In this document: in pieces, positions 1-64,000 of the stretch
How positions within the stretch are numbered: position 1 is the first letter of the stretch
How the letters are laid out: each line of letters starts with the position of its first letter
Origin: Geranomyces variabilis
Lineage: Eukaryota > Chytridiomycota > Chytridiomycetes > Spizellomycetales > Powellomycetaceae
Length of the DNA: 64,000 bases
Assembly: GCA_027603065.1 (NCBI GenBank)
Contig: JADGJP010000054.1
Location: 47,342 to 111,341, forward strand
Direction of reading: 5' to 3'
Made by a program: the position numbers and the translations under genes
The notes under the pieces: model-generated
What the model saw: the letters and a program-made list of their open reading frames with translations, nothing else
Told to the model about the DNA's origin: nothing
Databases searched by the model: none

Positions 1-110
1 ATATCCCCCAATATCTGATCCCCGAAACCTCAGATATCCACGGGAGAACGAATCAGATATCCCCCAATATCTGATTCCCGAAGCCTCAAATATTTACGGG
101 AGAGCGAATC
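1..110. repeat. Tandem 56-bp repeat, two units
   Basis: Positions 1-56 and 57-110 are two copies of one AT-rich unit with a handful of substitutions. Both contain the phrase atatcccccaatatctgat. The array may continue beyond the left edge. It lies directly upstream of the secreted-protein gene at 178. Confidence 0.8.
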
Positions 111-177
111 CCCCGGATCATTAAGAACATCGACAAGCTGACCTCCAATACTTCAGAAACGACTCAGGTCTGCGAGG

Positions 178-1810
178 ATGCATGTTTACATCGCGCTCAG
201 GTTCTTTGCCCTGGTCGCGTGGGCGGGGGTCACTTGTGCGCAGATTGCGGTTAGCGGGTTCGCGAGCTCGATCGGGATACCGTTCTCCACGTCGACTGAC
301 GACTCCTATGAGTACATTCCGATTCAAGATTCGTATAGAGTTGCACTTGTGTTTCAAGGTAAGGGGTTATCGGTCGTGCGCCCACGGTTTCTGTCTCGCG
401 CAAAAGTGTGCGCTAATCCCAACAGCCCTGACCCCTGCTGGAACCATCACGTTTACCTCTAGCGACGAGAACAACGCTGTAGTCTCTACAAGCACCGAAA
501 CCGTGACCGCGCTTGTTCAAGGGGTGTTCAACACTCCAACGCTTCCGGCTCCCTCGTCTTGGCCGGCAAACAGGACCCTCGGCGTGACTCACTCATCGGG
601 CATCTCCACGACTAAATCTATTTGGCTCTATGCTCTCTCATCTGGCTCGATTTCCCTGTATGCTCTGCCGTCGCTGATAAGTGCAAAGATCGGCACTGGC
701 GCTTGGGTGAGCGTTCTGAGCCATAGGTATCTGAGTCCCCCGTTCATCGTCGCCCCCGGGGCAACCGTGGATTTCGCCATCGGAAACCTTGTCACCCGGA
801 CCAACCCAGTGGCGCTGGGGACGACTTCTGCGCAAACCCCGACAATTTCGATTACGAACGTCGATACACAGACGCTCGTTCCATCGTCGTTATCCGTAAC
901 CCCAGCTGGAGCCGGTTACTATACGTTCTCGTGGACTATTCCCGCTAGTGGTCGTTTAGATAGACGTGCAGTAGGGGACCAGGTTTGCGATGATCAACCA
1001 GGCGGGCTCATCGGTACCCGAGCTTACCTTTTACGCAACGGGGGCCAATTCCAACTTTTGTGCAAGATGCAATTCTATCATCCAGAAGGCCAAATCACGC
1101 GCGTGCAGAGTGTTTCTCTCATTGATTTATGAACTTACCCCTCGACGACGCTAGCAACGGAAACCACGGCGGCAAACACATTCTTAGTGGGGAGCCCCGC
1201 CGTGACCAGCGTGTGGACGGTCGCAATGACGAGCCTCAGCGCGACCAACCCGACGAAAGCAACCGACAACCTGATCCAGCCCCAGTTCTACCGCGGGCAA
1301 GCGGCGCAGATAAGATGGACCGACAGCACGTCATCATCGCAGACCGACAGTGCCAAATCAGCCCGCCAGGCACTGGCGGCGGGGGTGACAGTCACGCTGC
1401 GTGGACTTACCTCCAACGTCGCCTACGCGGTCGCCGCGAGCGCCTGGTCGTACGTAAACACCGACGACGGGCTCGTGTTCACCGGGAACTTTACGGTCGA
1501 GTGCGGGTACAGCAGCGGGCTGTATCGTCTTTCCGCCTACTACATCGGCGCTCCGCGCTTCTCTGCATCGCCGCTCGAGCCAAAGACGTACGGCCGATAC
1601 AGCGTTGACTTCCCCGGGCCAATCGAGATTGTCGCCAATGCACCCGCTGGACCCATTTGCACGTCGGCGGACGCAGCCGAGGGCTCGGCCGCGACCATTC
1701 CCAATGATGGCTACGTGCTGCCTTTTAGCGCTGGATTCAAGACCCGTGCTGTCTCCCACCCGGTCATAGCCCTGAGCATGCTTGCCGCAATTGCTTGTGC
1801 ACTGTTCTAA
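178..1810 (+). CDS. Secreted, probably GPI-anchored Ser/Thr-rich protein (frames broken)
   Basis: The start at 178 gives a typical signal peptide (MHVYIALRFFALVAWAGVTC, then AQ). A 67-nt intron at 359-425 (gtaagg ... aacag) joins it in frame to a Thr/Ser-rich ectodomain with beta-sandwich-like segments such as YYTFSWTIPAS. The C-terminus, read to the stop at 1808-1810, is a hydrophobic tail (IALSMLAAIACALF) as in GPI-anchor signals. Between about 950 and 1135 the reading frame changes twice: the frame in use before 950 and after 1133 has a stop at 1130, while another frame reads plausibly at 975-1095 (FAMINQAGSSVPELTFYATG). This is either unrecognised introns or frameshift damage. The architecture resembles Kre9/Knh-like or Ser/Thr-rich GPI proteins of fungal walls, but no family was assigned. 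It probably acts at the cell surface. Confidence 0.55.
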
Positions 1811-2450
1811 AAAGGACAAAGCTGCGTTCCGGCTGAGTACCTTCAGAAAAGTACGAGACCCCCAGCCTGCCTTAAGAGTGCAAGACATCGAAGCTGGCTA
1901 ACATCTTTCTAGCGAGATTGACAGAGCTTGACAGGGGTAGGGGACCATTTTATAGCCAGGATTGAGGGCAATTGGGAAGGGACAGCAACAAACTCCGTTT
2001 GTACTTATGTCCGCTGTTTTAATTCAAAACATACTGCTCTTGCCCAATATTTTCCAGCAACATATTTTCCAGCATATCAAAGGACTGGGTCAAAGCTTGA
2101 ATTACCAGCATCACGTTATGCCGGGAAACTCGCCCAGTAATGGGGGGACTCGAACATGGCCAAGGTTTTCGAAAAGATGGGCGCACCCATCTTTTTACAA
2201 GCCACTTCGATCATCACCAGCATTTTTTCTTTAGGTCACGACAGTTGTAAACGCAACGGCGCGCGCTCTTAATGGTAGTTGCGTTTTCAATCAAAAGCGA
2301 CGCAGCCTCGAGAAAGCGGTCTATCACGGACAGCATGTTGACGGTTTTCTTGACATGATGTCTCGTTGTCCCGAACACCAAAACATCACTGCCTCAGCGG
2401 GTGGTTTTGTAATACGGTGCCTTACTTAACTGTAGTTTGTGTGCATAGAG
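1811..2450. other. Intergenic, nothing recognised
   Basis: No convincing coding segment, repeat or RNA was seen here. The sequence is moderately AT-rich between the secreted-protein gene and a gene fragment. Confidence 0.5.
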
Positions 2451-2928
2451 AGGAGAAGACTAGGAGAAGAAGCAGAAGACCAAGCTGTCGAAAGTTCGTC
2501 AGTGACCTCTTTCGTCACAAACACAATCAAATCACGCGGCATTAATCGCTCAGGGATTCCCCTTCAGCTCAGTCAGGTTTGTATGATAAGCCTCCCTTAC
2601 CGGCCTACGAGCCGCCAATAGCGGCGCCCGCGCGACTTTATTTTCTATCTGCTTGCCAAAAGCCACTTACGTCGTGCTGTAGTTTTCTCAGCTGTATAAT
2701 GGCCATCCCAACTTGAAGCAGAGGGAAAACGCTCTGCTAAACAGAAAGATCAAGGTTGTAGGCGATGACGCCAAGGACGAGCGCAAGGCTCTGGCAATCA
2801 ACTTAACTATCAGATGCGGCATACTTCCCGCTGACTGTGCACTGGTCGCTTCAGCGCTCTTCTTTCCCAGACAGGAATATGTGGAACTATTGCGAGACTC
2901 GCAATTTCTCGCAACCAAAGCCATATAA
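2451..2928 (+). CDS. Hypothetical protein, 3' two exons (5' end unknown)
   Basis: Two segments join cleanly across a 115-nt intron at 2577-2691 (caggtttgt ... tttctcag). Exon A ends in RSGIPLQLSQ and exon B starts LYNGHPNLKQRENALL and runs to a stop at 2926-2928. The joined sequence is charged and helix-prone, ending in RDSQFLATKAI. No family was recognised. No ATG fits the upstream exon, so a further 5' exon or a truncated gene is likely. It is tail-to-tail with the GRAM-VASt gene. Confidence 0.4.
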
Positions 2929-3040
2929 AGAATAAATGGGGACAATAATTTAAGAACGTGATGGGAGTGACAGAGTCCACAATTCTACAATGCATGATTC
3001 CACACTGGGCCGCAAGTGCCAAAAAAATAAGCGACGATGC

Positions 3041-6000
3041 TCATAATTGCGGCTGCTGGCCGCGAGGCGTATCGAGAGAATCTAGCGGCAACGCTGGGCC
3101 ATGCGGACTTTGAGATGAGTCCGCCGGCGGAGAGAGCGCGGTCTCCACGGGCAATAACCCTGGCTTGTCCGTCAAATCACCACTACCTGACGAGCTGGAC
3201 GCAGAATGCCGCTCCAGATCCGCTGGTTCGTTGTACGCGGCTGACTGCTGTTGCTTGCGTAGGGAATCTTGCGAAGCCTGCGAAAACTCCGGCTCGTCGA
3301 GAAAGGCGTCCACGCCTCGAACAGCATCCTGGATACGCGCGTTGGCGTCCGTGATCGAGTAAGCAAGGTTTGCCGCTCGCCGATGGGCGGCATTGAGCAA
3401 CGCGTGCATGCGGTCCAGCTTCTCAATTGCTCTCTCCAAATTTCGTGCTCTGAAAGCATCGAAGGGAATGAGATAAGTTAAATGCCTCTGTTCATAATAG
3501 TGTAACATGTACACCTTCACAAACCTAGCCTGAGTGCGCTGCTGTTCTTCAGCGAAAGGAGCGGCTTTAGGGACTACGGGCGGCGCGATCGCCGGCTCTG
3601 CGCCTGACATGCGTTTGCTTGCCACAAGATCCCTCACCCGCTCCAGTCCTGAAATAGTGTGGTCCAGGCGGCGACCGACAGCGACCATCCAGTACATGTT
3701 CAAAGCCGTGATGGCGAGTCCAAGAGTTAGCAATATCGCAAGTGTGGACAGCGCGGCTATCGCTGTCCGTTTTTCGCGCCGGCGGCGCACAGCCGTATCC
3801 GCAGTAGCAGTAGTGTCAGAGCGCGCCGCGTCAGGGCTGGGCGATAAAAAGCCAAAGATTCGGGAGAACAACCCCGACTCAACGCGGGTATTGAGCGAGT
3901 CGGCTGCGCCGCTTTGATGCGTTAAAGATGTGCTCGGGAGCGGATCTGCAGGTGCCGTTTCATTGGTGCCAACAAGCATTGCAGCCTTGCCATCAGGCTG
4001 TGCATTTACGTTCGTAGTGGTGCTCTTGAGCAGCGTTACAAGCTCCGCGCAATAACCTTTCATACCCTCAGCTGTCGCACTTTCAATTTGCGCTGAAATT
4101 GGAACATGTCAGACATAGCCCCAAAATGTCGCCTGAATGACCTCTCTCAACTGCGGGCGCCTACATTTCCACATTAAACGCTTTGTAAAGTCGACTTTGA
4201 CAGTCACTTTCAATCTCGCCTTTCCCGGACCAGCGTGAGTAATACAGTATCGCGTAACCGGCGAGAAAAACTCTCCATACGGCGCTTTTGGTGTCTTAAC
4301 GGTGCATTCAACGACATACGCGTTGTAAGGAATGTACTTTAGGACAATCTGCTTTTCGTACCCGCCAGTCGTTTGCTTCGACAGCATTGGTGGCTTGTAC
4401 GAAACGGTGTAGCTAACGTCCCGCGAGACCGGCTGATTGGTCTGCGGATCAAGCGTCCAAGGGTCAAAGACCACATCGTGCGTATCCCGCCGCTTATGAG
4501 CCTCACGAACGAGCTCGGGACTCGACATGAAAATCTTTGCAAACAAGTCTTCCACATCCATGTCGAGGACCGTGTCGACGGCTCCGTATTCAAGGTGACT
4601 CGAACAGTCGCAGCCCACGGGCGCGACGGGCCGTGCAGGGGTGCTCACAGCTGCTACTGCAAGTGTCACGTTATCGGATGAAGAGCCGCCGATATCTTCA
4701 GAATGGTCTTCAAGAACACGGGCAATCGTCAGGCTGGACGTGTTTTCTTCCGTCCCACCGGCGGCGCGTTTCTGGGATATCCGGCGGAGCAGTTTGCCGC
4801 GTGAACCAGACAGGCACGGAGACGCTTGCTGCGAGCGTGCCGAATGAGCAGCAGCGGGGGCGTATTTCTCACCGTTAAGGAGATGCCCGATGGCCTGCTC
4901 AATGGCCGCAGGGTTCGAATCCGAGCGAACGCGCTCGCCCGGCAACATCTTCTTGATGAATCCAATGCCTGAGGCTATGGTTGTAGAGGCGCGGTTAGGG
5001 CGTGTCAAGCCGCCTGGAACCATCAAGGGCGCAATCGAGTTTGATGACTGCCCGGCCACCGCTAGGTTCGAGATATCCGGCTCGCTGTTGGATCCACGCA
5101 AACGACCCAGCGGCGCAACGAGTTTATCGCAGTCCACCGGCTCGAGCAACTTAGCACGCACTTCCTCCTGCATCTCTGCCGCCTTATCTTCATGCGGCGC
5201 GGTATCTGCGACCGTACCATTTCCGTCCTCGACGTTGACCGGACCTTCGCTTTCGCTCTCGGTATCTTCGTCGTTATAGACAATATACGGAGCGCTGATG
5301 CTTAGTATCGTTGCGCCTCCAACGGGCGAGTGTGAGATTGATCCGTCAGAAGCGTCATGTGGCACGTCAGCATCATGCACTTCGTCAGCGAATGCTGCGG
5401 ATTTCTCCGCTGCGGTCTACATAAATGGGGCGTGTGAGGGATATTGACAGGAAAAGCAGTATGAAACACCGACATAGGGACCTTACAAGCGGGCTGACCA
5501 CATTGCGCCATAAATTCATGATATCCGCATACGCCGAATCTCGCTTTAAAAAAGCCGTAAATACGTACTATGGTGGTCAAGGTGTGAGCGAGCCAAAACA
5601 GATACCCAGTAATGGCGCGCAGCTTGTAATCACGGAGATCAGACGCACCTTGCGGTCGGGGTCCACAGTCATCCGTAACGCATTTGGAAACATTCCTCCC
5701 GAGTTCTTCTTTTCCACTCCTGTAATTTCCGGATAACTCAGAATAATCTTTGCGCTTTTGGTGAAATGCGTGCCCGAAAAGCACAAATGCTGGCTGGTCA
5801 AGAACATCTTGCCGTGCCATAGACCCTCGCGATCTAGCGCACAGGAATAGATGGCCTCCAAATGCTCCTCATCGTGCGCGGATACCTCTGGAAAGGCTTT
5901 GATGAACTTTTTGATGTCGCGAGTTGACACGCTTCCGCCGGCCGCGCGCCGAGCTGGTGACACGCCCGATCGATGTGACTACGTAGGGATTCAATTCCAA

Positions 6001-6621
6001 AACTCAGCAGGTCGACGCAGAAAGAACAAGAAGTGCGAGGGCTGGATCTGGTTCAAGATTTGCATCGCGCTCGCTCACCTCGGTTAAGGTAACAGACGGC
6101 CGTCGGTCAGCCCGAGGAAAAGTAGATGATCCGCCGGGCGACACAGAGGGACTAGGCCGCGGCCAGGTGTTTTTGGACGGATCAGAGGCGACATGCAGTG
6201 TGTTGTCCGCATAAGGGCTAGCCTCTGAGTGAAGCTGCGCTGCCGATATTTGCAACGGCGCTACGTGTTTGGCCTGCCTAGGTAAGGAGCCAGAGTTGGT
6301 CGCCGTTGCGGGTGACGAGTGGTCGTTGCCCGTTGTTGCTGTCTCCACACCAGAAGGATGAGAGGACATTGACTGCGGCCGCAAGCTCATGACACACGCT
6401 TCCTTTATCGCTTCTTTGGCCTTGTGGCCGACCGCGTGCACGGCTTGCGCGGTGGCAAGAAATCCATCCTTTAGAGAGCCGTCGCTTTTCGTCTTGGTTA
6501 CGGTGAGGTGTTTATCAGCTTTGGCGCCGCTCCCACCACCGTGCAGGGCATCTCGCTCGGCATTGCGCTCAGTGACGGCGCCGACGAGTGAGGACGCTAC
6601 CGGCACCGTGTCTTGGCCCAT
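3041..6621 (-). CDS. GRAM-VASt sterol-transfer protein (Lam/Ysp2-like)
   Basis: Multi-exon gene on the minus strand. The N-terminal exon (from ATG at 6619-6621) is low-complexity. The exon below 5963 carries a GRAM domain (FPEVSAHDEEHLEAIYSCAL, then LWHGKMFLTSQHLCFSG). The exon below 5380 has a long acidic linker and then a VASt/START-like domain at about 4570-4110 (YKPPMLSKQTTGGYEKQ, DFTKRLMWKC). An intron ending at 4093 joins it to IESATAEGMKGYCAELVTLL, the usual VASt end. The last exon has one transmembrane helix (ALSTLAILLTLGLAITALNM) and a Ser-rich tail ending at 3041. In yeast this family sits in the ER at plasma-membrane contact sites and moves sterols. Order GRAM, VASt, TM and C-terminal tail match. 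Exact introns near 5650-5400 and 6040-5960 were not resolved. Confidence 0.8.
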
Positions 6622-6974
6622 TTACTTTTTTTTTCACGTAACGCTGACAGAAAAGGGCGACAAAATTTCAGAGGCTTGTATTGGGAGCCTTGGGCTGCAA
6701 TATACTGCGGAGTGTGTAGGCGAGGGCTTGAGCTTTTTGCGGTTCCAGGAGATATCGTTGCTAAGTCTATTGCTCCTGGCGGACGTTGGAATGGGGGCAA
6801 CTGGTTTTGTTCGGTGCTGGCCAAAAAAGAAACAAGCGTCCGGCGCGCGCGTTCCGGCAGTGACATCAGTCATATGGCCATTTCTCCCATTGTTATATCT
6901 GTTTATTTTCTAGTCTCTACTACGATACACATTCGTACGCCAGCATGTTTTTCTAGTTTCTAATTATTTTCTAC

Positions 6975-7243
6975 TCACTTGGTGGCAACTGGCGCAGCCC
7001 CGCCAGTGGTTCCCATCCCCATTGCCGTCTTCAGCGAGTCGTAAATCCACCATTGAAGACCGGTGAGCGTTCCAATCATCAGCGTTTGGCTCCCGTGTCG
7101 CGCGCAATTTGAGCGACGCTCTTGCCCTTGTTATCGGGTTTGGACATGAGCGACACGATCGAATCAGCGGGGTGCGAAACAACCGCGCAGACAACGCCGG
7201 CAAGATAACCGGAGGCAAACGTCACGCCAAGCTGCGTGGTTCG
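6975..7243 (-). pseudogene. Mitochondrial phosphate carrier C-terminal relic
   Basis: The minus strand encodes the third repeat of a mitochondrial phosphate carrier (Mir1/PiC): GVTFASGYLAGVVCAVVSHP, ADSIVSLMSKPDNKGKS, then in another frame MIGTLTGLQWWIYDSLKTAM, MGMGTTGG and a stop at 6975-6977. The frame breaks at the expected gate just before MIGTLTG, where about a dozen residues of the family, including the usual GLGTR-type stretch, are missing. No upstream carrier repeats are present. The signature is specific to phosphate carriers. Interpreted as a truncated, frameshifted copy; a functional gene presumably lies elsewhere. Confidence 0.75.
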
Positions 7244-7320
7244 AAGGACTCCATGTTACCAGAAGCGATCTGTTTCTCCTTTTTGACTGCGATGCAAAGA
7301 CGCTCACTGCGGCAACCTTT

Positions 7321-9452
7321 GTGCAGGTTGGTTTTCACTCCCGAGAACTTTATTTAATAGACACAAGAGCTAACCGATTGTTCTTCCTTTTCTTGATCTT
7401 TATCTTCATACAGTTTTGCGGCCGTGCGTCTGCCCTCCAAGCGCCCCTGTTGGTCATTGTCAGCGACCATGACAACGAAGGCATTCACTTTCATTGTCTG
7501 AAGCAATTGTGGAAGAGGCTTGATCCGCCACTCAACGTCCCCGAACCGACCTCGGAAAGTACAGCCGAGCCCAAGGCCATGCCTCACGTCCCCGATTCGC
7601 CCTCGCAAGCGTCTGAGCCCGAGGCCATGGATCAAATCATGCGTTGCAACACCATGCCTATCGCCATTGATGGTAACGACGATCCAACCGACCCGTGCGC
7701 GGCAGCCTGCGGGACAGACTTTGCAGGAGGGGATCTCCGAATTGAAACGTTCCTGCTAGTGGAAAGTGAGATCATTTCCGACAAGTGGTGGCACTAGTAA
7801 GTCACCGTTGCATGTTGTGGCCCTTCTCCCCGCTAGCGGCGCTTACTAACATGGCGGTCGGTTGTTTTTTTGTTTTTTTGCAAACTTTTACAGCCGATGT
7901 GTTCCCGATGCTCTGTGGAAAGCGTTCAAAGACAAGTACCAGTGTCTTCTCGATCTTTCTGGGTTTCATGCACTCCTGCCGCATCACCGACAACTGCTTG
8001 CAGATGAATTGGATATGCCAATTCAAAAGCCGAGGGGCACATCACGTTCTCTGAAACTGGCCAGGAACCCCAAGCGCGACAGCGGTAGCCAGCCTAGTTC
8101 TCCCGCGTCCGAGGAGGCAGACCGGCGCCCAAGCAAAATGCCACACGGCGCCACGTCTCGCAATCAGCAACTGCCCGGAATCCGCAGAGACACCTTTGCA
8201 AACACTTGCTACCTGGGCACGGTTCTGTGTGTTTTGCATGCAGAGACCTCTTTCCGAGGTATGTCATGGCTGTCGAGAGCTTTTTCCGCAGTGAGCACAC
8301 CTTTAATTAATTTATCTTTTTATAGATAATCTCGTGCATTTGGTTGACAACAGCAGTCTAAACTCACCGCCGCTCCTGGCTAGCGAAGTCTGCAAAATTT
8401 TTGAGAGACGTGAACGCGGAGAACCGGGGAATGTCAATGCGTTTATGTTAGCTACGAAAAAGAAATGAAATAATTTTTACAACAAAAGTATGCAAGAGGT
8501 AAGTTTTATGTTAACGACAAACTTTTGCACTATGCCAAAGGAGATAACCTGTTGTTATTGTTTTTTTTTGATCGGACACGCAGGATCTACAAGAATTTAT
8601 GATCCTGCTCTTGGAAGCGTTTGACGAGGAACTGGAATTTGCAAAAAACACCCCCAGGCAGCCAACGAAACTTTTCCGGTGGGAATATCAGGTGCGTGTT
8701 TCAATGAGGAAACTTTCTGTGCGGCGCTATTTTGCTAGCGCTAACCTCTGCTTTTACCCAGAGCGAGATCAAATGTGGCAGATGCAAAGAGTTGGACCCG
8801 TGGAAAACAGCTGTTGTTTCAGAGATCTTTTTGCCACTGATTGTTCCTCAACGCTCGACGCCAGTACACCTGCAAGACATTGCATTTGCGCACTTTTTGG
8901 TAGGTTCGGTGTTGCCAAGAGATGTTCTGTTTGTATTTCTTTCAAACGCTGACATGTCTGCAGCAGGAAGACGACAACCTCCTGGTCACATGTTCAAATT
9001 GCTGTGATGCAGAAAAGGAAGAGACTACTGCGTGCCGTAAGAAATTCATTATCCTAACATTTCCTGAAGCGCTTATCGTGCATCTGAGACGCTACGGGAT
9101 GGATGGAACCAAAGTCACAACTAGCGTCCAAATTCCGCAGCAATTGGAACTTCCAGGTTGGTTTGTCTGTTGCATTTGACAAAATCACCGTGCTTATCCT
9201 TTGTTTCATTCCTTCAAGTTCCTGGAGCCACCGGCACGACACAAAAATACGCGATCCTCAGGCAAGGCCGTTTGCCAACGTTATGGTACATGTCCCCTAC
9301 GTGTATTAACAAAACTGTCTTTTCCACTCATCAGTAGCATCATTCGTCATCAGGGCGAGACTGCAAAGTCGGGACATTATATGGCGCATATCATTGGGCC
9401 TAATGGGTGGACTACTTATGATGATGTAATTGTTCAACCGGATCGTAGTTGA
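7321..9452 (+). CDS. Ubiquitin-specific protease (USP, peptidase C19)
   Basis: Thiol deubiquitinase spread over at least eight exons. The catalytic Cys box is TFANTCYLGTVLCVL (about 8190-8235). The DLQEFMILLLEAF box follows at 8584. A zinc ribbon uses KCGRC (8773) and CSNCC (8992). The substrate-binding stretch is PEALIVHLRRYG. The His box is SGHYMAHI, with TYDD as the third triad position near 9420; stop at 9450-9452. Introns fixed by frame: 7797-7893, 8259-8325, 8499-8583, 8692-8761, 8900-8966, 9157-9218 and a GC-AG intron at 9262-9334. A further 42- or 48-nt intron ending at 8488 is needed to avoid an in-frame TGA at about 8466. Catalytic core is complete; the zinc-ribbon layout is like the Ubp9/USP12-46 group. 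The first exon and start codon are uncertain; 7321 is only a limit. Confidence 0.8.
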
Positions 9453-9548
9453 CTGCCAGACCACATAAGTTGAGAGGCTGTCCTTCTGATGTATGTGAAA
9501 ATATAAGGGTTAGGGCTTGGTGCGGAGCGACACGAGCGCCACGGATAT

Positions 9549-9671
9549 ATCTGTTCCAGGTAAAACCGTTCTCAGGAAAGGAATTGCGCGCGCGCGTTAG
9601 GACGCAGATCGCTCTGGGCAGGATGCGCAAGGAGTTGGACCGCCTGGTCAAAGCACGCACGGCTGAGCTGC
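9549..9671 (+). repeat. 123-bp copy of a histidine-kinase exon boundary
   Basis: This segment is identical, by eye, to 15940-16062 of the hybrid histidine kinase gene. It includes the intron tail (atctgttccag) and the exon beginning VKPFSGKELRARVRTQ. It ends one base before the stop codon of the receptor gene on the opposite strand. Confidence 0.9.
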
Positions 9672-11398
9672 TTAAAGTCTGTTGAACTCATCGACAGCAT
9701 GTTCAGCATCAGATCCGGAAAGATCCAGTTCCCCAAGTGCCTCGTATGAAGAGGAAGCTCGTGTTGGGCTTCCGGGCCTTTGCTGCTTGACCTGACCTGC
9801 AGTGCTCATGCGCTTTCCCGCTGCTCCTTGAGATACTGCTCGTCGTGTTGCCTCAAGGAACTGCTGAACATCCTTTTTGCGTAGCAGCAATGCCCTCACG
9901 GTATGATGCGCCACACCGCTCGGTGCAGTCCCGCGGGGTTTGAGCGTGTACGTCGGGATCCCGGCTTCCGTGTCCGAACCATATGTTGCGGTTGTCGGCG
10001 GTAAGGATGCTCCCTGACTTGATGTGGTGGATCTTAACGTGGTCGCTGGTGTTGAAGGCACCACGATAAAATGGTTCAGGTAGTACTCGGCAACCAAGTA
10101 AGACCGCAACTGACCGCGTGCAGTCTCGAAAGATGGGTCGAGAGTGAGGAAAATCATCGAATTGAAAAACCCCTGCATAGTCTCATCTGTTAAACACATC
10201 AGATCAAAACGCTGCCTTTGCCTGGAAAAATTCTTACCATAGCCCCGCTCAAGAAATTGGCCGGGGTCAGCAGTTCCGATGAAAAGTGGCCCCGGTATTG
10301 GAGTATGTCACTTGCCATTTGGCACGTGTGAGCTAAGATGGGCACAAGGCAATACCACCTGATTCTGCCGACGACTTTGGCGATCAGCCGCTCAGTCTTG
10401 CTAAATGCCTGACGCCCTGCTCTGGTTGCGGACTCCATGTGTTTTTGCTTTTCAAGGTTACGGCGTCGATGGAAGGAAACATGGAATAGCAGCTACACAG
10501 AGACAAGAGCAGGACCCAATTGAGATTTTCTAAAAGCGCGGAAGAGAAGACCTCTGAAGGTTATGTCGCTTACCGTGCAGCCAAGGCAGAAAACACTAAC
10601 GAGCATGACCCAGCCGAAAAACGAGAGCCACTTACGGACGAAGATAGTATCTTCGTCATTGTCGTATGCAACATACCAGCACTGGCTTCCATCCCATCTG
10701 CTCGGCGAACTCATTAGCAGAAGTTTGTCACCGCATCCCAGCCAAATAGCACTACACTTACCCGAACCAGCCAGAAAATGCCGCAATCAGTGGCACCAGC
10801 AACGCCACAAATATTGACACCGTATAATAAACTTTCTCATAAGGCAGACCGGGCGGAAGTTTGAAAACAAAGACGAGGAGCAAATTCATTCCAATCGAGG
10901 CGGTGACAAAGAGCGAGCCCAGCAGGAACAAGTTGACGGAAAACAGTGCCCCAACGCAAAGACGGTTGTCAGCGGAAGACTCCGGCAAGACAGAAAGAGA
11001 CCACGAGATTGCATGCCCGAGATCGCAAATGGTTCCCATGAATACGAGTCGGAAGCTGACACGTTTAAACTGACCGAAATAGTTCTGAGCAGGGCAGCAG
11101 CGCAGGAAAGGAAAGATCTTCTTCTTACCATGACTGGCTGGAAGCGGTAAATCAGAGCGAAGCAGCAGAGAACGATACTACATAAAATTATAGAAAGCCC
11201 TCCCTGTGGGCCGGTCAGAGAAGCATCCAGCTGTCGGCCCCAGCGGAGCACGCGTCTACTTACTCCAGCCTGGGCGGCATGGGAATATGCCCAAAAGTGG
11301 GGATCAAGGCCCGTGCTGTTCCCATTACTCATTGTCGTAACGTTAGGAAGAATGTGAGCGGACGGAGAAGATGTACGTTTGGAGGCAGTGACCGACAT
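9672..11398 (-). CDS. Seven-transmembrane receptor, fungal GPCR-like
   Basis: Five exons read on the minus strand: 11398-11129, 11084-10762, 10697-10574, 10447-10238 and 10211-9672. They sum to 1467 nt (488 codons plus stop) and stay in frame. The N-terminus has glycosylation sequons (NVT, NGNST). Helices: LSIILCSIVLCCFALIY; VFMGTICDLGHAISWSL; NLFLLGSLFVTASIGMNLLL; TVSIFVALLVPLIAAF; FFGWVMLVSVFCLG; RWYCLVPILAHTCQMASDIL; and LQGFF-like MQGFFNSMIFLTLDP. An aromatic CWYVAYDNDED loop precedes helix five. The layout resembles Git3/cAMP-receptor-like fungal GPCRs, with a long Ser/Thr-rich cytoplasmic tail. The last intron would be only 26 nt (10212-10237), so a frameshift there is the alternative. 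Ligand unknown. Confidence 0.6.
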
Positions 11399-11402
11399 CC
11401 GC

Positions 11403-12470
11403 TCATCTTATGCGAACCCTGGCGTGGTCTGTCATACGCTCACATGTAAACATTTTAGTCCAGCTCGGGAGGCAAATAGCCAAATTTCCGACAGCGGCCG
11501 CCAGGCGGCAGCGTCCAGGCCTCGCACAATCTCCCCGAAGCGTGGGTATCCGCAAACAGAGAGCATAGGCGGGAGACAGGGGGACAAAGTGGTTCACAAA
11601 CACCGTAAATAGCGTGACTGAGCCGTTGGGAAATAAATCGCATGCCTCAACGTTACCGGTGCTCTGAAAACGATCAAAACTCTTTGCACCACTAGAAAAT
11701 GTATAGGGCTCCGCTGCGTATGGAGCGCCCGGAGGGTCTGCATTGACATACAACCAGTGGACAAAAGTCGGAGACCGACCCCTACTGTACGGTGTTAGAA
11801 CTAAAACCATTCAGCCGCTTCGATACGCGCCTCGCTTCCGACAAACAGCATCCTCCGGGATCCTGGGGCTCGGACCTTGTATTTGCTGGCAACAGAAAAT
11901 TCCAGCACGTCGCCGTCTTTGGTTACAAGCGTATCGAATTATCGCAAATTCCGATCGGACGTTACGGGAGTTTGAATTTTTACATGTCTTTTAACCTGTT
12001 TTTGACACTTTCTGACAGCCTATCAATTAGTGCCATATTAAATTCAGCAACGTAGCGAGGAGCAGAATGACAGCTCAGATACAAGACTGCTGGCACACCA
12101 CGGCTGTGGGCTACAGAAATTATTAACATATAATTGACCACTTCACTGAACGAATCCCCACCCGGATGAAAATGGCACAAGAGTGGCCAGAAGCGGGAGG
12201 GTCAGAAGCATTACCACCCCTTTTTCGTGAATTTATTTCGCTAAATTATCCACTAGGTCAAAGACTCTCCGGTGCATCCAGGTCCCAAATCCTGAGGGAA
12301 GATCGTATGGAGTGCCTCCTTTTTTTGTAGACTCGGCAGATGTATAGGAATCATCTGTTAACTCCTTGAGTACTACAAATAGGTCCCAGCCGAGATACTC
12401 AAAAAAACTCTCATCTTCTACCTTCTGAAAACGGCCCGCAGGATGACAAGTTTCTCTGAATGCGTCTCAA
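11403..12470 (-). pseudogene. Decayed gene of unknown family with MITE end
   Basis: Several minus-strand segments look coding but do not join into one frame. From 5' to 3': VEDESFFEYLGWDLFVVLKE to FDLVDNLAK with stop near 12247; GVPAVLYLSCHSAPRYVAEF (below 12180); VTKDGDVLEFSVASKYKVRA (about 11930-11850); and a segment below 11810. A mariner-type terminal repeat at 11751-11782 sits inside. Stops and frame changes between segments suggest decay, though introns could explain some. No function assigned. Confidence 0.35.
11751..11782 (+). mobile_element. Solo terminal repeat of mariner-type MITE
   Basis: After a TA at 11749-11750 the sequence caaccagtggacaaaagtcg and following gagacc match the terminal repeat of the MITEs at 22691 and 52795. 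No matching right end was found nearby, so it is a solo or truncated end. Confidence 0.6.
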
Positions 12471-12680
12471 AGTTGGTTCCGGTCGCGACCAAATGCCGGA
12501 GGCCCCCGGGCTTAAAAATACACTGTTTCAAGCGATTTTACAAAACAACTTGCAAAATTATTCTTTAGCTTTTTTTCAAAACAATTACTGAGGGGCGAAA
12601 AATGACCAGCATCTAAACACACGCGCGTTGTCCCTTGCAAGTCACTGTCGGTAGCACAATAGTCGGGCGTAGGAGATTGA

Positions 12681-12850
12681 CTTGAAGTGTTCATCGGTTC
12701 GCCCGCCAACTTATCATATACGTTACTGCATGTGTTCCTCGGTTCGCACGCTAACGAATCATACCTGGGTGACCCTGTTAAATTACTGCATGTGTTCATC
12801 GGTCCGGAAGCGAACGAATGGATACCTGGGTGACCCTCTTACATTACTGC
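12681..12850. repeat. Degenerate ~60-bp tandem repeat, three units
   Basis: Three related units share tgttcatcggttcg-like starts, atacctgggtgaccct cores and attactgca ends. The first unit is shorter. Confidence 0.75.
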
Positions 12851-13007
12851 ACCTATCTCTGGCAACTGGGCAAACCTGTGTGCCGAGAGGGCTGTAAGGG
12901 AAATCATGATTATAGAGACGCCGGTGCTTTTGCTGATATGAGGGGTGGTCAAAGATGCGCTCAAAGAACCATAGTATATGGACGAAATGCAAGTTTCAAG
13001 GTACTGC

Positions 13008-13095
13008 TGAGTGCTGCCGCTCGAAGCTTCGGCGAACCAACCCTAGAAGCGAGCTGGACTCACTCGCCGACGCCAAATCCGTGTTCTTTAGTGAC
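13008..13095 (+). repeat. Collapsed partial copy of histidine-kinase exon
   Basis: Three blocks occur in the same order as in the downstream kinase gene: gtgctgccgctcgaagcttc (14370), ccctagaagcgagctggact (14425) and gccaaatccgtgttctt (14557). Intervening kinase sequence is deleted. The copy lies about 370 bp upstream of the kinase start. Confidence 0.75.
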
Positions 13096-13287
13096 ATATG
13101 TACTGTACTGTATACTGTTACCTCGACGAGTCTAGTATTTTACTATTGTATCGCTGCGGCTCTCCCTTGTCGGCGGGCGTGATGACGCACACTCTTCCCA
13201 TTTACCTGCTCGCTGTCGGGCATTCAAATTCCGTCTCATAACTTGCTGATTCTTGTTTACTGCGTCCTGCTGCTTCACGTCTGCCTC

Positions 13288-13440
13288 TCTCTCCCGCTAC
13301 TGCCGGTTGTGTCGTCTCGCTCTCTGCCTTCGCTGCCACCTCTCCTGACGGACTCGACTCTCCTTCTCTCCCGCTACTGCCGGTTGTGTCGTCTCGCTCT
13401 TTGCCTTCGCTGCCACCTCTCCTCACGGATCCGACTCCCC
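13288..13440. repeat. 77-bp tandem duplication in kinase 5' region
   Basis: The phrase ctcccgctactgccggttgt recurs exactly 77 bp apart (13291 and 13368), with downstream tcgctgccacctctcct also repeated. The stretch is pyrimidine-rich and immediately precedes the histidine kinase start, so it probably lies in its 5' UTR. Confidence 0.85.
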
Positions 13441-13462
13441 TTCGCTCCGGTCCGCGCCACCA

Positions 13463-16400
13463 ATGCCCTTGTCTAACGCCCTCTCTGGCGGCGGCACCAT
13501 GGGCGAGCTCGTCAGGTCAAAGGATTGGAGCACGACAAAGCTCGGCCCTCCCGAAGACTGGGCTCAATCGCTGAAAACTTCAGTCTCATTCATCCTCAAC
13601 GCCGCGTTTCCCTTTATTCTTTTTTGGGGCGACCACCACTCCGTTATATATAATGACCAGTATATCCCGATCTTCGGTGGCAAGCACCCGCGTGTGCTCG
13701 GCCAGCCTGCGTACGAGGCCTGGGGAGAAGTCTACAATATAATCGGTCCCATGCTCGACGATGTCCGCCGCGGAAATGCAACATTCTCGGAAAACCAGCT
13801 TTTAGAGCTGACCCGCAACGGGTATTGCGAGGAATGCTATTTTACTTGGTCGTACTCGCCCGTCCGCATAGAGGATGGCACTGTTGGCGGCGTCATGACG
13901 CCAATAACGGAGACAACAAAGACCGTCTTGAGCGAGCGCCGGCTTAACTTGCTGCGAGAGCTAGCTGCAAACACTGCAAACACGCAGTCAGAGGAAGAAG
14001 CCTGCACACTGTCGGCCCAGATCTTTGAGCAGCACTGTGCGGACATTACGTTTGCTCTCATTTACATGCTCGATGGGAGCGGCAGGAAGGTACTGGGTGC
14101 AGAGAGTTTAGGAGGTGCGAAAGTTGCACTCTTTCTCACCTCCCTCCTTACCTCCAAATCAGCTGCTCTTAAAAGGCTTTTCAAACGTTGAATCTTCACA
14201 CTCGCTGTGCGTGAATTCGATTAATAGAGAAGAGCAAGGCTCGTGGCCAGTCGACCAAGTCTTCTCGCAAAGGTGCGGAGTCGAAGTCCATCGCCTGCAG
14301 GACAGGTTCGGACATATCACAGGCGGAATTTGCGATCACACACCCACATCCAGCGCCATCGTGCTGCCGCTCGAAGCTTCAACAAACCAAGAGCCCATCG
14401 GTCTGGTCGTTTTTGGCATCAACCCTAGACGCGAGCTGGACTCGGATTACAAGGACTTCTTAGAATTGGCCCGAACACAACTTGCCGCGTCTGTCTTGCG
14501 TGGCAGATCGCTGACGGAAAAGCAGCAGCGCCTGCAAGCACTCGCCGAAATCGATCGCGCCAAATCCGTGTTCTTTTCTAATATTTCGCACGAGTACCGT
14601 ACACCGCTATCGCTCATTTTGGGCCCCGTTGCGGACCTCTTGAGCGACTCCTCCCTATCTTCCTCACAGATGGACAAGATCCGTCTGGTAGAAAGAAACG
14701 CACAACGACTACACAAACTCGTTAACTCTGTTTTGGATTTTTCGCAATTGGAGGCTGGCCGAATGGAGGCGAATTTCCGCCTCACCGACATCAGCGTCGC
14801 AACTGCCAATGCCGCGTCAATGTTCAGATCCGCCATGGAAAAGGGAAAGATGAAATACGCCGTCGAAACGCCGCCGTTGGGCGAAATGGTCTACTTAGAC
14901 GTCGATATGTATGCCACAATTCATCCGCTTACCCTAAGATGGCTTCGCTAATATTTCATCTGTTAGGTGGGAGAAAATTGTCTTGAATCTTATCAGCAAC
15001 GCTTTCAAGTACACCATTAAAGGCGGCGTTAAAGTCCGCATTTACAAAGACGAGACCACTGCCGTGTTGGAGGTTGAAGACACCGGCTGCGGTGTTCCCG
15101 AGAACGAAATCGCGCGCCTATTTGAACGGTTCCACCGCTGCCAGGTTTCCAACGGCCGATCCGTCGAAGGCACCGGCATCGGACTTTCTCTTACCCAGGA
15201 ATTGGTCAAGCTCCACGGTGGTGCCATTTCAGCCACAAGCACCCTCGGTGTCGGGACCAAATTCACTGTTTCTATTCCGCTGGGCAAAGGCCATATTCCG
15301 TCCTCCCATGCTAGCGCACAAGATCAGCCGGACGCTACGACCCCATCCTCTGTGGGCCGGGCTTTCGTCCAAGAGAGCGCGCGTTGGATCACAGAAAGCT
15401 CGAGCTACGTAGGCTCCTCAAGCGACAACCCAGAATCAGCCTCGGTCGGAACGTCAGCAAACGAAGACACGCTTGCCACCGGGTCTTCTGATCCAGGCCC
15501 ATTCAACGATGGCCGTATGGCGCGCGTGGTTCTGGCCGACGACAATGCCGATATGCGCGAATATGTGGGGAGTTTGCTCGCCAAGTTTTGCGTTGTACAT
15601 GTCGCCAAGGATGGCAGGCACGCGTACGAATCCATTTTGCAAAATCCGCCGGACGTAATTGTGTCGGATGTTATGATGCCGTTTATGAGTAAGTTATGTT
15701 AGGGAGAGGCCCTGTCTATAATTGCCCACTCATCTGGAATTAATGGCGACTTTAGATGGTTTCGAATTACTCCAGAAGATCCGCGAACAGCCTCATTTGA
15801 AACACATTCCGTTCGTGCTGCTTAGTGCACATGCTGGCGAGGAAGCCAGAGTGGAAGGCCTGCAAGCTGGTGCGGATGACTATTTAGTGGGTTAACCGTG
15901 ATTTGCCATCTACCTCCCCAAGATTGTCTTTACTAACGCATCTGTTCCAGGTAAAACCGTTCTCAGGAAAGGAATTGCGCGCGCGCGTTAGGACGCAGAT
16001 CGCTCTGGGCAGGATGCGCAAGGAGTTGGACCGCCTGGTCAAAGCACGCACGGCTGAGCTGCAGGAATCTTCTCGTCAGTTCCAGCTGTTGTCAAATATC
16101 TCGCCAGTAGGCATCAGCCGTTTAAACATGAAGGGCGAGGTCGTTTTCGTCAACAAGGCGTGGTAAGCAAGTTATTGGGTGATGGAAAAGAAAAAAAAGG
16201 CCAGCCGCCAGTGATGCATTTTTTTAACGCTAGACGGCTGAGTTTAGGTGGAAAATCGTGGGCCGAGACCCCAGTACGCACGACCCAAATGATTGGCAGC
16301 AATGGGTCAAGCCAGAGACAATTGAGGATGTCCACTCCATGATGTCTGTCGGCAAAGCGGAAGTTGGGGCCGCTCCTCGTCGAGAGACCACACTCGTGCG

Positions 16401-18611
16401 TCCCGACGGCACAGAAGTCACGGTTATTGGCACTTGCATCTTTGACGACGGAAGTGGCGAGGACGGGCAGGTGCACGAGTACACAGGAGCGGCAACCGAT
16501 CTTGATCTTGAAAAATACAGCGACAACGCGGGCTTCTACTTTGCGAGCATGGATATCACTGAGGAGAAGAAACTTGAAGAACAGCGGATCAACGCCTTGC
16601 TGAAGCTGTCGGAGGAGCAGCGACGCCGCGCGGAGGACGCCGATGAAAACAGGAGACATCAAGAAGCCTTTGTCGACACGATTTGCCACGAGATCCGCAA
16701 TCCGCTTTCGGGCGTCCGGAACTGCGCGGACTTGTTGCAAGTAGGAGTCAAGCGGCTATGGTCTGTCACGCGGACCGTTCAGTCGGCCGTCAATGCTTGG
16801 AAGTCCATGAGCGGGACAGAGTTTGCCGGGTCCTCGCCCGACTTGAATGGAAAACGAAAATGGTCTGCACCGGTGGACATGAACGACTTTATGCGTTATC
16901 TGGACGAGTGTGTGATTCCCTCTTTTAAGAACCAACTGCTCGAAGACCACGAGACCATTGATGCAATCTCGATGTGCACAAACCACCAGGAGGTCATCAC
17001 GAATGATGTGTGAGTGCAACGCGTCTCAGCATGCACCAAAACTGCGTTTCCGTTATACTAACCGCTTTATGCGCACGCAGTTTGCAATTATCCAAGCTGA
17101 AGCACAATAAGTCGTACAGCCCAGTCATCTGCGCACCAGAGGTTGTCGTCTCGCGCGTGATGCAAATGTTCCGAACACTTCTGCGCAAGAAACGCATAAA
17201 TTTTGCTTGGAACCTGTCCGTCAAGACAGAAGGAGAGGCGGAAGCGAAGACGTATTCCAAGTTCAGAAACCTGGTGGATGCCGAACTTGTTTTCGCTGAA
17301 CCGGACCGTTTGGCGCAAATTATGTTCAATCTGGGTATTTTTCTAAAAGGAGCGGTATTTTCATCTGTGGCCTTGTAACTGACGTCAATTTTCTCTAAAA
17401 CAGTGACCAATGCTATCAAGTTCACGGAAAAATCCGCAAACGAGAAACTCATTACCATTGCGCTGGACGTTACATACTCGGTCATCGAGGAAGCAGACGC
17501 GGAAAACGGAGAGCCGCAAAAACAGCACAGTACTGACATCAAAGTCTCCGTAAAAGACACTGGGTACGTGCCAGTCGTCTTTTCCTGCTTTCCGAGTTTC
17601 ATGGCCTTCCATAACATTTTGTTGATTGACAGTATTGGAATGTCGGACGCGGAGCAGCAAAAGCTCTTCCAACGTTTTAGTCAAGCATCGGTCAAAACAT
17701 ACAGCACATACGGAGGCTCGGGACTCGGGCTCTCCATTTGTAGGCAACTCATCGATATGATGGGCGGCCAGATTGGTTTAACCAGCGCAGCAAACGCCGG
17801 CACCAATGTGTTCTTCCGCCTTCGCTGCAAGCGCCCAACGGAGCAAGAGATGCGCGAGTTCCGCAACAGCATAGCAGAGAGCGAAGCGACAGAGTCGCTT
17901 TCGGCATTCTCCTCATCCGCTGCAAGCTCGTCAAGCTGTTCCAGTTTGGACCAGGAAGGAGAATCATTCCGAGCAGAATCGTTTGCACATGCAACACCCT
18001 GTTCCAGTGTGGACCAGGAAGGAGAATCATTCCGAGCAGAATCGTTTGCACATGGAACACCAAGTGGAACCTGCTCACCTGGTTCGCGGCCACCACCAAC
18101 CGTTAACAGGCACGGCAACGACTCTCATTCAAATGGTGTTGAGAAGCTCACAAGGCGACCCTCATCTCTGCCGTGCGAGCAACCGGAACCGCCGCAACCT
18201 CGCAAAGAGCTGCGCTTGGAAGACCTCAAAGTTCTCATTGTGGAAGATAACATGATTAACCAAAAAGTCCTGCGGAAGCAGTTGGACAAGGAGGGCGCAA
18301 CTACCGAAGTCGCCAACAACGGTCTTGAGGCCGTCGAGCAATTTATGAAAAGCAAATTTGATGTCATTATCTGCGATGTCGAAATGCCCGTAATGAACGG
18401 ACTTGAAGCCACGCGCCAAATACGCGCGCTGGAAGAATCGAAAAGCACGAGTACGCCGATTATGGGACTATCAGGAAACGCCCGCGACATGTATAGGGAA
18501 AGCGCGATCGCGGCAGGCATGAACCGGTACCTGGTCAAGCCGTACTCAAAGCCGGTGCTGTTTGAAAACCTCGTCGAGTTGGCGAATCAGGCGCGGAGCT
18601 CGTCGTCGTAG
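13463..18611 (+). CDS. Dual hybrid histidine kinase (two HK-REC modules)
   Basis: A two-module phosphorelay sensor. Module 1: PAS-like input (GPPEDWAQSLKTSVSFIL), GAF-like segment, H-box FFSNISHEYRTPLSLIL, N-box NLISNAFKY, G-boxes EDTGCGVP and GTGIGLSL, and receiver RVVLADDNADMREY with phospho-acceptor VSDVMMPFM and lysine VKPFSG. Module 2: PAS (ISPVGISRLNMKGEVVFVNK), H-box FVDTICHEIRNPLSGV, N-box TNAIKFTEK, G-boxes VKDTG and GGSGLGLSI, and receiver VLIVEDNMINQKVL with ICDVEMPVMNG and LVKPYS. Introns fixed by frame: 14909-14966, 15689-15755, 15887-15950, 16163-16247, 17010-17080, 17335-17403 and 17564-17632; another lies near 14090-14157. All key residues are present in both modules. No transmembrane helix is seen, so it is probably cytosolic. 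ATG at 13463 or, in frame, 13499. Confidence 0.85.
17938..18063 (+). repeat. 63-bp in-frame duplication in kinase linker
   Basis: Two adjacent units encode DQEGESFRAESFAHATP and DQEGESFRAESFAHGTP, each preceded by CSS. They lie in the Ser-rich linker before the last receiver domain and differ at very few bases, so the duplication is recent. Confidence 0.95.
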
Positions 18612-18689
18612 AAAGTTTTGTACAGTTAGAGTTGCGGCGGGGGCCCTCCCTTACATTTTTGCATAGCATGTATTTATTTATTTGCATTA

Positions 18690-18815
18690 TTTTCAGAAAT
18701 CATAAGCGAAGTGAGCTGGCGCAAAGTAGTTTTTAAAGTTAGAAGTGAAGCGCGCTGTCCGCCAAGTAGTTTTCAGAATCAGAAGTGAAGTGCGTTGTCC
18801 GCAAAGTATTGAAAC
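18690..18815. repeat. Degenerate ~40-bp tandem repeat, three units
   Basis: Units share a gaagtgaag ... gctgtccgc(c)aaagtagttt pattern. They lie just downstream of the histidine kinase stop. The rest of 18612-19290 shows no gene. Confidence 0.7.
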
Positions 18816-19290
18816 GGTTGAAGTAGTTCCTCGCCGTCCCGGCGAAGAAGTCGCCTCGAAACGAAGACAGAAAATCGCATTTTTTTTGCCACATCGTCGG
18901 ACCGACACTGACTGTGACGGATGAGTTCGACGGGAATGCACGCAAACCACAAAGCATGGCACGAGTTCGTTAAAAGGCTGCTGCCTTTGGAAGTGCCCGC
19001 GAGGTGATAGTCGGGGTATCCAGCGAATGGGAAGCGCACAAATAAGGCATGGAGGTTACAGACTTGGCAGCCGCACACCGCGTCGAATCCATGAGGCAAA
19101 CGGATATGGGCTGCTGTCCTCGGGTTAAGGGCGAGGGCAGCGAAAGTGATTGCAACGCAATTTCAAGCTAGCAGAAAGTCGCGGGTGTTTGCGCGCGGTC
19201 CGCAAAAACGCTCATGATGCTCGCCCACCCTCTGTAACGGTACACGCAGCAGCCGCACATACGAGTTGCACGCTCTCTCGCCAGCCAGCC

Positions 19291-22200
19291 ATGGCCTTCC
19301 CGGGCGGCATCGGCGAGTACATGGCCGTCAAGCGCCAGAAGCTGTCCGACCAAGGCCACGCCTTTGCCGCCGCAGGGACGCAGTCGGCGGCCCTCGCGGG
19401 CATCAATCTGTACTTCAACGGATACACAGGCACAACTCTTAGCTACCTCGAATTCAAAGAGCTCGTCTTGGTGCATGGCGCACTCGTACGTGACAAGCTG
19501 GAGGGCGATGTCACGCATATCATTGCAACGCAAATGACTTCCAAAAAACAAAAGGAGATCCTTAAGCCCATCGTGAGGCCTGAATGGTTGACCGACAGCA
19601 TTGCGCAGGGAAAGCTGCTCCCATGGCGACAGTATCGCCTTTTCACGGACGTTGAGGCATCACAGAGGACCTTTGGTGCGTTCGCGGCGGCTAACGGTGC
19701 TACGTCCACCACTGGCAGTTCGTTATCATCCGCGAGGAAGCCGTTTGTCGAACCAGAGATCTCGCCTCCAAATCCGCCTCCCCCTCCTCCTCCTCCTCCT
19801 CCTCCTCCTCCTCCTCCTCCTCCTCCTCCTCCTCCTCCTTTACCTGTTGATGCAGAGCTGCCGGAAGCAGATGAGGGCGACGAGGCGGTCGATGTTCCAG
19901 ACGGAGCAGTCGTAAGAGATGACACGAGCCAGCCTCCGAGGCTCAACATGCAATCGGCTTGGGTCCGAGCAAATATATGCACCGCACCAAACTTCTTGCA
20001 ACGCTACTTTGCGTCTTCCCGGCTGCACCATCTCACGACGTGGAAGAACTCTCTGCGTGATTTTGTCGCGGTCGAAAGCGCTCGCCTTGGGAAGCGCAAG
20101 GCGCGTCCGCAGACAGGCAGGCGTACCATCATGCACGTGGACATGGATTGCTTTTTTGCCTCTGTCGCTGTTCGCGACCGGCCAGACTTGCGCGAGCACC
20201 CTGTGGCTGTTGCGCATTCGGCTGGCACGGCGGCGAACCGCTCGACTTCCGAGATTGCATCGTGCAACTATGCAGCGCGCAAGCACGGTGTCAAAAACGG
20301 AATGTCAATGGGCAAAGCTCGAGACCGGTGCAAAGATTTGCTGGTTATGCCGTATGAGTTTGAAAAGTATGACGAATGTTCGAAAGCTCTATACAAGATT
20401 CTTCTAAGCCATGCCGACGATGTTCAAGCCGTTAGCATTGACGAGGGTTACATTGACGTGAGCTCGTCCATCGCTGCCGCAGGCGCGGGACAGGAGCTCG
20501 ACCTTGCGCAAAAGATCAGGAAAGAAATCTTCGCCGCGACGGGATGTACAGCGAGGTTAGCAACCAAACGGCTATCCAGCGTTTGAGAGGCGCAGTAACA
20601 CTGATCAGGCATATTTCAGTATTGGCATGGGACCTAACATGCTTGTCGCCCGAATGGCTACAAATAAGGCAAAACCCGACGGTGCTCACCTTGTCCCTGC
20701 TGGCACAGAAGCAGAGTTCATGGCAGCGCAAAGCATCTCGGATCTTCCCGGCGTGGGATTTGTACTCACCGAGAAGCTTGAGCAAAAGCACATTAAAACA
20801 TGCGAGCAGCTCTCGGCGGTGTCATTGAGCGTACTCCAGAAAGATTACGGCGAGAAAACCGGGTCCATGCTTCACCGAGCGTGTCGCGGGATCGATACGC
20901 GCGAGCTTGAGAACAAGCCTCGACAGAGCGTTGGGGCGGAAATTAACTGGGGCGTCCGCTTTGAGACGCAGGAGCAGGTCGAAAAGTTTCTTTTCGACTT
21001 GACGGGTGAGGTGGTCAAGCGCATGAAAGGCATATCAGTCAAAGGCAGGCAGGTGACGGTCAAAGTCAAGCGGCGACGATATGAGGGCGAGCCTGCGAAG
21101 GTGCTTGGGTGCGGCGACTGTGGTATGTTGATTGTGTGCAATATTGCGAAGCGTCTATCTCCCAAGTGCGTATGACTTGAAACCAACCTCGCTAGACAAT
21201 CTTTCAAAATCGAGTGCGTTGAACGCCGCTTCAGACGCCGTTGATTTAATATTCCGCGAAGCATACAGAATGCTGCGGGAGCAGCGGGTGGAGCCCGACT
21301 ATATCCGCGGGATCGGCCTACATATCGGAAAGCTGGAGGGTGGACCTGTCGCGCAAGCTGCGATGGAGGCTGGGCAGAAAACTCTGAATTTCGGATCGGA
21401 GCGCGCCGCAGACCAGGTCGCCCAGGCAGCACGCGCACAGTCCGGTGCCGATGTGCTTGATCTTGCACAGCCGCCAGCTCCCAGACCCGTGGGGCCGCCA
21501 GCTGCCAGACCGGCGGGAGTGTCAAGCCTCTATGATCGGTACGGGATTCGCATCGAGGAAATCGATTGGGACGTGCTGGCTCAGCTTCCACCCGAAATGC
21601 AAGCTGAAATCCGCCCACATCTCGAAGCACGCGCGACGCAGATACAGCCTGCCGTCTCGCGAGTTGAAGAGCCACCACCGCGGCCACCGCCACCAGCGCA
21701 GGCACCAGCCGCACCTCCGCAAGGCAGTTGGTCGCCACGGCTGAAAGCGCCGCCTGTGCAGTTCAAACTCCCGACGGCGTCGCAAGTTGATCCAGAGGTT
21801 TTCAAAGCGCTTCCGCTTGAAATGCAGAAGGAAATTGAAGCTGCGTTGAAGCAAGCTACGCTCCCGCCGCCTGCCGCTCGCTTACCACTCAAGCGCCAGC
21901 GCATAGGAGGAGGAGCAGCAGGAGGCAAAACCAGCAAAGTATCACCGCGCGGCAAGAAGGCAAAGATAATATCGCCTTCTCGAGGCCAGCCGCGTCTGGA
22001 CCAGCTTGTGCCGGGGCCCAGCGCTGCAATCGATAAACTCGCGTCCCTCATCCCGACTGACGCCGCAGGTGCCGCGCGCGGTCCCGCGCGACGGCTTGAA
22101 ATGCCTGATCCCGTCGCCCGTCGTCCTGCGCTGGGTACGCTAACGGACGCGAGAGAAGTCAGGACCATGTTGAACGCTTGGATTGACGCACAAAACGAAC

Positions 22201-22490
22201 ATGGGCCTGAGCCGGGAGATGTGGAGGCCGTGAATGGGTATCTCGTTGCGCTGGTGGAGGAGATGGAGCTGGAGCAGGTTGACGTGCTTCTTCGGTGGTT
22301 CAAGGACCGGGTTGGCGTCGAGTCACACCATGGCAAGGGAAAAGGCCGTGGCGTGTGGGCAGACGTATATCATCGGTTGCTCGACACGGCGAATACGGCG
22401 GTCCAGAAGCGGCACGGCGCCCGCTTAAGATTTGATGCCGACAAAGTTGCCACTGATACAGCACAGACTAGACATGATCAAGAAGTGTAG
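19291..22490 (+). CDS. REV1: REV1 translesion DNA polymerase (deoxycytidyl transferase)
   Basis: Three exons (19291-20555, 20620-21122, 21196-22490) give 1020 residues. A BRCT domain lies at about residues 35-115 (LVRDKLEGDVTHIIAT ... PEWLTDSI). A run of over 20 prolines follows at about 161-183. The Y-family core starts near residue 279 with MHVDMDCFFASV, then VSIDEGYIDVS and ASIGMGPNMLVARMATNKAK, then helix-hairpin DLPGVGF and a little-finger domain ending at CDNLSKS. Two ubiquitin-binding motifs carry the LP signature (DVLAQLPPEMQAEI and EVFKALPLEMQKEIEAAL). The C-terminal helical domain ends at 22490. REV1 inserts dCMP opposite abasic sites and scaffolds other lesion polymerases in the nucleus. 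ATG at 19291 (ccagccatggcc) was preferred over in-frame 19150. Confidence 0.95.
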
Positions 22491-22690
22491 AAATCGCGGC
22501 GCATATGCACAAATCTTACGATGAAATTTCTACTTCCACCCCGCCTACTTTTCGTTCCCGTAGCTTTCCTTTCTCCCCTCTTTCGACCCCCACGTTCCCT
22601 GTCGTGTACTGAATAACCCTCCACCGAACTTAATATCATGGCGCCATACGCAGTAGTATCAGGTGACCTGCTTAATGCCATGGCACCATA
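22491..22690. other. Intergenic with short direct repeat
   Basis: No gene seen. A short phrase (atggcgccata / atggcaccata) occurs twice, at about 22638 and 22680, the second abutting the MITE target site. Confidence 0.4.
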
Positions 22691-22788
22691 CAGCCAAGGG
22701 ACAAAAGTCGGAAACCCCCTAACTTTTCACAGGAAGTGAGCGCTGCGAGGTGGCTGTGAGGGGGATCTCCGACTTTTGTCCCTTTCTG
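22691..22788. mobile_element. 98-bp mariner-type MITE
   Basis: Terminal inverted repeats of about 28 bp (cagccaagggacaaaagtcg on the left; its near complement ends in ctttctg on the right) are flanked by TA at 22689-22690 and 22789-22790. The interior shares ttcacaggaag and ggctgtga with the element at 52795. TA target duplication and the gacaaaagtcgga terminus are typical of Tc1/mariner elements. It is far too short to encode a transposase. Confidence 0.85.
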
Positions 22789-23051
22789 TATGCTTCTACA
22801 GACGGGCTCGTTCATTTTCTCCGTGCTACCTCATCCCCACGGGTTCTCTATCTTGCATCTGACTCTCTTTCCCTTCTTATCTGATGATTTCGAAAACGGG
22901 AATTTCACGTCGTCCGTTGCTTCGCCCAGACTAGCTCTGGCCTCTAGTCCAGATGTCTGTCAGGTGCTGAAAGAGATACAGGCACCGTGACAATTAATGT
23001 GCGGTCTCGAACGTTGACGCACGGTTTGCCGAGCACAGAGATAGAGAAATG

Positions 23052-24424
23052 TTAGTTCATCCGTGACTGCATGTATTTAGCTCGCCGCCACACGCTACCC
23101 ATATGCTGATACGTACGCTCAAGCTCTTCGATGGACTCCTGACGGGCGTCGGCAATCTCGCGCGCGGCAGCTGCGAGCTTTAGGGTGGTAATTTCATCTT
23201 TCAAAGCGCCTTCCCGCTGCAGACTACCGAGCTGGTGTTCGTGCAAGCATTCTCCGGCCTCACGCTGGAGCCGCTCACTGGCCAGCTGAAGAGCATGAAC
23301 CTCAGTCTGGTTCTGCAATGCTTGCTCCCGCTCAGCATTTTTCGCGAGGACATCACCATAGCCGCCTCCCAAGTCGTCCTTTGCAAGCCTCAGCTGGGGC
23401 TTTGGGGATAACGGCAAGTTCTTTGCGGTTGTGCTCGCGCGTTTTCGCCATTCTTCATCACTTCATGTCCGCTTAACATGAGCTTCCATCCCTTGTGGGC
23501 AAAGAACCGCTTTGCCATTGTCTCACAGCGCAAGAGTTGGCGATTAAGATAAATCGTATCCTCATCCGTTGGTACGATTTATTGCGCCATGTCGTGTAGT
23601 TTCTTAGCAAAGGCGGCGATGTCGTCATTGCCATCATCAAAAAATGTTGCGAGAGTCTCTCAAGGGATCAACCGAAAGTTGGGCGATGAGGGTTGGCTGC
23701 GCGAAAAAGGGTCGCGCATTCGCCATTCTTCATCACTTCATGTCCGCTTGACATGAGCTTCCATCCTTTTTACCGCTTCACCATTGTCTCACAACGCACG
23801 AGTTTAAAGGGATCAACCGAAATTTGTGCGATGAATGTTGGCTGCGCGTCGCGTATAGCACCATAGTCCGTCATATGGTCTGACAATCTTTTTTCGACCA
23901 AGTTTCACAACAACGTCGTCGTCGCGTCCAGCATTCTCAACTGTAAGCGAATCCCGCAAGTCCTTCAAGGACCCCCAAGCTGATGAGGTATCCTCCTGAC
24001 GGGGCCGGGTAGCATCCCTTGAAAATCTGCTCGGCCACACGTATATCGACACGCGAAAGGTTGGTGGCCAGAAATAGCGCGGTCCTACAACTTGCACGAC
24101 GCGGACAGCCCACTCAAAAAAGGGTCGCGCGTTGGCAGTCCGAGAGGTCGCGAAGACGCGCAACGCCCCCATGTAGGTCAGGTACAAGTCCTTTTGGCCT
24201 GACGTTGGCGATCGTCGGAATGTGAGGTAATCTTCATTTCGTCCTTGTTTGAAGCCAGAATTGGTTTGCTGGCATTTGGTTTTTCACAGAGGATCGGTCT
24301 CCGTCGACTAAACTAGCAGCGACACGTCAGCTGCCAGGACGAACACCTTGCCGACAGCTCTTTCGCCGCGCGTTTCAAAATCAAACGCCTGTCCAGCCGC
24401 ATCGCGAAATGGCGTCGCCATCAT
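23052..24424 (-). pseudogene. MSV199/Bro-N-like domain gene, decayed
   Basis: The minus strand begins MMATPFRDAAGQAFDFETRG and VGKVFVLAADVSLLV at 24424. After a likely intron it continues KDLYLTYMGALRVFATSR and ARPFFEWAVRVV, the pattern of MSV199/Bro-N domains (a YLTY-G-LRVL-SR core and a conserved W). Next is SLKDLRDSLTVENAGRDDDV, like the segment following this domain in fungal and large-DNA-virus homologues. Further down, frames change, in-frame stops occur (for example after KKLHDMAQ near 23580) and a segment is duplicated. The last part (below 23417) is a coiled coil of about 120 residues. Interpreted as a damaged copy of a lineage-expanded gene. Family call is from remembered sequence pattern and is moderate. 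Confidence 0.5.
23430..23850 (-). repeat. Internal tandem duplication in MSV199-like relic
   Basis: Phrases recur about 270 bp apart: cgccattcttcatcacttca at 23448 and 23721, tgacatgagcttccatcc-like at 23480 and 23750, and gggatcaaccgaaa at 23664 and 23810. The two copies have diverged by small indels. Confidence 0.8.
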
Positions 24425-24544
24425 CAAGCGTCAAGATGGGCGGTGGGACTTGTAGGGTAAGGGTAAACATATAAGGAGAAAGAAGTTACAGTACTGTATA
24501 TTGTGAGGAAGACTCCCGGGGGGACGGGTTGTGTATGGCGGGAG

Positions 24545-24610
24545 GCATAGGATCCAACCAGGATCGAACCATAAACCGCGTGTGTTTACGCCATGCCGCT
24601 ACCGTTTGTG
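24545..24610 (-). other. Degenerate tRNA-like segment
   Basis: The minus strand contains ggtagcggcatgg (A-box-like) and ggttcgatcc (B-box-like), spaced as in a tRNA, with a gcgt/acgc hairpin between them. The T-stem and acceptor stem do not pair well. Probably a tRNA pseudogene or the head of a tRNA-derived repeat. Confidence 0.3.
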
Positions 24611-24667
24611 CATATATTCCATAGTCTCAACAAAACTATCTCGTTATTTTTGTTATTTTGCCCACAC

Positions 24668-26234
24668 ATGGAGTCCTGTTTAGCCACTGCCCTGCCGCCC
24701 CTCTCTTATGCTCCGGCCTTCTACGCCAGCGACTCCGAATCCAAGTACGGCTGTCCGCCGGGGGACGTTGGCAGAGCAGATGACTTTGACCGTGTGATGC
24801 GCTTCACACCACTGTGGATTTTCCTGACTGGCAAGTAACGTGGACAGCATGACGACCCCTTGTTGTGAACGTCAGCAAGTCACTGACCAAGCCGTGATCA
24901 TATCAGGTCTTTCTTTTGCAGGAAGGAGCAGCTTTCCGCCAGATGCCCGATTCGCGAACAAAAGGCCGTCGAAGCGATGGCTCTGCTTTGCATGTGCCCA
25001 ATCGAGGAGCTGCTTACTTCAACGCAGGGTTTCAGTTCAGCGCGCATTGTACCGGTCGTCGGCTTGCCCGACATAGTCCTAGGCGACTGGAGCCCCGAGC
25101 GGCTCCTGCTGACCGTGGAAGTGAAGAAAAAAAAATGTTTTGTTCATTGCCCCTGGTGAGCATCTTGCCGACGTCTACAATGCTCAGCGCTCTGGCCAAA
25201 TGACCGCGGCAGAATGTCGAAATGTCAGATGCTGCGTCGAGCAGGCTTTCGGGTACATGTACCACAACAAGCTCCAATACGGCGTGCTCACCACATTTGA
25301 GCAGACGTGGGTGTTTTCGCGGAAGAGGGACTCGCCGCTTTCGCTGTCGATCTCTTCCACCATTGACGCACGCACCGCAGGCAACGGCGTTACGTGGCGC
25401 CGAGCCATTGCTTTCATTGCGCAACTCGCGACGAGCGTGGCTCAAATGCCGACTCCTCCTCCACCCGCGTCCGTGCGAACCTCGCCACGCACTTCTCGCC
25501 GCTCGTCCTCACACGCTCCGTCCCCGTATACCCGCTCACCTCTCGTCAGTCCCACCGCATCCAGACCTTCGTCCCCGCCGAGCGCTCCGCCCGGCGCAGG
25601 CGGCAGCAGCAACCAGCCGAACTCCGGCCCCTCTGTACCGCCCAGCTCGCAGCGGCCGATCCGCGACGCGCAGCTCACAGACGACACGATCGCTGAAAGC
25701 GATGGCTTGTTGTTCGATACCGCGCCTCTCTTTCAGCTCGATGTCGACATGACGCTAGCTGTGCCGCTCGGTACGGGCCGCACCGGCACAACGTATTTAG
25801 GCACCGTCGACGACCTCCCCGCGGCTATCAAACTCGTTGACCCGGTGAAGAAGGGCGGGGTTGCGCTGCACGCCCTCGAACGCGAATGCCGCGTTTATCA
25901 TGACCTCCTCGATCTGCAGGGCACAGTGGTCGCCCGCGTGATCGGGCGCGGGGTTATGGGTGGGATGTTCCCATTTCTCGCAACTGAACCAATCGTGCCA
26001 CCTGGGCGCATAGCGGAATGGGGTCCCAGTGAGCATCTGCTGGCGCAAGAAGCTCTGAGCGGGCTGCACGCTGCGGGTCACCTGCACGGCGACATCCGAA
26101 AGCAGAATGTCTTGTTTTACGACGACCCGGCGGTCGGTGGGCAAAGGCGCGCGCTGCTTATCGACCTCGAAACTGCGCGGAGAGCGTCCAGCGATGAATT
26201 AGCGGACGAGATGCTGACCCTCGCAGCACTTTGA
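24668..26234 (+). pseudogene. Crinkler-type nuclease-kinase effector, frameshifted
   Basis: Exon 1 (24668-24834, MESCLATALPPLSYAPAFYA) and exon 2 (from 24922, intron 24835-24921) join in frame. Exon 2 has a PD-(D/E)XK-like motif, LPDIVLGDWSPERLLLTVEV followed by K. After a run of nine A (25127-25135) the frame shifts; the new frame carries EQAFGYMYHNKLQYGVLTTF, a Pro/Ser-rich linker, and a protein-kinase-like domain with AAIKLVD (lysine), HLHGDIRKQNVLF (catalytic loop) and LIDLETAR (metal site). The stop is at 26234. Nuclease plus kinase in this order is the architecture of Crinkler/RHS-type effectors described in chytrids and oomycetes. No N-terminal Crinkler header is visible. The break may be real decay or a homopolymer error. 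Confidence 0.6.
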
Positions 26235-26313
26235 GCGTTGTGTTTGTCACTCGTCATACCGTTTTCAAGTGTTTCCCTAAGAGCGGCAAGTTTATTACGA
26301 GTTCAGGCACCCC

Positions 26314-26391
26314 ACTCGTGGTTGGGGCAAAGACTATACCTGTATCGTGAACACTCGTGGTTGGGGGAAAGACTATACCTGTATCGTGAAG
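26314..26391. repeat. 39-bp tandem duplication
   Basis: Two adjacent units beginning actcgtggttggggcaaaga differ at two positions. They sit just after the Crinkler-type gene and directly before an inverted repeat. Confidence 0.95.
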
Positions 26392-26396
26392 ATAGG

Positions 26397-26466
26397 CTGT
26401 TGGCGAGCATTCAGACGCAGCAACATTAGAAGGCTCCCCTTGCTGCATCTGAATTCTCGCCAACAG
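26397..26466. repeat. Foldback: 27-bp inverted repeat, 16-nt spacer
   Basis: Left arm 26397-26423 (ctgttggcgagcattcagac...) and right arm 26440-26466 are reverse complements with two mismatches. No gene overlaps it; 26467-26757 shows nothing else. Confidence 0.9.
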
Positions 26467-26757
26467 GAGGCGATATCCAGCCGTCGCTACAAATCAACTC
26501 AACCGAGGTATCCAATATCACGCCACATCCCAGGTCAGCTGCCTCTTGCAGCTCCTAAGTTATGAGAATGTTTTTGGAGGGGACTTCATGGCAGGCGAAA
26601 GATTTTGGCATAACAACCGCCGTAGTTTCCAAATATGTCGTACGCAGAAGCGGACACATGAATGGCTGGCTAAGTGGTGAAGATGTCACTCAAAAATAAC
26701 ATCTCCTGCGCCAACTACGCTATTCTACAGATATGCCAGATACACCGCTAAGTTGCG

Positions 26758-28728
26758 TTACACTAGACTTTCAACCTGGACCGCGGCATACTCGAGCGAG
26801 TACGATACAGTAACTCCACCACCCCCGCCGGTCGTTACCGACGGCGCTTCACAGTCCGCCGCGCACGAATAGACCAAAACCGTTCCCCAGTCCATTCCAC
26901 ACGCGTGCCGGTCCAGGAACGCGCTAAAGTTATGCGTTTGTGCGGCGGCGCTGTTGCTTGCTGCGGCTCCTCCTCCTCCTGGACCAGCAGCGGCGGCGGC
27001 GGCGGCTTTGCCCTTTTTGTCCTTGTCGGCGCGCGGAACGAGTTGCTCGATCGGCAGCAGCGACAGGATCATCGGCATGAGCTGGAACTCGAATGCTCGG
27101 GGACCACCACACCGTGTGCATACAGGCGGACCGGCGTCGGTAAGCGTGGCCGAGACGGCATCGTTGGAGTAGAACGCCGGCTGTCCATTCAAATCATATC
27201 TAGTTCACGAAGATGCCACAAAACGAAATGGTTAAGTTCAGATATTTCTCCGTTGACGGTTTTCCCACCCTCTTTTCGTAACGCGCGTGCCACACACACA
27301 CCTAATACACTGCTCCGGATCGTCTTCGACGAGTTTCTGAAACCGTTTGAAAGCCTTGTTCATGTATTTTGGGCGAGACTTTTCGTATCCCTCGCCCGTC
27401 CAGCCGCCGACGCCGTCAGCAGGCACGTCTTCCACAGCGTCTTGGATGTTGTACTCTGCCAGCAGCCGCAGCTCGTGCTCATAGGAGTCTTCATCAGTCC
27501 ACTCGGCGGAGAATTCGAGCGGGTAGGCGGGAAAGGTGGGAGCTGCGGTCCACGCGGCTTTGGAGGATGATGATGATGTGGCGGGAGTGCCTATTGCGGA
27601 TGGCTGTAACGGCGGCGGTGTTGGTGATGACGGCGCCAGAACCTCTGCATCCGCGGCGGCGGTCTCCGGCAATACCCGCAATTCGGAAAGCTGCGCCGTA
27701 AGGGCTTCCAAGGCGTCTGTAGATGCAGGATTCGCTGCAGAGCTATTCGAGGGCGACAAAGACGGCGGATTGCTGAGCCCAGCTTCGAGAGGTAGCGGCA
27801 GTGGTCCTTTTCGTGGAGGCTCAACAACTTCTGCCTCCTCCTCCTCGTCTTCAAATCCCTCGTCCTCATCCCACGCGTATTTTTTGTCTCGCTCCGCCAA
27901 CAATTCTAGAGCAGAGCGGCTGGGTGACGACGGCGATGGCTGAGATGGCGCGCCAAACACCAATGGCGAGCCAAAAGCAGGCGACGGTTGGCCAAATTGA
28001 AAAGGTGTGGAGGGCGTGTCCCAGGAAAACGCTGAGGCGGAAGCCGGCGTGGCAGGCGTTTTTGGCGTCAAAGTCGCCGCCGCCGCCGCCGCCGCGACTG
28101 ATGGCGCTTTTTTATTGGACCATTTCTTCTTTGGTGTTGGCTGCGGAGTAGCAGGCGTGCCATTGGCGGCGGCAGCCGGCGTCGCACTCGTCTTTGCCTT
28201 TTTATTACGTGGAGTGGACACTGGAGCGATCCGCTTTATGGCTTTCAAGACCCGCCAGCTGAAATGAAAAGATAAATACAAGATAAACAAAACTAATCAG
28301 CGGTTTTCGAAGTTGGTGATTTTTTTTCTCTTTTCTTTTTCGCTGTTACCTGCCAGGCCTGGTCATGCAGACGCGGGTGTTGCAAGCAAACAGATAGTAG
28401 ACACGCGAAGCCTTGCCTGGTTCGGGCAGCTTGGCCCACAGCTGGAGCATGAGCAGCAATGGCTTTCCACAGGCCTCGCACGCGGCCCACTCAGCAGGCG
28501 GAAGAACATCTTTTTCAAGCCATACCTAACAACAAAAAAACAAAGCAAATGCGACCAGCGTCAGCACCCACTATCCCTCGTGAGAAAAAAAACAAAACAG
28601 GGAAGCACTAGAAGGAGGCTACTCACGGGAGTGCCTCCGATTTTATCAAGGAACGGATCAGTGTCTTGAGCAAACTTAATCTTGTCGCATGGATAACCAA
28701 TCTGGACGTCGGAAGCAGCCGCAGCCAT
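26758..28728 (-). CDS. TSR4: PDCD2/Tsr4 family protein, uS5 (Rps2) chaperone
   Basis: Four exons: 28728-28627, 28525-28350, 28258-27302 and 27199-26758, 558 residues. The N-terminus has IGYPCDKIKFAQDTDPFLDK then IGGTPVWLEKDVLPPAEW, the PDCD2/Tsr4 start. A zinc-binding segment follows (CEACGKPLLLMLQLWAKLPE, YLFACNTRVC). A long Pro/Ala/Ser-rich and acidic insert occupies the middle. The C-terminal PDCD2_C domain has AFKRFQKLVEDDPEQCIRY and VCTRCGGPRAFEFQLMPMIL, with WGTVLVYSC near the end. Tsr4 binds newly made ribosomal protein uS5 and is needed for small-subunit maturation. Divergent from glycerol kinase. The ATG at 28728 is the only one that gives the family N-terminus. Confidence 0.9.
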
Positions 28729-29212
28729 GTCTGTCAACTCGAATGTGGTTTGCTAAAAAACCCCGCTAGGTGAATGCGCGAACGAGCGAAAAGACCAAAA
28801 GATACGCAGCTGCGCCTTCGCTCCGGCTCCGTGAGAAAAGGCTTGTTCCGTCGCCTACGTGTATATCGGGTGAACTCCAGACAGCCATGCTTGGGAGGGC
28901 TTGCTGTGCCATCCATCCTGTGCGGCACCTGTGATTTCCTCCTTTCTTTCTTCTCTGCCTGGCCGCCTGCCTGCACTGCTCGCGTGCCTCGTGTGTGCGT
29001 GTGTGCGTGTGTGCGTGTCTGCGCGGGCTGGCGCGTCTCGGAAGGCGCCGGGAAGCACAAGAGAAATGTGATAATAGCGGGGCGGCTCTGCTTGCCTGCT
29101 TTTCTTTTGCGGCAAGCATTGAAGGCAGCGAAAAAAAAAAAGAAAGGACCAGCTGCACACAGTGCCCCCCCACTGCCCAGCCCGCGAAGAGAAGAGAGCG
29201 GAGAGCGGAGAG

Positions 29213-29257
<45 letters not shown>

Positions 29258-29507
29258 AAGATTGATGCGGCGGCTCGACAACTTTGCGTTGCAGCGGCTC
29301 CTGCTGCTGCTGCCGTCGCGGTCGCTCAAGGTCTCACCAGCTGCACCACCAGCACCTGCATTGTTTTATACAAAAAGAGCATCGCCACCGCCGCCGCCGC
29401 CGCCGGCCCCGCCCGTCTGTTGCTGCTTGAACTTGAAGGCTTTGTTGCGTTCATCCTCCTCCTCCTCCTCCATACTCCCTCCTTTCCCAATACCACTCTC
29501 ACTTGCC
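28729..29507. promoter_or_regulatory. Divergent intergenic promoter region with microsatellites
   Basis: This 779-bp region separates the two start codons of TSR4 (-) and glycerol kinase (+), so both promoters must lie in it. It contains a (gtgtgc) stretch near 28995-29025, an A11 run near 29131 and an (AG)n microsatellite at 29214-29254. A CTC/CTG-rich stretch precedes the kinase start. No TATA element stands out. Confidence 0.6.
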
Positions 29508-31642
29508 ATGTCCGAACCCACTGCCACTACCACTACCGCCGCCGCCGCTCCTGCTCCTGAGGCTGTTGCGGCGCCGGCACCTATCGTTGCCGCCGAGCCC
29601 ACTCCCGTTGCCGCTGCCCCCGAACCGACTCCCGTTGCTGCTGCCGTCGCCGACGAGAAGGCAGTGGCGCAGCCGGAAGCCGCGGCTCCCGCTCACCACG
29701 ACGAGCAGGTGCAGCACGAGAAGCACGAGGTTGAGAAAACCGAAGAAGCTGCTGCTGTTGCCGAACCTGCTGCCGCTACTGCTGTTGCTACGGAGGAGGC
29801 GCCTGTTACACCTGCTGCCACGCCTGCTGCTGCTTCGCCCGTTGTTGCCGCGGCGCCGTCGTCGCCAAAGAAAAAGAAGCTGGGCCCGTTCGCGAAGCTC
29901 CTGTCAAAGCTCAAATCGGTCGCGCCTCCGTCCACCCCGCCCCACTCGCAAAAATCTTCGGCTAGCGCATCCACTGCCGATCTCTCATCCACCACCACCA
30001 CCACCGCCGCCATGCCTGCTGCCAAGCCCACCACCACCGCCATCTCGGGCGACCTTGTCGGCTCCATCGACCAGGGCACCAGCTCCACCCGCTTCATGGT
30101 CTTTGACACCAACGGCGAGATGGTCACCATTGCCCAGCGCGAATTCGAGCAGATCTACCCGCAGGTAAGAACCTACCACGCTCTCTGTGGAAACTCGAGC
30201 CCTTAAAAACTTATCTCCCTCTTGCTCTCTGTTCCTCTGTCTGTTAGGCCGGGTGGTGCGAGCACGATCCCGAGGTCATTATGGAGACCGTCCATACTTG
30301 TATTGCCGAGGCGTGCAAGAACCTCGAAGGTATGGGCCGCTCCATCAAGGACATCAAGGCGATCGGCATCACCAACCAGCGCGAGACCACCGTCGTATGG
30401 GACAAGACCACCGGCAAGCCGCTCCACCACGCCATTGTCTGGCTCGACGGCCGCACCAACGCCACTGTCAAGCAGCTCGTTGAAAAGTCCGAGACCAAGA
30501 CCACTACCTACCTGCAGGAAAAGTGCGGTCTGCCCTTCTCGACCTACTTTTCCGGCGTGAAGCTGCGCTGGTTGCTCGACAACGTCGACGCCGTGAAAAA
30601 GGCTCACGACGAAGGCCGCCTTGCATTTGGAACCATCGACTCGTGGCTCATCTACAACCTCACCGGTGGCCTTGACGGCGGCCGTCACGTCTCGGACGTG
30701 ACCAACGCCTCGCGCACCATGTTTATGAACATCCGCACGCTCAAGTGGGACCAGGAGATCCTCGACTTTTTCAATGTCAAGGCCGAGATCCTTCCCGAGA
30801 TCGTCTCGAGCGCCGAGGTCTACGGCAACGTCACCAAGGGCCCGCTCGCCGGCCTGCCCATTGCTGGATGCCTCGGTGACCAGCAGGCTGCCGTTGTCGG
30901 TCAGCGCTGCTTCAACCCGGGTGAAGTCAAAAACACCTACGGAACCGGCTGCTTCATGCTGTTCAACACGGGCACCAAGCCCGTAATCTCGACTCACGGT
31001 CTGCTCACCACCGTCGGCTACAAGCTCGGCAAGGACGTTGAGGCCGTGTACGCGCTCGAGGGATCCGTCGCCATTGCCGGCGCTGGCGTCAAGTGGCTCC
31101 GCGACAACCTCAAGATGATCAAGGAGGCGTCCGAGATCAACGAGCTCGCCGCCAACGTCGAGCACACCGGTGGTGTTTACTTTGTGCCCGCTTTCTCTGG
31201 CCTGTTTGCCCCGCACTGGCGTGACGACGCCCGCGGTTGCATTGTTGGTCTGACCCAGTACGCCACCCGCGAGCACATTGCGCGCGCCACCCTTGAGGCC
31301 GTCTGCTTCCAGTCCAAGGAGGTTCTCGACGCCATGAACGCCGACGCCGGCACCGAGCTTGCGCTGCTTAAGGTTGACGGTGGCATGACCAACTCGGACC
31401 TTACCATGCAGATCCAGGCCGACCTTCTCGGCATCTCTGTCGAGCGTCCCGCCATGCGCGAGACCACCGCTCTCGGCGCTGCTCTCGCCGCTGGTCTCGC
31501 CGTCGGTGTCTGGAAGGACCTTGACAACTTCAAGGCCGGCCAGAAGCCCGACGTGTTTGAGCCCAAGATTCAGGCCACGGACCGCGCCTCGCGTTACGCC
31601 GAATGGAAGAAGGCTGTCGAGCGCTCGCTCAACTGGGTTTAA
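29508..31642 (+). CDS. GUT1: Glycerol kinase with long Ala/Pro-rich N-terminal extension
   Basis: Two exons, 29508-30164 and 30248-31642 (intron 30165-30247), 683 residues. The enzyme domain begins about residue 180 ([20 protein letters not shown]) and is a complete FGGY glycerol kinase: [74 protein letters not shown] and [16 protein letters not shown]. It phosphorylates glycerol to glycerol-3-phosphate using ATP. The first ~168 residues are low-complexity Ala/Pro/Thr with a basic patch ([20 protein letters not shown]), not usual for this family. A second in-frame ATG at 30012 (residue 169) would give a normal-length enzyme. Confidence 0.95.
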
Positions 31643-31898
31643 AGAAAAAGAAGCTCCCGGGACGCATCAAATGAACTCTGCGAGTCATTGAAAACCTTCT
31701 TTCGTTTCTCTTTGTCGATTTTCTGCCGCATCACCAAGACTTTTATATCGAATTGCCCGTTCCTCTTGTTCTTCCTTTTACTTTTTTGGCCGCGCCGAGC
31801 GCCTTTATATTACCCTCCTCTGTTTGCTTTTTCTCCGTAATCCCAATACAACTCTTATAAAAGTACAATGTAAGCAAAAAAGCAATGGTCCTAAATAA
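31643..31898. other. Convergent 3' intergenic region
   Basis: T-rich sequence between the stop of glycerol kinase and the stop of the alcohol dehydrogenase. It must hold both polyadenylation regions; an AATACAA and TATAAAAGT stretch lies near 31845-31865. Confidence 0.4.
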
Positions 31899-33098
31899 CT
31901 AGTAAAGAGCTTCAACCAGCTTTCGGACGTCGGCCTTTTCCTTGTCACTCAATCCCTTTGTGGCGCGCTCGACAATGATATCTACCTGATCCTTGCCGAC
32001 TTTCTGTTCAGTCAAAGTTGTTGCAAGCCCAAGGCGCTTCACCAAGTCAATAATCGCGCCGCCCACCGCCTGCGCATCGTGCACCACATCGTCGCCGGCA
32101 CCATTTCCTTTGGACACAAACGGCAACAATGCTGCAATCTGCGCGGCCGTCGTCCCACCAGTCGCAGCCTTCATCTTCACCACACGTCCGAGCGTCAAGC
32201 AGGACGTAACGCCATGTGGAATCCCATACGGGGATCCTAGCGCATACCCCAACGAATGCGACAATCCCAACCCCTGCGAGCCCATATTCGCGCCCAAGAA
32301 CCCAAGCGACGCATACGCGGCAAGAAACAATCCGGTGATAACTTGTTGATCGGTTGGATCGGCTTTATACTTTGGCAGCAGCGTAAATAGTTCCGAGACG
32401 GCGCTGCGGGAGATGAGTTGGCAGGGGATGTATGTCGCGGTGGGATGGTACTGCGCTTCTACGGCATGGTCCAGCGCGCGGATCCCCGTCGAAAGAAACA
32501 GCGACGGCGGGGTGTGCAACGCAAACACCGGGTCATAAAACACAAACGCAGGAACACACTTTGGGTGCTTAACTCCCGTTTTAGTTCCATCGCTTTGCGT
32601 GTATCCAGCATTAGGCGTGCACTCTGCCGCGCTCAGCGTTGTCGGGATCGCGATATGGCGCAACCACGCGCGGTTGGGGTTTTGCTCGTTGACGCGGTAG
32701 ATGATTGCTTTGGCGGAATCGATGGGCGAGCCGCCGCCAACAGAGATGATTGTGTCGATTTTTGCGTCGCCGAGAATAAGCTTTGTGGCCTCGTCGAGCT
32801 GTTCTACGGGCGCGTGCTGCTTGATGTGGGAGAACGTGCCCGCGTGGCGGTTTTGCTTGCTTTGCGAGTCAGCATCTCCACCGCCACCACCCGTAAGTAG
32901 CGTTTCGAGATCCTTGATGAGCGGCGTGCGGGTGGCAAGAGAAGTGCCGGTGACGATAAACGCGCGGGAGGTAGGCGTGGGCAGCGCGGCGAGCAGGTGG
33001 TCGCGCACGACGTTTGCACCATAGCGCAGAGCCTGCAGCTTGTTGGGCTCGTACAGACCTGCGAGCTGCGAAGGAAGCCAAGACGTTGATGAAGCCAT
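31899..33098 (-). CDS. Iron-containing alcohol dehydrogenase, maleylacetate-reductase-like
   Basis: Single exon of 399 residues. NAD(P)-binding motif SVGGGSPIDSAKA at about residue 120; IPTTLSAAEC follows. Metal-site motifs are TGIRALDHAVEAQYHP and GLGLSHSLGYALGSPYGIPH followed by G. Length and motif order fit group III Fe-dependent alcohol dehydrogenases of the maleylacetate reductase branch, which reduce maleylacetate in aromatic degradation; substrate here is not certain. No targeting signal is obvious. A dispersed repeat begins 19 bp upstream of its ATG, so its promoter lies in repeat sequence. Confidence 0.9.
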   Translation of the reverse strand: MASSTSWLPSQLAGLYEPNKLQALRYGANVVRDHLLAALPTPTSRAFIVTGTSLATRTPLIKDLETLLTGGGGGDADSQSKQNRHAGTFSHIKQHAPVEQLDEATKLILGDAKIDTIISVGGGSPIDSAKAIIYRVNEQNPNRAWLRHIAIPTTLSAAECTPNAGYTQSDGTKTGVKHPKCVPAFVFYDPVFALHTPPSLFLSTGIRALDHAVEAQYHPTATYIPCQLISRSAVSELFTLLPKYKADPTDQQVITGLFLAAYASLGFLGANMGSQGLGLSHSLGYALGSPYGIPHGVTSCLTLGRVVKMKAATGGTTAAQIAALLPFVSKGNGAGDDVVHDAQAVGGAIIDLVKRLGLATTLTEQKVGKDQVDIIVERATKGLSDKEKADVRKLVEALY

Positions 33099-33116
33099 TC
33101 GGGTGCAAGATTAAAT

Positions 33117-33471
33117 CGTCAATACTAGAATGCGATGCGAGTGGGAGCGGAGAATGTCGAAGCGTTTTTGAAGCGTTGAAAACCGCGCGCGCGAGATCGT
33201 GACGTCCCTCATTCAACCCATGCGAATCCTAGATGTAGCATTGCGCGGCGGTGACTCAGTGTGACTGACTAATTTACGGCTTGCGGGCAAACGGCACCGA
33301 CCGCCGCCGCGACCTTTCGGCCTCCTCGTCACCACGCACGTTGCGTGTGTGCCGCATTGACAGAAATTGTGCCTTTCAGCTTGGCATACGGTGGCGCGAT
33401 TGGTTCACCCATCGGCCGTCGAGAGGCAGGGCAGGTTTCCCCAGCTACGACACGAGGGGGGCCTTCTCACC
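33117..33471. repeat. tRNA-derived SINE-like repeat, copy 1
   Basis: Shares with copy 2 (37274-37452) a head gcggagaatgtcgaagcgtt, a middle gcggtgactcagtgtgact and a tRNA-like tail with ggtggcgcgattggttcacc (A-box) and gctacgacacgaggggg (B-box position). Copy 1 is interrupted by about 90 bp of extra sequence. The tRNA-like promoter makes a SINE origin likely. Confidence 0.55.
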
Positions 33472-34371
33472 TGTAAAAAGTGAGACACACGCTGTACTCA
33501 CAGCCGCGCAAAGCCGCAACTGCCCGAGTAACTGTTCGCGGCGGCGGTGGAGAGAAAGGGAGCGGACCCGCGGCCGCGTCACGCGGGCGAGAAAAAGTGC
33601 GCAGGAGCGGTTGCAACGAGGTGGGAGGTATTCAAAATGTAGATTCCCGTGGAAAGGGGGCCAGATTGGAGGCCGTATCCCAAGTTATTTAGATGTTACG
33701 TAGGTATCGAACCTCACGTACATCGGATCGCACTGGCTAAATGCTGCTTTACGTACCATTTACGTACTGCTCACGTAAATGCGTCACGTGCCTTCAACGA
33801 TGCACCGCAACCGGCCGCCGTGGCCTAAAAACCCCGCAGACCTTGCGTATCATGTCAACTCATCTTTTGACATCATCGTGGCCATCTGCCCTCAACCGAC
33901 ACATTAAAAGAGTGAGTGACATACATCAAGTCTACCACTTCGGGCGTAGCAGTCGATTTAACGATGCATCTTTCGTAGTTCGGCGCGTGTGACTTCTGGC
34001 GGACAGTTGGCGGCCGCAGCAGTAGCCACCAGCTTCGACAAGACCAAAGTTCAGCAGTTCGTAAACGGGAGTTTTGAACATATCCGCGAATATGCCCTCG
34101 ACCGGCCGCTTCCTTCCACCCGTCATCGCCCGTAGTCTCGGCTTCCGGAACGTTGCAGAGGAAGAGCACGGAAGACGGGCAACAAGCGCACCGGCGCAGC
34201 TCGTTTTCCCGGTCATCGCTCCGACCAAGTTGGCGCCGGTGCGCTCGTTGCTTGCCTTCCACGCTCGGATCGGAATTCGCGCCATCCCGCAGAAAGGCGT
34301 CGCCCCTGGGTTTTGGAGTTTTCGAGTTCCCCTCCAAGTCAATCACAAACTTGCTGCGCCATCTCATCGCG
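33472..34371. other. Intergenic, no clear gene
   Basis: Contains repeated short tacgta/cacgta motifs near 33700-33800 and open frames on both strands at 33870-34430, but none shows a recognisable domain or a consistent intron structure. Confidence 0.4.
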
Positions 34372-34666
34372 ATGGTCCGAAGAGCCGCCAAACCCATACC
34401 CGAAGCAAAGACCGGCAAAGCAAACACCGAGGACAAATTAAAGACGGCCAGAGAGACCGTCGGTCTTGCAGCAATTCACGCCGGCGGCAAATCTCTGCAC
34501 GAGGCAACTACGGGATTTGCAAGTAAGTTGCCCATTTACTTGCAAATTCCGTAATTGCCTCCCAGAGCAAGCTCATGTCAAAGATACAAACGACGTGCTT
34601 CCTTCGATCTTTGCAAAAATGAAAGATTCCTGCAAGGAACTGGTTCAATGGGAACAACTGAAATAG
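34372..34666 (+). CDS. Small hypothetical protein, 83 residues
   Basis: Two exons, 34372-34522 and 34566-34666, with a 43-nt intron (gtaagt ... cctcccag), together 252 nt including the stop. The product is basic at the N-terminus (MVRRAAKPIPEAKTGKANTE) and helical at the end (IFAKMKDSCKELVQWEQL). No family recognised. The exon 1 end and almost all of the intron form a 26-bp foldback. A diverged segment related to its first exon occurs on the opposite strand at 48357-48440. Confidence 0.45.
34501..34561. repeat. Foldback: 26-bp inverted repeat, 9-nt spacer
   Basis: Left arm 34501-34526 (gaggcaactacgggatttgc...) and right arm 34536-34561 are reverse complements with two mismatches. The left arm contains the splice donor of the small gene at 34372. 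Confidence 0.95.
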
Positions 34667-34861
34667 CGCCCCGCGTCGTGCAGGATATGATGGTTCTGGG
34701 CGAAGACGCAATGCGTGAGTTGGTCAACCTGGTCTTCCCACCACAAAACCCATAAGATTCCAGACAGCCGTGTCCTCCAAATCGCCTGTGATTGTATGTA
34801 CCGTAAGTAGCTACTGTAAAGACCCCCCCCCCCCTTTGACCGGTTTGATGGAAACGGACGG

Positions 34862-35595
34862 ATGCGTGGAATAAACATTCCCAATGTGCCTGTGCGGGTG
34901 GCGCCGCGGCACCCCGAGGCGCCCAACGGGTCGTTCGATTGGGCGCGTGGTGAGGCCGAGTTGTTTGGCGCCCTAATCCATGACCTTGGATTGGCCGTTT
35001 CAGCTCATAAGGAGGCTCCGAACGACGACCGCTTGCGTCAAAAAGCACAGCGCATGTGGTGGACTTTGGCGCTGGGGTTGAGGTACGGGTACCAGCCGGA
35101 ACGTGGTCGAGGCGAGCGTAGGCAAGACTGGGAATTCCCCGAAGAGCTGTGGGTCGAGACCACTTGTTTCGCGAAGACGATCACTCGCGCAGGATACACG
35201 CTGACATGGGCAGATCGCCGTCTGGGTCGAAGAGCGGGCGCGGGCTGGCGGTGCCGTTGGGTCCTTGTTTTGTCAGAGACGATGTGCCGGGCCGAGAAAA
35301 CGAGTACGTTGCGGTGAAGGTTTGTGAGGACAGCGCTAAGCTGTCCTCTTGGGTGTTCGCGCCCTGGGTAGGCGAAGGGGAGGATGATCATGTGGTCGAG
35401 TGGGCGATTCAGGTCGTGCTAGTGGCAGCGATTGCTGGGTGTTGCTGCGACCACGGCGTCCAGGTCGTGAATCGAAGCTCGTGCTGTCAAGCTGCGCGCG
35501 ATGCAAAAGTCGGCCACCGCAATTCTGGTCGAGGGCGTGCCGACGTTCGTTTGAATTGACAACGGGCAGTACTACATCCTGTTTGAGGTCACACC
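34862..35595 (+). pseudogene. Unknown gene, copy A of local duplication
   Basis: An open frame from ATG 34862 reads MRGINIPNVPVRVAPRHPEA and FDWARGEAELFGALIHDLGL, with many charged and Trp residues (QDWEFPEELWVETTCFAKTI). From about 35240 the plausible frame changes to one with FVRDDVPGRENEYVAVKV and LSSWVFAPW, then changes again. The second half is duplicated at 35730. No domain recognised; frame changes suggest decay unless introns are missed. Confidence 0.4.
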
Positions 35596-35729
35596 CTATG
35601 TAAGGCAGGGACCGTGGGGTGGATTGGCGACGTGTTCTAATACGTGTTTGCAGACGCAGATCCCGCCTGACGAGGTGTTGGAGCGGGTGTTCCCGGAGCG
35701 GGCTTAGGGAAGATATTGGGGCGTTGGCG

Positions 35730-36254
35730 TCCTTCGTGCGGGACGATCTGCCGGGCCGACCCAACGAGTACACTTCAGTCAAACTGTGGTGTGAGGATCA
35801 CGCGAAATTGTCTTCGTGGGTGTTTGCGCCGTGGGGCAATAATCGCGCGATCGACTGGGCAATCATGGTCGTGCAGGAATGGCCGGCTGCTGGGTGTTGC
35901 GACGACTGCGGCGACCAAGGCGAGGAACGAAGCCCGCGCGGTAAAGCTCCGAGCGATGCAGAAGTCTGCTACTGCTATTCTGGTCGACGGCATCATCACA
36001 TTCGTCTGGACGGACAACGGCATCCATTATATCCTTTTCGAGCTTACGGAGTGTTCCTCTCACAGCCCCACTCGTTCGACAACCATGCCGACCAGGAACT
36101 AGTCAAATTCATATGGCGCGACCGGCTGACAGCCGAACAGCGACAAATGCTCGAGGACAAGGCGCAGGCCGAACGCAACTTTGTTTTGCCGTCCGAGGTT
36201 GACAACGCTCTGGAGGCGACCCAGACCATGGAGGAGGACTGCTCTGAGCTTTGA
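35730..36254 (+). pseudogene. Unknown gene, copy B of local duplication
   Basis: Matches 35270-35595 in order: FVRDDLPGRPNEYTSVKL, LSSWVFAPW, then in another frame MQKSATAILVDGIITFVWTD and NGIHYILFEL. It continues with a helical, acidic end (LTAEQRQMLEDKAQAERNF) to a stop at 36254. The frame breaks at the same relative place as copy A, near a GCTGGGTGTTGC stretch, which suggests a missed intron or shared damage. Confidence 0.4.
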
Positions 36255-36381
36255 GGGCAAATCAGAGAACTTTTTGCAAACGGCTCAAGCCGATCGTTGT
36301 GCGAGATGGATCGGCGGGGCGTCCTGGCAAAAGACCCAGCAGACGCCAACCTTCATGTCCACCGTCCTCGCAGATATCCCG

Positions 36382-36465
36382 GCGCTTGCATTGGGATTAT
36401 GACCAAGGCCAAGCCTGTTGCCGACGCCGCTGGCTTTGTCTTGGTCATAATCACAATGCAAGCGC
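36382..36465. repeat. Foldback: 34-bp inverted repeat, 16-nt spacer
   Basis: Left arm 36382-36415 (gcgcttgcattgggattatg...) and right arm 36432-36465 are reverse complements with three mismatches. It lies between two unknown coding-like segments. Confidence 0.95.
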
Positions 36466-36579
36466 GTCTGAAAGCCCTCGGCCGTGGGCTTTGGCAACTG
36501 ACTTTAAGCTCCGCCACCTGCTTACACGTATGGTAGCAACGGAGAAAAGTTACCGCAGGGGAATGCTGAGGTCAAAAAG

Positions 36580-37284
36580 TTGCAAGAGGAATCGGGGCAA
36601 ATGGCGCTGCCCATACAATCATGCGACCGCACGCCAGTAAGTGATCTCACCCACGATGACTCGGACGACGAATACTTGCACCAGACAACGGCAGCACCAA
36701 CCGTTTCTGTCTTTATGGACCTTTCTGATTATTACGATACAAGCTATCTGCTTTTGGGCCCCAATTTGCTACCTGCACAACAGCCGTCCAACGGCGGTGT
36801 CTTGGCCGATGCTACAACCAGTTCAGTGAGAGCTCAAAGATCACTCATATGTCACACTGAAGGAGGAATATCTGAGCTGTGTGGGGGGTGACAAAAAATA
36901 TTACAGGCAACTGAAGGCCATGGAGATTGCCCTGCGCGCAAAGGCACATGGATCGGGAGACGACAAAGTCACTTGCAATATTAATATGCACGTGTTGCAA
37001 GTTGTTGCAGACAACGAAGAGTTTCCCCCGATGGATCTTGCCCTAGTGGAAAAGGAGACCGGTTGGAGATTGCCCTGCGCGCAACGGCACATGGGTCGGG
37101 AGACGACAAAGTCACTTGCAACATTAATATGCATGTGTTTCAAGTTGTTGCAGATGACAAAGAGTTACCCCCAATTGATCTGGCCATAGTGGAAATGGAG
37201 ACAGGTTGGACTGAGAACAAGGTCGCCCAGATCATTCGCGAGTTGATAAAACCGTTGGGGAGCAAGGTTAAACGTCAATGCTAG
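36580..37284 (+). pseudogene. Unknown gene broken by 143-bp duplication
   Basis: An acidic open segment (VSDLTHDDSDDEYLHQTTAA) runs to 36891. After it, MEIALRAKAHGSGDDKVTCN with QVVADNEEFPPMDLALVEKE is repeated 143 bp later as MEIALRATAHGSGDDKVTCN with QVVADDKELPPIDLAIVEME, then TENKVAQIIRELIKPLGSKV to a stop at 37284. As 143 is not a multiple of three, the duplication shifts the frame. No family recognised. Confidence 0.4.
36921..37206. repeat. 143-bp tandem duplication, two units
   Basis: tggagattgccctgcgcgca starts each unit, at 36921 and 37064. The two copies differ by scattered substitutions. Confidence 0.9.
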
Positions 37285-37452
37285 AACGCAAGTGGTGCGG
37301 AGAATGTCAAAGCGTTTTTGAAGCGTTCAGGCGATGACCAACCGCGCGGCGGTGACTCAGTGTGACTCACTAGCATCTGGGCGCAATTGGTTAACGCATC
37401 AGCCGGCGAGAGGCCGGGCAGATTTCCCGAGCTTCGACTCGAGGGGGAGCAG
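37274..37452. repeat. tRNA-derived SINE-like repeat, copy 2
   Basis: Head gcggagaatgtcaaagcgtt, middle gcggtgactcagtgtgactc and tail with gggcgcaattggttaacgca (A-box) and gagcttcgactcgaggg (B-box). It is the less interrupted of the two copies. Confidence 0.6.
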
Positions 37453-37611
37453 GAAGACCCCTTGTCTCTCAAAGACCTATGTTTAGGTATTTTGAAAATT
37501 TGATTTGAATAAGATATTTTTGTGATTGACAATGGCCGCCACCTAGATTGTGTGAAGGGTCTGGTCCACTATCCCCGCGCCCGTTTCTGCCTATAATCTA
37601 CAGCGCCGAAG

Positions 37612-38745
37612 TCAAGGGTCCTGGACAATGAGCTGGTGCACAGCTCCCACGCCAGCCATCGTCCCGAGCAAGATAGCCTGGGGAACAGCCTTGAGAAACG
37701 TGCTGCAGTCGCCGCACGCAAAAACGCCAGAGGCAGTGGTCTCGTTAAACATGCCGACCGTTTTGATATCGCCAGTCGGTGTGAGCTCCAGCTTGAGCTG
37801 CTCGGCAAGCGATCGGCCAAAACGGCTCAGTGCGGTCGCGGGCTTGTGATACATAAAGCCGACAGATGTGGCTGTCCCGTCCGCAAAGCGCACCACAACC
37901 TGCGTCGAATGGTCTTTGCCGGCCTCAAGCCGCACGATCTTGCGGTCGTCCAGCTTGATGCCTTTGCTCTTTGCCAGCAGCAGCGTCTCGTCTGTCGCGA
38001 TCGTCTCTGCGGGCAGCGGCCCGTGGGTGAAGATTGTCACATTGTCTTTGTTGTCGAGGATTGAGCGGGCCATGATTGCGTTCATGGCGCCCATTTTGAG
38101 GCCCTGCGCGTCATGGTCAAGGGCGAGCACGCCGGCAGAGCCGACGGCGCGTTCTTCTGCGCCATCGCAGAATAAACATTGGTATCTGCAAGGCGCGCGC
38201 GTTATCAGAATAAAGTATCGGGACATCATGAGCGCGTGCGTTGGAAACACTCACATGCGGCTTCCCCACAGCTCCCCATATCCCTCCAGCTCTGGGTATA
38301 TGTCCTGCGAGCCGACGGCAAGGATGATTTTTTTGCCTGTCCATTCGTTCGACGAGGAATCCTTGACTTTGAAAAGCTCCAGTTTGTCCTGCATGAACCT
38401 TGTGACGGTGACGGCCTCTTTCTCAACAAAGGTGACGTGGCCAGGGTATCGAGCGTCCAGCTCCTGTCGCGATGCTTTCCGATAATCCGCCGGGTCGCGA
38501 TGATCCCTGTAATTCGAAAGAGCAAATGCGGTGCATTAATGATTAGCCAATGATTTATGACAGTGTTTCGCGCTGCCCAACGTCCCAAAAACGAACCATG
38601 TGGGCACATTGTGCATTTTCCGCGCAAACCTGTTCCTGTGGAAGGGAATATCGAACAGGACCGTGTGACGCAGGTTTCGGCAAAGAGCCAAGGCCGCGGA
38701 CAGGCCGGCGGGGCCGCCGCCGATTACAAGTACGTCGTATATCAT
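37612..38745 (-). CDS. Thioredoxin-reductase-like FAD/NAD(P) flavoprotein
   Basis: Three exons, 38745-38597, 38506-38255 and 38185-37612, 324 residues. An N-terminal FAD-binding motif (YDVLVIGGGPAGLSAALALC) opens the protein. Exon 1 joins exon 2 at NVPTWDHRDPADYRKASRQE. The second half has YQCLFCDGAE, placing a CxxC pair where thioredoxin reductases have the redox disulfide. The FAD-closing motif is GVFACGDCSTFLKAVPQAIL. Length and motifs fit the short fungal thioredoxin-reductase-like oxidoreductases (GliT/HlyT type and relatives), which oxidise small dithiols; no biosynthetic cluster is nearby, so substrate is open. Probably cytosolic. Confidence 0.85.
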
Positions 38746-38820
38746 TTTTGTTATTTTGTATGGGGTATGGAGAGTGCAAGTGAAGTGAGGTGAATGAGAG
38801 CGGCGGGGTATGATGGCCCA

Positions 38821-38831
38821 TCTTTTATATT
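38821..38831 (-). promoter_or_regulatory. TATA-like element upstream of flavoprotein gene
   Basis: The minus strand reads aatataaaaga, about 80 bp upstream of the ATG at 38745. Position and sequence fit a TATA box. Confidence 0.45.
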
Positions 38832-39724
38832 AATGGCCGCCAAGACTTGTTGGGCAAAAGCTGAGCAAGGAGGCTGAGGGGCGGCCACGATTTCGAAAGT
38901 GTCGTAATAGGTGAGAGCCGGCTCCGGCGAAAGCATGACCACGACGATTTCAAAGGCCTGACAAAGACCGGTCACCCACCGGGGCCGGGTGCGGTGGGGG
39001 AGAGAGTTTGGCAGGTATGCCCATTGCCCACGAACGCACTTGCGCGACTGCGGAATACCGAACGCGCGCGAATGCAGGATCCATTTGACCCGATATGCTT
39101 GGATAGACTGCACAGCCACCCATTAGCTTGGCTGTCGGTTCCCGAGTCGTTTCGTGAGTCGTTTCCCTCAAGCTCAAGCTCTGCAAGGTCTCGCCCGCTC
39201 GCCGCTTCCTTCCTCGCAGGGACACACGCCAAGAATCGCCTCACAAGACTTTGCACTATTGGTCTCCGTCGTTCTGCGTCTTTTTTGTCGTGATGGCCAC
39301 CCTGTTCGACGACTCGTGTCCTCTGGCGAGGAGGAAATGAGTGCGACCCCTTTGCACGCAAAAAGGGACAAGTTGTTCGCTCGCCAATCAACTTTTCGAC
39401 GAACGCAACAACAGACCTCCTTCGCCTCAAATGTGGTCATTGGTTCCATCAGGGGTTGGCATGTTTGACGCTGCGCTATCGAAATTGGATCTGCTGGCGA
39501 AAGTCGTGGATTCGTTTTGTTTTTTGTTTTTGTTTTTCTTTAAATAATTCAAACGTGCGTGGCCGGTTGGTCTGCAATCGCCTGCACTGCGGCGATGTTC
39601 GAGATGCGCGATGTCCTTTTTTTCACTTGACAGGCTTCAGTGCTTCTTGTTACTTTGTCAATCAACACCTGATGATTGCAATTAATAAGTGGCTCGTTCC
39701 ATGACTCTCCCACAATTCTTCTGC
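38832..39724. other. Intergenic, no clear gene
   Basis: Open frames exist on both strands but show no recognisable domain. The stretch contains one copy of a dispersed 61-bp repeat at 39461-39521. Confidence 0.4.
39461..39521 (+). repeat. Dispersed 61-bp repeat, copy 1
   Basis: Matches 49354-49414 at 59 of 61 positions; core gaaattggatctgctggcga. Followed by a T-rich stretch. Confidence 0.9.
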
Positions 39725-40110
39725 TCACCGTCCAGCTTGCAAGGCATGAATATTATAGAGAGAGACGAACATTGGCGCGTCAAGCGCTTGCGCCGGGACA
39801 TTGGCTGATTCGAATTCATGCAAGTAAAGCTGGTCTGCAGAGCATCTGAGTCAAGTGAACGCGCGAGATAAACGGCTGGAACACGGGCACTCACCACGGT
39901 TACTCCATGACGCTGCACACAATTCGCAACCCAATGCTTTGAGCACCGAAAGAAGAGCATCTCGTCCGCCAATCGCTGTCGCGAGGCAAGAGGCTTTCTT
40001 CACCGTTGTCGCAAAAATGTGGGACAAATTCACGGCAATCTTCACTTTGTCGGCTGCACCTTTTTCTCGCGCTTGCGACCGGCGCGTGAGCCTTAAGTCG
40101 CGTGCCAGTC
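39725..40110 (-). CDS. Hypothetical protein, 3' two exons
   Basis: Exon A (from about 40110 to 39895) encodes DKVKIAVNLSHIFATTVKKA and IGGRDALLSVLKALGCELCA. It joins across a 60-nt intron (39835-39894, gtgagt ... ctgcag) to DQLYLHEFESANVPAQALDA, ending HALQAGR with a stop at 39725-39727. The joined frame is helical and plausible. The 5' end was not found, because stops occur upstream of 40110. No family recognised. Confidence 0.4.
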
Positions 40111-40277
40111 AGGATTGCCACGCCCATCCGCCTTGTTTTTCGGCACGAAGTATTCGCTGGGAATTTCCGCACGACCCGCGGTGCGAAACGTGCGTAGCAT
40201 TCACGAATGATAGGGTGAATAAAGGCATGCAAGTGGTTCAGCCTCGAGAGTTGACGGCACTCTCAAGCGGATTGTCG

Positions 40278-40393
40278 TGGGAAAATGAGCTGAGCGTGTT
40301 GAATGAGCAAGGTTCCGAACTTAACTACCGCAGCCATGTTTCTTCAACTCCTCGGAACCTTGCTCATTCAAACGCGCTCGGCTCATTTTCCCA
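40278..40393. repeat. Foldback: ~41-bp inverted repeat, 33-nt spacer
   Basis: Left arm 40278-40318 (tgggaaaatgagctgagcgt...) and right arm 40352-40393 are reverse complements with about three differences and one 1-nt indel. The surrounding 40111-40978 has no recognised gene. Confidence 0.95.
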
Positions 40394-40978
40394 TCCGTTG
40401 GGTTCCATATCGCGGAGTTTTGTAAAAACCCTCTCGAGCACGCCGGAGCGCAGGAGAATGTCGGAGGACTCCGTAGTGCGAAGATCAACAAGTCGCACAG
40501 TGTTCTCGTTTTCTGGGTTGAAAATGGTGCTGAGTTCGCTATATATAATATGGCACCGCTTCATCGTCCGGAGCAGGCGTATTCACTGGCGGGCGAACAA
40601 AATTGGCCTCCTCGCCTGAGGACACATCGATGAGACCAAGTGCGAACGAAGTCTTGTGGGGCAGGGGCGAGAACGTGGGGGTAACCAGGACGAGCTCCGG
40701 CCGTCCCGCATGTGTGGCAAAAAGTGGATGCCCTGCCAAGAAGGGACCCGCGGAGAAAGCCTTCACATTGGGCTGTACTCTCGGCTGTCGGATTTGCACC
40801 GCCCTTTTTTCTACCCAGTTTCACACGCCCCAAAACCCCGAAAACAGCACTGGTCGTTTCTTGACACAAAGCACATATTTGTTTCCCCCAAAAAAAAACA
40901 CGAATATAAACACAAACGCAGGACTAAACCAACACGTCAAAAAAAAAAGAAATACAAAAAAAAAATTACAAATTCGCA

Positions 40979-41115
40979 TTACATCATATCCATCGGTCGG
41001 GCATCCGGATCCAGCAGATTCTGCTCTCCAGGCAGGCAAAACTCGGCCCGCGCATGCTGTCCGCCAATGCTGGCGCCCAATGGGTGTTGTTGCTGCTGGT
41101 GGTGCTGGTTGTGAC

Positions 41116-41149
<34 letters not shown>

Positions 41150-43935
41150 TTGTTGATGTTGCTGCATTGAGGGCGGCTGCGGCATGTACAAGCCCGCATA
41201 CGGCGACGCGAATGCAGCAGCGGCGGCGTAATAAGACTCAAAGCCAGGAACGACCATCGGCGGCTGGTAGGGGACTTGCTGAACTTGCGATACTTGGCGG
41301 TGGACACGCTGCAGATGCTGCTGCTGTTGCTGTTGCGGCGGAGGCAGCATCTGCATGGGCGGGTCAAGCAGCGACTGCTGCTGTTGTTGATGCGGCTGCA
41401 GAAGCGGTGGGTAAGGCGCGTAAAAAGGCTGCGGCTGTTGTTGTTGTTGTTGTTGGTGTGGTATCTGTTGCGGGAACGGTGTGTGGTATGGGTTGTTGTT
41501 GATGTGCGCAGCTGCGGCGGCTGCGGCGGCAGCAGCAGCCGCGGCATATGGCAAGTGAGCCGCCGCGAGCGCAGCCGCGCTGACCGGGTTTTCGTACATG
41601 ACCATGTACGGAGTTTGTGAGTGATGGCGCGGCGGCGGCGGCGGCTGCTGCTGCTGCGCGGACGTAAGTTCTTTGACGGTATGCAACGGCTGTGTGTGGC
41701 TGGCGCGAGGCGCATGGTGTGTTTGCATTGGCGTCGACCTTGACGGACCGGGCGTTCCTGCGGGAGTTCGCAAAGGCGTGGCCGAAGGTGTTCGCGCAGG
41801 AGTCTGCGATGGCGTGACTGCGGGTGTGTGACTACGGGTTGGTGCCGGTGTAGGCAGCGTGTTTGTCGACGTCCTGCGACGCTTCACGCCAGCCGGCGAG
41901 TTTGAGCTAGACGTCGATGATGATGAAGGCCCTACGGAGGGCGCAGGTGTGACGGCAAAGGACACGACGGGCTCACCCGAAGGCGTTGTCGCGGGTGCGG
42001 AGGACACCGAAGAGGGCCTTGAAGTGGCGGCCGGCGCCGGCGCTACTGGAGCGACGCGCGAAGGTACCGGCGCAACAGCAAGAGACGGCAGCGGCGGAAG
42101 CGGCGTGGTGAGGATGGCGCCTAGTGGTGCCGCCTGCACCGTCGTCGTCGTCGTCGTCCTCGACACTGACGGGGAGTTGTGCGTCGTTGCGATTTTTCTC
42201 TTTTTAGATCGAGCGTTGGCCTCATCTTCCATCATGCGCACTGTGTCGGAAATTGCAGCAAAGTCGTCGAGTGGGTTGGGCGGGCGCGGCGGCGGCGGTT
42301 GCGCGGCAGCAACGGTGGCTAGCTTGTCAAAGCCGCCGCTAAAAGAGTAAGGAGGGAATCGCGACGCAGAGGAAAAAGCGGTCTGAGCAGAAGCCACTTG
42401 CAGCGCAGCAGCCGCGAGGCTCTCGAGGCTGAATGGCTGCACCGGCTTGAGCTCCTGCACCAGATCAGCGTGGTCGAAGCTCTGGTGGTCGTACTCGTAT
42501 GGCAGCGGATCGGGCACAGCGTCGGGTGATTCTGGAAGGAGGACAAGGTCGTTGTCGTGGTGATCTTTGACGCCGCGGGAGCGATTTGCAATGATAGAGA
42601 GAGAGCGAGCCGCGAGTAACTCGTCATGGTCTGCGTCGTCCTGCTGCGCGTGAACGAGGACTGTGTGGCACAGGCGCGAGAGAATATCTAATTTGGACCA
42701 CCCGTGCGGGCCTCCGCCGCCACCACCACCACCACCGCCGCCGCCGCCACCAGTATAAGTGCCGGTGCCGCCATATCCGCCGAGCTCGCTTTCGAGCGAG
42801 CCTGCGCGATCGAGTTTGCCGCCGCGTTTTGAGGCGGCAACGTTGCTCCTACTGCGCTCTTTGCGCTGCGAGTCTGCGCACGTAGTTTCCAGGCCGAATT
42901 TAATGCACCGGCCGCATGGCCGACCGTTATCGCATTTCTTGCATGCCTTTTGACAGTTAACTAGAGGAAGCGACAGGAGAAAGAAGAAAGAAATCATGAA
43001 GAAGGGAGTGAGAAAGCGGAACGAACGAGAATGGAAGAAAGAAACGAGGCTGTGCTGCGCAAGAAGCAAGAAAGCGCACGGCATGCTTTGCTTCGTAAGG
43101 AGCAAAAGCGAAACAAAAGGAATGCTTTGCTTTGCATCCCAAAAAAAGCAAAAAGAACTCCTGAGAAATGCTACGCTTCGCTTCGCAGAAAGCCAAAGAA
43201 CTCCGGAGAAATGCTTCGCTTCGCTTCGCAAAAAAAGGACTCTAGAGGAATGCTTCGCTTCGCTCCGCACGCCTCGTTCCGCACGCCTCGTTCCGCACGC
43301 CTCGGTCCGCACGCCTCGGTCCGCACGCTTCACTTTGCACGCTTACCACAAGCTCGTTTGACTTGATTCCTCTTTCTGTTGTTTTGAAGCGGGCCATTGG
43401 CGTCGCCATCGTCATGGATAAGCAAAACATCGTCATCAGGGTGATCGTCTTTGACAGCAGAAGAAGCGACGGCGGCATTGACAGTGTCCACTTGCATTGC
43501 GGTGGAATCGCAAGGCGAAGGTGGTGGAGGCGGCGGCGGAGGTGCAGGCGAAGATGGACTCGGAGCAGCAGCAGTAGCCGCCTTTGCTTTTTCCGCACGG
43601 GCGAGGTTAATGCTGACTCTGTCGTTGCGTTCGTTGCGCGGTCTGTTTGCTGCGCTTCGCTGTGGTGGTGGTGGTGGAGCAGCAGCAGCAGCAGCAGCAG
43701 CAGTGGCAGCTGCGAGCGGCGAGATGGTGTTTTGCTCTGAAGTGATGACTAGTTTGGACTGCAGTTGTTGTTGTGATTGCGGTGGTGGTGGTGGTGGTGG
43801 TTGTTGTCGTTGTTGTTGTGGTGGTGCGGGCGCAGTTTGACCGGCAGCAGCAGTCGAAGAAGAAGAAGAAGAAGTCGGCAGTTCCGCCTTCGGCGGCGGT
43901 GGTGTAGCAGAGTGCGAGTGGACGTGGCCGATCAT
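40979..43935 (-). CDS. Zn2Cys6 transcription factor, Gln/Pro/Ala-rich
   Basis: Two exons, 43935-43347 and 42960-40979, separated by a 386-nt intron; 856 residues. The binuclear zinc cluster spans the junction: RACVNCQKACKKCDNGRPCG then RCIKFGLETTC, giving the six cysteines of the fungal C6 family, followed by a basic RKERSRSNVAASKRG. The rest is low-complexity: poly-Pro, poly-Ala, Gly runs, a Thr-Pro repeat region and a poly-Gln C-terminus, as in activation domains. No fungal-specific middle homology region was recognised. Nuclear DNA-binding regulator; target genes unknown. It is divergent from the KCH gene, with 516 bp between start codons. Confidence 0.85.
43080..43340. repeat. Repeat arrays inside transcription-factor intron
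   Basis: Between 43080 and 43255 a ~50-bp unit recurs with gaaatgcttcgcttcgcttc-like cores. From 43258 to 43340 a 13-bp unit, close to ccgcacgcctcgg, repeats about six times. The arrays make this the longest intron in the window. Confidence 0.8.
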
Positions 43936-44451
43936 TGATGGGGGGGGGGAGGAAGAGAGAAAGACGATGTTGGGTAGGTTGGTTGGCTGGTTGGTCGGTT
44001 GTTTAGTTGGGATGGAGGGATGTCGGGCTGTCTGTCTCCTTCTTTTCCCGTGGCGTGGGAAAGGAACAAGGAGTAATGGCGAGCGAGTCGGAGCGGAGAC
44101 AATGGCAAGGGGAGGCCAGCTGACTCAGCAGTCTGTCAGCCAGCCAGCCATCCAGCCAGCGACAGAGTGCCGGTTCGAGTGCATGCTGAAACGTTTCGGC
44201 CCCTTCGCCCCGCTCCCTCCGTGTTTGTTGTTGTTGCTGTTGTTCCTATTGTTTCTTGTTGTTGGCTGCGGCCAGCGGGCGGGCGGCGCTTATCAACCGC
44301 AACGACAAAGAGAGAGAGAGAGAAGCCGCCAACGAACAAGACAAAGGAACCCGCCCATTTCCTCGCATATCCTCTCGCCAAGGCATTCACTACTCCCCAC
44401 CACCAACCAACGCCCACTCAACCCCTTTCGCTACGCTTACACGCTGCTGCA
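43936..44451. promoter_or_regulatory. Divergent promoter region, regulator and KCH genes
   Basis: 516 bp between two divergent start codons. It contains a G10 run (about 43941), ggttggttggctggttggtc-type repeats and an (AG)n stretch near 44310-44322. Both core promoters must lie here; no TATA box stands out. Confidence 0.5.
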
Positions 44452-46496
44452 ATGTCCTGCTGCGGCGCCGCGAGCTGGAAGCGCGAGCACATTGCTGACC
44501 ACAAGTTCGACCTCATTGACGTCGATGACTTTGTCGACCGCTCCTTCCTCGCCCAGGTCCGATACTCATGGGTCTTTTTCACCACCCTCAAGTCCGTCCT
44601 CGTCTACATGGCTGATTTGGGTGTCGTGCTGCTCATCATCTACTCGGCCGCCACGCTCGGCGCGCCCTGTGTCTCGCCCGCTGCTTTTGCAAAAACCACA
44701 AACACCGACAGCGCCACCAACACCACGCTGACCCCTGCACAGAAGCAACAGGCGGCCTGCGCAGACACCACCGGCGAATTCTTTGGCATTCCCGCCATCC
44801 CCATCGACGGCAAAGTCCGCTTTGGCCTGACCCTCGCTACAATCTCCCTCTCGTACATCCTGCTCGCTCTCGAGTGGAAAAAGGGCCTCGCCATCGTCAA
44901 GTCAAAGGACATCTCGTACGCATTCACAAACACCGTTGCTTACCGCTACTATGTCATCCGCTCCTTTGGCCACTTTTGCCTCTTTACCACCATTGAGGCC
45001 ACGCGCAAGCTCATTGACGAAGTTGCCTTTTGGGTGTTTTTCACTTTTCGCGGCTGGAAGCGCTTGCTGCTCGCCGAACTGCCGCGCCAGCTTCTCAACC
45101 TGATCTTGCTGCAGCAGACCTACAATAGCATCATGAACAACCCGAAAATCACGAGCGACACACAAAACTGCCGCGCATTCTTACCGGGGTCCACTACGGT
45201 GCATGCGGGCAAGTGCCACATGTACTACATCGACTTTTGCAAAAAAGATGCGATCACGGGTCAAGTCATCGCCGACCTCAAATCGGGACTGGATGCCGAC
45301 AACTTCTACGACTGCCAATACGAGGACAAAGTCGGCTTTCTTACGACATTCAAATACCTGATGATCTCGCAACCTGCAGATGCGCCCAAACTCGCAGTCT
45401 GGCTGGCTTCAATCACCGTCGCCATGTGGGCAATTTCAGCCGTCTTGCTCGCCGCCGCGTTCATTGTTTACATCCCGCTGCTGTGCAACATTCGCGGAAA
45501 CTTGAAAGAGTACTGCTGCCACAAGGTTGACAAACGGTACGCACGCGAAAAAAGAAACCGGAAAAACGGCACGATTGTTCCCAGTGGCATATTTTGCTCA
45601 TTTACCTTTCTCCTCTTTTTCCCGTATTCAGAATCGACGAAGTTCTTAAGCGCAGACAGCGCAAGCGGGAAGAGCAGGCACGCAAGCGCGAGCAGCAAGA
45701 GATTGCAAAATACGGCAAAGTGGCAGGCCCCACTTTACCCTCCGTCGACATGGACGACCTGGGCAGCACAAACAGTCACCCGCCTTACAAACAACACCTC
45801 CACCACCAGTACTCCATGGCCGACTCGGCGTCTTCTTCCGCACTGCTACCCGGCGGCGTCGACAATCCCGGCGGCCACGGAGCAGGCTACGCTTACTCTG
45901 CAGGGCCAGGCAGCTCGTACGGCGACAGTAACGGCGGTGGTAGCGTATACGGTGGTGGACGCACGGGCCAAATCTCGCCAGTCCCGCCAATGCCAAACCC
46001 ATACGTGAGGACCATGGCCAACTACGCGCCTGGGCCCGTATTAGCGTCTCCAGGCGGTGGACGGTGGGACGACTTGCAATCTGAATACGGCGGCACGCAG
46101 TACAGCGCAGGAGGAGGTGCTTACTACAACCAACCACCACCACCACCACAACAACAACAACACCCACAAGCGTACCACATGTACCAGGGTCGTTACGCTG
46201 ACGACGGTGGCGCGTACAGCGAGTATTCGTACGGAGACGAGCAAGGACACCAAGAAATCTCCACAACATCATCAGCCGCGGGACGGCCACCGGTAACCGG
46301 CGGCGGTGACCCGCCGCTATCTGCGGGTGCGTCCTCACGCGGAGGTGGCAACAACAACAACAGCAGCAATTACGCGTATGGCGCGCGCGACTACGCGCGG
46401 CAGTCGATGGTTTCAAATTACAGCGGGTATGGGTACGGTGCGCCCGTGCCGCCTGTAGGGGATGCTGCTGGGGCTGGACCTGCGCGCAGGGGCTAG
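44452..46496 (+). CDS. Kch1/Prm6-type fungal potassium transport protein (KCH)
   Basis: Two exons, 44452-45536 and 45632-46496 (intron 45537-45631), 649 residues. The N-terminal half has the KCH family layout: an acidic N-terminal patch (HKFDLIDVDDFVDRSFLAQV), then membrane segments (VYMADLGVVLLIIYSAATL; FGLTLATISLSYILLALEW; AVWLASITVAMWAISAVLLA), a Cys-containing extracellular loop (CRAFLPGSTTVHAGKCHMYY) and a cytoplasmic EYCCHKVDKRIDEVLKRRQR hinge. In yeast, Kch1 and Prm6/Kch2 promote K+ influx that supports the calcium response to pheromone. The long Gly/Tyr/Pro/Ser-rich C-terminal tail is disordered. Start at 44452 gives the family MSCC start. Confidence 0.85.
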
Positions 46497-47510
46497 ATGA
46501 GGATTAAAAAAGGACTGTTCATAGTATCTGTACAAAGGGATTGATGGGTATGTATGTATGTAGAAATGGTGAAATTCTAAAAAACACTGAATACGAAAAC
46601 GACATTACTACCGCAAATTACGGTTTTTGTGAACTTTTGCTTCCGCGACATAGAATAATTTGGACTTTTGAGTTTTGGGTTAACGTCTTTTATCAGAAAA
46701 AAGGGAAACTGTGCGCGCGTCAAAAACCAGTCGTAGTCACATAAGGAGGTGGTAGTAAACGGAGAAAGAAAGAGAACGACGAGAGTCCGCGGGCCCGTTT
46801 CCGCGTTGAGGTCACTCTGTGGGTCCGGGTCTCTGCACTCCGTCGAGGACAGCGTTGATGCGAGCAGACTGGCTCATTCTTGAATTCTGTGTTCAGGAGG
46901 GAGAGGTTGGATATAGACTGCGTTGGGGGGACGACGACTGGGAGTGGGAGGCTGGGAGCAAGCGCAGTGATAAGGTCTCCCCGCGACTGTTTGCCACCGA
47001 TGCACGATGACTCACACGGCCCCCAGAGCGACAGCGCGCTTTCCGGCAATTTCCGTCCTTCCCCGTCGTGGTCTCAGCTTCCCCGACGCGCAACCCCCCT
47101 TCACCTTCAGGAAGATTGCGGTCGTTCGCGTCTCATTCAAGAACGATGAGAACCAGAGCGAATGTCGGCGAAGTGTTCAATGATTAAGATTCGATCACAT
47201 CTGCTGTCGCAATTTTCCCATCTCGTAGGAGGCAAGTTTTGACTGATATAAACCACAGAATGCTCAGATTGATCCGATCCGTATGGAAAAGACGATAGCA
47301 CATCCGCTAGTAGCGGGGCCCCTGGTGTGGTCAGCTATGTAGCGAAACACACCAAAAATGAGCTCAGGATTGATGGCTTGGATGAGGACGTTCAGAATGT
47401 TACGTACGACAAATGAACGCAACCTAGATTTTTAAGTCTGGCTGGAATTTACCGCTTGTTGGTTGCCCGATGATGAAAGGTTCCTACACAGGCCCGGACC
47501 ACACGGATTT

Positions 47511-47581
47511 CGCCGTCGCCGCCGCCGAGGTTCGCAGTGAGTGTGCGATGGTTAATGACCGCCTCGGCGGCGGCGACGGCG
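47511..47581. repeat. Foldback: perfect 20-bp inverted repeat, 31-nt spacer
   Basis: cgccgtcgccgccgccgagg (47511-47530) is exactly reverse-complemented at 47562-47581. GC-rich arms would form a very stable hairpin. Confidence 0.95.
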
Positions 47582-48356
47582 GATTTTGCCATTGGGAAGC
47601 CAGGTGCGGACTTTTGCAGCGAGCGAGAGAGACAAACACAAGGAGCCAAGCTTTCGCAACCAGCCTGAAAACGCCGCCAACCCTATGAAGAGGAAGCTTC
47701 GCGCGGGCCCGTTCGCGGTTATAACTGGCAAACCAGTCGGCTGCAGTATTTCGACAAAGTGCGCTGAGGTGCGGTGCATCGCAATCGTCTCGAGGAAGGC
47801 GGTAAAGCTCTTGAGCTTTGGCCGCGCCTCCCGCGTAATTTGGGACCTGGAGGTCCCGGCTCAGGGGTAGTTCCCCGGAGATCTGACCCCTCGAGCACCA
47901 TCGCAGCGCCAGGGCATTGCCTCATAATCGCAGTCTGCGGCGGGATTACGTTTCCCAACCAAGAGAATAACGATTGAGCTCGCGAGAGCTGTCAAAAGCT
48001 TGAGCGGGCGAAATAACGAGGTCTGAGCGCCCAGATCCCTTGTGCTCGTATGAGAAGTTATGTCATTTCTCCGCGGATGCGCGGAAGGCTGGGGCAGGGA
48101 AAGCCGCTGAGTCCCGTGCCAGCCGCAATCTGCTCGACGTGAACAGCGGTTATCGCAGAAACAATTAAATTCTGTTGGCTGAGTTGGCGCAGGCAATTCG
48201 AACCATAGCACCGGGTGAACAATGAGCAACCTTGCGCTGTTTCAAATCCAGCAGGGCGGCGATAGCCACGAGAGGTCCGGCATGTATTTCGCCTTTCTCT
48301 GGTGACGGTGACGAATTTGAATGGGAGAGAGCTCTGTGCCTTTGAGCGAATACGCT

Positions 48357-48440
48357 CTGGCCGTCTTTACTTTGTGCTTCGGTTTTTAATTTGCCGGTCT
48401 TTGCTTTGCCGGTCTCTGCTTCGGGTATGGGTTTTGGGAT
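48357..48440 (-). repeat. Segment related to first exon of gene at 34372
   Basis: On the minus strand the sequence reads KPIPEAETGKAKTGKLKTEA, close to KPIPEAKTGKANTEDKLKTA at 34390-34450. The flanks differ, so only this stretch of about 80 bp is shared. Confidence 0.7.
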
Positions 48441-48564
48441 CTGAGCCGGGATCTGGGCCTATCTGGGCGCGCAAATCGAGGGGGCGCGAGCGGGGAAAAC
48501 GGGAAAGCGGGGCAGTGTGACTCACTGCCACCGTGACAGCAAGTCTGCTGCTCTCCGCATGTTG

Positions 48565-48572
48565 TATAAAAA
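48565..48572 (+). promoter_or_regulatory. TATA-like element, no gene assigned
   Basis: tataaaaa at 48565 is followed about 30 bp later by a pyrimidine-rich stretch, as in a fungal promoter. A tgactca half-palindrome lies at about 48518. No downstream coding sequence was recognised. Confidence 0.25.
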
Positions 48573-48976
48573 GGCAGCCCCTCCCCAACGCCCGTCAACC
48601 GTCACCCTCCTTTCCACTGGAATCTACATTTTGAATACCTCTCATCTCGTTGCAACCGCTCCTGCGCACTTTCTCTCGCCCGCGTGGCGCCGCCGCGGGG
48701 CCGGCGCCGCTGCCCTCTCTCTCTCTGTGTCTCTCCCTCTCTCTCTCCATCGCCGGCGCCAGCAGTCTCGAACGTCTCCGCCGGGCGCCACCTCCACCTG
48801 CACCTGCACCTTGCTGGGCCTCTGGCTCATTCTAAATACCGCAAAAAAAAGGTGAGACTCATCGCAGTACGAAATATATTTACTTTCTTCTGTGCACCTC
48901 ACTGACACCCGCTTCCGAAAACCCTTCTCCTTTTCTTTGGTAGATAATTCTTGTGCAAGATCGCGCCAACCCCACC

Positions 48977-49212
48977 GAATGTCCTTCCGAATAGCGCAGT
49001 CTGCTGGCGAAAGCTGTGGACGCGCTTTGTTGGAGGAATGTCCTTCTGCATAGCGCAGTCTGCTGGCGAAAGCTGTGGACGCGCTCTGTTGGAGGAATGT
49101 CCTTCTGCATAGCGCAGACTGCTGGCGAAAGCTGTGGACTCGCTTTGTTGAAGGAATGTCCTTCTGCATAGCGCAGTCTGCTGGCGAAAGCTGTGGACTC
49201 GCTCTGTTGGAG
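48977..49212. repeat. 59-bp tandem array, four units
   Basis: Four exact-period units starting gaatgtccttctgcatagcg and containing ctgctggcgaaagctgtgga. They differ at a few positions. The core resembles ctgctggcgaaagtcgtgga in the dispersed 61-bp repeat. Confidence 0.95.
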
Positions 49213-49766
49213 GACCTTTGCATCAAGATGGCACAGTACAAATGGCAAGGTCGCGCGCGCGCGCACGCGCGCAAATCTAGTTGCTGGCTAGTTCAGTACC
49301 CTATATAGTTAGCTTCTCTCTCTCTCTCTCTCACACATTACCACAGCCAGGTCATGTTTGTCGCTGCCCTATCGAAATTGGATCTGCTGGCGAAAGTCGT
49401 GGATTCGTTTTGTTATCTGTCATTTCAAATAAATACAATCATCACGCCGCGGGCTTGAAACCACATGGTACGTGAAAAATTGAAGTGCACACCGCAAGAA
49501 CTGCTGCAAGTAAGGTGCACTCCTGTGGGCCCACTCACTCCGCGCCTTGGGGCTTCCGTCCTGGGCGGCTCCCGGGTTTAACTTCACTTTCTCTTTGTCA
49601 ATGCCTGTGGCGAGCTGCGGAGAGCTCTTTGACGGATGCACAGGTGGCGAAATGGGACTGATAAGCGCTAGTTTGCGAAATCCTTTCTCTTCAATGTAAC
49701 GCTTTTTACAGTACAAAACCAATACAGTGAAACATATGTGTTCAGCTTGAACGTCCCTAACCAGCA
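49213..49766. other. Intergenic with dispersed repeat
   Basis: Holds a (CG)-rich run at 49252-49271, a (CT)n stretch near 49315-49332 and the second copy of the 61-bp repeat. No gene seen. Confidence 0.4.
49354..49414 (+). repeat. Dispersed 61-bp repeat, copy 2
   Basis: 59 of 61 positions match 39461-39521. It lies about 140 bp after the related 59-bp tandem array. Confidence 0.9.
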
Positions 49767-51647
49767 TCACGCGTTTCTGGCACTGGGAGGCAAGTACTCC
49801 TCCTCAAGGAACGCAAACAGCTCCTCCTCGCTTTTCAAGTGAGTAACGTAGTTGCCTAAACACGAATAAGGCCAGGTTAGCCTGCTGCACCTCATTCTGT
49901 CTTGGAGTCCCACTTTACCTCGACGGTCCTCGATAAAGTCCTTGCGCAGTGTGTATCCTTTCCTGTCAGCCGCCTCTCGCAAGCGACGGATGAACTTGCC
50001 GCTTCCAGTGTCTATGAACAGCCTGTACCAGTGCAAGTCGTACGGGTTCATGTGCATAAAGATTCGTCGGTGGGGGCTGGTATCGTTAAGGCGGCAAACA
50101 CCCTGCGCGTAAAGGAAAGGAGCATCCGGTTACTCACAGTTATAGAAGGAAGCGAGGAGGGAGACTGTAACGACTGCTTTCCATACGCTGTAATCAGTCT
50201 GTCCAGGCGTGTGAGTCACGTCATGGACAAACAAGCCGTCAGCGACAAGGCTCTCACGAATTTTTTCCAGCATAGCGCCGCCCTTTTTCCACGAGTCACG
50301 GGGCTTGCTTTGGACATCCTTATGGGCCAGATGGATTATGATTTTCTCGCTCATGGGTGCTCCGCGGCGGTAGCTGCCCGCAAAGTCGACCTCAATGACC
50401 GGATCGACGGCTTCGGCCGCGTCGCGGATCTTGTCCTGTCGAAGGTTAAGGTAGAACGAATGATGTGAGTACCAAGACTCCCAGCCAGTCATAGGCGAAC
50501 TCCGGCAGTTATAGGCGAGCTGCCGGCAACTTAGGCGATTTCACACACCTCCCAAGCCTCCATCTCGGAGCGGTCGATCATTTGCTTGAAGTCTTCGAAA
50601 TACTTGACGCCAGCGAATTGCCAACGGTTCAGCTCGTTAGCGGGCACTTTAGTGATGACATCGTCAATCGATTGGACATTGTAGAACTCCATAAGCTTGC
50701 GTGCGCCTTTCTCTCTGTTGTGGATGGTGTGAAATATGTGTGCATATGATTAGCGAGTCGTAAACGTGCATTAATTGAGATCCGCGTCCCATACCCCATG
50801 CCAACGATCTGTGTCAATAAGTCGACGACGTTTTCGCCGTCCGGCTCCACCTTCTTTGAAGTGCGTCGCTGATTCCTGCCTTTCTTCATCTTGACGTCGG
50901 GGATGGTTCCCTAAACGATGCAGGTTACAACATATTGTCAATTGAAAACGCCGGAATCGCAAGCCCGGCGCATGTAACTTGCACCACGAATGGTTTAGTC
51001 TGAGCTTACCGTGTTGATAAAATGATCAATGTGCTCGGCGTATGTTTTGCCGACGCCAGGAACGACCATGGACGCCATGAGGCCGGACTCGATACGGCGC
51101 GGGTATCGCTCGATCTCGCTCGCAGCACCTTTGTACGAGGCAATCATGAACTTGTCATGAGTGCGCTTGGCCAACGCTATGAAAAGATAGAACGATTATG
51201 AGCTAAGCCAGCCGCACACCTCTAGATAAGTCTCAATGGCTTACTGTAGAACACATTGGCGAGGTCGTCGTTGTACTTGATGACAGGGCGCTCCTCGCCC
51301 TCGGCTGCATTTCCAGCAACCTTGTCGTTCTCGCCGTCGGCGGCCTTATCAGCTGTTGACACCGGCAAGAGACGTCTCAAATTAGAAGGCCTCGCTTCTC
51401 GTCTTTAACAGCCTTGCTTCGGAAACTCAGTTGCAGGCATCGAATGCGTACCTTCAGCAACGGTGGCGGTGCTCTCTACGTTCAGAGCATGCAAAGAAGA
51501 AGTGAGGCCTCGCTTGCCACGGGTGTGCTCCGTGGCACTGCCGCGGACAGCGACATTCGCGGTGGCCACAACCGCCGGCGATCGGACTCTGCAGTAGAGA
51601 CTGGCGGAATAGAGGGGAGGCAGAGACGCAAGACGGTGGAGAAACAT
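49767..51647 (-). CDS. DNA polymerase beta-like (family X), predicted catalytically inactive
   Basis: Eight exons: 51647-51452, 51352-51245, 51176-51010, 50910-50795, 50714-50549, 50435-50187, 50102-49919 and 49855-49767; 424 residues, all in frame. The N-terminus looks like a mitochondrial presequence (MFLHRLASLPPLYSASLYCR). The 8-kDa domain follows (SYKGAASEIERYPRRIESG, VVPGVGKTYAEHIDHF), then hairpin LLTQIVGMG, WQFAGVKYFEDFKQMIDRSE, and palm motif FAGSYRRGAPMSEKIIIHLA. The thumb has GVCRLNDTSPHRRIFMHMNP, LFIDTGSGKFIRRLREAADR and KSEEELFAFLEEEYLPP. Compared with polymerase beta, the metal aspartates 190, 192 and 256 are replaced by K, I and F, and lyase Lys72 by His. The fold markers, including GS-RRG, are kept. 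Confidence 0.85.
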
Positions 51648-52202
51648 TGTCGTTGTGAGGTAAATAGCAGCAATATCTTTGCAGAAGCTCTGTTTGTTTT
51701 GCGAGTTCGAATTTATAGCATGGGCGAGAGTTTGACAGCTTTGAGCAAGGGGGAGGGAGGTGGCTCTCATTGCCGCGTGGCGCAGGGCGCACTTGGTGGA
51801 TCCTCGTGAATCGTGACATCTTGGAGCGGGTTCCACGAAAAGACGCCAATGCTGGATCACGCGGCTGCGCTCATTCTTGGAGAATCATTGGCAAGGACTT
51901 TCGAGGATGTGGATGAAGAGAAGGAATTCCGCTAGCGCGCGCTATCCTAATGGACGTGTAAGCAGCAGCAATCAGGAGCGCAGAGCGAACAAAGGCTGAT
52001 TGCACTTTTAGCTTCCACATGGTCCGATTGGCGCCGCTCGCTACCCTTCCTTTGCATGCCGCGAAGCGGAAATTCCTAATTGAGCACATCGCTCCGGCTT
52101 TAAAGGCAATCGAGCACACGTACGCTGTCCTCACGTTCAAGTGGTAAGAGTTGTGTTCAGCGCGGATGTGGCGGCCACGGGATATGGGAAAGCGTCCCTA
52201 AG
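51648..52202. other. Intergenic upstream of polymerase-like gene
   Basis: Holds the promoter of the minus-strand polymerase-like gene. No gene or repeat recognised. Confidence 0.4.
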
Positions 52203-52690
52203 AGTGCAAAAAGGGTGGAAGTTCAGTCACAGGCTACCGAGGAAATCAACATCTCGCAGAATCTTGGCGCTTCCAACGCATCGACGTATAGCGTCGACAT
52301 CATTGGAGTGATTGGTGCTGACGAGACTGAGCTGGCCTTCGTGGAGAAAAGGGGAGGTCCTGGAGTGTGTGCGCGCTTGCACACAAGCGACGACAGCGTC
52401 AAAGTTACCAACGACAGCATCACGGCTGCAAGGCCCGACCACGCGGGTTTCTCGACGCACCTGCCCAGTCCGTCACCAAGCTCGCGTTGCTCGGCCTACA
52501 TCTCTTACCCGAGTTGAAGAGTTGCAAGCTACCGGCGTCAGGAGAAGTGACTGACTGCGTGGCAGAGGAGCTGAGTGCGCCAAAGCCTTGAGGGCGTAGG
52601 TTCCAAGTGCTTGCAGAGCGAGTTTCCGACAGCGTTTTTTGACGTCGCGGCGGACCAGGTGAAAATCATTGATTTCAGGCCTGTCTCGTG
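52203..52690 (+). pseudogene. Unknown coding relic with two frame changes
   Basis: Three coding-like segments in order: VEVQSQATEEINISQNLGAS to about 52450; then, two bases out of phase, AQSVTKLALLGLHLLPELKS to 52590; then, back in the first frame, LQSEFPTAFFDVAADQVKII and a stop at 52690. Compensating frame changes suggest a damaged gene. No family recognised. Confidence 0.3.
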
Positions 52691-52794
52691 AGGATTGCTC
52701 AGAAAATGACCTCGCTCGGGAACGATCTGAATTTGAGCAGCTGGATTTTGCGACGATATTAATAAGCTTTGTCCAGTCTGGGTTTCTGTAGGTA

Positions 52795-52884
52795 CAGCCA
52801 GTGGACAACAGTCGGAGACCCCTCTAAAATGTTCACAGGAAGACGGCGGCTGTGATGGGGTCTCCGACTTTTGTCCACTGGCTG
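52795..52884. mobile_element. 90-bp mariner-type MITE
   Basis: Left end cagccagtggacaacagtcg plus gagacccc and right end ggggtctccgacttttgtcc plus actggctg are inverted repeats of about 28 bp. TA flanks both sides (52793-52794, 52885-52886). The interior shares ttcacaggaag and ggctgtgatgggg with the element at 22691. Confidence 0.9.
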
Positions 52885-52886
52885 TA

Positions 52887-53484
52887 TTATACATTTTCTG
52901 AGCGGGCCCGCGTGTCAAAAAGATCTTGTATTCACCGAACGGTCAGACACAACAATCTGTAAAATAAAAGACCCACCAGAAGAAACAATTCGGCGCAGCG
53001 AAACTGCAAGTAAAAAATAGAAGCAGACAAAACCCCATCACCCCACTGTGCATGTATCGGCCACAGGCTGTCCGCAACCATCTCATTATAATACGTGCTG
53101 TGTACATCATACAGTACAGTATACTGTACATACCCCTTTATGTGGAGCGTATGAGGTGAGTCACGTTGTGGGCCGGCCGGGCGGCGGCCGCTTCGTGGGC
53201 TCGTGGGAAACGCTGCAGCGTGTGCTCATTAGGTTGCTTTTCCCCAACACTTCTTCCAACTTTGCGACCGCCCCAGTGGCCCCACTGCTCCACTGCCCCA
53301 CGACTTCGACTCAACGGTAGAGAGCGGGCAAGGACATGTCCACCAGGCAAAGGACAAAAGGGCCCCGTCGGCCGCTGCTGTCGTCTTCTCAAGGATCCTC
53401 GCTCTGTCTCGCTCTTCCTACTCTCCCTCTCTCCTTCTTCTCTCCTTCCTCCTCACGAAGTCTCTCTCTCTCTCTCGTCTCTAA
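52887..53484. other. ABC transporter upstream region
   Basis: Holds a palindrome tacagtatactgta near 53113 and a long CT-rich stretch (53410-53484) ending at the ATG, likely core promoter and 5' UTR. No gene seen. Confidence 0.45.
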
Positions 53485-56400
53485 ATGACCAGCGGCTTTT
53501 GCGGGGCTGAAGCTCCCTCGCTGTCCGTATTTTCGCTCACTCCCGGCGTCACCGACTTTTCGTGGTGTTTCCAGAATGCCGTCCTGTCGCCCGTGCCGGA
53601 CCTGCTCGTCGCTGTTGTCGCCCTCGCAAGGATCGGCTTTTGGCTTCGTCGCGAACCGAGCGGTTTCCCACTCCGTTGGCATCACTGGCTCAACCAAGGC
53701 GTCGCCGTCTTGCTGTGCGCCGTCGCTGTCGCCAACGCCGTTCGTTCCTCGGCAACCTCTCACTTTGGACCCGCCGGGACTCTGCAAAGTGTATTTCATG
53801 TTGTCGCCCTGGCTGCCGCTGCGATTGGTCAAAGGATTGAACACTCTCGCTCGTTCCGCGCCGCCACATTCCTCCTCACATACTGGCTGGTTGCAGCTTG
53901 CGTAGCCGCCATCCGTATCCGCTCCTTTTCCACGCAGCCTACGCCGGCCGACTCTACACTTAAGGCTTTTGCGGGCGTCGAGGTTGGCCTCTTTGCCGCG
54001 CAGTTTGTATTGGAATGTCTTACGAGCGCGGTGGATGACATAAACCGAAAGGCTCGCCCGTGTCCCACCGGCGCCAACGTCAACGTCTTTTCCCGCATTT
54101 CGTTTTGCTTTATGCATCCTGTTATGTCCAAAGGCAAAAAGGCCACCCTGACTGTCGACGACCTGTGGGCGCCCACTCCCAAGCAGACGACAGAGGTGCT
54201 GCTCGGACGGTTTGACCACGCTTGGTGGTCACAGCCTCACGGACAAAAGCACAGACTTCTACGCACGTTCTTTAAAGCTTTCTACCCTCTGTGGGTCGTA
54301 GCTGGCTTTGAACGGCTCGCTTTCATTGTCTGCTCTTTCCTGCAGCCGATACTGTTCGTTCACTTGCTCGATGTCATTTCCTCAGCCGAGACGCCGGTGT
54401 GGGTCGGCTGCATGCTGGCCCTGCTCATGACGCTATGCTCTCTTATTGCCAGCTTAATGGGAGTTCAGCAGTGGACAAACGCATTTCTTGCTGGATATCA
54501 ATTTCGCGCGGCCGTCAACGCCGCCGTCTACCGCAAATCATTCCGCCTGTCCGCAGCATCTCGTCAACTCACCAGCAGTGGAAAAATCACGAACCATATG
54601 ACCATGGACAGTGGCCGTATCATGAATTTCATGCAAACTTCCCATGCATTTTGGTCGACACCCCTCAGCATCGTTATCGCCGTCCTTCTCCTATGGCAAC
54701 AGTTAGGCGTAGCCTCGCTCGCGGGTTTGGCCGTCATCCTCGCCATCTTGCCGCTGCAGGCGTTCATGGGCCGGATCTACGAAAAGCTTTTTAGCAAAAA
54801 GATGGCCGCGGCCGATACTCGCATCTCGCGCATTGATGAGACACTAGACAACATCAGGACGCTGAAATACTTTTCCTGGGTCTCGATCTTTGCCGCACGC
54901 GTGCAGGCCGCGCGGAAAAAGGAACTCGGCGCGCTGCGAGCGCTCGCTGTTTACAACACGTTTGAAACCGTCCTCAGCGCCATCGCACCGATGCTGGTTA
55001 CTTTGGCCAGTTTCGGCACGTATATTGCGATCCACCCGGACGCGGTAATGGACCCTGCGCGGATTTTCGTCAGCATCAGTTTGTTTGCGCTCGTGACTGA
55101 CCCAATATCAGAGTCGTCGCACTGGTGGACGTCCGGCATGGCTTCGTGGGCTAGCCTAAAGCGCCTAGAATCCTACCTCGTTCTCGATGAGCTGGACTCG
55201 CAGGCCGTCACGCACTGGGATCGCAATGGCAGCAATGAAGATGCAATCTTTATCAGGGATGGCCGCTTCAGCTGGGACGGCAAAAGACCCGTGTTGTCAA
55301 ACATTAATTTGCGGATTCCGCGGGACACGCTGACGGCAATTGTTGGCCCGCTAGGCAGCGGCAAATCGACGTTGATTAGCGCTTTGCTTGGCGAAACAGC
55401 GCGCTTGTACGGCGTGTGCGCAGTTGGCGACGGCGCAAAGATTGCGTATGTCTCGCAAACCTCGTGGATCCAGAACGCCACGCTCAAGGAGAACGTACTT
55501 TTCGGCCTCCCCTACGACGCGAAAAAGTACAATGCCGTCTTGGACGCCTGTGCGCTTCGGCGCGATGTCGAGCTCTTGGCTGCTGGCGACGAAACCGAGA
55601 TTGGCGAAAAGGGCATCAACCTGAGCGGTGGACAAAAACAGCGCGTTGCCATTGCACGGGCCGCATACGCCGATACGGACATCTATCTTCTCGACGATTG
55701 TCTCTCCGCGGTGGACAGCCATGTCGCAGCACAAATATGGGACAAGTGCCTTCTTGGCTTGCTGGCTAAAAAGACCCGCGTGCTGGTCACGCACAACTTG
55801 CGGCCTCTCGCTCAAGCGGACCATGTCGTCGTCATCGAAAATGGCACAATCACCGAGCAAGGGACCTTCCCTGAGCTTATCGCCAACGAAAGCGGAAGCT
55901 TCAAGCGCATGTATGATTGCATGTCGGTTGCAGAAGAGGCGGACGCGAGCGATGAAAAAACCCTCCAGCAAGCCGAGGAGGACAAATCTGCGGCTGACGT
56001 GGTGACCGCCGCGCCTCTCACCGCAAACCCGGCCGCTCCTGTCGCTGCTACGGCCGAGGCCGAGGCCGGCGCAAAAAAGGGCGACCTTGTCGTCAAAGAA
56101 ACATCAGCAAAAGGCGCAGTCGAGCGACGCCACTATATCGCCTATCTCAAAGCCTGCGGTGTAGGGTGGTCGATCGCGGCACTACTTTTGGTCTGCGTCG
56201 CGCAGGCGGTGCTTGTTGGCGCAAACGTGTCTCTGGCCGCGTGGTCCGACTCAATGACCGATGCAAACGCCACACACAGCAGCAGCTTCTACTTGACCAT
56301 TTACGCTGCAATTGTGGCCGCCGCTGCGCTAGCTGTTGGCGGCTCATATGCGCTTCTTTACATTCGACAGGGAATCGCCGGCGGACGTGTTTTGCATGAC

Positions 56401-57852
56401 AAGATGCTTAAATCTGTCTTGGCTGCCCCGACGCAGTGGTTCGATGAGACTCCGGTCGGCCGTATCAACAATCGCTTTTCCGGTGATGTCGGCACGATCG
56501 ACGAGAACCTTGTTTCAAGCTACGTACAATTTCTCTCCATGGCATTATCAACAATCTCGATCTTGATCATCATCTCGGCATCCAACCCGATCTTTCTCGT
56601 TCTACTTGTCCCGCTTGGAGCCGCATATTACGCCTTGCAAAACTACTATCTGCAAAGCTCGAGAGAACTCAAGCGGATGAATGCTCTCTCCGCCTCGCCA
56701 ATCGCGTCATACGCGTCCGGCTGTCTCGCCAGCGCCTCGACTGTTCGAGCTTTCTGGCAGCAAGCGGCTTTCCAAAAACGTTTCGCAAAAACATTGACGG
56801 TCAACCAAAGCAGCTTCTTAACTTTTCTCTGCGGCAACAAGTGGGTACAAGTCCGGTCAGAGTTTCTCGGAGCGATGGTCGTTCTCGGTGCTTCGCTGCT
56901 CGCTGTCGTGCGAAGGGACCACGTCTCGGCTGCAACGGCCGGTTTGACAATCAGTTACGCGATGCAGATCTCGTCGACGCTGATGGGCCTGCTACGGGTA
57001 TTTGGGGACGTCCAGAACCAGTCGGTTAGCATAGAACGGGTGGTTGAATACGGAGGCTTGACGCCCGAACAAAGCGTGGTGGTGCCGCCGGCGGTTCCGC
57101 TCGCAAGCGAGTGGCCAGAGGCTGGGGCGATCACGTTCGAAGATGTGCAGTTGCGGTATCGAGCGGGAACGCCGCTGGTGCTCAACAATCTCTCGTTCGC
57201 AATCCGCGCGGGCGAAAAGATCGGAATCGTTGGCCGCACGGGAGCCGGGAAGTCAAGCCTGGCTGTCGCGCTTTTCCGCATGGTAGAGCTCGCAGGCGGG
57301 CGGATCCTAGTAGACGGAGTCGACATTGCAACGATCCCTCTTGAGCACCTGCGATCGCGTATCACCATGATCCCGCAAGATCCGGCAATATTTGCTGGAA
57401 CCCTGCGCAGCAATCTTGATCCTCTTGGCATGGTCGCGGACGATGAAGCACTTTGGCTCACCCTCGAGCAGGTTGGCCTCAAGCCGACCGTGGCCGCACT
57501 GGACGGCAAGCTTGACGCTCTAGTCAAAGATGGTGGCAAAAACTTCAGCGTTGGCGAAAAGCAGCTGCTGTGTCTCGCGCGCGCAATGCTTCGCCAAACT
57601 CGCATTTTGGTGCTTGACGAAGCGACAGCCGGAGTGGACGCCGAGGCGGATGTGTTAATTCAGCGCACTCTGCGGGAAAAGTTTGTGGGCGTGACGGTGC
57701 TGGCGATTGCCCACCGGCTGGACACGATTGCAGATTATGACCGCGTGCTGGTGCTGGATGCCGGCGAGGTGCGAGAGTTTGGAGATCCGCGAGTTTTGAT
57801 GACGCAACCGGACAGTGCGTTTCGGGCCATGGCCAGTGCGGCGGCATCGTAG
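53485..57852 (+). CDS. ABCC/MRP-type ABC transporter
   Basis: One uninterrupted frame of 1455 residues. An N-terminal TMD0 of several helices is followed by the L0 linker (RISFCFMHPVMSKGKKATLT), TMD1, NBD1, TMD2 and NBD2. NBD1: Walker A GPLGSGKSTL, signature NLSGGQKQRVAIARA, Walker B IYLLDDCLSAVD with Asp where canonical NBDs have Glu, as is usual in ABCC proteins, and VTHNLRPL. NBD2: GRTGAGKSSL, signature NFSVGEKQLLCLARAML, Walker B ILVLDEATAGVD and IAHRLDTI. All ATPase motifs are intact, so an ATP-driven exporter of conjugates or organic anions at the vacuole or plasma membrane is likely. The lack of introns is unusual for this window. Confidence 0.95.
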   Translation: MTSGFCGAEAPSLSVFSLTPGVTDFSWCFQNAVLSPVPDLLVAVVALARIGFWLRREPSGFPLRWHHWLNQGVAVLLCAVAVANAVRSSATSHFGPAGTLQSVFHVVALAAAAIGQRIEHSRSFRAATFLLTYWLVAACVAAIRIRSFSTQPTPADSTLKAFAGVEVGLFAAQFVLECLTSAVDDINRKARPCPTGANVNVFSRISFCFMHPVMSKGKKATLTVDDLWAPTPKQTTEVLLGRFDHAWWSQPHGQKHRLLRTFFKAFYPLWVVAGFERLAFIVCSFLQPILFVHLLDVISSAETPVWVGCMLALLMTLCSLIASLMGVQQWTNAFLAGYQFRAAVNAAVYRKSFRLSAASRQLTSSGKITNHMTMDSGRIMNFMQTSHAFWSTPLSIVIAVLLLWQQLGVASLAGLAVILAILPLQAFMGRIYEKLFSKKMAAADTRISRIDETLDNIRTLKYFSWVSIFAARVQAARKKELGALRALAVYNTFETVLSAIAPMLVTLASFGTYIAIHPDAVMDPARIFVSISLFALVTDPISESSHWWTSGMASWASLKRLESYLVLDELDSQAVTHWDRNGSNEDAIFIRDGRFSWDGKRPVLSNINLRIPRDTLTAIVGPLGSGKSTLISALLGETARLYGVCAVGDGAKIAYVSQTSWIQNATLKENVLFGLPYDAKKYNAVLDACALRRDVELLAAGDETEIGEKGINLSGGQKQRVAIARAAYADTDIYLLDDCLSAVDSHVAAQIWDKCLLGLLAKKTRVLVTHNLRPLAQADHVVVIENGTITEQGTFPELIANESGSFKRMYDCMSVAEEADASDEKTLQQAEEDKSAADVVTAAPLTANPAAPVAATAEAEAGAKKGDLVVKETSAKGAVERRHYIAYLKACGVGWSIAALLLVCVAQAVLVGANVSLAAWSDSMTDANATHSSSFYLTIYAAIVAAAALAVGGSYALLYIRQGIAGGRVLHDKMLKSVLAAPTQWFDETPVGRINNRFSGDVGTIDENLVSSYVQFLSMALSTISILIIISASNPIFLVLLVPLGAAYYALQNYYLQSSRELKRMNALSASPIASYASGCLASASTVRAFWQQAAFQKRFAKTLTVNQSSFLTFLCGNKWVQVRSEFLGAMVVLGASLLAVVRRDHVSAATAGLTISYAMQISSTLMGLLRVFGDVQNQSVSIERVVEYGGLTPEQSVVVPPAVPLASEWPEAGAITFEDVQLRYRAGTPLVLNNLSFAIRAGEKIGIVGRTGAGKSSLAVALFRMVELAGGRILVDGVDIATIPLEHLRSRITMIPQDPAIFAGTLRSNLDPLGMVADDEALWLTLEQVGLKPTVAALDGKLDALVKDGGKNFSVGEKQLLCLARAMLRQTRILVLDEATAGVDAEADVLIQRTLREKFVGVTVLAIAHRLDTIADYDRVLVLDAGEVREFGDPRVLMTQPDSAFRAMASAAAS

Positions 57853-58320
57853 ACTTCTCTTGAAGACCTTTGCCTTAATTGTTGAGCAGCTTCGTCATGG
57901 ACTTTTCCCTTTTTTTTTGTTTGGCTCTCGGGATAATGTCTCCCACCGTTTCTTGTTTGGTTCGCGGAATTTGAAGCAGCTTCTAATAGAAAGTCGGTGT
58001 TAACTGGAAGTATGACGCGTTTCCATATATAGTAATTTGCTGTCAGAATCGCTGTCCAAAAAAAGAAGAACCGGTCCCCTGCTGTCCGCTCAGTTATTTA
58101 TGGCTTCAGGATTGTTTGCGACCTTCCGCTTCCCCACGATGTTCCCGTTCCGCACATTGTTCCCGATCCGCCTTCTCCGGTTAAGCCCCCCGAAGAGCAA
58201 CCCTGGGAGCTTTAGAAAGCCCTAGGACTCAAGCCGCACAACGCTTTCTGCCGCGAAAAACATTCCCATCGCGATCCAGTCCACCGGCAGTTCCCACCGT
58301 AAACCCATCGAAAAACTAAA

Positions 58321-58359
<39 letters not shown>

Positions 58360-58421
58360 CGAGAGCACGGACGAGAAACAAACGGTCGCCATTCATATAT
58401 CCCTGAAGATAACCCTCACAA
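57853..58421. other. Intergenic with GA microsatellite
   Basis: Separates the ABC transporter and the 7TM gene. A (GA)n tract lies at 58324-58353, about 70 bp before the next ATG. Nothing else seen. Confidence 0.5.
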
Positions 58422-59899
58422 ATGCAGACACCCCCGGCACCATGGGCCTGCGGCCTCGACGCCGTCCGCTCGCTAGACGGTTATGTCTCTGACCACTGGT
58501 CATTCCGCACTTCCATGTGCGTCAGCAACCGCGTCGTCCTGGCCTTTTCAATACCGTGTCTGGCTCTTTCATTCTGTGTCGGCGTGTCAATGCTCGTTTT
58601 GTTGGCCAGGGACTACAAGCTTACTGGCAAAGCAATGAACATGAGCAAAATGTTTTACGTGAGTTACAGTCGCGATTTTATATTGCCTTACTTTGTTTGG
58701 TGTGCGTGGATCTGATTTTCATCGACGATTTCAACAGATGTCGTCGTCGTTTACCGGTTTCGGGCTTATGCTCGGTGCTATGGGCTTTCTGGTCTCGGGT
58801 CCGTGGATGGTGGTCCTGAGCTCTTGCACGTACATGGTGGGCTCGCAAGGTAGGGGAGCGTTTTGTACCGGGAGGTGGGGGCAAACCGTTCAGACGAGTA
58901 ACGCACTGGCTTTCTCGCTTTTTTGGCGCATCTGTTTCCTCCGCTAGCACTCATCGGAGCCGCCTATTCCACTCTTTTTCAATGGATCTCTGTTACTAGT
59001 AAAATGCTGCAAATATCCGACGAAGAATGGTTGGTCTTGCGCGTGCAACAACTGCGCAAAGCGCTTCAGTTCCCAACGTACCTCGTGTTCGCCTTTTGTA
59101 TGCCGGTTTGCATCATCCGCTCCGCATCGTCAAACAACATCGTGCTTTTCAACGTCACGAATACACTGTATCTTGGGGGGATGTTGCCGTGGTTCTGCAT
59201 GTGGTACGTGTTCCAAGTAAACCGATTCGACAGGGGAAATATCTCGAGGGAAACAAAAGTTGATCTTTTGGTATGCTTTTTATTTCCCGTTTTCTTCGGT
59301 TTCTCTTTTAGGTGCACGTGCGCGAGCCAGTTTTCGGTTCATTTCGCACGCCTGATTGAGGCGACGGTAGATGGAACGAAAGACTTCACCTTCACGATTC
59401 AAAAATCTGCCGGCGGTCCGCGGGCGACAATTACACAACTACCGCACGAGTTTAGACCAACTCTGCACAGTGCAATCATGTCCTCGCCCGTCAATCCCGG
59501 AAGCAACAATACGGCCAACCCGGCAAAAGAGCGAGCGATTGAGATGCTCGCGGTCGCCAGGCGCGTGCGAATTGTCGGAGTATTAATTGCGGCGGACAAA
59601 ATCGTTTTTATCCTCATCTATGTCGTGCTTATCATTCATGGCTTGCTTTCTTGGCAAAAGCCGGAGCTTCCATCCTGGCCGTTTGGATTCTACGCCGTCA
59701 TGGTCGGTGGAATTCCAGGGTAAGCAACAAAAACTTGGGGGCGTGTTACGGCCCCACATCAGCACGCCTAAGTTTTGTAACCATTTTTTGTTTCTACAGG
59801 GCAAACTTTTTGGTGATGGCGATGAGCTATTATCACCTTACTACAGGGCCTAGCCGAGCGGCGGCGCGATCAACAAACGTGACCAAAGAAATGCTTTAA
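58422..59899 (+). CDS. Seven-helix membrane protein, GPCR-like
   Basis: Four exons, 58422-58658, 58738-58849, 58948-59719 and 59800-59899; 406 residues. Hydrophobic helices in order: VVLAFSIPCLALSFCVGVSM; FGLMLGAMGFLVSGPWMVVL; LALIGAAYSTLFQWIS; FPTYLVFAFCMPVCII; LGGMLPWFCMWYVFQV; VRIVGVLIAADKIVFILIYV; FYAVMVGGIPGANFLVMAMS; a further apolar stretch (LLVCFLFPVFFGFSF) lies before the large hydrophilic loop. The N-terminus is short and Cys-containing. The layout suits a receptor or other 7TM protein, but no GPCR class motif was recognised. Its stop is 213 bp from the stop of the convergent membrane protein. Confidence 0.65.
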
Positions 59900-60112
59900 C
59901 CCTTTACCGTACCACACATTACAAACATTACTATCTGAGAGTTCTTCACCCTTTTTCCTTATTTTGAGAACGAAGCACGCTTGCTTGAAAATAGTTTTAG
60001 GTTACTATATCTTATTGAATATACCACTTTGCTCCCTCAAAAGAGAATTATAAGCAAAGTAATTTCCGACAAAACTCATCGAGGCCGTCGCAGCCACCGG
60101 CCAGGTGACTGT

Positions 60113-62289
60113 CTATGACTCACTATGATCCTCTACTCCATTCGATCCCGGCGGTAATAACGCTTTGCCTTTAAGCAGGCGCCGGCGGAACGTAGGCCGC
60201 GGCCTATGCCAGCCGGATTTCAAAAATACTGCCGAGGCGCCAGGACGAATCTTTCCTGACTGGCGACCGGTGTAAGACCGCGTTGCGCTGAACGGATCCA
60301 CTGCTCCGACTTTTGAAATGCACGCATGACCAACCGGTCCTGACACGTCGATCGATCCGCCCATACAGACTAATGTCGATGCACCCACGCGCTGCAGCGC
60401 CTGCGGGGTGTGGTCGCACATTTTTCCAAACTCATGAGCGGCTTCCGAGCCGTCTAGCAAGGTTGCGAAGCGCAGCGGGCTCTCGACCGCAGAGACTGCA
60501 CGGCGATAATTGCGCAAACCGACCATGAGCTGAATGTCACGCTCGCTGATAAAAGTGTAGAGCGAAAGGGCGGCCGCGCCGCCACCAAATATCAAGCCGA
60601 GGACGTGTGCGTAAGCGGGCATTTGAATCGTGCCGGCGCCAAGTGGCGCATAGCCGTCGCAAGGGACGCTACCGCCGTGAAGGTATGAGCCTGACGTGAG
60701 ACGGTGCAGGCCACCGATAAAGCGGTAGACGATATGGTTTGCATACTCAGGCAGAATGGTTCCATTGAATGGCGGGTCGCCGTCAAGCTCGAAGGCGAGA
60801 CCTCCCGCCCAACCGTCACGCGGCCAGCGGCCGACGACCTCGTCCAAGTGCTCGGCGCCTCGGTGCCATAAGCTTGCATAGTTTGGATCCGCGGGTCCCA
60901 CAACTTCCGAGTTAATGGTAAAGTCTGAAAAAGACCTTGAAGCTGCCACACGAATTATGGTACTGAGGCCGGTCACGGACACTGACTGGGTCGATGCCAC
61001 GCAGTCGGTTTTGCTTCCGTCAGCGCCATAGCCCCACAAATGGAACTTGATCAAGCAAAAACTATCTTGGCACTCGGCTGTCGGGTTGAGAATGGCAAAG
61101 TCTGTGATTCCTGCCGCCACCGGGCGGATTCCGTCATATTTTGCTGCTCCGACCATAACAGGCTCATCACACGCCACCTGCACACGAAGTGCTTGTACGT
61201 GCTCTGGGGAAGCGAGATTTTTGAAAAGGAAGATAAGCAGAAGAAACTTCCGAGAGATGGTAAGGGCGGGAAAACCTTACGTTCAACTTGGTAGCGTGTA
61301 AGCTCTTCGTGACCATCCGCGTCAATTCCAGCAACGACAAATGATTCGGCGCCGATGTTCGCGACCATCGATGCCGTCGTAATTCCGGCGAGGTAATAGT
61401 CAGCCCCCCTCACCCAACTCGTAAAATTTACTGGCTGCACCGTGGCATAGCTGGGAATATCGCAACTGAAGCCCGTTATTGGTGACATTGTCGATTCAAA
61501 GTCGGTCCCAAGAACCAACAGCACGTGGAGAATGGGTGTAGCAGCCGCAATGATAAAGCCGGCAGTGGCTGTCATGATGAGCCCGTTGGCGCGACGACCT
61601 ATCGTGGCGTGGTCTTTGGCCTTTCGCAACCGCTGGCGATCGCCGAAGAGACATCTCATAGCCGAGAACAGCCCTCCAAAGCACTGAGCAACGTGATGCA
61701 GCGATAGACCGTCTTCACCTAGAAGGGCGGCTGCGGTGTATGTTTGGGCAGAACAGACGGCTGCGAGTGCGCAGCATCGCTCCACCGCTAAACACACCAA
61801 GCCCACCGCGATGTGCAGCGCATTGTACCACCCTACGCTGGGCACTGTTGCCGATGAACCCATGTGGCTAAGCACAGCGAGCGCAACGCCGCAAATGATT
61901 CCGCTAAGGGAGATAACGCGGACCTTAATGTCGTGCGCTCTCCATGAATCGAAATGACTGCTGATGGTGTCCTTGACCGAATATTTGCTCGCTTTTGCAG
62001 AGCTTTTAGAATGAAACATTTGAGGCGGAAGTTCTGGCAGAGCACCGGCTATTGACAAAGCATTCTCAATATCCTCCTTTGCGTCTCCAACGATGCCGTC
62101 GTGGATTTCGCCATCGCCGGCAGGTAGTTCGGCGGTGCCCAGGATAGAATGCCTGCTCCCATGGCGCGAGCGCATCAAAGAAGAGTTGCCAAAGATAATG
62201 CCTCTAGGAGCGTGAGGATGATCGCCCATGGCAATATGGAGCTCCGGAGTAAATAGGAGATTAAATTCTTCGACGGATGGGTCTACCAC
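60113..62289 (-). CDS. Large membrane protein with ectodomain, unknown family
   Basis: Two exons, 62289-61281 and 61191-60113 (intron 61192-61280), 695 residues in frame. The N-terminal ~130 residues are soluble. Helices follow: VISLSGIICGVALAVLSHMG; LHIAVGLVCLAVERCCALAA; ANGLIMTATAGFIIAAATPI. A large loop of about 280 residues with Cys, NFT and NGT sequons is probably extracellular. The last helix is AYAHVLGLIFGGGAAALSLY, then a cytoplasmic tail. No domain recognised; fungal proteins of this layout exist without known function. The acceptor was chosen because it alone keeps the frame. Confidence 0.6.
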
Positions 62290-62639
62290 AGATGTTGCTG
62301 GGAATTTAAGTTTTTTTGTGCGAGTTATTAGAAAAGGATGAATTTCTCGATTATCTCCGATTCGACACCACGAGAGGCGCGTGGCGAAAGGCCCTGGAAT
62401 AGAACCCGATTGCTAAAATCGACAGTACGAGCCGGTCACGTTTCGTCATCCCGCTGCTAGCTAAGTTTATTTTTTGGTATTCTTGAAACCGCTGGTGCTC
62501 ATATTAATAAGTACTTTTCGACAGTAAACGTATTCAACTCATAAAAACATTGAGATGCCGGCCAAAGTGCAACATCTCGGCGGTTGGGGAGGCAGAAGAA
62601 CAAACAAACTTAAAAAAGTAACCAGCTAGTCTTTGCCGT
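62290..62639. other. Intergenic, nothing recognised
   Basis: AT-rich stretch upstream of the large membrane protein gene; no gene, repeat or clear promoter element identified. Confidence 0.4.
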
Positions 62640-62698
62640 TTCGCAAACACTTCGCTGGCGGCATGATACAGCGTCTACCGCACTGAGCTATCCCCAGT
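62636..62698 (-). other. Degenerate tRNA-like segment
   Basis: The minus strand begins ggggatagctcagtgcggta, a canonical D-arm/A-box, followed by a cgctg/cagcg stem with an 11-nt loop. The T-arm lacks a B-box. Probably a tRNA pseudogene. Confidence 0.4.
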
Positions 62699-62885
62699 GT
62701 CGCTCCCAAGCGCTCCCTGACTCTTGACAGTTTCGAAAGGCCGTCTGCAGCTCTTGTCTTTTCTTCAGCGAGGCTTTTGAAACCGCCGCCTGCGGTAGGT
62801 AGAGTTGGTGCAGCATTACGGAACATACCGATTGAATTGCAAGCGTGTTATGAGCTCACGGTGTGGTGTCATGACGACAAAACCC

Positions 62886-62932
62886 ATACCGTTTGTTAGA
62901 GCATCTGACTTTTAATCAGAGGGTTGCAGGTT
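62886..62932 (+). other. Truncated tRNA-Lys(UUU) relic
   Basis: gttagagcatctgactttta followed by atcaga matches the D-arm end and anticodon arm of tRNA-Lys: stem tctga/tcaga, loop cttttaa, anticodon ttt at 62911-62913. After gggttgcaggtt the T-arm is lost. The 5' acceptor side is also degraded. Confidence 0.65.
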
Positions 62933-63552
62933 AATGACTTCATCTTCAGCATTTACACTCTTAGTTGCCATTTTATTTAAATGGGTTTTGGACAGCGACA
63001 AGCCAGTGCAATTTACTGCTAAAAGCAGTGCAGTACATGCGAAGCAGGCCAGCAGATACAGCTCCAGCACGCCCATCCAGGATCCCGCTGCTTGTTGGTC
63101 AGCAATCCCGTTCGGGACTCGCCCGAAGCGCACGAGGACGAGCCTGAAGAGCAGCTGCTAGCAGCGCTATCCCGCCTGCCGTCGTTAGCGAGCTCTGCGT
63201 CGTCGCCGTCATTGCCATGCGACAAGTCGTCATATTGTTGGTCCCAGGGAGTAGCGGGAGCAGGACTGGCGGCAGCAACAGCAGCAGCGGGAACACGGCG
63301 GTCGCGGTTGGCGGTTGCCCGCTTGAGTTGAGTCTCGAGCCGGGCAATGTGCCGTTCGGAATCCGTCTGCAGCGCCCATTGCGGTGGCTGATCGTCGTTA
63401 CCGGTACTGGGTGGAGGCCAGGAGCACGAGAGCCCTGTCATGGTCGGCACGAAACACGAGAAGGTCGCGGGCGTGGCCAGATCACGGTCAGCATATACAC
63501 TCCCGCATCCTCCTCGCCCGTCCGTCCTGCCCGCGCCGGCCGTCCTCTCCAA
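62912..63552 (-). CDS. Possible tail-anchored coiled-coil protein (frame unresolved)
   Basis: The minus strand has a hydrophilic segment (below 63552) with a short coiled coil (SERHIARLETQLKRATANRD) and a Ser/Ala-rich acidic stretch. In another frame below 63133 a single hydrophobic helix occurs (LELYLLACFACTALLLAV) near the end. The two could be one gene with an unrecognised intron near 63100. The end overlaps the tRNA-Lys relic. Weak call. Confidence 0.25.
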
Positions 63553-63918
63553 ATGCCCAAATACTCCTTCCCGTCAATCCACGACTTTCCGCCATTCTAC
63601 ACGTAACGTCCCTTGTGGGATCTTTGCCCTTCTTTTCACGCGTGCCGAACTCACCTAAAAACAAAACCACCGGTTACAGCCTTCAACCAACACTCGCAAC
63701 CCGCGCAAAGCAGCTCCAACTATGGTGCGAGATCGTCCTGCAGTATTGCATCGTTACGCGAACGTCTGTCATCCATCTTGCTGCGTGCTCGCCCGACGCC
63801 ACAACGATATTCCATAATGAAAAGATTAGACGTGCGTTTCGCAGAAAGGAGCGGCGAGAGATATGGAATGGGAGCCGCGAGAGAAAGGATGCGATTGGAT
63901 GAAGAGCGGATGCCGACA

Positions 63919-63920
<2 letters not shown>

Positions 63921-64000
<80 letters not shown>
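63921..64000. repeat. (TC)n microsatellite at window edge
   Basis: A pure ct repeat of at least 80 bp runs to the right edge and may continue beyond it. Nothing else was recognised from 63553 to here. Confidence 0.98.

Follow-up and report, generated by a model that had tools for sequence, protein, structure and literature searches.

A polymerase beta-type protein of the chytrid Geranomyces is probably a genus-conserved pseudoenzyme with a predicted mitochondrial address

Geranomyces, a chytrid genus of the family Powellomycetaceae, encodes a beta-type member of DNA polymerase family X in which the residues for both polymerase and dRP-lyase chemistry have been replaced. The best reading of the evidence as a whole, to which we assign a probability of roughly one half, is that of a genus-conserved dead beta-type protein that would be mitochondrial and bind DNA via its fingers. 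The parts of this reading differ in strength. Its sequence makes it very probable that the protein is a conserved, catalytically dead pseudoenzyme, a mitochondrial location is likely, and the chances that it works by binding DNA are about even.

The window analysed here is a stretch of 64,000 nt of the Geranomyces variabilis genome (C50:47342-111341), a draft of 23.8 Mb in 91 contigs. Rebuilt from the raw DNA, the coding sequence runs from 51647 to 49767 on the minus strand in eight exons, encodes 424 aa, and ends in a TGA stop; its seven introns are all GT-AG and measure 63-113 bases. The original prediction had placed eight in-frame exons at 49767-51647, which is exactly this coding sequence. 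The product is HDU88_007309 of Geranomyces variabilis (P0001), with 100% identity over 100% of the length. The exons and the residues discussed below, whose codon positions were derived from the exons, are:

51452..51647, minus strand: exon 1, predicted mitochondrial presequence (residues 1-65)
51483..51512, minus strand: residues 46-55, RGLTSSLHAL, R-10 cleavage-like motif, aligned in all three orthologues
51245..51352, minus strand: exon 2, linker plus the beginning of the 8-kDa lyase-type domain
51010..51176, minus strand: exon 3, bulk of the 8-kDa (HHH_8) domain
51031..51033, minus strand: His150 codon at the lyase Lys72 position (AEHID), from the alignment
50795..50910, minus strand: exon 4, low-confidence loop and start of the fingers (HhH2)
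50549..50714, minus strand: exon 5, bulk of the duplex-binding fingers subdomain, where conservation is highest
50187..50435, minus strand: exon 6, first part of the palm
50325..50378, minus strand: palm motif GSYRRGAPMSEKIIIHLA, with K282 and I284 in place of D190 and D192, from the 48-row alignment
49919..50102, minus strand: exon 7, end of the palm and bulk of the thumb
50058..50060, minus strand: Phe349 codon in place of D256 (RRIFMH), from the alignment
49767..49855, minus strand: exon 8, C-terminal end of the thumb and TGA stop

All four polymerase X domains in Pfam (HHH_8, fingers, palm, and thumb) are found above their gathering cut-offs, the palm and thumb profiles being covered nearly end to end, and the best PDB sequence match is polymerase beta (E 1.3e-34). 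The polymerase beta fold markers that had been recognised earlier are thus borne out. Pfam gave no BRCT match and, at E up to 1, no PHP match; the protein ends with the thumb.

Several features lie around the gene. Head to head with it at 53485-57852 on the plus strand is an intron-free ORF of 1455 aa, which by eye looks like an MRP/ABCC-type ABC transporter. Between the two, an inverted repeat with 30-base arms (52793-52822 and 52857-52886, 97% complementary and 34 bases apart) is a candidate hairpin or small mobile element. A 59-base unit is repeated four times in tandem, with 94% likeness, at 48977-49214, about 550 bases downstream of the stop, and intron 5 carries about 2.4 copies of a 20-base repeat (50486-50538).

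The loss of catalytic residues was examined in a family X alignment of 48 rows, consisting of 46 database proteins (including the Geranomyces trio) and approximate readings of the genome's own lambda- and mu-type genes. At D190, D192, and D256 (polymerase beta numbering), 3/3 Geranomyces rows have K, I, and F, while 45/45 other rows (43 database proteins and the approximate lambda- and mu-type readings) have D at all three. This agrees with the original prediction, which had read a palm motif without GDxD and RRIFMH for RRIDIR. The residues that replace the triad are identical across the trio, while their neighbours vary (E/K/D at 189 and H/H/N at 258). AEHID had also been read for AEKID at the lyase site, and the Lys72 position is indeed H, H, and Y in the trio; of the other 43 database rows, 33 carry K there and 10 carry R, which makes this position less telling alone.

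The dNTP pocket of the trio is mostly replaced in the same alignment. R149 has become M, M, and T (R or K in 42/43 database rows), the steric gate Y271-F272 reads ID, MD, and MD (Y in 42/43, F in 42/43), N279 is I, I, and H (N in 43/43), and G189 is E, K, and D (G in 42/43). R183, present in 43/43 database rows, is C in G. michiganensis and kept in the other two members of the trio. K35, K68, and K84 are also replaced; because K68 and K84 are seldom kept anyway (19/43 and 8/43 database rows, respectively) they say little, and loss of the 5'-phosphate pocket was dropped as evidence. The case for lost chemistry therefore rests on the triad, Lys72, R149, and the dNTP contacts. The earlier wording, in which every catalytic residue was lost, can stand as far as the triad and the lyase lysine are concerned; some residues of the pocket persist, and S180, S188, R254, G274-S275, and the HhH glycines are still present in the trio.

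A changed frame or exon boundary in exons 6 and 7 would not bring the aspartates back. In these exons with flanks of about 60 bases, G[DE]x[DE] was not found in any frame, and R[ILV]D occurs once, as RLD in a different frame and outside the RRID motif. Rescue by splicing or frame was thus ruled out for this region.

Two orthologues were found, P0002 (HDU87), 80% identical to P0001, and P0003 (G. michiganensis), 61% identical. Both share the K/I/F triad. Among 32 and 17 database matches, most of them rows without an organism name and the first set scored from the best 7994 candidates, no row was named as a fungus outside Geranomyces; lambda-type matches were listed from Thoreauomyces, Fimicolochytrium, Spizellomyces, Powellomyces, Phlyctochytrium, and Cladochytrium. 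This does not establish that the wider chytrids lack the dead beta-type gene, since at the measured rate an orthologue there is estimated to be only about 30% identical.

The frame is open in three lineages. When the coding sequence was mutated neutrally, stop-free copies numbered 11/300 at 82% identity and 1/300 at 61%. Replacements in the core (residues 89-424) have a mean BLOSUM62 score of +0.44 against HDU87 (48/334 sites) and +0.15 against G. michiganensis (109/333 sites). Each mean lies above the highest value reached in any of the 600 neutral simulations at its distance (300 at each of two transition rates). In the first 88 residues the score is -0.53 in both pairs, similar to the neutral core simulations. 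Within the genus, the lambda control scores +0.68 over 19 differences and +0.61 over 43; where 105/330 sites differ its score is +0.11, close to the pseudoenzyme's value at 109/333; at equal divergence, the pattern of replacement is therefore like that of an active enzyme.

The rate of change is higher. Core distances of the pseudoenzyme are 0.155 and 0.396, and those for lambda of strain HDU89 (P0047) are 0.058 and 0.138 across the same or sister strains, so the pseudoenzyme core evolves 2.4-3 times faster than the active lambda. Compared with these two relatives, the lambda of the window strain itself is identical at 304/324 and 283/324 positions. The correlation between invariance within the trio and conservation across PolX in general is weak (Spearman 0.16, p 0.005, 313 columns; C78, P0031, and columns with fewer than 25 filled rows were left out).

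These data bear on the possibility that the gene is on its way out, with its function lost or nearly so, selection relaxed, and the frame open by chance. Such decay would fit the fast core, R183C and the variable pocket residues, the neutral-like N-terminus, and the lack of a named match from other fungi among the database rows. It fits poorly with a frame that is open in three lineages, with replacements more conservative than all simulations, and with identical replacing residues at the triad. Decay is thus unlikely, and the core carries protein-level signs of purifying selection. The constraint that had been proposed for the pseudoenzyme is thereby supported, and this copy is unlikely to be a decaying outlier among its orthologues. 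A quite different alternative, that the protein retains enzymatic activity at a relocated or unrelated active site, is very improbable. K190, H194, D272, and K295 are novel within the family and shared by the whole trio, as a new site might require; however, positions 192 and 256 are now hydrophobic (Ile and Phe), 189 and 258 vary, and the Pfam search showed no additional domain such as PHP.

The genome contains other family X genes with intact aspartates, which had been a point to check. A lambda-type gene (on contig C19) has GDVD, RRLDIW, and an intact lyase lysine, and a mu-type gene (on C78) has GDCD and RQVDLI. A second lambda-like copy on C9 (L018 2780-4023) retains GDVD, RRLDIW, and all three aspartates. 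A genome scan did not find HHH_8 (the 8-kDa domain) in this copy, although the same scan missed the intron-split HHH_8 of the mu-type gene; the copy may be a truncated or specialised paralogue. When the draft assembly was searched with the protein itself and with the family profiles of palm and thumb, and the best candidates were scored, no second beta-type gene was found.

The descent of the protein was examined in two trees, one of 45/48 rows (P0018, P0031, and P0038 left out) and one of 28 chosen rows, in which only the last 345 residues of each lambda row were used. The stem branch of the trio is long in both (1.69 and 2.13). In the 28-row tree, union of the trio with eight fungal lambda rows is rejected (AU p 0.011), union with all 13 lambda rows is not rejected (p 0.306), and grouping with animal beta, at a support of 51/65, is neither established nor rejected. 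Foldseek titles for the structural model are those of polymerase beta. In VIA-align, Z is nearly tied with lambda chains (27.0 vs 27.4), and over the whole chain the model differs from beta by an rmsd of 13-17 angstrom (TM-scores near 0.5), since the 8-kDa domain is placed differently in the model. Fold alone thus does not tell beta from lambda. A misread lambda gene was set aside in view of the PDB sequence matches to beta, the beta Foldseek titles, and the rejected union with fungal lambda. A viral origin was also considered and set aside: the trio alignment gave 191 pattern matches in viral contigs and no confirmed relative, the search being a weak one with two short patterns.

The N-terminus resembles a mitochondrial presequence, and import is plausibly predicted from its composition. 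Among the first 60 residues, the trio has 7, 9, and 10 that are basic and 2, 3, and 2 that are acidic, and the first acidic residue stands at position 40, 23, and 22. The pattern R-x-[FLI]-x-x-[STG]-x4 occurs at equivalent alignment positions in the three proteins (RGLTSSLHAL, RVITSSLRAL, and REFSSSPRSL), with Asn next; it resembles the R-10 motif and would fit cleavage by MPP and then Oct1. Because shuffling the first 90 residues 2000 times also yields such a pattern in 277, 392, and 327 cases (14-20%), it is suggestive and does not prove import.

The fingers of polymerase beta grip duplex DNA via the second helix-hairpin-helix. Between P0001 and P0003, identities are 22/66 in the presequence, 8/22 in the linker, 42/72 in the 8-kDa domain, 9/24 in the loop, 46/56 in the fingers, 77/114 in the palm, and 50/70 in the thumb. 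That the fingers are the best kept subdomain is the main ground on which DNA binding is proposed. Net core charge is +1 to +3 in the trio and -4 to +9 in nine other rows, and, this being unremarkable, an electrostatic argument for DNA binding was dropped. With R149 and the dNTP contacts gone, binding of the classical, catalytic type is less likely, and the lost triphosphate contacts and the unremarkable charge stand against DNA binding in general.

This balance leaves room for the main rival of non-catalytic DNA handling, namely that the same pseudoenzyme does not function by binding DNA and that its emptied, more hydrophobic pocket and its retained fold form a scaffold that binds protein or RNA in the mitochondrion. 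We consider this somewhat unlikely, although it ranks well above decay. The replaced dNTP contacts and a core without unusual basicity would suit it, as would trio-invariant stretches unlike polymerase beta (RDSWK.GGAMLEK, HWYRLF.DTGS, and RK.FIED.RG), while the fingers and HhH loops, as the best kept parts, fit nucleic acid binding instead. Under the preferred reading of a DNA-binding mitochondrial pseudoenzyme, both polymerase and dRP-lyase residues would have been lost from a beta-type family X protein, most simply once before the sampled Geranomyces split, and the dead product would have been kept as a protein thereafter. After import into the mitochondrial matrix, where it would also be trimmed, the protein may hold duplex DNA by its thumb and its conserved fingers/HhH2 subdomain, and it might act as a non-catalytic clamp, scaffold, or competitor in the repair or packaging of mtDNA.

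Dead polymerases that are under selection reveal roles of the polymerase fold beyond chemistry. In the open-access literature no paper on a eukaryotic family X pseudoenzyme was found; the published dead cases of the family that were found are prokaryotic and keep a nuclease (PMC9226535, in the sections available). If the present reading is true, a eukaryotic case without any known catalytic site, and likely mitochondrial, would offer a clean test of non-catalytic mitochondrial DNA handling. A beta-type gene in a fungus also contrasts with multicellular fungi, which are described as lacking polymerase beta in the available part of PMC12828229. Tentatively, and with more doubt than confidence, we suggest that this may be the first eukaryotic family X pseudoenzyme without a catalytic centre, a mitochondrial DNA-binding factor made from a repair polymerase in a kingdom whose multicellular members are described as being without polymerase beta.

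The protein shares with polymerase beta the order of 8-kDa domain, fingers, palm, and thumb, the lack of a BRCT match, and the best match in sequence and fold. It differs in having no triad and no lyase lysine, in its altered dNTP pocket, and in an extra presequence-like stretch at the N-terminus. According to the accessible text of PMC9226535, prokaryotic PolX with altered triads are numerous, and the two tested were inactive polymerases and active exonucleases. As in Geranomyces, these noncanonical proteins (from Deinococcus and Bacteroidetes) have the triad, steric gate, and N279 replaced and are evolutionarily kept. They carry their own PHP 3'-5' exonuclease, their lyase and PHP domains are without specific alterations, and deletions in palm or fingers are frequent (same sections); the Geranomyces protein, in contrast, has no PHP match, an altered lyase site, and a nearly complete palm and thumb. 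The mitochondrial enzymes of trypanosomatids are likewise of the beta type and share the location that is predicted for the Geranomyces protein, but they are reported in the portion of PMC8375306 at hand to be active polymerases and lyases, whereas the Geranomyces protein is without those residues. ImuB, a dead Y-family polymerase, belongs to another family, is bacterial, and has known partners; as far as the available passages of PMC9226535 describe it, it too has a polymerase fold without catalysis and is proposed to be an organising subunit.
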